37,738 nucleotides of DNA from Bacilli bacterium (GCA_017512495.1 JAFWGF010000034.1:1-37738), one strand, 5' to 3'. Positions 1 through 37,738 are shown, numbered from the stretch's first letter. Translations and numbers: made by a program. Notes: generated from the letters alone by a model not told the origin.

Positions 1-160
1 AGAAGATGAAGATGAAGAATTAGCAGAAAAAGAAGATGAAGAAGAAATCGAAGAAGATAACTATGATGATACTGAAGATGAAGATTATGATGAAGAAACA
101 AACGAAGAATTAAAAGATTTAGTAATCATAGATGAAGAAGAATTAGAACTAGAACAATAA
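1..160 (+). CDS. 3' end of an acidic protein, possibly RNA polymerase delta subunit (partial)
   Basis: The reading frame is open from the window edge to TAA at 158-160. It encodes about 52 residues made mostly of Glu and Asp and ends DEEELELEQ. A long acidic C-terminal tail is the hallmark of the delta subunit RpoE, which displaces nucleic acid from RNA polymerase. In B. subtilis rpoE lies in the same broad chromosomal region as prfA, fba and murA, which supports the guess. The folded N-terminal domain lies outside the window, so another acidic protein cannot be excluded. Confidence 0.45.
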   Translation, partial: EDEDEELAEKEDEEEIEEDNYDDTEDEDYDEETNEELKDLVIIDEEELELEQ

Positions 161-171
161 TCTAGTTTTTT
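147..171 (+). terminator. Intrinsic terminator
   Basis: AACTAGA (147-153) pairs with TCTAGTT (161-167), and a T run follows. The stop codon of the acidic gene lies in the loop. Confidence 0.75.
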
Positions 172-181
172 TCATAATATA

Positions 182-190
182 TGTTATAAT
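182..190 (+). promoter_or_regulatory. Extended -10 promoter of prfA
   Basis: TG-T-TATAAT lies just after the terminator and 27 nt before the prfA start. No good -35 is seen. The same TGn-TAWAAT form recurs before many genes in the window. Confidence 0.6.
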
Positions 191-217
191 AAGACTGACA
201 AAGAAATAGGTGAGATA

Positions 218-1285
218 ATGATAGATAGATTAGAAGCTATACTTGAAAAATATAGTAATTTAGAAAATGAATTAACCAAGCCTGAAGTATTAAGTGATAT
301 TAAGAAAACTAGGGAATATTCAAAGGAAATGGCTAATTTAGAAGAAGTTGTTACTGAATATAAAAAATATAAAAAGATTCTGGAGGATATTAAAAATACA
401 GAAGAAATGGTTAAAGACCCAGAATTAGGAGAAATGGCTAAAGAAGAATTAAAAGAATTACAAGCTCAAAAAGAAGAATTAGATGGTAGATTAGAAGTAT
501 TATTGATACCAAAAGATCCTAATGATAGTAAGAATGTTATCATGGAAATAAGAGGAGCTGCAGGTGGAGATGAAGCTAATATATTTGCTGGAGATCTATT
601 TAGAATGTATACAAGATATGCTGAAAAGAAAGGATTTTCTTATCAAGTATATAACTCAATAGATGGTACTGCTGGAGGATTTAGTCAAATAGAGTTAATA
701 ATTAAGGGTAATGGTGCTTATTCATTATTAAAATATGAAAGTGGATCTCATAGAGTACAAAGGGTACCTGTTACTGAATCAAATGGTAGACTTCAAACAT
801 CAACTGCTACAGTACTTGTAATGCCAGAAGCAGATGATGATATTGAAATAGAAATCAATCCAAATGATTTAAGAATAGATATTTATAGATCAAGTGGTTG
901 TGGTGGACAAGGAGTAAATACAACAGATTCAGCTGTTAGAATTACCCATTTACCTACTGGATTAGTAGTAACTTGTCAAAATGAAAGAAGTCAAATTCAA
1001 AATAAAGAACAAGCTATGAAAGTCTTAAAATCTCGTCTTTATGAATTACAAGAACAAGAAAGATTAGAAAAAGAAGGTAATGAAAGACGTAGTAAAATAG
1101 GTACTGGAGATAGAGCAGAAAAGATAAGAACTTATAATTATCCGCAAAATAGAGTAACTGATCACCGTATTGGTTATACTACTAATAGCTTAGATAGAGT
1201 AATGGATGGAGCACTAGATGATATAATCGATGCATTAATCCAAGAAGATCAAAAAAGAAAGCTACAAGGCGAAGAAAGTGAATAA
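218..1285 (+). CDS. prfA: Peptide chain release factor 1
   Basis: This cytoplasmic factor ends translation at UAA and UAG. The 355-residue length matches bacterial RF1. The codon-recognition tripeptide PVT lies in [14 protein letters not shown], which separates it from RF2 (SPF). The catalytic GGQ is in [16 protein letters not shown] and is the residue PrmC methylates. The start is supported by AGGTGAG upstream. It forms an operon with prmC, the standard pairing of RF1 and its modifying enzyme. Confidence 0.97.
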
Positions 1286-1286
1286 T

Positions 1287-2111
1287 ATGACTATAGAAGA
1301 ATTATTAGTCTTTGGTAAAAGTCATTGTCATTCAGATCATGCAAAATTGCTTTTAGCAGAAATTCTAGATAAAAATCCATTAGAATTACTAAATTATCTA
1401 GAAGAAATAGTATCTGATGACTTAGTTGATTTATACAAAAAAGAAATATTAGCCTTAGAAGCAGGGAGGCCGTTACAATATGTTATTGGCAGTGTTAATT
1501 TCTTTGGTAGTAGGTACTTTATTGATGAGAGAGTCTTAATACCTAGATTTGAAACAGAAGAATTAGTAGAAAATACTATTAAAATTATTAATAATAACTT
1601 CACAGAACCTATTGATATTGTTGATTTAGGTTGTGGTAGTGGAGTAATTGGGTTAACTTTGGAAAAGAAAATGTTCACAAATTCTGTGGATTTAATAGAT
1701 ATATCCAAAGAAGCCTTAGAAGTAGCAGATATTAATTGTAAAAGCTTAAATAGTAAAGCTAATCTAATTCAAAACAATTTCTTAAATGGTATTGATAAGA
1801 AATATGATTTAATTATTAGTAATCCCCCTTATATAAAGCAAGATGAAGATATAGATGAAATAGTTAAGAATAACGAACCATCAATTGCTTTATATGGAGG
1901 AGAAACAGGATTAGATTGTTATAAAGAAATATTATCTAAAGTAAAAAATAATATGAAAGATAAATGTTTAATAGCTTTTGAAATCGGTTATACAGAAGCT
2001 GATGATATTATTAATTTAGTTAATGAATATTTAGAAAATGTTAGTGTAGAAGTAAGAAAAGACTTATCTGAAAAAGATAGAATGTTATTTATTTATAAAA
2101 ATATTGAATAA
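1287..2111 (+). CDS. prmC: Release factor glutamine methyltransferase
   Basis: This SAM-dependent enzyme N5-methylates the glutamine of the GGQ motif in RF1 and RF2. The SAM-binding motif DLGCGSGVIGL and the catalytic NPPY (in IISNPPYIKQ) are both visible, after a helical N-terminal substrate-binding domain. The length from this ATG, 274 residues, fits the family. An alternative GTG at 1278 overlaps the end of prfA and would add three residues. I prefer ATG because the AGTGAATAAT before it resembles the GGTGATAAT leader used by many genes here. It is the second gene of the prfA operon. Confidence 0.95.
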   Translation: MTIEELLVFGKSHCHSDHAKLLLAEILDKNPLELLNYLEEIVSDDLVDLYKKEILALEAGRPLQYVIGSVNFFGSRYFIDERVLIPRFETEELVENTIKIINNNFTEPIDIVDLGCGSGVIGLTLEKKMFTNSVDLIDISKEALEVADINCKSLNSKANLIQNNFLNGIDKKYDLIISNPPYIKQDEDIDEIVKNNEPSIALYGGETGLDCYKEILSKVKNNMKDKCLIAFEIGYTEADDIINLVNEYLENVSVEVRKDLSEKDRMLFIYKNIE

Positions 2112-2122
2112 AAATTATTAAT

Positions 2123-2155
2123 AAACCTCACTATTATTATGAAAGTGAGGTTTTT
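2123..2155 (+). terminator. Terminator of prfA-prmC that also holds the spoIIR ribosome site
   Basis: AAACCTCACT (2123-2132) pairs perfectly with AGTGAGGTTT (2144-2153) and is followed by T residues. The GTGAGG in the 3' arm is the only Shine-Dalgarno candidate for spoIIR, whose ATG starts at 2158. Read-through transcripts would therefore hide that site. Confidence 0.8.
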
Positions 2156-2157
2156 AT

Positions 2158-2658
2158 ATGAAACAAATAGTTATAATTTTAGGAATCATAATGACTATAT
2201 TAGTTATTAATAAACAAGAAGAAATTATTATCCCTAAAGAATCAATAAGATTTAGAGTAATTGCTAATAGTAATGATATTGAAGATCAGAAATTAAAGAA
2301 AGAAATAGTAAATAATTTATCTAAGGAAATAATTAATAAAAATATTAATAATATTGATGCTGAAAGAACATACTTAAAAAGAAACTTACCAGAATTCACA
2401 AAAATTGTGGATAAAACTATAAATAATAACAATTCAGATAAAGATTTCCACATAAATTATGGAAAAAATTATTTTCCAGAAAAAAAGTATAAGAATGTAA
2501 CTTATCCTAGTGGAAAATATGAATCTTTAGTCATTACTATCGGAGAAGGAAAAGGTAAAAACTTTTGGTGTGTATTATTTCCTCCTTTATGCCTAATAGA
2601 TGAAGAAACCAAAGAATATCCTTCTCTAATAAAAGATATAATAAATAAGTATTTTTAA
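2158..2658 (+). CDS. spoIIR: Stage II sporulation protein R
   Basis: SpoIIR is made in the forespore under sigma-F and signals across the septum to activate SpoIIGA, which processes pro-sigma-E. An N-terminal hydrophobic segment (about residues 3-17) serves as signal or anchor. The family signatures IRFRVIANSNDIEDQKLKKEI and GKNFWCVLFPPLCLID are clear. At 166 residues it is shorter than the B. subtilis protein (about 224), mainly at the N-terminus and in the middle. It lies next to prmC, as in Bacillus. I saw no convincing sigma-F promoter upstream. Confidence 0.93.
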   Translation: MKQIVIILGIIMTILVINKQEEIIIPKESIRFRVIANSNDIEDQKLKKEIVNNLSKEIINKNINNIDAERTYLKRNLPEFTKIVDKTINNNNSDKDFHINYGKNYFPEKKYKNVTYPSGKYESLVITIGEGKGKNFWCVLFPPLCLIDEETKEYPSLIKDIINKYF

Positions 2659-2691
2659 TAATTTTTTAGAATAAAATATATAGGTGATATT

Positions 2692-3216
2692 ATTATCCTT
2701 ATATATTTTTTAATTGCTTTAAGTTTAAGTATTGATGCTTTTTCAATATCTTTAGCAATCGGAACTACTAATTCTAATAAAAACATATATCTTTTACCAA
2801 TTATAGTAGGATTATTTCATTATCTAATGCCAGTAATAGGCAATGTAATTAGTTTATTAGTAATAAATAAACTAATAGAGAAAGCTAATCTTATTATTTC
2901 TTTTATTTTCTTAATTTTAGCTATTGAAATATATAAATCAAAAGATAATCAAGAAACTATTTTTATTAAAAATATATTTATGATTGTCTTAATAGCTTTT
3001 ACAGTTAGTATTGATAGTTTACTAGTGGGATTAGCTTTAGGTCTTAAACAAGTTAATATTTATTTAGTTTCTATTATTTTTTCTACTGTTAGTGGTTTAA
3101 TTACTTTCATTGGAATTACTATAGGAAATAAAATAAAATATAAGTATCATGACTATGCTACATACTTAGGAATAATTATTTTATTAGCTCTTTCTTTTAA
3201 ATATTTTATAAGTTAA
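2692..3216 (+). CDS. mntP: MntP-family manganese efflux protein with an ATT start
   Basis: This is a polytopic membrane protein of the MntP (YwlD)/YtaF family, which exports Mn2+. The two family repeats are visible: LIALSLSIDAFSISLAIG near the N-terminus and IAFTVSIDSLLVGLALG in the middle, each with the conserved Asp. IVGLFHYLMPVIG is also typical. The first in-frame ATG (2827) would delete the first repeat. GGTGAT (2683-2688) sits before ATT at 2692 with the spacing used for ATG elsewhere in the window, and no ATG, GTG or TTG is in frame between the upstream stop and 2827. The product would be 174 residues. The order spoIIR then mntP matches B. subtilis. Confidence 0.82.
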   Translation: MILIYFLIALSLSIDAFSISLAIGTTNSNKNIYLLPIIVGLFHYLMPVIGNVISLLVINKLIEKANLIISFIFLILAIEIYKSKDNQETIFIKNIFMIVLIAFTVSIDSLLVGLALGLKQVNIYLVSIIFSTVSGLITFIGITIGNKIKYKYHDYATYLGIIILLALSFKYFIS

Positions 3217-3254
3217 TAATTTACGACAAATTAACGTATAATCAAGCTATTTAA

Positions 3255-3283
3255 TTGACAAAAAATATAATATTTTTTATGAT
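3255..3283 (+). promoter_or_regulatory. Sigma-A promoter of fba-murA
   Basis: TTGACA (3255-3260), a 17-bp spacer and TATGAT (3278-3283) form a near-consensus promoter. The start site would be near 3290, leaving a 5' leader of about 10 nt. A further TATAAT lies at 3237. Confidence 0.8.
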
Positions 3284-3299
3284 TAATTTGGGTGATTAT

Positions 3300-4139
3300 A
3301 TGTTAGTAAATTTTAATGAGATGTTAGCTAATGCTAAGCGTGAAAAGTACGCTGTACCACACTTTAATATTAATAATTTAGAGTGGACAAAATATATATT
3401 AGAAGAGTGCCAAGAATTAAATATTCCTGTCATTTTAGGAGTTAGTGAAGGTGCTGCTAAATATATGGGTGGATTTGAGACAATAGTTGGGATGGTAAAA
3501 GGTTTAGTTAAAGATAAGAGTATACCAGTTTGTCTTCATTTAGACCATGGACAATCATTCGATAGTTGCAAAGCTGCCATTGATGCTGGTTTTACTTCAG
3601 TAATGATAGATGCTTCTCGATTAGAATTAGATGAAAATGTAAGAACGACTAAAGAAGTAGTAGATTATGCTCATGAAAGAGGTGTATCAGTAGAAGCAGA
3701 AGTAGGACATATCGGAGGAACTGAAGATAATATTACTTCAACCGAAACAAATGCTACTCTAGATGAATGTAAGGCTATCTATGAAGGAACTGGTATTGAT
3801 GCTTTAGCACCAGCTTTAGGTAGTGTTCATGGATTGTATAAAGGGGAACCAAATTTAGATTTTGAAAGAATGATGATAATTAATGAAGAATTACCAATTC
3901 CGTTAGTATTACATGGAGGTAGTGGTATTCCAGATGATAAAATTGCTAAAGCAATAGCTTGTGGAACTTCAAAAATTAATGTTAACACAGAATTACAAAT
4001 AGCTTGGACAGGAGCAGTTAGAGAATTCTTAAAGAATGATAATGAATCATATGATCCAAGAAAAGTAATTGGTAGTGGAGAAAAAGCTATTAAGGAGAAA
4101 GTAGAAGAAAAAGTAAAATTATTTGGAACAAGACTATAA
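3300..4139 (+). CDS. fba: Class II fructose-bisphosphate aldolase
   Basis: This is the glycolytic, zinc-dependent aldolase that interconverts fructose 1,6-bisphosphate with GAP and [13 protein letters not shown] (residues 80-88) carries the catalytic Asp82 and the zinc ligand His83, and [13 protein letters not shown] is the second signature. The phosphate-binding region is [12 protein letters not shown]. The start is ATG 3300 after GGGTGAT, giving 279 residues. An upstream TTG in frame coincides with the -35 box and is not used. murA follows after 12 bases, so the two are co-transcribed. Confidence 0.97.
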
Positions 4140-4151
4140 CAGGAGGTTTAT

Positions 4152-5408
4152 ATGAAAGTAATAGAAATAGAAGGTGGACAACAATTAAATGGAACAATTA
4201 GAATAAGTGGTGCGAAGAATGCGACAGTAGCTTTGATTCCTGCAGCTATTTTAACTGATGAAGAAGCAACTATTTGTAATGTTCCAGAAATTACTGATAC
4301 TGATGCTTTATGTGATATCTTAAAGCAACTTGATGTAAAGGTTAATCGTTCAACAGAAAGTGTAGTAATTAATCCACAAGCTATGAAAAACATAGAAATA
4401 AAGGAAGAATATTCCAAAAAATTAAGAGCCTCATATTATTTTATGGGAGCACTTCTTGGTAAATTTAAAAAGGCTGTAATGTATTTCCCGGGAGGCTGTT
4501 CAATAGGTGCTAGACCAATAGATCTACATTTAAAAGGTTTTGAAGCCTTAGGAGCAAAAGTTACGAATGAAAAGAACAAATATATTGTAGAAGCAGAAGA
4601 ATTAAGAGGAGCTAATATTTATTTAGATATAGCTTCAGTAGGTGCAACAATCAATATCATGTTAGCGGCTGTTAAAGCAAAAGGAACAACTATTATTGAT
4701 AATGCTGCTAAAGAACCAGAAATAGTAAATGTCGCAACATTTTTAAATATGATGGGAGCTAAGATTACTGGAGCTGGTACTTCAACAATAAAAATAGAAG
4801 GTGTAGATAAATTACATAAATGTTTTCATGAAGTTATTCCAGATAGAATTGAAGCGGGAACTTATATTATAATTGCTGCTCTGTGTGGACATAATTTAAG
4901 AATAGATAATGTTATACCAGAACATGTTGATTCATTGCTTAGAAAACTAGAAGAAATGGGAATTGAATTAGAAATAGGAACAGATTACGTAATTGTCTTT
5001 GATAGTAAGAAAGAATTAAAACCAACTAATATAAAAACAGCAGTATATCCAGGCTTTGCTACTGACTTACAGCAACCATTCACAGTTTTATTAACTAAAG
5101 CAAATGGAAAATCAAAAGTAGAGGAAACAATTTGGGAAAATAGATTTATGCATGTTCCATATTTAAATAAATTAGGAGCTAATATTACAGTAAAGAATCA
5201 AACTGCTACTATAATAGGTCCTACTGAACTAAAAGGAACTGAAGTTGTCGCAACAGATCTACGTGCTGGAGCTGCTATGGTTGCTGCTGCACTATTAGCT
5301 GAAGGTAAAACAACTATTACTAATTCTGAACATATTTTAAGAGGATATGAACAAATAGTAGAAAAATTAAAAGCAGTAGGTGCTAAAATAGTAATTAAAG
5401 AAATATAA
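4152..5408 (+). CDS. murA: UDP-N-acetylglucosamine 1-carboxyvinyltransferase
   Basis: MurA transfers enolpyruvate from PEP to UDP-GlcNAc, the first committed step of peptidoglycan synthesis. The catalytic Cys116 lies in FPGGCSIGARPIDLHLKG; a Cys here predicts fosfomycin sensitivity. AKNATVALIPAA near the N-terminus and DLRAGAAMVAAALLAEG near the C-terminus are also family motifs. The length of 418 residues is usual. AGGAGG lies upstream. B. subtilis has two paralogues, one near fba and one near spoIIQ/mbl. This gene lies between those landmarks, so which one it represents is unclear. Confidence 0.96.
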   Translation: MKVIEIEGGQQLNGTIRISGAKNATVALIPAAILTDEEATICNVPEITDTDALCDILKQLDVKVNRSTESVVINPQAMKNIEIKEEYSKKLRASYYFMGALLGKFKKAVMYFPGGCSIGARPIDLHLKGFEALGAKVTNEKNKYIVEAEELRGANIYLDIASVGATINIMLAAVKAKGTTIIDNAAKEPEIVNVATFLNMMGAKITGAGTSTIKIEGVDKLHKCFHEVIPDRIEAGTYIIIAALCGHNLRIDNVIPEHVDSLLRKLEEMGIELEIGTDYVIVFDSKKELKPTNIKTAVYPGFATDLQQPFTVLLTKANGKSKVEETIWENRFMHVPYLNKLGANITVKNQTATIIGPTELKGTEVVATDLRAGAAMVAAALLAEGKTTITNSEHILRGYEQIVEKLKAVGAKIVIKEI

Positions 5409-5433
5409 TTTATTAGTTATATTTCTTTTTTTT
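5397..5433 (+). terminator. Terminator of fba-murA
   Basis: A perfect 12-bp stem (5397-5408 with 5417-5428) is followed by eight or more T. The murA stop codon is inside the 5' arm. Confidence 0.8.
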
Positions 5434-5442
5434 GGAGGCATC

Positions 5443-6111
5443 ATGACTAGATTAATAAAATTAATAATCTTAATAATTTTAAGTTCATCAGTATATTTTA
5501 TTTATAATATTACTAAAGAATCAAAGACATATATCTTAAACTTGGGAGATGGTTTATGTGAAGGAATTAATTCTTATGGCATAAAAGAATATGGTTATAG
5601 TGATTATTATTTAATGAGAAAAACAAATAAAAATATTAGTTTAAAGAAACATTGTTCAAAGGAAATGTCTATTGATAAAATGATTAATTTAATTAAAACT
5701 AATTCGCAAATAAAAAAAGATTTAATGGAATCTCACCATTTAATAATAAACTTAGGGTATAATGATTTGTTTTATAGAACTAGTATTACAGAAAATATGA
5801 ATATTTATAAAATGAATTATATTGTTAATAATACAATTAATGATTATAATGACTTAATAACTGAAATTAAAAAGTACTATGATAATAAAATACTAATTAT
5901 AGGATATTATAAATCTAAAAACAGTTATCTAAATTATGGTATTAAACAACTAAATAACTATTTAAAAAGTAATAAAAGTATTATTTATTTAGATACATAT
6001 TATCTATTATCTGATTATCAAAAATACTTTTCTAATCCAAATAGCTATTATCCAAATAATAAAGGATATATGAAAATTGCGACTAAAATAACTAAAAAGC
6101 TTGAAAAATAA
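5443..6111 (+). CDS. SGNH-hydrolase-like protein, catalytic residues lost
   Basis: This 222-residue protein has one N-terminal membrane segment or uncleaved signal (about residues 5-21) and an extracellular domain. The layout follows SGNH/GDSL hydrolases: block [16 protein letters not shown], block [12 protein letters not shown], block [15 protein letters not shown]. In active enzymes block I reads GDS and block V DxxHP. Here Ser is Gly, and the Asp and His positions are Asn and Tyr, so the esterase triad is missing. It may be a binding or scaffold protein on the cell surface. GGAGG precedes the ATG. The promoter of rpmE lies in its 3' end. Confidence 0.7.
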
Positions 6112-6129
6112 TAAAATATTTGATATATT
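6101..6129 (+). promoter_or_regulatory. Promoter of rpmE
   Basis: TTGAAA (6101-6106), 17 bp, then TATATT (6124-6129) with an extended TG. It overlaps the end of the preceding gene. Confidence 0.7.
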
Positions 6130-6148
6130 AATAACGCATTTAATTACT

Positions 6149-6166
6149 ATGACAAGTATTTGTCAT
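6149..6166 (+). promoter_or_regulatory. Hairpin in the rpmE 5' leader
   Basis: ATGACAA (6149-6155) and TTGTCAT (6160-6166) pair perfectly around a GTAT loop. The stem ends a few bases before the strong GGAAGGAGAG ribosome site. L31 leader RNAs are known in Firmicutes; whether this belongs to that family cannot be told by eye. Confidence 0.5.
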
Positions 6167-6184
6167 GGCGGAAGGAGAGATAAT

Positions 6185-6397
6185 ATGAAAAAAGATATAC
6201 ATCCAGAAATTAAAGATTGCAAGGTAACATGTGCTTGCGGAGAAACATTTAATTGTAAATCAACTAAATCAGAAATCAATGTTGAAATTTGTTCAAAATG
6301 CCATCCTTTTTATACAGGAAAGCAAAGTAGAGCATCACGTGCTGGTAGAGTTGATAAGTTCAATAAGAAATATGGATTTACAAAAAAAGAAGATTAA
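6185..6397 (+). CDS. rpmE: 50S ribosomal protein L31, zinc-binding form
   Basis: L31 bridges the large and small ribosomal subunits. The 70-residue product has the zinc set of the C+ form, Cys16, Cys18, Cys36 and Cys39, and the signature [13 protein letters not shown]. The start is fixed by GGAAGGAGAG and by the family's N-terminus MKKDIHP. Upstream in-frame extension is not protein-like. The C+ form also acts as a zinc store in Bacillus. Confidence 0.96.
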
Positions 6398-6409
6398 TTC
6401 TTTTTTTTT
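6382..6409 (+). terminator. Weak terminator after rpmE
   Basis: AAAAAAAGAA (6382-6391) pairs with TTCTTTTTTT (6398-6407). The stem is almost all A-T, so efficiency is doubtful. Confidence 0.4.
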
Positions 6410-6421
6410 GCTTTTATTACA

Positions 6422-6430
6422 TGTTATAAT
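6422..6430 (+). promoter_or_regulatory. Extended -10 promoter of rpiB
   Basis: TG-T-TATAAT lies about 17 nt before the rpiB start codon. Confidence 0.6.
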
Positions 6431-6446
6431 TTGATTGGGTGATAGT

Positions 6447-6896
6447 ATGAAAATAGCAATAGCCAGCGATCATAGAGGATATAAATTAAAAGAGTTTTTA
6501 AAAGAACAATTAGCTAGTGAATATGAAATATGTGATTTAGGTACTAATTCAGAAGAATCAGTTGATTATCCAGATTATGCTTTTGCTCTAGGAGAAAAAG
6601 TAAGTAATGGAGAAGCTGCCTTTGGAATAGCTATTTGTGGTTCTGGAATAGGAATTAGTATAGCTTGTAATAAAGTAAAAGGAATACGTTGTGCCAAAGT
6701 AACAACAGTAGAAGATGCTAAGTATACGAGAGAAGATAATGATTCTAATATAGTTGCCTTCGGAGAAAAAACAAGTGAAAAAGATGCATTAGAAATAGTT
6801 AAAACTTTTATTAATACACCGTTTTCTAATTTAGAAAAACACCAAAGAAGAATTGATAAAATAAGTTCATATGAGGAGAAAAATAATGACAGGTAA
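6447..6896 (+). CDS. rpiB: Ribose 5-phosphate isomerase B
   Basis: RpiB interconverts ribose 5-phosphate and ribulose 5-phosphate in the pentose phosphate pathway. The N-terminus IAIASDHRGYKLK, the segment VDYPDYA, and CGSGIGISIACNKVKGIRCA with the catalytic Cys64 identify it. The true start is ATG 6447 after GGGTGAT (149 residues); a TTG twelve bases upstream adds only MGDS. The 3' end overlaps the next gene by 11 bases, implying coupled translation. It corresponds to ywlF in the Bacillus order. Confidence 0.94.
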   Translation: MKIAIASDHRGYKLKEFLKEQLASEYEICDLGTNSEESVDYPDYAFALGEKVSNGEAAFGIAICGSGIGISIACNKVKGIRCAKVTTVEDAKYTREDNDSNIVAFGEKTSEKDALEIVKTFINTPFSNLEKHQRRIDKISSYEEKNNDR

Positions 6897-7083
6897 ATTT
6901 TTCTTATATGTTATAGTAACTATCTTAGTAATTTGGTCTATGGATTCTGTTAATATTAATAAAATATTTAAAAAGAATAAAGTTCTTCAAGCAACAGTAT
7001 TTTATTTTTTACTAGGAATTTCATTAATATATTTAGTAACAAATTTCTTAATGGATTTATTTACTTCAGTAAATTTTTTCTAA
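6886..7083 (+). CDS. DUF1146 (YwzB-like) small membrane protein
   Basis: This 65-residue protein has two hydrophobic segments, about residues 4-18 and 33-58, joined by a basic stretch (NKIFKKNK). The pattern SMDSVNINKIFKKNKVLQA followed by LYLVTNF-like residues matches DUF1146/YwzB, a family of unknown function found near spoIIQ and mbl in Bacilli. The start at 6886 is chosen because GAGGAG lies 5-10 bases upstream, inside the end of rpiB. Confidence 0.78.
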   Translation: MTGKFFLYVIVTILVIWSMDSVNINKIFKKNKVLQATVFYFLLGISLIYLVTNFLMDLFTSVNFF

Positions 7084-7108
7084 AAGAGTGTATAAAACTC
7101 TTTTTTTT
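7082..7108 (+). terminator. Terminator of rpiB-DUF1146
   Basis: AAGAGT pairs with ACTCTT, followed by eight T. Its loop supplies the GTATA of the putative sigma-F promoter. Confidence 0.75.
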
Positions 7109-7118
7109 GTTAACACTT
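7090..7118 (+). promoter_or_regulatory. Candidate sigma-F promoter of spoIIQ
   Basis: GTATA (7090-7094), a 14-bp spacer and GTTAACACTT (7109-7118) match the B. subtilis sigma-F pattern GywTA / GgnrAnAnTw except at the second base of the -10. spoIIQ belongs to the sigma-F regulon in Bacillus. Confidence 0.5.
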
Positions 7119-7134
7119 ATACTGAGGTGAAAAA

Positions 7135-7767
7135 ATGACAAAAGAAAAAATAAAGTTTAAATATGTTCCAGTTATAGTGTTCTTATTAGTTTTACTCCCT
7201 ATATTCGCAATTGCTTTTCTTTTTCAAACAAGTTTGAATAGTGATCCAGAAGTAGAGGAAAATGTTAATGAAAATATAGTAGATACGACATTACCAGTTA
7301 TTAATACAACAATTAAACCAGTAACTCCTTATACTAATCAAAATGTAAAAATAATAAAAACATATTATGATTATCTAGCTGAAGAAGATAATCAATTAAA
7401 TTCTATTATTAGACATGATGATACTTATATTCAAAATACTGGGATTGATTATGGAAGTGATGATATATTCGATGTAGTCGCAATTTTAGATGGAACAGTA
7501 GAAAAAGTATCTTCAGATGCTACTACTGGAAAGATGGTAGAAATAAAACATAATGATAATAGTATCTCTATTTATGGAAGCTTAAGTGAGGTATCAGTAA
7601 AAAAAGGTGATATTGTTAATATGGGGCAACAAATTGGTAAAAGTGGAAGTAATGAATTAGATAAAGATCTAGGAAATCACTTACATTTTGAAGTCTATAA
7701 TAATGGTCAAAATATAAATCCAGAGACATATTTAAATACTGAACAAAAAATTAAGAGAGAAAATTAG
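7135..7767 (+). CDS. spoIIQ: Stage II sporulation protein Q, LytM-like domain
   Basis: SpoIIQ is a forespore membrane protein whose outer LytM/M23-like domain binds SpoIIIAH of the mother cell, forming a channel across the engulfment space. Residues 10-31 form the membrane segment. The LytM-like domain spans about 95-205. The second zinc motif HLHFEV (His182, His184) is kept, but the HxGxD motif reads NTGID, with Asn101 in place of His. B. subtilis SpoIIQ also lacks this ligand, so a structural rather than enzymatic role is likely. AGGTGA precedes the ATG, and mbl follows as in Bacillus. Confidence 0.88.
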   Translation: MTKEKIKFKYVPVIVFLLVLLPIFAIAFLFQTSLNSDPEVEENVNENIVDTTLPVINTTIKPVTPYTNQNVKIIKTYYDYLAEEDNQLNSIIRHDDTYIQNTGIDYGSDDIFDVVAILDGTVEKVSSDATTGKMVEIKHNDNSISIYGSLSEVSVKKGDIVNMGQQIGKSGSNELDKDLGNHLHFEVYNNGQNINPETYLNTEQKIKREN

Positions 7768-7780
7768 TTCTCTCTTTTTT
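7753..7780 (+). terminator. Terminator of spoIIQ
   Basis: AAGAGAGAA (7753-7761) pairs with TTCTCTCTT (7768-7776), then T residues. The stop codon is in the loop. Confidence 0.8.
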
Positions 7781-7818
7781 ATAAAATAAATATATTTTAT
7801 TATAAAAGAATAAATTTA

Positions 7819-7827
7819 TGGTAAAAT
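7819..7827 (+). promoter_or_regulatory. Extended -10 promoter of mbl
   Basis: TG-G-TAAAAT lies 22 nt before the mbl start. Confidence 0.55.
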
Positions 7828-7849
7828 AATTAATGGAAGGAATGATATT

Positions 7850-8845
7850 ATGGCTACAAGAGATATTGGAATAGATTTAGGAACTGCCAATGTATTAATT
7901 TATGTAAAGGGTAGAGGGGTTGTCTTAAATGAACCTAGTATTGTAGTAATTGATACAGAGACAAAGAGTGTTATAGCAGTAGGTAATGAGGCTAAAGAAA
8001 TGTTAGGTAGAACACCAGGAAAAATTAAAGCTATTAAACCAATGAAAGATGGAGTAATTGCTGACTTTGAATTAACTGAAATAATGTTAAATTCATTTAT
8101 TAAGAAGATCAAAGCTCGTAATTTGTTTTTTAGACCTAAAATACTAATATGTTGTCCAACAAATATAACACCGGTAGAGAAGAATGCTATTAGAGAAGCA
8201 GCTGAACAAACTGGGGCTAGAAAAGTATATATTGAGGAAGAACCAAAAGTTGCTGCTATAGGAGCAGGAATGGATATTTCTAAGCCAACAGCTAATATGG
8301 TTTTAGACATTGGTGGAGGAACTACTGATATTGCTGTATTATCATTAAATGGTATCGTTGCTTCATCATCAATAAAAACAGCAGGAAATACTTTAGATCA
8401 AGACATTATTAGATATATTAAAGAAAAATATAAACTATTAATAGGAGAGACAACAGCTGAAGATATTAAAATAAACTTTGCTAATGTATATAAACCAAGT
8501 AAAAAAGAAAAATTAGAAATAAAAGGAAGAGATTTAATTACTGGTTTGCCTAAAGCAATAGAGATAACACAAGAAGAAACAAAACAAGCTATGCAAGAAG
8601 GTATAAATAAAATAATAAAAGGTTGTAAAAACGTTTTAGAACAAACACCACCTGAATTATCCGCAGATATTGTTGAAAAAGGTGTAATCTTAACTGGAGG
8701 AGGATCATTACTTACTGGGTTAGTTGAAGTATTAGAAGAAGAATTAACAATACCAGTATTAATTGCAGAAACACCACTTACATGTGTAGCTGAAGGAACA
8801 GGAATTTTATTAAATAATATTAAATTATTAGAAGAAGACCAATAA
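7850..8845 (+). CDS. mbl: Rod-shape-determining actin homologue Mbl
   Basis: MreB-family proteins polymerise under the membrane and guide lateral-wall synthesis. The N-terminus RDIGIDLGTANVLIYVKGRG is closest to Mbl. The phosphate and nucleotide loops are LDIGGGTTDIAVLSL and ILTGGGSLLTGL. The 331-residue length is typical. Position directly after spoIIQ matches Mbl in Bacillus. GGAAGGA lies before the ATG. The cell is therefore probably rod-shaped. Confidence 0.93.
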   Translation: MATRDIGIDLGTANVLIYVKGRGVVLNEPSIVVIDTETKSVIAVGNEAKEMLGRTPGKIKAIKPMKDGVIADFELTEIMLNSFIKKIKARNLFFRPKILICCPTNITPVEKNAIREAAEQTGARKVYIEEEPKVAAIGAGMDISKPTANMVLDIGGGTTDIAVLSLNGIVASSSIKTAGNTLDQDIIRYIKEKYKLLIGETTAEDIKINFANVYKPSKKEKLEIKGRDLITGLPKAIEITQEETKQAMQEGINKIIKGCKNVLEQTPPELSADIVEKGVILTGGGSLLTGLVEVLEEELTIPVLIAETPLTCVAEGTGILLNNIKLLEEDQ

Positions 8846-8862
8846 AAATTGGTTTTTTTTTA
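8835..8862 (+). terminator. Terminator of mbl
   Basis: ACCAAT (8838-8843) and ATTGGT (8848-8853) pair around AAAA, followed by T residues. It overlaps the end of the mbl coding sequence. Confidence 0.8.
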
Positions 8863-8869
8863 TTATCTT

Positions 8870-8878
8870 TGATATAAT
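8870..8878 (+). promoter_or_regulatory. Extended -10 promoter of tagO
   Basis: TG-A-TATAAT lies 23 nt before the start codon. Confidence 0.6.
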
Positions 8879-8901
8879 TTTAATAGAAAGAAGTGAAGTA
8901 A

Positions 8902-9972
8902 ATGAAAACACAAGTATTAGCAGCTTCAAAAATAGTATTAATAACATTTCTATTTTCAGCTGTAATAATGTTCTTAATGAAAAAAATAGCTTTTCATATA
9001 GGAGCATTGGATGTTCCAAGAACTGAGGAAGGACATAGACATATTCATGAAAAAATAACCCCTAAATTAGGAGCTTTAGGAATATTCTTATCATTTTTAT
9101 TAGGATATATGTTATTCGGGGAACAAAGTATTAGAATGAATTCTATTTTAATAGGTAGTTTCATTGTAATATTAACAGGTTTAATAGATGATATTAGACC
9201 AATTAGAGCATTATATAAACTATTAGGTCATTTAGTAGCCGCATCGGTAATTGTCTTCTATGGACAGATACTTTTGAATAATATTACGGCCTTTGGTTTT
9301 ACTCTTGATTTTGGAATATTAGCTTATCCAATTACTATTTTATTTATTGTCGCTTGTACTAATATAATTAATTTAATAGATGGTCTTGATGGACTTAGTG
9401 GTGGTATTTGTACAATCTTCTTTATCACAATTGCAATTATTGGTTTTTATCAAGGAAGATATGGAAGCTTAGTTATGATTTTAACTTTAATTATGTTAGG
9501 TTCTACATTAGGATTCTTATTACATAATTTTTATCCAGCTAAGATATTTGCGGGAGATTGTGTAACATTCTTAGGATTTATTATAGCTGTAATCACACTA
9601 TTAGAATTCAAAGGACCGGCATTAATATCTTTCTTCGTACCAATAACTATACTAGGAATACCAATCTTAGATACATTATTTGCTATTATAAGAAGACTAC
9701 TTAAAGGACAACCTCCATTTAAAGCTGATAAAGAACATCTACATCATCAATTATTAGGAATGAATTTTTCTCAGAGAACAACAGTATTAATTATTTATGC
9801 AATTAATATACTATTTGCTTCAGCATCAATTTTCTATACTTTAAAAGATCCAATAGTAGGACAAATACTATATATAATTATATTTATTATAGTAATATGG
9901 TTTGTCTTACATACAACAATAATTTATGATAAAAGTAATATTAAGAAGAGAAAACTATTTCATAGAAGATAA
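8902..9972 (+). CDS. tagO: Undecaprenyl-phosphate GlcNAc-1-phosphate transferase
   Basis: This polytopic enzyme of the MraY/WecA family moves GlcNAc-1-P from UDP-GlcNAc to undecaprenyl phosphate, the first step of wall teichoic acid or other surface glycan synthesis. The cytoplasmic motifs are GLIDDIRPIRALYKLLGH, NLIDGLDGLSGG, FAGDCVTFLGF and the His-rich loop EHLHHQLLGM, the last typical of TagO/WecA rather than MraY. About ten or eleven membrane helices can be counted. The start follows AAGTGAAG. A teichoic acid role is inferred from the Gram-positive context; no tag genes are adjacent. Confidence 0.92.
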   Translation: MKTQVLAASKIVLITFLFSAVIMFLMKKIAFHIGALDVPRTEEGHRHIHEKITPKLGALGIFLSFLLGYMLFGEQSIRMNSILIGSFIVILTGLIDDIRPIRALYKLLGHLVAASVIVFYGQILLNNITAFGFTLDFGILAYPITILFIVACTNIINLIDGLDGLSGGICTIFFITIAIIGFYQGRYGSLVMILTLIMLGSTLGFLLHNFYPAKIFAGDCVTFLGFIIAVITLLEFKGPALISFFVPITILGIPILDTLFAIIRRLLKGQPPFKADKEHLHHQLLGMNFSQRTTVLIIYAINILFASASIFYTLKDPIVGQILYIIIFIIVIWFVLHTTIIYDKSNIKKRKLFHRR

Positions 9973-9995
9973 AGAACACAAAAGTGTTCTTTTAA
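9970..9995 (+). terminator. Terminator of tagO
   Basis: AAAGAACAC (9971-9979) pairs with GTGTTCTTT (9984-9992) around AAAA; the T tail is short. The stem begins within the stop codon. Confidence 0.7.
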
Positions 9996-10009
9996 TGTGT
10001 TTAAAAAAA

Positions 10010-10018
10010 TGGTAAAAT
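10010..10018 (+). promoter_or_regulatory. Extended -10 promoter of the agrA-agrC operon
   Basis: TG-G-TAAAAT lies about 20 nt before the agrA-like start. Confidence 0.5.
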
Positions 10019-10038
10019 ATTATTCGGATGTGTGAGTT

Positions 10039-10767
10039 ATGATAGAATTTATAATATGTGAAGATGAAAAAGACTTCAGAGTTAGATATGAACAAATATC
10101 TGAACAAGTTATGATGAACTATGATCTAGAATACAAGATTAATAGTTATAGTGAATATTCATCAAAATGGAAACAACAAATTAATAGTAATAGTTTTAAA
10201 ATTTTTATTTTAGATTTAAAAACAAAACAAGGTTCTGGTTTAGATGCAGCTAGATATATTAGAGAAGAACTTGATGATTGGCAATCTATGATTATAATAG
10301 TAACAGCTTATCCAGAATATAAATATGAAGCATTAGGTAAAAGATTAATGTTAGTTGATTTTGTTTATAAATTAGATGATTATGAAAACAGATTGAAGAA
10401 TGCTATAAATATAAGTTTAAAGAATTTTGATAAAAGACCTAATAAATTAAAATATACCTATAAGAAAGTAGTTTATAATATTGATTATCAAAAGATAATT
10501 TATATAGAAAAAGAACAGGATAATAAAAGATGTATTATTAGAACTAATACTAAAGATTATTATATTCAAGGTAATTTAAATCAAATAGAAAAATTATTAG
10601 ATAAGAGATTTATAAAGTGTAATAGAAGCTATATTATTAACTTAGAGCAAATAGAAGCATACGATACTAAAACTAATATATTAACTTTTAAAAATGGTGA
10701 AACATTATATGCCGTATCTAGAAACAAGAAGAGGGAGATAGTTAATTATGTTAGGGGTATTAGTTAA
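10039..10767 (+). CDS. agrA: AgrA-like LytTR response regulator
   Basis: A receiver domain (about 1-125) has acidic pocket residues in ICEDEKD, the phospho-acceptor Asp59 in FILDLKTKQGSG, a Thr in VTAYPEY and a Lys in VYKLDD. The LytTR DNA-binding domain (about 140-242) ends with CNRSYIINLEQIEAY and SRNKKREIVNYV. LytTR regulators of the AgrA type bind paired direct repeats and activate their own signalling operon. It overlaps the kinase gene by 20 bases, so the two are translationally coupled. Assignment to agr rests on the adjacent agrC, agrB and agrD genes. Confidence 0.9.
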   Translation: MIEFIICEDEKDFRVRYEQISEQVMMNYDLEYKINSYSEYSSKWKQQINSNSFKIFILDLKTKQGSGLDAARYIREELDDWQSMIIIVTAYPEYKYEALGKRLMLVDFVYKLDDYENRLKNAINISLKNFDKRPNKLKYTYKKVVYNIDYQKIIYIEKEQDNKRCIIRTNTKDYYIQGNLNQIEKLLDKRFIKCNRSYIINLEQIEAYDTKTNILTFKNGETLYAVSRNKKREIVNYVRGIS

Positions 10768-12046
10768 TGCTATCTGTGCTTTTATACTTGCTTTATCAGG
10801 ATTTTATATTATAAAAAAGATTACTAAAAGTAATGAAAAGATAGATAAGAGAAAGATAATAATTCTCATGATTAATGCTTTTTCTATTGCGATTATACGT
10901 ACTGCTGAATATAATTCTATATCTTCATTGATAAGTTTTGTAATAAATACACTTACTTATAAAGTGTTATTTCATGAAAGTATAGAAAAAGCTGCTATTG
11001 CAACCGGATTACTATCATTAATTGTTGTAAGTGCTGATGTTATTTTTTCAGTAACTCAATTGATATTAGTACCTTTAGCAAAGACATATAGTGACTATGT
11101 CACATATTTTATAAGTAATATGATAATAGTCATATTATCGCTTATTATAATTAGTATAAAACCTATCGAAAGTCGTATGAATAAATTCTTTATAACATTA
11201 TCCAAAAAAGATTTAAAGATAAATGTAATTTTTATATTATTTATCATGATTATTATTAGTTTCTTTGTTTATAATGTGATTATTAATTATCAATTTAATA
11301 GTAAGTTTCTAAGTGATATTATTGTTATTGGTTCAGCGATATCAATAGGTATAATATTTATTAGTAATAAAGAAACTTATGATAAGTTATCAGATGAATA
11401 TGATGTTTTACTATCAAGCGTTCAAAATTTAGAAGAATGGATAGAAAATGAACAGTTTATTAGACATGAATATAAAAATCAATTAGCTGTTTTATATGAA
11501 TTATCAGGTGAGAAAGATGTTAAGAATAAAATTCAAGAAATTATAGATGAAAATTTAAATATTAATAGTGAAGTTATTACTAACCTAACAAATCTTCCAA
11601 AAGGTGGTTTAAAAGGCTTAATATATTATAAAACTATAGTAGCAAAGAATAATAAAATTAATATTACTATTAATACTAGTATTAACACTAAAGGAATATT
11701 AAATAAACTCAATAAGAATCAAATTACTACTTTGTCTAAATTAATTGGTGTATATCTTGATAATGCTATTGATGCAGCTAAAAAAAGTAGAAAGAAAATA
11801 ATATTGTTAGAAATATACGAATTAAAGAATAGAGTAAATATTGTAATATCCAATACATTTAATAAATCTAGTTTAGTAGAAAATCGTTATGATAAAGGAA
11901 TTACAACTAAAGGAGAAGGTCATGGACAAGGTCTATACTTTGCTAGAAAGATATTAAATAAGAATAATTGGATTGAAGAAAAACAAGAGATTATAGATAA
12001 TTATTATATTGAAACTATAACAATAAAAAACACCTCTAAAAAATAG
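10748..12046 (+). CDS. agrC: AgrC-like sensor histidine kinase
   Basis: The N-terminal 205 residues hold about six or seven membrane helices, the usual peptide-sensing module. The cytoplasmic part carries the phospho-acceptor His240 in FIRHEYKNQLAVLYEL, typical of HPK10 kinases, then the N-box LDNAIDAAKKS and the G-box GITTKGEGHGQGLYFARKI. The 432-residue length matches AgrC. It probably detects the cyclic peptide encoded at 12060-12182. The start lies inside the regulator gene after GAGGGAGAT. The final codons form the 5' arm of a terminator shared with the convergent agrBD transcript. Confidence 0.9.
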   Translation: MLGVLVNAICAFILALSGFYIIKKITKSNEKIDKRKIIILMINAFSIAIIRTAEYNSISSLISFVINTLTYKVLFHESIEKAAIATGLLSLIVVSADVIFSVTQLILVPLAKTYSDYVTYFISNMIIVILSLIIISIKPIESRMNKFFITLSKKDLKINVIFILFIMIIISFFVYNVIINYQFNSKFLSDIIVIGSAISIGIIFISNKETYDKLSDEYDVLLSSVQNLEEWIENEQFIRHEYKNQLAVLYELSGEKDVKNKIQEIIDENLNINSEVITNLTNLPKGGLKGLIYYKTIVAKNNKINITINTSINTKGILNKLNKNQITTLSKLIGVYLDNAIDAAKKSRKKIILLEIYELKNRVNIVISNTFNKSSLVENRYDKGITTKGEGHGQGLYFARKILNKNNWIEEKQEIIDNYYIETITIKNTSKK

Positions 12047-12058
12047 AAGTGCTTTTTT
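12025..12058. terminator. Bidirectional terminator between agrAC and agrBD
   Basis: CACCTCT (12031-12037) faces AGAAGTG (12045-12051), with six A before and six T after. On the minus strand all seven pairs form (one G-U); on the plus strand one pair is a C-A mismatch, so it should stop agrBD more strongly than agrAC. Confidence 0.7.
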
Positions 12059-12059
12059 A

Positions 12060-12182
12060 TTAATCTAAATTTAAGTTAGTAGCATTAGGTTCATCAACAA
12101 TAAACCAAACACATCCCATACTAGCTGCTCCAGTAGCAAGTACTGCAACTGCAGCTAATAATTTAGCTAATCTCTTTTTCAT
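12060..12182 (-). CDS. agrD: AgrD-like autoinducing peptide precursor
   Basis: This 40-residue ORF encodes a basic, amphipathic leader (MKKRLAKLLAAVAVLATG), then AASMGCVWFIVDEPNATN and a short polar tail. Clostridial-type AgrD peptides have an Ala-rich leader, a five-residue ring C-x-W-F-x and an acidic, Pro-containing tail; CVWFI followed by VDEP fits. The expected product is a thiolactone ring closed between the Cys side chain and the Ile carboxyl, with a short N-terminal extension. AAAGGAGG lies 7 bases before the ATG, and agrB is 37 bases upstream on the same strand. The exact cleavage points are not visible. Confidence 0.92.
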   Translation of the reverse strand: MKKRLAKLLAAVAVLATGAASMGCVWFIVDEPNATNLNLD

Positions 12183-12219
12183 ACTTTACCTCCTTTACTA
12201 CAAAATACTATTAATATAA

Positions 12220-12807
12220 TCAATCCCTATTTTTATAATTATTGTACTTTAAACCGAGTAGTTTATAACTTAAGGGATTTATCATAATAGTTTCTATTAT
12301 TAAAGAACATAAGATTGGTACTCTAATACTTTTAAAGTATAGAGCTAATACAAAGAAAATAATACCAGCTATAACTGAACTTATTTTTCTAATAACTCTC
12401 TTTTTTTTATTAGTTAAAGGCCTTTTTTCAGTATCACTAGGAGCAAACATTATAAATGATCCGATAGCTATAATAGAAATAAGTATTATTAAATATTTAT
12501 TAATTGATATATGTAAAAATATGTAAGGTAAAACATTAAATTGAGATATAGATATTATTAGACATTGCCAGCTTTTCTTAGCATGTAGTCCAAAGGCAAA
12601 GAATCTTAAAATATTAAAGAACAGTAAAGTTAGGATAATTGTCTTCAAATAACCAAAAACATAACCTAAAAGCAAAATAATTATTACTTTACTAATTGTT
12701 AAATAAATACCTTCTATACCATATTTAATTTCTAATAATTCATAATCTGTATGATTGGTATTTTTCTTAATAAAATTAAAAGTACTATTAACAAATAAAT
12801 CATTCAC
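12220..12807 (-). CDS. agrB: AgrB-like peptide-processing membrane protease
   Basis: AgrB cuts the AgrD C-terminus and forms the thiolactone. The family's catalytic pair is present seven residues apart, His75 and Cys82 in FAFGLHAKKSWQC, and the conserved loop APSDTEKRP follows. Five or six hydrophobic segments are visible. I place the start at GTG 12807 (195 residues), since GGTGG lies just upstream; in-frame TTG (12819) and GTG (12816) would add three or four residues. The gene is transcribed toward agrD and converges on agrAC. Confidence 0.92.
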   Translation of the reverse strand: MNDLFVNSTFNFIKKNTNHTDYELLEIKYGIEGIYLTISKVIIILLLGYVFGYLKTIILTLLFFNILRFFAFGLHAKKSWQCLIISISQFNVLPYIFLHISINKYLIILISIIAIGSFIMFAPSDTEKRPLTNKKKRVIRKISSVIAGIIFFVLALYFKSIRVPILCSLIIETIMINPLSYKLLGLKYNNYKNRD

Positions 12808-12823
12808 AAGTACCACCAATCAA

Positions 12824-12829
12824 ATTATA
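12824..12829 (-). promoter_or_regulatory. Possible -10 box of agrBD
   Basis: The minus strand reads TATAAT 17 bases before the agrB start. No clear -35 is seen. Confidence 0.4.
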
Positions 12830-12914
12830 AAGAAATAAGTACTATAAAAATAAAATTTCTGGTAATTGCTAAAAAATAGAACTTTTGTAGTTTTTTGTCG
12901 AAAAGAATCTAAAA

Positions 12915-12944
12915 ATTAACCAAAAAAAGACTATTTTTAACACT
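12915..12944 (-). promoter_or_regulatory. Possible LytTR operator upstream of agrB
   Basis: On the minus strand, AGTGTTAAA and TTGGTTAAT lie 21 bp apart (nine-base repeats with a 12-bp spacer). LytTR regulators such as AgrA bind this arrangement, with a GTT core. The repeats match the consensus only partly, and they lie rather far from the candidate -10. Confidence 0.3.
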
Positions 12945-12976
12945 TTTAGGAAAAAAGTAATAATAATATTAATGTT

Positions 12977-12985
12977 TGCTAAAAT
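12977..12985 (+). promoter_or_regulatory. Extended -10 promoter of the cold-shock gene
   Basis: TG-C-TAAAAT lies about 50 nt before the start codon, leaving a 5' leader of roughly 40 nt. Confidence 0.5.
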
Positions 12986-13034
12986 GAAATAGCCAAATGG
13001 ATAAATTGGTAGAAGAGAGGTGTAAGTATTAGTG

Positions 13035-13250
13035 ATGACCGGACGCGTGAAATGGTTTAATAATGATAAAGGATATGGATTTATTGGATTTAAAGAAAAT
13101 GAAGATATCTTTGTTCATTATTCAGCTATAGAATTGAATGGATATAAGACCTTATCAGAAAATCAATTAGTTGAATTCAAATTAATTGAAACAAGTAAGG
13201 GGTATCAAGCAGTAAATGTTAAATTACTAAAAGAAACTACTCATGCTTAA
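13035..13250 (+). CDS. Cold-shock domain protein
   Basis: This 71-residue single-domain nucleic-acid-binding protein probably serves as an RNA chaperone. RNP1 is KGYGFIGF and RNP2 is DIFVHY, after the family N-terminus TGRVKWFNNDKG. I chose ATG 13035 because it gives the usual Csp N-terminus; GTG 13032 is slightly closer to the GAGAGG ribosome site and would add one Met. It is divergent from agrB and precedes hpf. Confidence 0.94.
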   Translation: MTGRVKWFNNDKGYGFIGFKENEDIFVHYSAIELNGYKTLSENQLVEFKLIETSKGYQAVNVKLLKETTHA

Positions 13251-13266
13251 AAAAGTAGTTTTTTTA
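13234..13266 (+). terminator. Terminator of the cold-shock gene
   Basis: AAACTACT (13234-13241) pairs with AGTAGTTT (13254-13261), then T residues; it includes the stop codon. Confidence 0.75.
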
Positions 13267-13275
13267 ATGCTAGTG

Positions 13276-13284
13276 TGCTATACT
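13276..13284 (+). promoter_or_regulatory. Extended -10 promoter of hpf
   Basis: TG-C-TATACT lies 22 nt before the hpf start. Confidence 0.55.
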
Positions 13285-13306
13285 ATGATTATAAAGGAGG
13301 GATAGT

Positions 13307-13843
13307 ATGGAAATTATTATTCATGGAGATAAGATCAAAGTTACTAAAGCTATGAGTGATTATATTGAAGAGAAACTAGAAAAATTAGATAAATATCTAG
13401 AAAATAGCGATAATGTTCGCGCAAATGTCATAGTTAAAGTAAAAGGTCATGAACAAACAGTAGAAATTACCATACCATTGAAAACATTTATTTTAAGATC
13501 AGAAGAAACAAGAGAGGACTTTTATGCATCAGTTGATAAAACAATTGATAAGCTTGAAAGACAAGTCAGAAAGAACAAGACTAGATTGATGGCTAGACAA
13601 GCAAAACCTAGTTATGATTTTAATTTCGCAGCTGTTGATTTTGAAGATGAAAAAGAAAAAAATGAACACAAGATTGTTAAAAGAAAAAGTGTAGAAGTAA
13701 AACCAATGAGTGAAGAAGAGGCTATTCTTCAAATGGAATTACTAGGACATGAATTCTTTATGTTTAAAGATGCTGATACTGATAATTTTGCAGTAGTTTA
13801 TAAAAGAAAAGATGAAAACTACGGAATTATTGAATCAGAATAG
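13307..13843 (+). CDS. hpf: Ribosome hibernation promoting factor, long form
   Basis: Long HPF binds the small subunit and dimerises 70S ribosomes into inactive 100S particles. The N-terminal domain (about 1-100) shows the pattern MSDYIEEKLEKLDKY and the basic helix DKTIDKLERQVRKNKTR. A charged linker leads to the C-terminal dimerisation domain VKPMSEEEAILQMELLGHEFF. At 178 residues it is the Gram-positive long form. AAAGGAGGG precedes the ATG. hpf followed by secA is the Bacillus order. Confidence 0.95.
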   Translation: MEIIIHGDKIKVTKAMSDYIEEKLEKLDKYLENSDNVRANVIVKVKGHEQTVEITIPLKTFILRSEETREDFYASVDKTIDKLERQVRKNKTRLMARQAKPSYDFNFAAVDFEDEKEKNEHKIVKRKSVEVKPMSEEEAILQMELLGHEFFMFKDADTDNFAVVYKRKDENYGIIESE

Positions 13844-13847
13844 ATAT

Positions 13848-13884
13848 AAAAAGAGAATAATACTTTAAATTCTCTTTTTTTTTT
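13848..13884 (+). terminator. Terminator of hpf
   Basis: An 11-bp stem (13848-13858 with 13869-13879) is followed by T residues. Confidence 0.75.
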
Positions 13885-13892
13885 GATAAAAT
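13884..13892 (+). promoter_or_regulatory. Extended -10 promoter of secA
   Basis: TG-A-TAAAAT follows the hpf terminator directly, 24 nt before the secA start. Confidence 0.55.
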
Positions 13893-13916
13893 ATATTCTT
13901 GAAGGAGATAATGCAT

Positions 13917-16412
13917 ATGGGTATATTAAAAGTATTTGATCATGAGTATAAAGAATTAAAAAGATTTAGAAAAATAGCTGACGAAGTTATGGCGTTAGAT
14001 GAAGAATATACTAAATTAACAGATACAGAATTACAAAGTAAGACAGAAGAATTTAAAGAAAGATTAAATAATGGTGAAACATTAGATGATATCCTAGTAG
14101 AAGCTTTTGCTACTGCTAGAGAGGCTGCTTTTCGTGTTATTGGTGAAAAACATTTCTATGTACAAATTCTAGGTGGTTTAGCAATTCATTATGGTAATAT
14201 TGCTGAAATGAAGACTGGTGAAGGAAAAACTTTAACATCTGTACTACCAGCTTATTTAAATGCTTTAACTGGTGATGGAGTACATATTATTACAGTTAAT
14301 GAATACCTAGCTGGACGTGATGCTGAATGGATGGGTGGTATTCATAGATTTTTAGGATTAACTGTTGGTGTTAATAGAAGAGATCTAAATCCTCAAGAAA
14401 AGCAAGAAGCATATAATTGTGATATCTTGTATTCAACAAATAATGAAATTGGTTTTGATTACTTGAGAGATAACATGGTAGTAAGACGTGAAGATAGAGT
14501 TCAAAGAAAACTTAACTTTGCTATTATCGATGAGGTTGACTCAGTTTTAATCGATGAAGCTAGAACACCGTTAATTATTTCTGGTGGAGAAATGGCTAAT
14601 TCAAACTTATATATTCAAGCAGATAGATATGCAAAGAGTTTAAAAGAAGATAAAGACTTTATTTATGATGAAAAGACAAAGAGTGTTAATTTAACTGAGT
14701 CAGGTTCTGATAAAGCTGAAAGCACTTTCCATGTAGAAAACTTATATGATGTTGAGAATGCTAAATTATTACATTTTATAAATCAAGCATTGAGAGCTAA
14801 TTATTCAATGAGAAATGACGTAGATTATGTAGTTCAAGATGATGAAATAGTCATAGTAGATCAATTTACAGGACGTTTAATGAAAGGTAGAGCTTATTCT
14901 GATGGATTACATCAAGCAATAGAAGCTAAAGAAGGAGTAACTATCAATGAAGAAACAAAGACAATGGCTACTATTACTTTCCAAAATTTATTTAGAATGT
15001 ATAAAAAGCTTTCTGGTATGACTGGTACTGCTAAAACTGAAGAAGAAGAATTTAGAAATATTTATAATATGTATGTTATTGAAATTCCAACAAATAAACC
15101 AGTTATCAGAGTAGATGCACCAGATTTATTGTATGCTACTAAAGAATCTAAATATAAAGCAATTATAGCGTTTGTAAAAGAAAGATATGAGAAAGGACAA
15201 CCTGTTCTTATTGGTACAATTGCTATTGAAACAAGTGAATTAATAAGTGATTTATTAAAGAAAGCTAAAATTCCACATGAGATATTAAATGCTAAGAATC
15301 ATGAAAGAGAAGCAGAAATAATTTCCAAGATAGGTTTAAATAAATCAGTTACTATCGCAACTAATATGGCTGGTCGTGGTACAGATATTAAATTATCTGA
15401 TGAAACTAGAGCCTTAGGTGGATTATGTGTAGTAGGTACAGAAAGACATGAATCACGTCGTATTGATAATCAGTTAAGAGGACGTTCTGGTCGTCAAGGA
15501 GATCCGGGATATACTCAATTCTTTGTATCTATGAGAGATGACTTAATGGTAAGATTTGGTTCTGAAAGAATCGGAGCTATGATGGAAAATATGGGTATTG
15601 GAGATAATGCAATTCAATCCAAAACATTTACTAAATCAGTTGGAACTGCTCAAAAGAGAGTTGAAGGAAATAACTTTGATATTCGTAAAAACTTACTACA
15701 ATATGATGATGTAATGAATAATCAAAGAGAAATAATCTATGAAAAAAGAAATAAGATTTTAGATAATGAATCAATTCATGAAATGATTCTAACTACATTT
15801 AGACATCATATTGAGGATTTGGTTAATTCACATTTAATGCCAGAAGGTTATTTAACTGAAGAGGATTATGAAGATATTAGAGAATTTGCTAATGAAAATT
15901 TATTAAAGAAAGACTTAAAAAAGAAAGAAATAGAAGGCTTAGAAGTAGCAGAATTAATTGACTTATTATCTAAAAAAGTAATTACAGAATATGAAGATAA
16001 ATTAAAGGAAATACCACAAGAAGTAACAGATGAATTTGAAAAAGTAATAACTCTTCAAGTATTGGATAATTACTGGATGGAACACATTAATACAATGTCT
16101 CATTTAAGAGAGGGTATCCACTTAAGAGGATATGCACAAGAAGATCCATTAAGAGCTTATACTATGGAAGGATTTGATATGTTTGATTCTATGCTTCAAA
16201 AAGTAGATAAAGATGTATCTATCATGTTATTAAAAGCAGAAATAAGACAAAATATTGAAAGAGTAGAAAATAAAACAAAAATGATAACAAATGATTCTGA
16301 TGATACTCCAGTAAAGAAAAAACCAAAAAGAGTCCAAAAGATAGGTAGAAATGAACCTTGTTGGTGTGGCAGTGGTAAGAAATATAAACAATGTCATGGA
16401 AAAAAAGACTAG
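13917..16412 (+). CDS. secA: Preprotein translocase ATPase SecA
   Basis: SecA drives unfolded proteins through SecYEG. Walker A is MKTGEGKTLT (about residue 98), the DEAD-type Walker B is AIIDEVDSVLIDEART, and the second motor domain has NMAGRGTDIKL and QLRGRSGRQGDPG. The C-terminus has the zinc-binding SEC-C motif RNEPCWCGSGKKYKQCHG. I chose ATG 13917 (831 residues) because AAGGAG lies 8-13 bases upstream; extension to an upstream TTG runs across that ribosome site. Confidence 0.97.
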   Translation: MGILKVFDHEYKELKRFRKIADEVMALDEEYTKLTDTELQSKTEEFKERLNNGETLDDILVEAFATAREAAFRVIGEKHFYVQILGGLAIHYGNIAEMKTGEGKTLTSVLPAYLNALTGDGVHIITVNEYLAGRDAEWMGGIHRFLGLTVGVNRRDLNPQEKQEAYNCDILYSTNNEIGFDYLRDNMVVRREDRVQRKLNFAIIDEVDSVLIDEARTPLIISGGEMANSNLYIQADRYAKSLKEDKDFIYDEKTKSVNLTESGSDKAESTFHVENLYDVENAKLLHFINQALRANYSMRNDVDYVVQDDEIVIVDQFTGRLMKGRAYSDGLHQAIEAKEGVTINEETKTMATITFQNLFRMYKKLSGMTGTAKTEEEEFRNIYNMYVIEIPTNKPVIRVDAPDLLYATKESKYKAIIAFVKERYEKGQPVLIGTIAIETSELISDLLKKAKIPHEILNAKNHEREAEIISKIGLNKSVTIATNMAGRGTDIKLSDETRALGGLCVVGTERHESRRIDNQLRGRSGRQGDPGYTQFFVSMRDDLMVRFGSERIGAMMENMGIGDNAIQSKTFTKSVGTAQKRVEGNNFDIRKNLLQYDDVMNNQREIIYEKRNKILDNESIHEMILTTFRHHIEDLVNSHLMPEGYLTEEDYEDIREFANENLLKKDLKKKEIEGLEVAELIDLLSKKVITEYEDKLKEIPQEVTDEFEKVITLQVLDNYWMEHINTMSHLREGIHLRGYAQEDPLRAYTMEGFDMFDSMLQKVDKDVSIMLLKAEIRQNIERVENKTKMITNDSDDTPVKKKPKRVQKIGRNEPCWCGSGKKYKQCHGKKD

Positions 16413-16428
16413 AAATAGTCTTTTTTTT
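16401..16428 (+). terminator. Terminator of secA
   Basis: AAAAAAGACTA pairs with TAGTCTTTTTT around GAAA, and it overlaps the stop codon. Confidence 0.8.
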
Positions 16429-16447
16429 ATTCGAAAATATACTGTTA

Positions 16448-16456
16448 TGATATAAT
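16448..16456 (+). promoter_or_regulatory. Extended -10 promoter of the phosphoesterase gene
   Basis: TG-A-TATAAT lies 25 nt before the start codon. Confidence 0.6.
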
Positions 16457-16481
16457 CAAAGTATAATAGAAAGGTGATAAT

Positions 16482-17183
16482 ATGAGAATTGCTATATTTT
16501 CTGATATTCATGGTAATAAAGAAGCTTTAAAAGCAGTTATTGATGATATAAAGAATGAAAAAATCGATGAAATAATCTGTTTAGGAGATACTATAGGAAT
16601 AGGACCTAATCCTAAAGAATGTATGGATATGATTATAAGTAATAATATTAATATGGTTTTAGGTAATCATGAATTATATTTTTTAAAAGGGACTGATATT
16701 GATCCTTTATTAGGAGAAGATGAAATTAAACATCAAAACTGGGTTAAAGAGCAAATTACAGATGAGCAGAAAGAATTTTTAGAAAAATGTAATTTATCTT
16801 TAGAAAAAGAGATTAAAGATAAAAAAATATTATTTGAACATTTCTTAATAGATTCTAATTCTAATAATGAATATCCATTTTATAGTTTGAATATAATTAA
16901 AGAAAATATGATTAATGGAATAGTAGATAAGATGAACTATGATTTAATATTTATAGGTCATGAGCATAAAGAATTTAACTTAGATAATAAACTATATGAT
17001 GGTGGTTCTTCAGGATGTAGAAAGGATAATATTACTAGATATACAATATTAGATACAGATAGTTTTGAAATATATACAAAAAACATTCCGTTTGATAGAG
17101 TAAAATTTGAAGAGGATTTGTTACGTGAAAACTATCCGGATAGGGATTTAATAGCTAAATGGTTTTTTGGTATAGAATTATAA
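16482..17183 (+). CDS. Calcineurin-like metallophosphoesterase
   Basis: This 233-residue cytoplasmic protein has the dinuclear metal motifs of the family in order: FSDIHGNKEAL (Asp8, His10), CLGDTIGIGPNPKEC, VLGNHELYF and IGHEHKEF. Related proteins include YfcE-type phosphodiesterases and PrpE-like phosphatases. The substrate cannot be told from sequence. AAGGTGATAAT precedes the ATG. It has its own promoter and terminator. Confidence 0.88.
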   Translation: MRIAIFSDIHGNKEALKAVIDDIKNEKIDEIICLGDTIGIGPNPKECMDMIISNNINMVLGNHELYFLKGTDIDPLLGEDEIKHQNWVKEQITDEQKEFLEKCNLSLEKEIKDKKILFEHFLIDSNSNNEYPFYSLNIIKENMINGIVDKMNYDLIFIGHEHKEFNLDNKLYDGGSSGCRKDNITRYTILDTDSFEIYTKNIPFDRVKFEEDLLRENYPDRDLIAKWFFGIEL

Positions 17184-17206
17184 AAAGCAGGATTATTCCT
17201 GCTTTT
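17183..17206 (+). terminator. Terminator of the phosphoesterase gene
   Basis: A perfect 10-bp stem AAAAGCAGGA / TCCTGCTTTT closes a TTAT loop. Confidence 0.75.
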
Positions 17207-17207
17207 A

Positions 17208-17216
17208 TGCTATAAT
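17208..17216 (+). promoter_or_regulatory. Extended -10 promoter of cls
   Basis: TG-C-TATAAT lies 20 nt before the cls start and abuts the preceding terminator. Confidence 0.6.
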
Positions 17217-17236
17217 AAGACAAAGGAAGTGCTTGT

Positions 17237-18736
17237 ATGTTAGTAGTTATTATAAGAGGTGCAATTGTACTAATAGGATTAGCTTTACAAATATTATTAT
17301 TTTTAGTCACTTATTTATATTTGGGTGATCATATTACTTTATTAAATGTTATTTATCATATATTAGGCGTTTTAATTACTTTATGGTTAATTAAAGAAAG
17401 TAAAAGTTATTCTTATACATTACCATGGATAGTAATAATTTTGTTATTTCCGCTAGTTGGAACACTATTATACTTAATTATTGGACAAAACAAAAAAACT
17501 AGTAAATTACTTAGGAAGATTTTAAAAAGTGAAAATAATAGTAAGAAATATTTAATACAAGATGAAGTGGTTAAGAAAAAGTGTAATAATAACAGTCGAA
17601 TTAGATATATCACTGATTATACTAGTTATCCAGCAACTGTTAATAATGATATTAGTTATTATCCTCTTGGAGAACTAGCATTTAAAGAAATGATAAAAGA
17701 ATTAAAGAAAGCAGAAAAGTTTATATTCTTTGAATACTTTATTGTAGCTCCCGGAAAAATGTGGAATTCCATTTTGGAAATATTAAAGGAAAAAGTAAAA
17801 AAAGGTGTAGAAGTAAGAGTTATGTATGATGACTTAGGATGTTTTTCTACTCTTAAGAGTTCTTATCCTAAAGAATTAGAAAAGTATGGAATTAAATGTG
17901 TTGTTTTTAATAAACTTAGTCCGTTATCAGGAATTATTATGAATAATAGAGACCACCGTAAAATATTAGTAATTGACGGTAAAGTAGCTTTCTCTGGAGG
18001 TATTAATATAGCTGATGAATATATTAATGAGATAGAAAAGTATGGTCATTGGAAGGACAATGGAATTAAGATATCTGGATCTGCTGTATGGAATTATACA
18101 GTTATGTTTTTAACAATTTGGAATGCTTTTAAAAAGAGTGATACTGATTTTGAAAAATATAAACATAAATTTTATAAGAGTAATGAATATAAGGGGTGCG
18201 TTATACCTTATGGAGAAACACCTTTAGATGATGAAGTTGTTGGTCAAAATATTTATTTGAATATTATTAATCAAGCTAACGATTATGTATATATATGCAC
18301 TCCATATTTGATTATTGATACTGATATGATTAATGCTTTAACTTTGGCAGCTAAAAGAGGAGTAGATGTTAGAATAATTATCCCCGGAATACCAGATAAA
18401 AAGATAGTTTATTCTTTATCAGAAAGTTATATAGAACCTTTAGTAAAATATGGAGTTAAAGTATATAGATATAAGCCTGGATTTGTTCATTCTAAAGTTT
18501 TTATCGCGGATGATAAGATGGCAACTGTTGGAACTATAAACCTAGATTATAGAAGTTTATATTTACACTTCGAGTGTGGATTGTATATGGAAGATGTTAA
18601 TTGTATTAAGGATATTAAAAAGGATATGATTGATATCTTAGAAAAAAGTAAAGAAGTATCTAAGAAAGAAGCAAGACCACCATTTATTAAGGCTATTTGG
18701 CAAGCTTTACTTAGATTAGCAGCTCCTTTGATGTAG
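17237..18736 (+). CDS. cls: Cardiolipin synthase, phospholipase D family
   Basis: This enzyme joins two phosphatidylglycerol molecules to make cardiolipin. Two membrane helices (about residues 5-30 and 35-80) precede two HKD motifs: DHRKILVIDGKVAFSGG (His near 238) and VHSKVFIADDKMATVGTINL (near 418). The 499-residue length is usual for Firmicute Cls. AAGGAAGTG lies upstream of ATG. I saw no terminator after it; the next promoter starts nine bases after its stop. Confidence 0.95.
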   Translation: MLVVIIRGAIVLIGLALQILLFLVTYLYLGDHITLLNVIYHILGVLITLWLIKESKSYSYTLPWIVIILLFPLVGTLLYLIIGQNKKTSKLLRKILKSENNSKKYLIQDEVVKKKCNNNSRIRYITDYTSYPATVNNDISYYPLGELAFKEMIKELKKAEKFIFFEYFIVAPGKMWNSILEILKEKVKKGVEVRVMYDDLGCFSTLKSSYPKELEKYGIKCVVFNKLSPLSGIIMNNRDHRKILVIDGKVAFSGGINIADEYINEIEKYGHWKDNGIKISGSAVWNYTVMFLTIWNAFKKSDTDFEKYKHKFYKSNEYKGCVIPYGETPLDDEVVGQNIYLNIINQANDYVYICTPYLIIDTDMINALTLAAKRGVDVRIIIPGIPDKKIVYSLSESYIEPLVKYGVKVYRYKPGFVHSKVFIADDKMATVGTINLDYRSLYLHFECGLYMEDVNCIKDIKKDMIDILEKSKEVSKKEARPPFIKAIWQALLRLAAPLM

Positions 18737-18744
18737 CCAACTTT

Positions 18745-18773
18745 TTGACAAATACGTTGTTTTATAGTATAAT
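18745..18773 (+). promoter_or_regulatory. Consensus sigma-A promoter of the methyltransferase leader
   Basis: TTGACA (18745-18750), exactly 17 bp, then TATAAT (18768-18773). This is the only perfect two-box promoter I found in the window. Transcription would start near 18780, about 200 nt before the methyltransferase. Confidence 0.88.
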
Positions 18774-18779
18774 GTAGGC

Positions 18780-18977
18780 GTAGTAGATCAATTGGTCATT
18801 CGCGTTTTACTACCAGATGAATGCAAATTCAGAGGAATAATGATGAGTCTCAAGAATCTCTTCATGAATGGCAAAAAATAAGTACACAAGAGTTTTGTGA
18901 TTGTTTTTTGTTGTATGTCATGAAAGGAGGTTCTTTTTTATTACAATCACGTCAAACAAAAAGAAAGAGGTAAGAAT
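18780..18977 (+). promoter_or_regulatory. Structured 5' leader, probable attenuator
   Basis: Several pairings are visible. GTAGTA near 18779 can pair with TACTAC near 18808. TGAAT/ATTCA encloses a GCAA tetraloop near 18818-18831. A 15-bp bulged stem joins 18853-18867 to 18918-18934, locks up an AAAGGAGG element and is followed by a T-rich run. CACAA (18884-18888) pairs with TTGTG (18895-18899). GTGATTGT (18897-18904) pairs with ACAATCAC (18943-18950), exclusive with the previous hairpin and crossing the long stem. A short leader ORF overlaps the 5' arm of the long stem. This suggests ribosome-dependent attenuation; the trigger is unknown. Confidence 0.6.
18840..18881 (+). CDS. Putative leader peptide
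   Basis: This 13-codon ORF, MMSLKNLFMNGKK, has a good AGAGGA ribosome site five bases upstream and lies in the leader of the methyltransferase gene. Its codons form the 5' arm of the long leader stem, so translating or stalled ribosomes would break that stem. No similarity to a known leader peptide is claimed. Confidence 0.5.
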   Translation: MMSLKNLFMNGKK

Positions 18978-19739
18978 ATGAAAAAAAATGAATATGATTA
19001 TTATGATGATCTAGCTAATTGGTCCTTTGAAGATATTGATTACACAAAAGAAACACTAACTAATTGGATTTATGAAGACATAGTTAATGAGCTCGCAACA
19101 AAAGACTCAAAAATATTAGATTTAGGAACAGCTGCTGGTGAAAAAGTCTTAAAAAGATTTCCAGATTGTGCAGAAATTGTAGGAACAGATTATTCGGTCG
19201 CAATGATAGAAAATGCAAATAAAAATTTAAAAAAGAGTGGTAGAAAGAATATATCATTCAGAGTTATGGACAATTTAAAAATGGATACTCCTGATAATTA
19301 TTTTGATATAGTAACTGCTCGTCATACACCAATTGATCCAAAACAAATTTATAAGACATTAAAAAAAGATGGTTATTTAATAGTTAGAGGAGTAGACATG
19401 CATGATTGTTGGGAATTAAAAAGATTATTTGGCAGGGGACAAGGATATCATGACAAATCACCAATAAGTGTTAGAGATTATGAAGCAATAATAGACGCTG
19501 GATTCAAAGATGTTGAATTAATACCGTTACATGAGAAAGATTATTACAAAACAAAAAAAGACTTATATGCTTTACTTACTAAAGTCCCAATTTTAGATGA
19601 TTTATCAGATGAAAATCCTGATAATTATAAAAAGGTTCCAATCGAAAAAGGCATATTTGAAAAGTATGTAAAAGAGCACACTACTAACAAAGGAATTCTA
19701 TTAATCAGAAGATATTATGGAATAATAGCTAGAAAGTAA
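18978..19739 (+). CDS. SAM-dependent methyltransferase of unknown target
   Basis: This 253-residue protein has a class I methyltransferase fold: motif I ILDLGTAAGEKVL (about 46-58), the acidic end of beta-2 in EIVGTDYSVAMIENA, and DNYFDIVTARHTPIDP for motif IV. The substrate cannot be assigned. Its strong promoter and attenuator-like leader resemble the control of inducible resistance or rRNA-methyltransferase genes, but no family match supports that function. GAAAGAGG lies upstream of the ATG. The gene has its own terminator. Confidence 0.8.
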   Translation: MKKNEYDYYDDLANWSFEDIDYTKETLTNWIYEDIVNELATKDSKILDLGTAAGEKVLKRFPDCAEIVGTDYSVAMIENANKNLKKSGRKNISFRVMDNLKMDTPDNYFDIVTARHTPIDPKQIYKTLKKDGYLIVRGVDMHDCWELKRLFGRGQGYHDKSPISVRDYEAIIDAGFKDVELIPLHEKDYYKTKKDLYALLTKVPILDDLSDENPDNYKKVPIEKGIFEKYVKEHTTNKGILLIRRYYGIIARK

Positions 19740-19743
19740 CACT

Positions 19744-19769
19744 AAAAAGTAGGAGAAATCCTACTTTTT
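19744..19769 (+). terminator. Terminator of the first methyltransferase
   Basis: A perfect 11-bp stem with a GAAA tetraloop (19744-19754 with 19759-19769). Confidence 0.8.
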
Positions 19770-19782
19770 AATAGCTAAACTA

Positions 19783-19791
19783 TGTTATAAT
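19783..19791 (+). promoter_or_regulatory. Extended -10 promoter of the second methyltransferase
   Basis: TG-T-TATAAT lies 17 nt before the start codon. Confidence 0.6.
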
Positions 19792-19808
19792 TAAGGCGGA
19801 GTGATAAT

Positions 19809-20591
19809 ATGGAAGAAAGAAATGAAATATTAAATAAGTATTATAATGAATCATGTGATGAAGATATTAGATTAGTAAAAGATAACGCCCATAAAGTAGA
19901 ATTTATTATCACTAAAGAGTATATTGATAAATATCTAAATGATGGAGACAGAATACTTGAAATAGGAGCTGGTACTGGTAGATATTCTCTACACTATGCT
20001 AATTTAGGTTATGATGTGACTGCTATTGAATATGTTCCTCACAATTTAGATATTTTAAAGAGTAAAATTACTAATGATATGAAAATAGTTGCTGAACAAG
20101 GTGACGCGATTGATTTATCAAGATTTGCTGATAATACTTTTGATGTTACTTTAGTTTTAGGACCTCTATATCACTTATATGAGGATAAGGATATTGATAA
20201 AGCTATCAGTGAAGCAATCAGAGTAACTAAGAAAGATGGTATTATCATGATTGCTTATATTACTAGTGATGGAGTATTTGCTGAATGGGGACTTGATCAT
20301 TTATTAAATGGAGAGCCTGATTTTGATGAGAATTTTAAATTAAACAGATTCCCAGAAGGAATATTTGCACCATTCTATATTTCTGAGTTTAAAGAAATTA
20401 TGAATAAATATGATATTACTTTATTACACAATGTAGCTACTGATGGAATTTCTAATATTGTTGAAGATAAAATTAATAATTTAACTGAAGAAGAATTTAA
20501 TATTTGGATAAAATATCAATTATCTATTTGTGAAAGAGAAGATTTACAAGGATTTAGTTGTCATATGCTATATATTTGTAAAAAGAATTAA
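19809..20591 (+). CDS. Class I SAM-dependent methyltransferase
   Basis: This 260-residue cytoplasmic protein has motif I ILEIGAGTGRYSLHYA (about 50-65), DVTAIEYVPHNLDIL for motif II and FDVTLVLGPLYHLYEDKD for motif IV, like the Methyltransf_11/25 domains. Its C-terminal half has no motif I recognise. Beyond the core fold it shares little with the preceding methyltransferase, so this is not an obvious recent duplication. The target is unknown. GCGGAGTGATAAT lies before the ATG. Confidence 0.82.
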   Translation: MEERNEILNKYYNESCDEDIRLVKDNAHKVEFIITKEYIDKYLNDGDRILEIGAGTGRYSLHYANLGYDVTAIEYVPHNLDILKSKITNDMKIVAEQGDAIDLSRFADNTFDVTLVLGPLYHLYEDKDIDKAISEAIRVTKKDGIIMIAYITSDGVFAEWGLDHLLNGEPDFDENFKLNRFPEGIFAPFYISEFKEIMNKYDITLLHNVATDGISNIVEDKINNLTEEEFNIWIKYQLSICEREDLQGFSCHMLYICKKN

Positions 20592-20594
20592 AAA

Positions 20595-20616
20595 AGGAGC
20601 TAATATTAGCTCCTTA
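20595..20616. terminator. Perfect inverted repeat, terminator-like
   Basis: AAGGAG-CTAATATTAG-CTCCTT is a perfect 22-bp palindrome just after the stop codon. The T tract is on the minus-strand side only, so plus-strand termination would be weak. Confidence 0.5.
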
Positions 20617-20628
20617 ATCTATATACAG

Positions 20629-20661
20629 AGGATCTTCACACTACATAGTGAACCTTCCTCA
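20629..20661 (+). repeat. Imperfect inverted repeat upstream of prfB
   Basis: GAGGA-TC-TTCAC (20629-20640) faces GTGAA-CCT-TCCTC (20649-20661): two 5-bp stems with an internal loop. It has no T tract and ends about 60 bases before the prfB -10, so it may be an operator or the end of the upstream RNA. Confidence 0.4.
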
Positions 20662-20719
20662 ATAATAATATATGTATTAATATAAAAAAAATACTTAAAT
20701 TGTCCAAAAAATGTTTATA

Positions 20720-20728
20720 TGTTAAAAT
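20720..20728 (+). promoter_or_regulatory. Extended -10 promoter of prfB
   Basis: TG-T-TAAAAT lies about 42 nt before the prfB start. Confidence 0.5.
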
Positions 20729-20770
20729 AAATGAGGTAGAATATATTATAGTAGAATGATAGGTGATAAT

Positions 20771-21863
20771 ATGGATATCAAAGAAATAGAAAGAAATTTA
20801 GATAACGATTTAGAAATAATCAATAATTTATGGGGGTCACTTTGACATTCCAAAGAAAAAGAAAGATTTAGAAGAAATTCAAAAGCAAACAGAATCTACT
20901 GATTTCTGGACTGATAGAGTAAAAGCAGAAGATACTATTAAGAAGATAAATGATCTAAAAGAAGAAATTAATAGTATTGAATCGTTACAAGAAGAAATAA
21001 AAAGTACTAAAGAAATGCTTGAATTAGTAACAGAAGATGAATCATTACTTGAAGAAATAAGTAAAAGTACTAAGGAAATTAATGAAAAAACCGAATCATT
21101 AAGTTTATTAATCATGTTAAATGGTCCATATGATAAAAATAATTGTATTTTAGAAATACATCCGGGAGCAGGAGGAACTGAATCCTGTGATTGGGCTAGT
21201 ATGTTATATAGGATGTATACTAGATGGTGTGAGAAAAAGCATTATAAAGTAACAGTTCTTGATTATCAGGATGGAGAAGAAGCTGGTATTAAGAGTGTAT
21301 CTTTGATGATTAAAGGTAATAATGCATATGGTTATTTAAAAAATGAAAAAGGTGTACATAGATTAGTTAGATTATCACCATTTGATTCTAACAATCGTAG
21401 GCACACTTCGTTTGCTTCTGTTGAAGTAACTCCAGAGATAGAACAGGATACTGATATTGAAATAGATGAAAAAGATTTAAAAATAGATGTTTATCGTTCA
21501 ACAGGAGCTGGTGGACAAGGGGTAAATACAACAGATTCAGCGGTTAGGATTACTCATTTACCTACTAAGATAGTAGTGACTTGTCAGAATGAAAGAAGTC
21601 AAATTCAAAACAAAGAACAAGCACTTAAAATTCTTAAAAATAAATTGTTAATACAAAAAATAGAAGAAAATGAACAAGAAATGAACAAAATTAAAGGTGA
21701 ACAAATGAATATAGACTTTGGTTCACAAATAAGAAGTTATGTCATGCATCCATATTCAATGGTTAAAGATCATCGAACAGGAGTAGAAACTAGTAATGTT
21801 TCAAAAGTAATGGATGGAGATTTAGATATGTTTATTGAAAGTAACTTAAAGAAGGGGCTATAA
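20771..21863 (+). CDS. prfB: Peptide chain release factor 2, programmed +1 frameshift
   Basis: RF2 ends translation at UGA and UAA. The first 24 codons run from ATG 20771 to CTT (20840-20842), followed by an in-frame TGA (20843-20845). A +1 shift over T20843 resumes at GAC 20844 and continues to 21863, giving about 363 residues, close to other RF2 proteins. The shift site reads TGGGGGTCACTTTGAC, with an internal SD-like GGGGG before CTT-TGA-C, the classical autoregulation signal: low RF2 favours the shift. SPF (in LVRLSPFDSNNRR) and GGQ (in TGAGGQGVN) confirm RF2. AGGTGATAAT precedes the start. Confidence 0.97.
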
Positions 21864-21864
21864 T

Positions 21865-22746
21865 ATGAACGTTTTTTCAAAAAATAAGTATTTAAAATTA
21901 GCTGATTATATTAATAAAAAGTCCTATGGTAAAAGAGTTTTAGAATTTATTATAGGATGTTTAATAGTATCACTTGCTTATAATATTTTTATTGCATCCA
22001 ATAACCTAGTTCCTGGAGGAGTAGGAGGTATTGCGGTTATTTTGAATAGCCTTTTTGGAATTAATAATTCAACAGTAATCGTAGTTGCTAATATATTTTT
22101 ATTGATTGCTAGTTTAATTTTACTTGATAAAGAAAAAACAAGAGCAAGTTTGTTAGGAACTATGTTATTCCCGATATTTGTAACTTTAACTGAAGATATT
22201 AATGTTTGGTTACAAATTGATACTTCACATTTATTATTATCAGCCTTATTTGGAGGTATTCTCTATGGTTTAGGGGCTGGTATTGTCTTTAGAGCAGGTT
22301 TTTCTATGGGTGGTACAGATATTATTAACCAGATACTTTCCAAATATTTAAAACAAAGTATAGGTAAAAGTATGCTGATGAGTGATGGATTGATTGTACT
22401 ATCGTCTGGATTATTCTTTGGAATGAATAGTATGCTGTATTCAATTATTATTCTATACTGTATTAGTTTGATGGCTGATCGAGTAATCTTGGGAATATCT
22501 GATAGTAAAGCATTCTTTGTTATCACTGATAAAGAAGATGATGTACGAGACTACATAATTAATACTTTAGGACATGGAGTAACAGTTTTTAAGGGAAAAG
22601 GTGGATATAAAAGACAAAATGAAAACTTACTTATGGCAGTTATACCAACAAGTGAGTATTATAAATTAACTGAAGGTATTAAAATGATTGATAAAGATGC
22701 TTTCTATATAATTACTGATACATATCAAGTATTTGGAGGTGAGTAA
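21865..22746 (+). CDS. YitT family membrane protein (first of a tandem pair)
   Basis: This 293-residue protein has about five N-terminal membrane helices with the family pattern NNLVPGGVGGIAVILN and RAGFSMGGTDIINQIL, then a cytoplasmic DUF2179 domain (about 220-290) ending DAFYIITDTYQVFGGE. The function is unknown; B. subtilis has several such proteins. It starts two bases after prfB, and AAGGGG lies in the end of prfB. The second copy follows immediately. Confidence 0.88.
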   Translation: MNVFSKNKYLKLADYINKKSYGKRVLEFIIGCLIVSLAYNIFIASNNLVPGGVGGIAVILNSLFGINNSTVIVVANIFLLIASLILLDKEKTRASLLGTMLFPIFVTLTEDINVWLQIDTSHLLLSALFGGILYGLGAGIVFRAGFSMGGTDIINQILSKYLKQSIGKSMLMSDGLIVLSSGLFFGMNSMLYSIIILYCISLMADRVILGISDSKAFFVITDKEDDVRDYIINTLGHGVTVFKGKGGYKRQNENLLMAVIPTSEYYKLTEGIKMIDKDAFYIITDTYQVFGGE

Positions 22747-22747
22747 A

Positions 22748-23605
22748 ATGGATGATATAAAGAAGGTCTTAAAAAAGAAAAATAAAACATATAGAATTAT
22801 ATTGATATCACTATCTACTGTTCTTTGGGCAATCTTATATAATTTGTTTTTACTACCAATGAAATTAGTTACTGGTGGAACAAATGGTGTTGCGACTATT
22901 ACTAATTATTTATATGGAATAGATCCAGCAGTTATGATATTTTTACTTGCAGCTGCTTGTGCCATAATTAGTTTTATGTATTTAGGTATGGAAAGAACAA
23001 TGACTAGTTTAGCAGCTAGTATAGCTTATCCGGTTTTAGTTAAATTAACTGCTAATATTACTAATATTATAGAAATAGATTATAGTGATTTCTTATTATT
23101 AGTTATTTTTGCAGCAGTACTATGTGGAGTAGCTAATGGATTAATGTATAAAAGTGGTTATAATAATGGAGGTTTCCCAGTAATATCACAAATACTTTAT
23201 GATAAATATAAAATATCAGTTGCTAAATCAAGTTTAGTTATAAATGTAGTGATTGTATTAATAGGTGCTTTCTTCTTTGGAACAACTAATGCTTTGTATG
23301 CTATTATTTATATTTACATTAGTAATCTAGTCCTAGATAAAGTATTATTAGGTATTTCCAATAATAAAGCTTTCTATATTATCACTACTAAAGAAGAAGA
23401 AATAAAAGAATATATCTTAAGAACTCTACAACATTCAATTACTACTTTTGATGTTAAAGGTGGATTCCTAGATAATAAAAGAAAAGTAATGTTAACAGTT
23501 ATTCCATCTAGAGAATATTATCGTTTGACAGAAGGTATTAAGAGTATTGATGCAGATGCATTCTTTGTAGTAACTGATTCATATCAAGTAGAAGGTGCAA
23601 AATAA
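22748..23605 (+). CDS. YitT family membrane protein (second of a tandem pair)
   Basis: It is a paralogue of the preceding gene: MKLVTGGTNGVATITNYL and KSGYNNGGFPVISQIL align with the same regions, and DAFFVVTDSYQVEGAK with the C-terminus of the DUF2179 domain. GGAGGTGAG spans the stop of the first gene and supports ATG 22748 (285 residues). Divergence over the whole length shows an old duplication. The pair may form a heteromer, which is inference. Confidence 0.88.
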   Translation: MDDIKKVLKKKNKTYRIILISLSTVLWAILYNLFLLPMKLVTGGTNGVATITNYLYGIDPAVMIFLLAAACAIISFMYLGMERTMTSLAASIAYPVLVKLTANITNIIEIDYSDFLLLVIFAAVLCGVANGLMYKSGYNNGGFPVISQILYDKYKISVAKSSLVINVVIVLIGAFFFGTTNALYAIIYIYISNLVLDKVLLGISNNKAFYIITTKEEEIKEYILRTLQHSITTFDVKGGFLDNKRKVMLTVIPSREYYRLTEGIKSIDADAFFVVTDSYQVEGAK

Positions 23606-23611
23606 TGTAAA

Positions 23612-23645
23612 GAAAAGAAGTTCTTTAGGAACTTTCTTTTTTTTA
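23612..23645 (+). terminator. Terminator of the prfB-YitT operon
   Basis: AAGTTC (23618-23623) pairs with GAACTT (23629-23634); the stem extends past a one-base bulge and merges with a T run. Confidence 0.7.
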
Positions 23646-23656
23646 CAATAAAAAAA

Positions 23657-23665
23657 TGTTATAAT
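23657..23665 (+). promoter_or_regulatory. Extended -10 promoter of ftsEX
   Basis: TG-T-TATAAT lies 28 nt before ftsE. Confidence 0.6.
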
Positions 23666-23693
23666 AAAATAGCTAAGGTGGTGAATAAAATAG

Positions 23694-24395
23694 ATGAGTG
23701 ATTTAATTAGACTTAAAAATGTTGAGAAAAGATATAAAAATGGTGTTACTGCAATCTATGATTTAAACTTAGCTATTGAAAAGGGATCTTTTGTATTTAT
23801 AATAGGTGGTTCTGGTAGTGGTAAAAGTACTTTGATAAAGATGCTTTATCGTGAAGAAAAGCCTACTAAAGGTCAAGTAATAGTTGGGGGACTAGACGTT
23901 GCTAAGTTAAAAAATAGTAAAGTATATAAATTAAGAAGAAAATTAGGAATTGTATTCCAAGATTATAGATTATTACCAAAGCAAACTGTATATGAAAATG
24001 TAGCTTTTGCATTAGAATGTATTGGTGAAAAAAAAGATGTAATTCGTATTAAAGTATTAAAAGCATTAGAAGATGTTGGTTTAAAGAATAAAGTTCATGA
24101 ATATCCAGATAAACTTTCTGGTGGAGAACAACAAAGAGTTGCAATCGCAAGAGCTATTGTTAATGAACCTAAGTTATTACTATGTGATGAGCCTACTGGT
24201 AACTTAGATCCAGATATGAGTATGGAAATAATGAAAGTCCTTGAAGATATTAACAAAAGAAGAGGAACAACTATAGTAATGGCTACTCATGATAAAGAAA
24301 TTGTTAACAAGATGAAAAAACAAGTTATTACTTTAAAAGAAGGACATTTAGTAAAATTTAAACAGAAAGGAAAGTACGAAGATGAAGCTATTTAG
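23694..24395 (+). CDS. ftsE: Cell-division ABC ATPase FtsE
   Basis: FtsE is the ATPase of the FtsEX complex, which switches on peptidoglycan hydrolases rather than transporting a solute. Walker A is GGSGSGKST (about 38-46), the signature is [14 protein letters not shown], and Walker B is [12 protein letters not shown], with the His switch in ATHDKEIV. The 233-residue length is usual. It overlaps ftsX by 14 bases. Confidence 0.96.
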
Positions 24396-25281
24396 AATGT
24401 TAGGTAGAAGCATCAGAGATGCTATTAAGAGTGTAATAAGAAACTTTTCTCTTTCTTTAGCTTCAATCTCATGTATTACAATTACTCTAATCATAGTAGC
24501 AGTTGCTATTATGGCTTCATACAATGTTCAAAATTTTACGAAAGAGATTGAAAAAGATATGACAATAGTTGCTTTTTTAGATAATGATGCAACTGAAGAA
24601 GATGTAAAAGAAGTAGAAAAAACAATTAAGTCTATATCAAATGTAGATAAGTATACTTATCAAACAAAACAAGAAGTAAAAGAGAAAATGCAAGCAGAAT
24701 CAGATGTTTTCGATACTGTATTAAAGAATTGGAGTGACGAAGAAAGTCCATTAAAAGATACTATTCAAGTTAAAGTAAAAGATGTTCAAAAATTAAGTAA
24801 TACAGCTGAAAAAATTCAAAAGATTGATAAAGTAGCTGTAGTAAGATATGGTTCAGGAATGGTTGATAAGATGATTGCAGCTTTTAATCAAGTAGAAAAG
24901 ATTACTTATGGTATAGTAATTGCTTTGATTATTGTAACTGTATTCTTAATTATTAATACAATCAAATTAACTATTTCTGCTAGACGTAGAGAAATAGGAA
25001 TAATGAGATTAGTAGGAGCTAGTAACTTTACTATTAAGACTCCATTTATCATTGAAGGAATGATCTTAGGAATTTTTGGTTCTATTGTACCTATTTTAAT
25101 TACTATGTATGGATATACTGCTTTCTATAAACACTTTGATGGTTACTTATATTCACAATTAATTCAATTAATTAAGCCAGAGCCATTTATTTATCAAGTT
25201 TCTCTAGCTGTTATTGTAATTGGTATTATTGTTGGTATGATAGGTAGTGCTAGTGCAGTAAGAAAGTATTTAAAGGTGTAA
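24382..25281 (+). CDS. ftsX: Cell-division protein FtsX
   Basis: FtsX is the membrane half of FtsEX. One N-terminal helix (about 22-45) is followed by an extracellular domain of about 120 residues, the part that contacts the hydrolase, and three C-terminal helices with the typical ARRREIGIMRLVGASNFTIK coupling region. The 299-residue length fits. It is translationally coupled to ftsE, and the M23 gene starts two bases after its stop. Confidence 0.95.
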   Translation: MKLFRMLGRSIRDAIKSVIRNFSLSLASISCITITLIIVAVAIMASYNVQNFTKEIEKDMTIVAFLDNDATEEDVKEVEKTIKSISNVDKYTYQTKQEVKEKMQAESDVFDTVLKNWSDEESPLKDTIQVKVKDVQKLSNTAEKIQKIDKVAVVRYGSGMVDKMIAAFNQVEKITYGIVIALIIVTVFLIINTIKLTISARRREIGIMRLVGASNFTIKTPFIIEGMILGIFGSIVPILITMYGYTAFYKHFDGYLYSQLIQLIKPEPFIYQVSLAVIVIGIIVGMIGSASAVRKYLKV

Positions 25282-25282
25282 T

Positions 25283-26446
25283 ATGAAAAGAAGTATAAAA
25301 GTAATAGTTACATTGTTATTAATAACTTTACTTTTACCTATTAATGTTTCTGCTGTTACATTAAAGGAATACGAAGATGCAGTAGCAAAATATACTGCTG
25401 AATTAAAAGAAAAAGAAGCTAAGATAGCTAAAGGTAAAGAAGAAATCGCAGCTGTTAAAAAGAATATAGCTGATACAGAACAAAAGATAGCAGCTACAGA
25501 AGAAGAAATAACTAGATTACAAGAAGAAATAGAAAGATGCGATAAAGAAATTAAAAAGAAAGATGCTGAAAGTAAAAAGATAATGGAATATTACCAAATA
25601 GAAAATGGTAATAATGCTTATCTTGAATATATCTTTGGAGCAACTAGTATTACTGATATGGTATATCGTATGTCAGTAGCTGAACAATTAACTGACTATA
25701 ATGATAAGATTATGAAAGAATTAAAGCAGTTAATTGAAACAAATAAAGCTAAAAAGGCTGAATTAGCAAAAAAACAAGAAGAATTAGAAACATTAAAGAA
25801 AAAGCTAGAAAGCGAAAAAGAAAGAATAGAACAAGAAGTAAGTGGTGTTGAAGGAACTGTTCCTAGTACTAAGGGACAAATAGAGTTATATCAAAAACGT
25901 GTTAATTATTATCGTAGTAAAGGTTGTAATTCTAATGATATTATTGGTGTAACTTGTGATGTACCACCAAAGGTAAATCCATCTGGAGGAGGAAGTGTTT
26001 CTCCAGGAGCTATAATTGGAGAAAATGGATTCCGTTTCCCAGTTAATGGTGGAAGAATTAGTTGGGGTTATGGTGGTGGACATAAAGGAGTAGATATTAC
26101 TAGAGGTTGTGGAACACCAATTTATGCAATAGCTCCAGGAAGAGTTTATTATGTAGGTAATGGATTAGATAACTATGGAGCTTATATGGTATTAATAGTT
26201 CATAATGTTAATGGAAGATTAGTATTCTCGCAATATGCTCATGTTCAACCAGGAATACCAGTTTATGTAGGACAATCAGTTGATACTAATACAGTAGTTG
26301 CTTATATGGGATCTACTGGATATTCAACAGGATGTCACTTACACCTTGAGATGTCTAGAGATTATGGTTGGGCTTATAATGGAACTTATTCACAATACGT
26401 AAATCATATAACTAGTCCATGGAACTATGTGCCAAGTCCATATTAA
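25283..26446 (+). CDS. Secreted coiled-coil M23 peptidoglycan hydrolase, likely FtsEX effector
   Basis: A signal peptide (about 1-24, ending NVSA) precedes a long coiled coil (about 25-200) rich in Lys, Glu and Ala, like the N-terminal half of CwlO, PcsB and EnvC that FtsX binds. A Gly/Pro linker leads to an M23 domain (about 250-380) with both zinc motifs intact, GGHKGVDI and CHLHLEMS, so it should be an active endopeptidase. Location directly after ftsX supports its role as effector. B. subtilis CwlO and PcsB use other catalytic domains, and EnvC has a degenerate one. Confidence 0.9.
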   Translation: MKRSIKVIVTLLLITLLLPINVSAVTLKEYEDAVAKYTAELKEKEAKIAKGKEEIAAVKKNIADTEQKIAATEEEITRLQEEIERCDKEIKKKDAESKKIMEYYQIENGNNAYLEYIFGATSITDMVYRMSVAEQLTDYNDKIMKELKQLIETNKAKKAELAKKQEELETLKKKLESEKERIEQEVSGVEGTVPSTKGQIELYQKRVNYYRSKGCNSNDIIGVTCDVPPKVNPSGGGSVSPGAIIGENGFRFPVNGGRISWGYGGGHKGVDITRGCGTPIYAIAPGRVYYVGNGLDNYGAYMVLIVHNVNGRLVFSQYAHVQPGIPVYVGQSVDTNTVVAYMGSTGYSTGCHLHLEMSRDYGWAYNGTYSQYVNHITSPWNYVPSPY

Positions 26447-26450
26447 AATT

Positions 26451-26478
26451 AAAGGCAAGAAAATTCTTGTCTTTTTTG
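26451..26478 (+). terminator. Terminator of the ftsEX-M23 operon
   Basis: CAAGAA (26456-26461) pairs with TTCTTG (26464-26469), extended by flanking pairs and a T run. Confidence 0.75.
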
Positions 26479-26485
26479 TTTGATA

Positions 26486-26494
26486 TGCTAAAAT
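26486..26494 (+). promoter_or_regulatory. Extended -10 promoter
   Basis: TG-C-TAAAAT lies 25 nt before the membrane protein start at 26520. Confidence 0.55.
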
Positions 26495-26519
26495 TAATTT
26501 ATGATAAAGAGGTGTGTAT

Positions 26520-27314
26520 ATGCTTAATAGTTTTTTTGAAAAGCCAGCAATCAAACAATTTGTTAGGTATGTTTTACCGATGTATCTAAGTTTAGTAATA
26601 TTAGGACTTTTGGCTTATATTACAGAGAGTGGAGTAGATTCTTCTGGAATGTTTGGTGGATTAGCTATACTCAGACATTACTTAATATGGATAGTGGTTA
26701 TTTTAATAGTAACAGTTGTGTTAAGTATTATTTTAACAATAAAAAATATTAAAAAAAATTATAGTGATAATTCAGAAAGTGATTACGAAACAGTTACAAT
26801 AATTATTTTAAAAACATTACTTGTATATATGATAGTTATACAATTGATTAATGGCATCTTTTCATTATTTATAAATAATTTTTCAATAAATTTTGTTGTA
26901 GGAATTATTATAGAGATAATTTTAGCACCGGTTATAATTCCTATAGCCAAGTACTTTAATAAAGATAATTATGTTTCTAGACAGGCTGTAAAGGATTTTT
27001 ATCTACTTCTCACTGTAATTACTATTATTTTCTATCTCTTTTTTAGAGTATTTGCTATTATATTTAATTATGGAATACTTAATTTTATTGATATATATAT
27101 TTTCTTTGTCTTTGTAATACCAACTTTAATTATAGGGTTAAAAAATAAGGCTAAAAATGCTAAAAGTATTGATATAAAAAAAGAAATATTTGTTGTGGTA
27201 GTATTACTTTTAGTACTATTCGCAATTATTATAGGTAAATTAATTGATAAAGTAGAAAAAAATGATATTGGTAAATCAGATTATACAATTATGAAAACTA
27301 CAGTGCATATCTAA
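26520..27314 (+). CDS. Hypothetical polytopic membrane protein
   Basis: I do not recognise this 264-residue protein. About seven hydrophobic segments are visible, including MYLSLVILGLLAYI, LIWIVVILIVTVVLSIIL and IFVVVVLLLVLFAIIIG near the C-terminus, separated by short Lys/Asn-rich loops. There are no catalytic motifs. ATG 26520 is chosen because AAAGAGG lies seven bases upstream; GTG 26514 is too close to it. It stands alone between two terminators. Confidence 0.7.
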   Translation: MLNSFFEKPAIKQFVRYVLPMYLSLVILGLLAYITESGVDSSGMFGGLAILRHYLIWIVVILIVTVVLSIILTIKNIKKNYSDNSESDYETVTIIILKTLLVYMIVIQLINGIFSLFINNFSINFVVGIIIEIILAPVIIPIAKYFNKDNYVSRQAVKDFYLLLTVITIIFYLFFRVFAIIFNYGILNFIDIYIFFVFVIPTLIIGLKNKAKNAKSIDIKKEIFVVVVLLLVLFAIIIGKLIDKVEKNDIGKSDYTIMKTTVHI

Positions 27315-27337
27315 TACTGAAAAAACTATTGTAGAAT

Positions 27338-27370
27338 AGAAAACAAGGAGAGAGTCCTTGTCTTCTTTTT
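27338..27370 (+). terminator. Terminator upstream of uvrB
   Basis: ACAAGGA (27343-27349) pairs with TCCTTGT (27355-27361), followed by T-rich sequence. Confidence 0.75.
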
Positions 27371-27377
27371 ATATAAA

Positions 27378-27386
27378 TGATAAAAT
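27378..27386 (+). promoter_or_regulatory. Extended -10 promoter of uvrB
   Basis: TG-A-TAAAAT lies 22 nt before uvrB. No LexA box was evident by eye. Confidence 0.5.
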
Positions 27387-27408
27387 ATCTAGGAATTGAG
27401 GTGATAAT

Positions 27409-29361
27409 ATGTCATTTAATTTAGTATCTAATTATAAACCTAGTGGAGATCAACCTAAAGCTATCAGTGATTTAGTAGAAGGTTTAAATACAGGTAAAAA
27501 ATATCAAGTGTTATTAGGTGCTACTGGAACTGGTAAGACATTTACTATTGCAAATGTAATTAAAGAGACTAATAAGCCAACTTTAGTATTAGCTCATAAT
27601 AAGACATTAGCTGGTCAATTATATAGTGAATTAAAAGAATTATTCCCAGATAATCGAGTAGAATACTTTGTATCATATTATGACTATTATCAACCAGAAG
27701 CATATGTACCATCTACTGATACATATATTGAGAAAGATTCATCAATTAATGATGAAATAGATGAATTAAGGCATGCTGCTACTTCTGCATTGATATCTAG
27801 AAGAGATGTTATTGTAGTATCAAGTGTATCTTGTATTTATGGTATAGGAGAAGTAGACGAATATAAGAATAAAATGCTAACTTTATCGGTAGGAGAAAAT
27901 ATTGATCGTAATGATATGTTAGCTAAGTTAGTAGAAATGTTATATGAACGCAATAATATGGATTTTAAGCGTGGAACTTTTAGAGTTAGAGGAGATGTAG
28001 TAGAAATAATTCCGGCTAATCATAATACTACAGGTTATCGTATTGAGTTCTTTGATAATGAAATAGATCGTATTAGTGAAATAGATACTTTAACTGGAGC
28101 TATTACTAATAATTTAAAAAATGTATCTATCTTCCCGGCTAGTCACTTCGTAGTTAGTGATGAAAAATTACAAGAAGCAATTGGTAGAATAAAAGAAGAA
28201 TTAAAAGAACGTTTAGAAGAACTAAAGTCTCAAAATAAATTGCTAGCTGCAGAAAGACTAGAACAAAGAACAAATTATGATATAGAAATGTTAGAAGAAA
28301 CTGGGTTTTGTTCTGGCATAGAAAACTATTCTGCACCACTTGCTGGTAGAAAAAAAGGAGAAACACCTACTACTTTGATGGATTTCTTTCCAGAAGACTT
28401 TTTATTAGTAGTAGATGAATCACATGTAACATTACCTCAGGTTAGAGGAATGTATAATGGAGATAGATCTCGTAAACAAAATTTGGTAGATTATGGTTTT
28501 AGATTACCTAGCGCTCTAGATAATAGACCGTTAAAATATCAAGAATTTGAAGATAAAATTAATCAAGCCATCTTTGTATCTGCTACTCCTGGAGATATTG
28601 AACTAGGCTATACAAATAATAAATATGTAGAACAAATTATTAGGCCTACAGGTTTATTAGATCCAACTATTGAAGTACGTAAGAGTGAAGGACAAATTGA
28701 TGATTTAGTAGCTGAGATAAAAGAAAGAATAGATAGAAACGAAAGAACTTTAGTTACTACACTTACTATTCGTATGGCTGAAGAACTTACTAATTACTTG
28801 AAAGAGTTAGATATCAAAGTAGCTTATCTTCATAGTGAAGTAAAAACATTAGAAAGAATGCAGATAATTCATGATGTAAGAGCAGGTAAATATGATTGTT
28901 TAGTAGGAATAAACCTATTAAGAGAAGGATTAGATATACCAGAAGTTAGTTTGATTGCTATATTAGATGCTGATAAGGAAGGATTCTTAAGAAGTACAAG
29001 GAGTTTAATTCAAACTATTGGTAGATGTGCAAGAAATTCTAATGGACATGTAATTATGTATGCTGATAGAATGACAGATTCTATGAATGAAGCTATTACA
29101 GAAACTAATAGACGTAGAACTATTCAAGAACAATATAATAAGGAGAATAATATTGTTCCAGAGACTATTAAAAAGGATATTAGAGATGTTATTAGTAATA
29201 CAGCAGTTACGGATACAAAGAAACCAAAACAAATTAGTAAATTAGAAAAAGAACAGATTATGGAAACTATTGAACAAGAAATGAGGGAAGCAGCAAAATC
29301 CCTTGATTTTGAAAGAGCTATGGAATTAAGAGATATCTTATTTGAAATGAAATCTAATTAA
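27409..29361 (+). CDS. uvrB: Excinuclease ABC subunit B
   Basis: UvrB verifies DNA damage and recruits UvrC in nucleotide excision repair. Walker A is [11 protein letters not shown] (about 36-45). The DNA-clamping beta-hairpin is [20 protein letters not shown]. The helicase motifs [10 protein letters not shown] and QTIGRCARN follow, and the C-terminal UVR domain is in [17 protein letters not shown]. The 650-residue length is usual. GAGGTGATAAT precedes the ATG. uvrA, which commonly follows, is absent; a terminator and an unrelated surface locus follow instead. Confidence 0.97.
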
Positions 29362-29383
29362 AGCATCAAATGATGCTTTTTTA
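29360..29383 (+). terminator. Terminator of uvrB
   Basis: AAGCATCA (29361-29368) pairs with TGATGCTT, followed by T residues. Confidence 0.8.
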
Positions 29384-29390
29384 TTATTTG

Positions 29391-29420
29391 TGTAAAATTG
29401 TTGACAAATACTGTAAAATA
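29391..29420 (+). repeat. Direct repeat with 21-bp period upstream of the surface operon
   Basis: TGTAAAATT (from 29391) and TGTAAAATA (from 29412) are 21 bp apart and flank TTGACA. The spacing resembles LytTR operators, but the sequence lacks the GTT core, so binding is speculative. Confidence 0.35.
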
Positions 29421-29462
29421 CAAAAAAAAATAAAAAAAATGTCGAAATTTGTTTTTTCGTTA

Positions 29463-29491
29463 TTGCACTCTTCAAAAAATTAAGATATACT
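29463..29491 (+). promoter_or_regulatory. Promoter of the surface-fibre operon
   Basis: TTGCAC (29463-29468), 17 bp and TATACT (29486-29491) form a plausible sigma-A promoter with a leader of about 40 nt. Confidence 0.65.
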
Positions 29492-29536
29492 TATTTTATA
29501 AAAAATAGAATATTGCGACTGCAGTGTGGTGATGAT

Positions 29537-30256
29537 ATGAATGATGGAGGCGTTGGTGTTAAAGCCAACAAGGTATATAAACGCAAGCTGGTAGTTAGAA
29601 TAGTTAAAATCACTTTATTATTATTACTAATCACTATCTCAACTATATATCTATTTTTGTATGTTGCCTATAAAGGTGGAAGATTTACAGTTTCCTTAGA
29701 TAAGAATATGTCTAATCGAAAAAATATCTTTTTAACAGAAACAGGTAAGCAAAACAGTAGAACTAGAGAATTGGCTGCGGAAACTATTGATTATATGGAT
29801 AACATATCAATCAAATGGTTGCCAGAAAACTTAGATACAGAAGCCAATGGATCTCATAATGGTGATAACTACATAGCTTATAGTTTCTATATCGTAAATA
29901 ATGGAAAGGAAACAGTACATTATTGGTATGAATTAGATATTGATGATACTATAAGAAATGTAGATGAGGCGATTAGAATTATGGTTTATCACAATGGAAA
30001 GCCTACCGTTTATGCTAAAAAAAGCAAAAAAGATGGTAAGGCAGAGCCTGGAACTAAAAAATTCTATTCAAAAGATACTGCCTTGTTAGAGCAAAGGAAA
30101 AATTTCAAACCTAACACGAAGGATCATTTCACAGTAGTAGTTTGGATTGAAGGAGACGATCCAGAGTGCTTGAATGACTTATTAGGTGGAGAAATAAAAA
30201 TGCATATGGACATAACTGAGGAACATATCTCAGGAACAGGAAAAGGAGGAGCGTAA
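29537..30256 (+). CDS. Membrane-anchored TasA-like surface protein
   Basis: This 239-residue protein has a basic N-terminus and one hydrophobic segment (about 22-42), then an extracellular domain. The C-terminal region, VVVWIEGDDPECLNDLLGG, matches the same region of the next gene product (LWVEGQDYDCENN), as does the alternating beta pattern before it. That relation, together with the SipW-type protease in the cluster, suggests a TasA/camelysin-like beta-sandwich. There is no AWFT-type signal, so it may stay anchored and serve as a fibre base or initiator. It has a single Cys. The start at 29537 is preferred over one 24 bases upstream because GGTGATGAT precedes it. Confidence 0.6.
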   Translation: MNDGGVGVKANKVYKRKLVVRIVKITLLLLLITISTIYLFLYVAYKGGRFTVSLDKNMSNRKNIFLTETGKQNSRTRELAAETIDYMDNISIKWLPENLDTEANGSHNGDNYIAYSFYIVNNGKETVHYWYELDIDDTIRNVDEAIRIMVYHNGKPTVYAKKSKKDGKAEPGTKKFYSKDTALLEQRKNFKPNTKDHFTVVVWIEGDDPECLNDLLGGEIKMHMDITEEHISGTGKGGA

Positions 30257-30257
30257 T

Positions 30258-31274
30258 ATGGCAAAGCGCAAAGAGTCTAAAAAAGAAAACAAAAGAAAAA
30301 GAAAGATATTATTAGCATTATTACTTGTAGTATTTACAGGAATTATTTTAACTGCTAATACTTATGCATGGTTCACATCAAATAAAACTATTACAGTTGA
30401 TGCAATCGATGTACAAGTAACTACTGCCAATGGTATCCAAGTATCTACAGATGCTACTAACTGGAAGACAGTAATTACAAACACTGATTTAAACAACACA
30501 TTATTGGCTAGTACATTATATCCAACAAATACAAATCAATTACCATTTAAGAGTTCTAATGCACAAATAGCACCAGTTTCAACAGGTGGAACTGTTACTA
30601 GTGGTAAGTTAAAAATGTATTTAGGTGAATTAGGAACTGATACAAATGATAATAAAGTATTAACAGCAACAGCAGAAACTGATACAAAAGGTGCTGTTGG
30701 AAACTATGTAGCATTTGACTTGTTCTTCTTAGTTACTCAAAATTCAGTAGTTAAGTTAGGATCAGGATCTTCTGTTACAACTTCAACAGGAGCTACTAAT
30801 AAAGGATTAAAGAATGCCGCACGTGTTGCATGGATTAATGAAGGAAGTGCTAGTGCCGGAGATGTTACTTCTGCACAAGGATTAGCTAATGGAAGTACTG
30901 CACTTATCTGGGAACCAAATAATAACGTTCATACAGATGCAGCTATTGCAGATGCTTTATCTACATATGGTGCAACTATTACAGGTACTACACAAGTTGC
31001 AAATTATTATGGTGTAGATGCAGCTATCGCTACTCCAGGAGTAGCATTATACAACCTTAATCCAGGAACAAGCTTTAAACAAGTAACTCCAGGATTAAAG
31101 ACACAAGATGGAGCATTAACTGCTGATCAAAACTGGTTCTCATTGAATGCTGGAATCACTAAGGTTAGATTCTATCTATGGGTTGAAGGTCAAGACTATG
31201 ATTGTGAAAACAATGCTTCTGGTGATGCAATTAGCTTCAATATGAATTTCGTATTACAAGATAATAATCCATAA
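30258..31274 (+). CDS. SipW-dependent TasA-like fibre subunit
   Basis: A strongly basic N-terminus, a hydrophobic core and TANTYAWFTSNKTITVDAI form the signal type cut by SipW in TasA-class proteins; by analogy cleavage falls after Ala37. The mature part (about 300 residues) is rich in Thr, Ser, Asn, Ala and Gly. Its C-terminal LWVEGQDYDCENNASGDAI shares a signature with the preceding protein, including the only Cys. Likely a secreted filament subunit. AAAGGAGGAG, inside the end of the preceding gene, gives strong initiation, and a terminator after it would raise its level over downstream genes. Confidence 0.78.
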   Translation: MAKRKESKKENKRKRKILLALLLVVFTGIILTANTYAWFTSNKTITVDAIDVQVTTANGIQVSTDATNWKTVITNTDLNNTLLASTLYPTNTNQLPFKSSNAQIAPVSTGGTVTSGKLKMYLGELGTDTNDNKVLTATAETDTKGAVGNYVAFDLFFLVTQNSVVKLGSGSSVTTSTGATNKGLKNAARVAWINEGSASAGDVTSAQGLANGSTALIWEPNNNVHTDAAIADALSTYGATITGTTQVANYYGVDAAIATPGVALYNLNPGTSFKQVTPGLKTQDGALTADQNWFSLNAGITKVRFYLWVEGQDYDCENNASGDAISFNMNFVLQDNNP

Positions 31275-31293
31275 GATTAATAAAATTAATTCA

Positions 31294-31317
31294 GGGCCTT
31301 CATTTGAAGGCCTTTTA
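31294..31317 (+). terminator. Terminator after the fibre subunit gene
   Basis: GGCCTTC (31295-31301) pairs perfectly with GAAGGCC (31306-31312) around ATTT; the T tract (TTTTATT) is moderate, so partial read-through is plausible. Confidence 0.75.
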
Positions 31318-31334
31318 TTCTAGGGAGTGAGAAA

Positions 31335-31658
31335 ATGGACAAACTAAGTAGTTTTAATAATGAAGAATTACTAGAAGTATATGATAAAATTCAAGAAGAA
31401 ATAAACCACTTAAATGAAAATATAATTGTTGAGGAAGAAGAAGTAGAGCAACCTAAAGAGGAAAAAGCACCTGAGGAAGAAAAATCTGCTGAATCAAAAA
31501 ATGAAGAGGAAACAACTGAAGAAGAAAGCTCAGAAGAAGAAAATTCTCAAATAGAATCAGATGAAGAATCTGATGAAGAAGAAAATTCTCAAATAGAATC
31601 AGATGAAGAATCTGATGAAGAAGAAAAAGAAGAAAACGGGGAAGAAGATAATGAGTAA
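31335..31658 (+). CDS. Highly acidic low-complexity protein
   Basis: This 107-residue protein starts with a short helix (DKLSSFNNEELLEVYDKI) and continues as a Glu/Asp/Ser tract with no signal peptide. Two perfect 14-residue repeats, EEENSQIESDEESD, are encoded by a 42-bp DNA tandem repeat. The function is unknown. It overlaps the next gene by 8 bases, so the two are probably translated together and may work as a pair. GGGAGTGAG precedes the ATG. Confidence 0.7.
   Translation: MDKLSSFNNEELLEVYDKIQEEINHLNENIIVEEEEVEQPKEEKAPEEEKSAESKNEEETTEEESSEEENSQIESDEESDEEENSQIESDEESDEEEKEENGEEDNE
31533..31616 (+). repeat. 42-bp tandem repeat, two perfect copies
   Basis: Copies at 31533-31574 and 31575-31616 appear identical, and a third begins for about 11 bases. 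The unit is 14 codons long, so copy-number change would keep the frame. Confidence 0.85.
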
Positions 31659-33288
31659 AGTAGATGAAAGTGATTTAGTATTAGAAATAGCCTCAATAAA
31701 TGATTATATTGATAATTTTGAATTGGAAAGAAAAAGTGGTACAAAAGCATTAAAAAAGAAGTTTCATAAAGAAGCTGTAGAAGGAAGAAATGCATATATT
31801 AAAGATAAAATAGATTTATATGAATCTAATAAAAGAATGGTACTTCTTGAGTTAGAAAATAGATGCAATGTCTTGCTACCTTTAAACAAAAATGAGAGTT
31901 ATAAAGAAAGAAAAGAAAAACTAGATGAATTACAAAGTTTACTAATTTATAAAAACCCATATATTAGTAATAACTTTAAACTAGGATTCTATAATTTGAT
32001 TTATGCTATTAAAGAAGATACATCTTTAACAGAATTAAATGATATTTTAGATAAGTATGTAGCTATATTTAATAAAATGAGTGTTGTCTTAACTGAAAAT
32101 GATTTTTCATATACAATGCATACTAAAGATTATTTTGATACTTATTTTAGCACTACAGAGGAAGCTAATAGAAAAGAAAAGTTTGAAAAAGTATATTGGG
32201 AATGTCCTAAATTAGTATTAGAAATAAGACAAAGCTTACTTTCTATACTAAAGAAGTATGAGAAAAATATAGATGCTTATACTAAAGTTAGAGAAGTAGA
32301 ATTGCTTAAAGAAAATGATGTTGATTTAAACAATGTTGAAGAAGTATATAAATTAACTAGAAAATCGTTGGAAGAAGACATGCAATGTGATGAATATAAT
32401 ATTTTAAATGACTTCTTACAAGGAACTCACAGTATAACAGATTATTTAAAAGATTCAGCAGTTAGAACTAAAGTATATGATTCCTTTGTCGTTGAAGGAA
32501 CTTATCAAGATTTATCAGTAGAAGCTAAATTAAAATTTAATGAAAATATTATGGATTTATATAATACTTTGAACATTTTGAAGAAATATTATAAATACGA
32601 ATATATAATTACTGATTTAATAGCTAAATACAATGATAGAGCTAATGTTAAAGGTTCTTTTGGTAATGTAGAGAAAGAATTAGATAAAGATAATAAAGAA
32701 AGAGAAAAATTAAACAAAGAGTACTTAAAAAGTTGTGGAATAGGCTTATTTGCTAAAGAAAGTGTTGATAAACAAAACTTAGCAAAAGTTAAAATGAATG
32801 AATTGTTTGATAAGACAATTACTGATTTTAATGCTTATGATGAAGCTAAAATATCTATGGACTTAGATAAGCATTTAAAAGAAGGTGCAAATGTTCATGA
32901 AATGCTTATGGTAGCTTTATCTTCATTCTCTTATTTAGTAAGAGCTTTAACTGAAATAAATAAGGAAAATCCAGAATTTGATTTAGAGAAAGAAGTTAAG
33001 GATTATATTGATTTTGTATATGATCCAAATGCTAGTTTCCTAGATGGTATATTTGTTTTTAATAATCTTGATATAGCTGAAGCAATTAATAAAAAATATC
33101 ATCTTTTAGGTATTAATATTACTAAAGAAAAGATTGATAAAGAAGTAATAGATAGCTTATTAAGTGATGTTTCAGTAATTTGTTTAATTCAATGTATTGA
33201 GAATAATCCACTATCTATGGAAAATATTAAATTTATTTGTGATTTTAATAAAATAAAGCCATTTAATATAGAAGAAAATTTAATATAA
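31651..33288 (+). CDS. Large helical cytoplasmic protein of unknown function
   Basis: I do not recognise this 545-residue protein. It has no signal peptide or membrane helix and is predominantly helical and charged, with possible coiled-coil stretches (KFHKEAVEGRNAYIKDKID and KELDKDNKEREKLNKEYL). Its position between the fibre genes and the signal peptidase suggests a cytoplasmic role in assembly or regulation. ATG 31651 is chosen over an upstream in-frame ATG at 31603, whose Lys-rich extension is only the acidic repeat read in another frame. Confidence 0.68.
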   Translation: MSKVDESDLVLEIASINDYIDNFELERKSGTKALKKKFHKEAVEGRNAYIKDKIDLYESNKRMVLLELENRCNVLLPLNKNESYKERKEKLDELQSLLIYKNPYISNNFKLGFYNLIYAIKEDTSLTELNDILDKYVAIFNKMSVVLTENDFSYTMHTKDYFDTYFSTTEEANRKEKFEKVYWECPKLVLEIRQSLLSILKKYEKNIDAYTKVREVELLKENDVDLNNVEEVYKLTRKSLEEDMQCDEYNILNDFLQGTHSITDYLKDSAVRTKVYDSFVVEGTYQDLSVEAKLKFNENIMDLYNTLNILKKYYKYEYIITDLIAKYNDRANVKGSFGNVEKELDKDNKEREKLNKEYLKSCGIGLFAKESVDKQNLAKVKMNELFDKTITDFNAYDEAKISMDLDKHLKEGANVHEMLMVALSSFSYLVRALTEINKENPEFDLEKEVKDYIDFVYDPNASFLDGIFVFNNLDIAEAINKKYHLLGINITKEKIDKEVIDSLLSDVSVICLIQCIENNPLSMENIKFICDFNKIKPFNIEENLI

Positions 33289-33289
33289 A

Positions 33290-33317
33290 AAATAGGAAAC
33301 AATAGTTTCCTTTTTTT
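33290..33317 (+). terminator. Terminator before the signal peptidase gene
   Basis: AGGAAAC (33294-33300) pairs with GTTTCCT (33305-33311), followed by T residues. Confidence 0.8.
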
Positions 33318-33326
33318 ATGTATGTA

Positions 33327-33335
33327 TGTTATAAT
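33327..33335 (+). promoter_or_regulatory. Extended -10 promoter of the signal peptidase gene
   Basis: TG-T-TATAAT lies 28 nt before ATG 33364, so the peptidase and the adhesin can be expressed apart from the fibre genes. Confidence 0.6.
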
Positions 33336-33363
33336 TAAATAAGAATAAAATGGAGTCGTGTTT

Positions 33364-34614
33364 ATGAAGAAGATAAAAGCAATCTTAAAATACATTTTTT
33401 ATAGTTTCCTAATCTTTTTAGTAGGATTATGCTGTTATGTATTCGTATGTTTAGATATCTTACATAAGGATTATGTTAATATCTTCGGATATACATATTT
33501 TGTTGTGGTTAGTGGATCAATGTCTGGTGAAATAGAAGTAAATGATATTGTCATAGTAGATATAACTAAAGATGTTCATGTTGATGATATCATAGCTTAT
33601 AAAAGTGATAAATCAATCGTAACACACAGATTAGTACAAAAGAACGGTAATAAGTATATAACTAAAGGTGATATGAATGATACTTATGATAAGGCTATCA
33701 CTAAGAAAGATATTATTGGAAAGATAACTTTTGTATTATCTCCTAAATTCTTATTGGAATTCGTTGTTTTGGTATTTATTATTCTAATAGTTTTAGCACT
33801 GTTAAACTTCGATGGAGTATTTAAAAAGCTATTTAAAATAGAAGATAAAGAAATAGTTCGTGAACATAAAAATGTTTTACCACAGGATATTTTCTGTAGT
33901 CCACAAGATAGAAATAACTTTGATGAACATTCAGGTTTAACAATTACAATTCCAATGAATGAGTTAAAGGATTTGAAAAAGTTACTTCAAAAAGAACAAG
34001 ATGCATCAGATAGTGTTGAAGTACTAGATGATACTCCTGAAGTTGAAGTGTTAGATTTAGAAAATGATGATATTTATAAGACTCCAAATGACCAAGAATT
34101 AAAAGAAGAAGAAATATATAATATTGTAGATGTTGTATTAAAAGTAAATAACGGAGCATTAGAAACTACACATTTAACTAAAGAATGGCAAAAGAAATAT
34201 ATTTATATTTATAAATTATGCCTATATATTCAAAGTGGTAGATATGACTTATTAGATAAAGCTATTAATGATGTGCCATTTAAAGAATACTTTGATTATG
34301 ATATTGATAAAGTTGGTTTATATAAGGAACTAAGAAATAAAATTTATGATTTACCAATTTATGTCTTCTTAAAAATACTATTTATCGCAATATTATATAA
34401 TGATGCTCATTTCTTTGATGGAGTATTTAAGATATTGAAATATAAGGTTTTAGTAGATAAAAACAATTCATTTGTAGTAGTTAAAGAAAAATATGATAAG
34501 AAGAGATTAAAAGCTTTAATTAACTTCATGGAAAGGGTGTCTAAAAAATATAATAAAAATGATAATTTAGACTTGAATAGAGAGAAAAAACTAGTAGATA
34601 TAAGTAATTATTAG
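33364..34614 (+). CDS. sipW: SipW-type (ER-type) signal peptidase with C-terminal extension
   Basis: An N-terminal helix (about 9-31) is followed by the catalytic domain: the Ser nucleophile in VVSGSMSGEIEVND (Ser52) and, instead of the usual bacterial Lys, a His in VTHRLV (His88), as in ER-type/SipW enzymes. GDMNDTYD supplies the conserved Asp. A second helix (about 125-148) follows. SipW proteins end near 190 residues; this one has about 416. The extra 260 residues are charged and cytoplasmic by topology, with an acidic linker and a helical domain I do not recognise. ATG 33364 is 8 bases after GGAG; GTG 33358 is too close. Confidence 0.88.
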   Translation: MKKIKAILKYIFYSFLIFLVGLCCYVFVCLDILHKDYVNIFGYTYFVVVSGSMSGEIEVNDIVIVDITKDVHVDDIIAYKSDKSIVTHRLVQKNGNKYITKGDMNDTYDKAITKKDIIGKITFVLSPKFLLEFVVLVFIILIVLALLNFDGVFKKLFKIEDKEIVREHKNVLPQDIFCSPQDRNNFDEHSGLTITIPMNELKDLKKLLQKEQDASDSVEVLDDTPEVEVLDLENDDIYKTPNDQELKEEEIYNIVDVVLKVNNGALETTHLTKEWQKKYIYIYKLCLYIQSGRYDLLDKAINDVPFKEYFDYDIDKVGLYKELRNKIYDLPIYVFLKILFIAILYNDAHFFDGVFKILKYKVLVDKNNSFVVVKEKYDKKRLKALINFMERVSKKYNKNDNLDLNREKKLVDISNY

Positions 34615-34631
34615 TTTATAAGGAGGTACAC

Positions 34632-37600
34632 TTGAAAAAGAGATTTTTAACAATAGCGTTAACAATTGTTTTTCTTGCGGTTTTCAGTGTAGCCTTCTTT
34701 TTCATTTACACAAATAAATCCGTATTAGGAGAACAAACAGATGTGATTTGGGATGGTAGTACTGTTGCTACCAGTTTTTCTGGTGGAAACGGAACTAAAG
34801 ATAACCCATATTTAATTAGAAATGGTGAGGAATTAGCATATTTAAAGAATGTTTTAGATAGCGAACAAGCAGAAGGTTATAAGGGCTTGTATTATGAATT
34901 AACTGCTGATATTAATTTAGGAAGTCATGATTTAGGACCAATTGCTTTAGATACAACATTTAGTGGAACCCTTGATGGAAAAGGACATGTTATTAAAAAT
35001 GTATCTATTACTGGAGAAAATGATTCAGAAAAAGATAATTATTATGGGTTATTTGGTAATATTGATAATGCTAAAATTAGTAATTTAAATATTGACGGAA
35101 TGAAAATTACTGTAAAAGGTGCTGGAGTAACTTATCTTGGGGCTTTAGCAGGTAAAGTAAATAATGAAACAGAAACTAAGAATAGTATTACTAATATTTC
35201 TCTTAAAGGTATTGAAATTGATTTAACAGAAGCTGAATTAGCAGAAGAAAGTAATGTTGGAACAATTATTGGTGAAATAGGTACTAATTATGAGATAAGA
35301 AATATTGTAGTATATGGAAGTATTAATGCTTCTTCGAACGATTATATTTCTAAATTAACTAATATGACTAGTTCAGATATAAATAATGTTGTTTATGATA
35401 TAAAAAGCGAATTAGAATTACAAAAAGAAGAACATAAAGAAGAAACAAAAATTGAAAATGTTTATGAATTTAAAGATAATAAATACTATTTAGGTGAAGA
35501 AGAAAAAAGCTTGGAAAGCATTCTAGTTGCATTTAATAAAGAATTAAATGATTACAAATGGGAATTGGTAGAGGACTATTTAAAACTAAGTACTATTCCA
35601 GAAGAAAAACAAGAAACAGGAACACCTACACAAGCTATGGGTGGAACTAAAGGTTTGAGAAGTGCTGCTATAAGTATTCATGATACTGGGATAGATACAG
35701 CTGCAAAAACAGCATATATTAATGATTTAACTAGTGATTATAATTACTATATGGGACTTAATTATACAGGGGGAGGAACTGTAACTACAGCTCCTACTGG
35801 TAATAGTTATAATTTATATAGTGATACTAATTTAGCTAAAATATATATTGCCTATAAAGGTAGTATGATTGATAGATCTAGTACAGTTGGTTATGTATCA
35901 ACAACTGAACAAATATCAGATTTTGTTTATTATAAGTATTACCCAATCAAAGATGGTTATGTTACTATCCCATTAATTGATAATCCTTATGCTGATAGAC
36001 CAACAGATTTAGCTTTTAATGGATGGATTACTGATTATGCTGGTGCTGTTGTCAGTTTAGATACTGATGATTATACAAGATATGTTAAAATACCAGCGCC
36101 AGCTGATCCAACTGCCGCAACAAGTATTACTATGTATGCTACATGGACAGAGGCTACTGCTATTGTAGCTAGTGTAAGCAACAATAACTTATCTACTACT
36201 GGTTTAAAAAGTGTTGGAATGAATCCAATTGCTACAAGAACACCAATATATGGTAATTTACCTACTCTATATTCTTATAATAGTATGAGTAGTGGTACTA
36301 GTAATCAAGGAACTTATTATCCAAATGGAGCAGTTTCTAATACAGGTGCTAGTTTAAATGGACAACGTTGTACTCGTATTGACCGTTGGACACCTAGAAC
36401 ATGTTACTATTATTTGGTTGTTCCAGAGTCAGATCTAGTTGCAGGAACTACTTATTATCAATTGCTTAATGGTAATATGCAGAGTTACACTTTAACTCCA
36501 ACAGGTTATCAAATGAATTCTTTCTTAAACGATGGAGAGGTTTTAGCAGGTTATTTTAAAAAAGGAGTGCCTGCAGGATCTTTAGTTGGTTACTATAATG
36601 ACTCAGGAGTAATTCAAACTAGTGGAAGTTGTACTGGAAATACATGTAATAACTATTATGAATTATTACAGTATGATGCTTCAAATGTATTTTCTTCAAC
36701 TAATTATGATTATTATTATTTAACTACAAGAGATACTAATATTGCTTATCTAACTAGTGATATTAATGGCTTTAATAATAGTGTTCCAGTAACAGTTACA
36801 GGTATTCATAATCATACTAATCGAAGTACTTATGATGTAGATTTAAGTGAAAGATCTATAAATGCTGGTGCTGATCTTAGAATAGAATATGTAAGTTTAT
36901 ATACTGGTCAAATAGAACCAGCTACATCTGGAGCAGCAAATTCAAATTATAATTATATTTATGGCAACTATCATAACTTAAAAATTGGAAGAGGAATACC
37001 AATTAGTGAAGGTAGTTATCAAAGTGGAGGATCATGGTATAATCCAACGTATAGTGATGGATATTATGATAATGCTAGAGGTGTTGTTGGAGGAAAAAAT
37101 AGTGGTACTGGTAGTGCAGGAACTCCTTCTAAATATACTTTTATTGTTGAATCTGGTTATTACAATTCAATAAGTAGTATAACAACAACAAGTGCTAGTG
37201 GAACATATTATGTAGATGCTACTGCTATTTATGGATCTGATTTTGATAGAATAACTAATACTAACAATAAATTAGGGGTATATTATAATGCAACTACAAC
37301 TTATGGTGGAACAATTAGAGCCGGAACTGACAAACCGAAATATATGACTACAATCATTAAAAGCGGAAAATTTGGTGAGGCTACTACAGAAGCTGCTTCA
37401 GGAGTTTATGTCGGTGGACTAACTGGTGGTACTATTTATTCACCTGTAGAGTTGATTGTTGAAGGTGGAGACATCTTTAATATCAATGGTGGACCGTTAG
37501 TTAGTAATTCTGTAAAAGCTAATAATATTATTTATATAAATATCAAAGGTGGAAATACTGACTTTATCTTTGGTGGAGCGGCCCTTAGTACAACCTATGG

Positions 37601-37738
37601 AAACCGTATTATTAGTGTTACTGGCGGACAAATAGATTATTCTGTCTTTGGTGGATCTAATGGTACTGCCGGTGGAAATGGTGATGGTACTCTAGATGGA
37701 GATTCATTTATCTATATTGGTGGAGATGCTGTTATTGG
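34632..37738 (+). CDS. Giant repetitive surface protein (3' end outside the window)
   Basis: The frame is open from TTG 34632, with AAGGAGG 6 bases upstream, to the window edge: at least 1035 residues. An N-terminal signal or anchor (about 6-27) is followed by FSGGNGTKDNPYLIRNGEEL, a module common in Gram-positive adhesins, and GLUG-like repeats (YYGLFGNIDNAKISNLNIDG, about residue 137). Near 440-510, LAFNGWITDY through SITMYATWTEA resembles a Listeria-Bacteroides (Flg_new/InlB-B) repeat. The later part is rich in Gly, Thr, Ser and Tyr, with GG-spaced strands suggesting a beta-helix. It probably acts in adhesion. The anchoring signal lies beyond the window. Confidence 0.82.
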   Translation, partial: MKKRFLTIALTIVFLAVFSVAFFFIYTNKSVLGEQTDVIWDGSTVATSFSGGNGTKDNPYLIRNGEELAYLKNVLDSEQAEGYKGLYYELTADINLGSHDLGPIALDTTFSGTLDGKGHVIKNVSITGENDSEKDNYYGLFGNIDNAKISNLNIDGMKITVKGAGVTYLGALAGKVNNETETKNSITNISLKGIEIDLTEAELAEESNVGTIIGEIGTNYEIRNIVVYGSINASSNDYISKLTNMTSSDINNVVYDIKSELELQKEEHKEETKIENVYEFKDNKYYLGEEEKSLESILVAFNKELNDYKWELVEDYLKLSTIPEEKQETGTPTQAMGGTKGLRSAAISIHDTGIDTAAKTAYINDLTSDYNYYMGLNYTGGGTVTTAPTGNSYNLYSDTNLAKIYIAYKGSMIDRSSTVGYVSTTEQISDFVYYKYYPIKDGYVTIPLIDNPYADRPTDLAFNGWITDYAGAVVSLDTDDYTRYVKIPAPADPTAATSITMYATWTEATAIVASVSNNNLSTTGLKSVGMNPIATRTPIYGNLPTLYSYNSMSSGTSNQGTYYPNGAVSNTGASLNGQRCTRIDRWTPRTCYYYLVVPESDLVAGTTYYQLLNGNMQSYTLTPTGYQMNSFLNDGEVLAGYFKKGVPAGSLVGYYNDSGVIQTSGSCTGNTCNNYYELLQYDASNVFSSTNYDYYYLTTRDTNIAYLTSDINGFNNSVPVTVTGIHNHTNRSTYDVDLSERSINAGADLRIEYVSLYTGQIEPATSGAANSNYNYIYGNYHNLKIGRGIPISEGSYQSGGSWYNPTYSDGYYDNARGVVGGKNSGTGSAGTPSKYTFIVESGYYNSISSITTTSASGTYYVDATAIYGSDFDRITNTNNKLGVYYNATTTYGGTIRAGTDKPKYMTTIIKSGKFGEATTEAASGVYVGGLTGGTIYSPVELIVEGGDIFNINGGPLVSNSVKANNIIYINIKGGNTDFIFGGAALSTTYGNRIISVTGGQIDYSVFGGSNGTAGGNGDGTLDGDSFIYIGGDAVI

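Follow-up and report, generated by a model that had tools for sequence, protein, structure and literature searches.

A genomic island in a Bacilli bacterium links SipW-type signal peptidases and predicted surface-fibre proteins to a putative membrane-anchored GTPase pair of McrBC type

Introduction

McrBC-type GTPases are known for their part in DNA restriction, and we know of no energy source that has been described for the assembly of TasA-type fibres outside the cell. For Bacillus subtilis it has been proposed that TasA receives its first donor strand from TapA (PMC9674648). A class of systems termed CoCoPALM is named in a few sentences by Bell et al. 2024 (PMC11090510). As far as those sentences go, CoCoPALM is distinguished by an McrB GTPase with an NxD motif instead of NxxD, by the fusion of this GTPase to an FtsB-like transmembrane and coiled-coil region, and by an McrC-like partner; the related CoCoNuT systems are predicted to function in defence (PMC11090510). 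A search of the literature on McrB together with TasA, SipW or camelysin returned nothing relevant beyond PMC11090510, and no later paper was found.

The stretch of DNA examined here, hereafter the window, is a contig (C37) of 37,738 bp belonging to a 51-contig, 1.37-Mb assembly of a Bacilli bacterium. An earlier interpretation made without knowledge of its origin, the sequence-only reading, had proposed that six genes in its last part constitute an undescribed fibre and adhesin system resembling SipW-TasA. The word "undescribed" was too strong, since the combination of McrB-like protein, DUF2357 protein and signal peptidase already bears the name CoCoPALM in the relevant sentences of PMC11090510. 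We found that the island to which the six genes belong encodes an NxD GTPase and a DUF2357 partner in association with signal peptidases. In its gene content and motifs, the island matches the CoCoPALM class as outlined there and would be a variant of a named but unstudied class.

Results

The island continues beyond the window

The six open reading frames that the sequence-only reading had placed together on one strand were all found, on the plus strand and in the expected place (Table 1). They are genuine genes but make up only part of the system. The frame of G is open at the window end, where C37 stops within the giant adhesin gene. The start of another contig of the same assembly, C16, overlaps window positions 37149-37738 by 590 bp, of which 563 are identical (95%), and the reading frame continues from one contig into the other. 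The C37-C16 join is well supported, though not proven, by this overlap, and the mismatches within it look like strain variation, which would also account for the contig break. Because the island runs on into C16, G is expected to reach about 2,611 residues, with ten further genes before uvrA.

The joined island spans approximately 21.5 kb from uvrB to uvrA, and the window carries its 5' part, the first third. The gene order is m, M, acidic protein, P4, S1, G (2,611 residues) and S2, followed by three secreted-type proteins, the first two small and the third of 325 residues, by A (341 residues), and then by B (513), C (362), S3 and a SipW-type protein of 253 residues. The last gene, encoding a small SipW-type protein, lies on the opposite strand. 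The start of the P4 gene falls inside the 3' end of the gene for the acidic protein. The two terminator-like hairpins suggest that there are at least three transcription units and not one operon. A single six-gene operon was rejected, given the contig break in the adhesin gene, the continuation of the island in C16 and the hairpins between units.

Table 1. Features of the island and its borders. Positions are those of the window unless prefixed with C16.
Feature	Position	Strand	Remarks
uvrB	27409..29361	+	left border of the island
m	29537..30256	+	small TasA-like protein; N-terminal membrane anchor, without AxA-type cleavage motif
M	30258..31274	+	major TasA-like protein; SipW-type signal, mature part of about 301 residues
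Terminator-like hairpin 3' of M	31293..31314	+	9 pairs, 5 of them GC, then T-rich tail; consensus match only
Small acidic protein	31335..31658	+	variable Glu/Asp-rich tail
P4	31651..33288	+	545 residues; all-helical, predicted cytoplasmic
Terminator-like hairpin 3' of P4	33294..33311	+	consensus match only
S1	33364..34614	+	SipW/ER-type signal peptidase; Ser-His dyad, C-terminal tail of about 240 residues
G	34632..37738, cut by contig end	+	giant secreted Gly/Asn/Thr-rich beta-repeat protein
uvrA	C16:14084 on		right border of the island

The genes are inherited together

Among 58 genomes of the family, P4 was present in 15, M in 17 and B in 19. Every one of the 15 genomes with P4 carries M (Fisher p = 5e-12, phylogeny ignored), and 16 of the 17 with M carry B (Fisher p = 2e-10, again ignoring phylogeny). 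P4 usually adjoins M in these relatives. When 84,980 species genomes were scanned, 299 relatives of M were found; judging from the titles of the records, most belong to uncultured Bacilli from the gut or rumen of animals. Locus content was counted for the best 79 loci, in 55 of which the DNA downstream extended for 9.9 kb or more. Of these 55 loci, 53 contain P4, 51 contain G and 52 contain a signal peptidase; m lies directly upstream of M in 60/69 loci.

The association was also seen at the level of the phylum, where 392 genomes contained m in 47 cases, B in 79 and both in 46. Wherever m and B are on one contig, they are on the same strand and within about 15 kb of each other (42/42), and several other families show the order m-M-S-B-C-S-small SipW-type proteins-giant protein. 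The scattering of the genes without co-occurrence, which would have spoken against a common system, was clearly not seen: 46 of the 47 genomes with m have B, and all 42 pairs are linked. B-like matches without m occurred in 33 of the 79 genomes, which means that part of the GTPase family serves another purpose; many of these matches cover only the AAA+ part or sit in longer frames.

Co-occurrence in relatives is thus far beyond chance, as the 15/15 association of P4 with M illustrates, but it does not extend to all six genes of the original proposal. Homologues of the acidic protein were detected in only a few relatives (L119, L120, L144, L129 and L160), and this protein is not a core component. 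The 545-residue protein is present as proposed and, in this family, lies next to M, but it is a lineage-specific addition and not part of a class-wide core: P4 was found in 8/392 phylum genomes, all in the family of the window, which rules it out as a core component. From this distribution, the core consists of m-M-S-B-C and the giant protein, with P4, A and the acidic protein being more local.

The island is not a fixed feature of its chromosomal site. In a congener (G013), just 1.1 kb separates uvrB from uvrA, the one gene in between being radical-SAM-like (identified by inspection), and P4, M and B found no match in that genome. In another genome (G056), the cluster genes reside on contigs other than that of uvrB-uvrA. 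Presence is therefore patchy and location varies.

M is a predicted fibre subunit and m keeps an anchor

The signal region of M ends in TYA|WF, with the A and the W invariant in 14/14 sequences, and scores 16.7 bits against the SipW-cognate signal model TIGR04088, just under the cut-off of 19. The Pfam TasA/camelysin family PF12389 had no match in the whole genome, with the B. subtilis control positive, and no TasA, TapA or camelysin sequence model gave a match. Identification of M as TasA, or as any protein of solved structure, by sequence was rejected, as the search gave only two matches, both at chance level, to phage/tailocin fibres.

The AF2 model of the mature part of M (pLDDT 87, pTM 0.89) is mostly beta. 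Foldseek returned no match with E < 0.001. In the structural comparison of the model (VIA), the highest Z, 5.1, was obtained with FimA pilins and with the TasA fibre 8AUR, in the latter case over 145 residues at an rmsd of 4.6; the Sulfolobus 0406 thread 7PNB came next (Z 5.0), and the TasA monomer (Z 4.0) and the Pyrobaculum bundling pili 7UEG (Z 3.6) ranked lower. A Z of about 5, at which TasA is tied with FimA and 7PNB, is weak according to the tool's own notes, and a common beta-sandwich arrangement can produce it. The fact that the best matches of the M model, namely FimA, TasA and the archaeal thread, are donor-strand fibre subunits is nevertheless suggestive, and M is, on the strength of the model, a predicted fibre subunit. 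M also occurs in tandem copies among relatives, up to seven of them in one genome (G054).

An alignment of 33 homologues of m has 48 invariant columns and shows a conserved membrane segment that lacks a cleavage motif and is followed by GxFTVxLD. The C-terminal motif W.EG.D..C is common to m and M. As judged from its sequence, m keeps an uncleaved-looking membrane anchor, and by analogy with the role of TapA for TasA it is a candidate for the base or initiator of the fibre. The proposal of two TasA-like proteins accordingly holds in part: M possesses the SipW-type signal, but m has an anchor that looks uncleaved, and the likeness to the TasA jelly-roll fold is weak (8AUR, Z 5.1) in a genome devoid of PF12389 matches. 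As for the small SipW-type proteins, NCBIfam had no informative family for them. Iterated profiles built from these proteins spread across all TasA-like proteins, probably by way of the shared signal region, and their groupings were for that reason left out as evidence of family.

One signal peptidase paralogue has lost its catalytic residues

The ER-type signal peptidase with a long tail was borne out. S1 scores 54.2 bits against the ER/archaeal-type model TIGR02228, above the cut-off of 51.85, and contains the catalytic Ser-His dyad (SGSM...THR); its score against the SipW equivalog NF046067 is 43.1 bits, below the cut-off of 190. The 44 homologues of S1 are 370-480 residues long. The island encodes three SipW-type peptidases (S1, S2 and S3), and each of the 21 clusters examined, which have three or four SipW homologues apiece, includes at least one copy without the catalytic Ser and His while two copies keep both. 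The count is approximate, since some dead copies are short reading frames; full-length copies, too, show the double loss repeatedly.

Five relatives carry a fusion of a SipW domain with A, which ties A to the peptidase. In profile-profile comparisons, A alone matched the tails of SipW fusions and, in variant loci, the A-like genes. The same type of comparison gave no support for kinship between P4 and A, or of either with C or the tail of S1. The AF2 model of P4 is all-helical (pLDDT 92, pTM 0.83), and neither a convincing family match nor a convincing fold match in the PDB was obtained; the fold matches listed were to long helices, which are a common arrangement, and were rejected. G has an N-terminal signal or anchor and repeats of the VYGGGN type, with no Pfam match and with no LPXTG or C-terminal anchor seen. 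The giant adhesin of the sequence-only reading is thus a giant secreted beta-repeat protein, of about 2,611 residues, for which "adhesin" is a guess.

B and C are an McrBC-like pair with a membrane segment and no recognizable nuclease

Near residues 55-85, B has a single, strongly hydrophobic segment; it further contains a coiled-coil-like stretch and an AAA+ domain, and its Walker A, Walker B and NxD motifs are intact. In full-length homologues the hydrophobic segment and the motifs GISGTGKT and GTINNDD were each present in 40/40 and LDEMN in 38/40. Its best PDB sequence match is E. coli McrB (E 1e-5), and it matches the PADLOC candidate-defence model PDC-M26A with an E value of 4e-37. At its N-terminus, where no modified-base-binding Pfam domain was found, B has instead the hydrophobic anchor and the coiled-coil-like stretch; residues 58-128 gave a sub-threshold match to Pfam FtsL (E 0.013).

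C matches PF09823 (DUF2357, the McrC N-terminal domain) with 41.8 bits against a cut-off of 23.3, and the domain was matched in 18/18 homologues, none of which matched a nuclease family. A search of PDB sequences with C gave no match, though the Pfam DUF2357 match is clear. In an alignment of 45 C sequences, no D/E column is conserved after residue 112 and nothing is conserved beyond residue 268 of 362; the C-terminal part therefore offers no conserved acidic column able to form a PD-(D/E)xK site. No nuclease or DNA-binding family was found in either B or C. C adjoins B in 26/28 cases. This GTPase pair, which lies outside the window, and the catalytically dead SipW paralogue were absent from the earlier picture of the locus.

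Three genomes (G032, G035 and G045) and a second locus of a fourth (G037) carry A-like, B and C genes with a different membrane protein, X. This protein contains a single transmembrane-like segment and numerous DxDxDG-type repeats, and its C-terminal part looks beta-rich on inspection. The occurrence of B-C with X and A-like genes suggests that B-C serves surface structures in general, as a module for energy or control. The B-C-X locus of G037 adjoins genes that resemble, by inspection, components of a Tad/CpaF pilus.

Discussion

The gene content of the island, its joined structure, its conservation and its conserved motifs are direct observations. Peptidases, their likely substrates, a giant surface protein and cytoplasmic partners form a dedicated, conserved and co-inherited set, and this linkage supports the earlier proposal of an export and assembly system; fibres and a motor are what we infer from the observed cluster. 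On balance, we slightly favour the interpretation, drawn from sequences and models, that the island encodes a GTPase system at the membrane by which surface fibres of the donor-strand type are assembled or controlled.

In such a system, M would be exported, cut behind TYA by an active SipW-type peptidase and polymerised outside the cell by donor-strand-like exchange. The anchored m may present the first strand at the membrane, as has been proposed for TapA with respect to TasA, and G and the smaller SipW-type proteins might decorate or tip the fibre. B would form an NTP-driven ring on the inner face of the membrane that is activated by C, and the activated ring could couple nucleotide hydrolysis to export, to peptidase access or to fibre growth. 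A and P4 would function as cytoplasmic adaptors, while the SipW copy that has lost its catalytic residues would serve as a scaffold or receive substrates. A more specific version is that a membrane-anchored McrBC-type GTPase ring and SipW peptidases, one of them a dead scaffold, constitute in this bacterial class a dedicated nucleotide-driven machine for donor-strand fibre assembly. Such a route would stand apart from chaperone-usher, type IV pilus and sortase assembly and from the self-assembly of TasA, and the McrBC fold would serve a purpose outside immunity. We offer this version tentatively and consider it somewhat less probable than its alternatives taken as a whole.

One could envision other roles for the same genes. 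M, m and the small proteins might be single surface or membrane proteins that never polymerise but make up a surface layer or display adhesins in a SipW-dependent way, and B-C might be a quality-control ATPase of the secretion machinery. The membrane anchor kept by m, the occurrence of B-C with the non-SipW surface protein X and the indecisive structural match to TasA would all be compatible with this display function, but the tandem expansion of M to seven copies and the best matches of M, which are donor-strand fibre subunits, favour a polymer, and we regard simple display as rather unlikely. Alternatively, the island might be an anti-phage system of the type IV restriction kind that makes use of a surface module: B-C, at the membrane, would detect phage nucleic acid or cut it, and the secreted proteins would hinder adsorption or respond to it. 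The homology of B to McrB and the PDC-M26A match point in this direction, as do the patchy presence of the island, including its absence from the congener, and the prediction of a defence role for CoCoNuT systems in PMC11090510. We think that this is improbable, because neither B nor C has a nuclease or DNA-binding family, no restriction or methylase genes were recognized by inspection in the clusters read, and the partners found throughout are signal peptidases and secreted structural proteins. The possibility that a tapA-sipW-tasA-like operon merely happens to lie beside unrelated genes deserves hardly any credence: the hairpins that divide the region into several units and the limited conservation of the acidic protein would fit it, but co-occurrence and linkage hold across many families, and m without B was seen in just one of 47 genomes.

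As for a GTPase-driven fibre system, an McrBC-type GTPase and TasA-like proteins are linked in genomes from many families of the class. If this link is functional, then a restriction-type motor would build surface fibres, which would explain what CoCoPALM systems do and would provide a genetic handle on the attachment of little-studied gut and rumen bacteria. A culturable host may exist, because several carriers have single-contig genomes (e.g., G227, G223 and G350).

The locus shares features with several known systems and departs from each of them. The M model has a weak likeness of fold (Z 3.6-5.1) to archaeal donor-strand filaments (7PNB, 7UEG) and FimA-type pilins, but no sequence relation to these was detected, and no usher or chaperone genes were recognized in the clusters read. 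With regard to E. coli McrBC, B matches the McrB GTPase and C matches DUF2357, whereas no PD-(D/E)xK nuclease or methylcytosine-binding domain was detected, B is predicted to be membrane-anchored and its motif is NxD and not NxxD. As in the B. subtilis tapA-sipW-tasA operon, whose fibre structure is described in PMC9674648, an ER-type Ser-His peptidase in the island lies beside beta-rich likely substrates with putative SipW-type signals; in contrast to that operon, the island has no TasA or TapA family match, has three peptidases of which one is dead, and has an m that keeps its anchor. The operon contains no counterpart of the McrBC-like pair, P4, A or the giant protein, in agreement with the earlier claim that the cytoplasmic components and the giant protein set this locus apart. 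The closest system is CoCoPALM, which, in the short description in PMC11090510, likewise combines an NxD-type McrB GTPase with a DUF2357 partner and signal-peptidase-family proteins; the hydrophobic and coiled-coil-like N-terminus of B may correspond to the transmembrane and coiled-coil region of the CoCoPALM GTPase. That description names the GTPase pair and the signal peptidases only and, within its few sentences, does not mention TasA-like substrates; the island described here adds to it m, M, the giant beta-repeat protein, the dead SipW, the SipW-A fusion and P4.

Related loci and other architectures

Among the loci read, the highest copy number of the major TasA-like protein, the predicted fibre subunit, was found at locus L089 (G054:C10:7437-17545), where seven tandem copies lie upstream of P4 (the 545-residue all-helical protein) and could be a source of variable fibre subunits. 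The window's family also has a second kind of locus (L198-L201, in genomes G032, G035, G045 and G037), which encodes an A-like protein (A is the protein fused to SipW in some relatives), the McrB-like GTPase B and its DUF2357 partner C. Alongside them is a gene for X, a membrane protein that carries many DxDxDG repeats. Neither SipW genes nor genes for TasA-like proteins occur in the stretch read at these loci. Tad/CpaF-like pilus genes adjoin the G037 copy. Outside this family, some B homologues (e.g. in G121, G398 and G182:C1) occupy longer open frames of 600-930 residues, and thus the GTPase family has other architectures.

The window's genome, G000, carries two more clusters with SipW-like peptidases, L109 (G000:C31) and L106 (G000:C38), which encode several small secreted-type proteins with the signal YAALSATLNI or similar. 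Both lack B and C, and they are apparently SipW systems of their own.

Other features of the window

By inspection, 10039-12819 appears to hold a complete agr-type quorum-sensing set. The release factor 2 (RF2) gene is likely to undergo programmed frameshifting.

Features of the window outside the proposed fibre island
Feature	Position	Strand	Basis
LytTR-type response regulator	10039-10767		inspection
Histidine kinase	10748-12046		inspection
AgrD-like peptide, 40 residues, with CVWFIVDEP	12060-12182	-	inspection
AgrB-like protein	12220-12819	-	inspection
RF2 gene	20772-21863		

The RF2 gene reads GGGGGT and then CTTTGAC at about 20832-20847, in agreement with the usual RF2 site.
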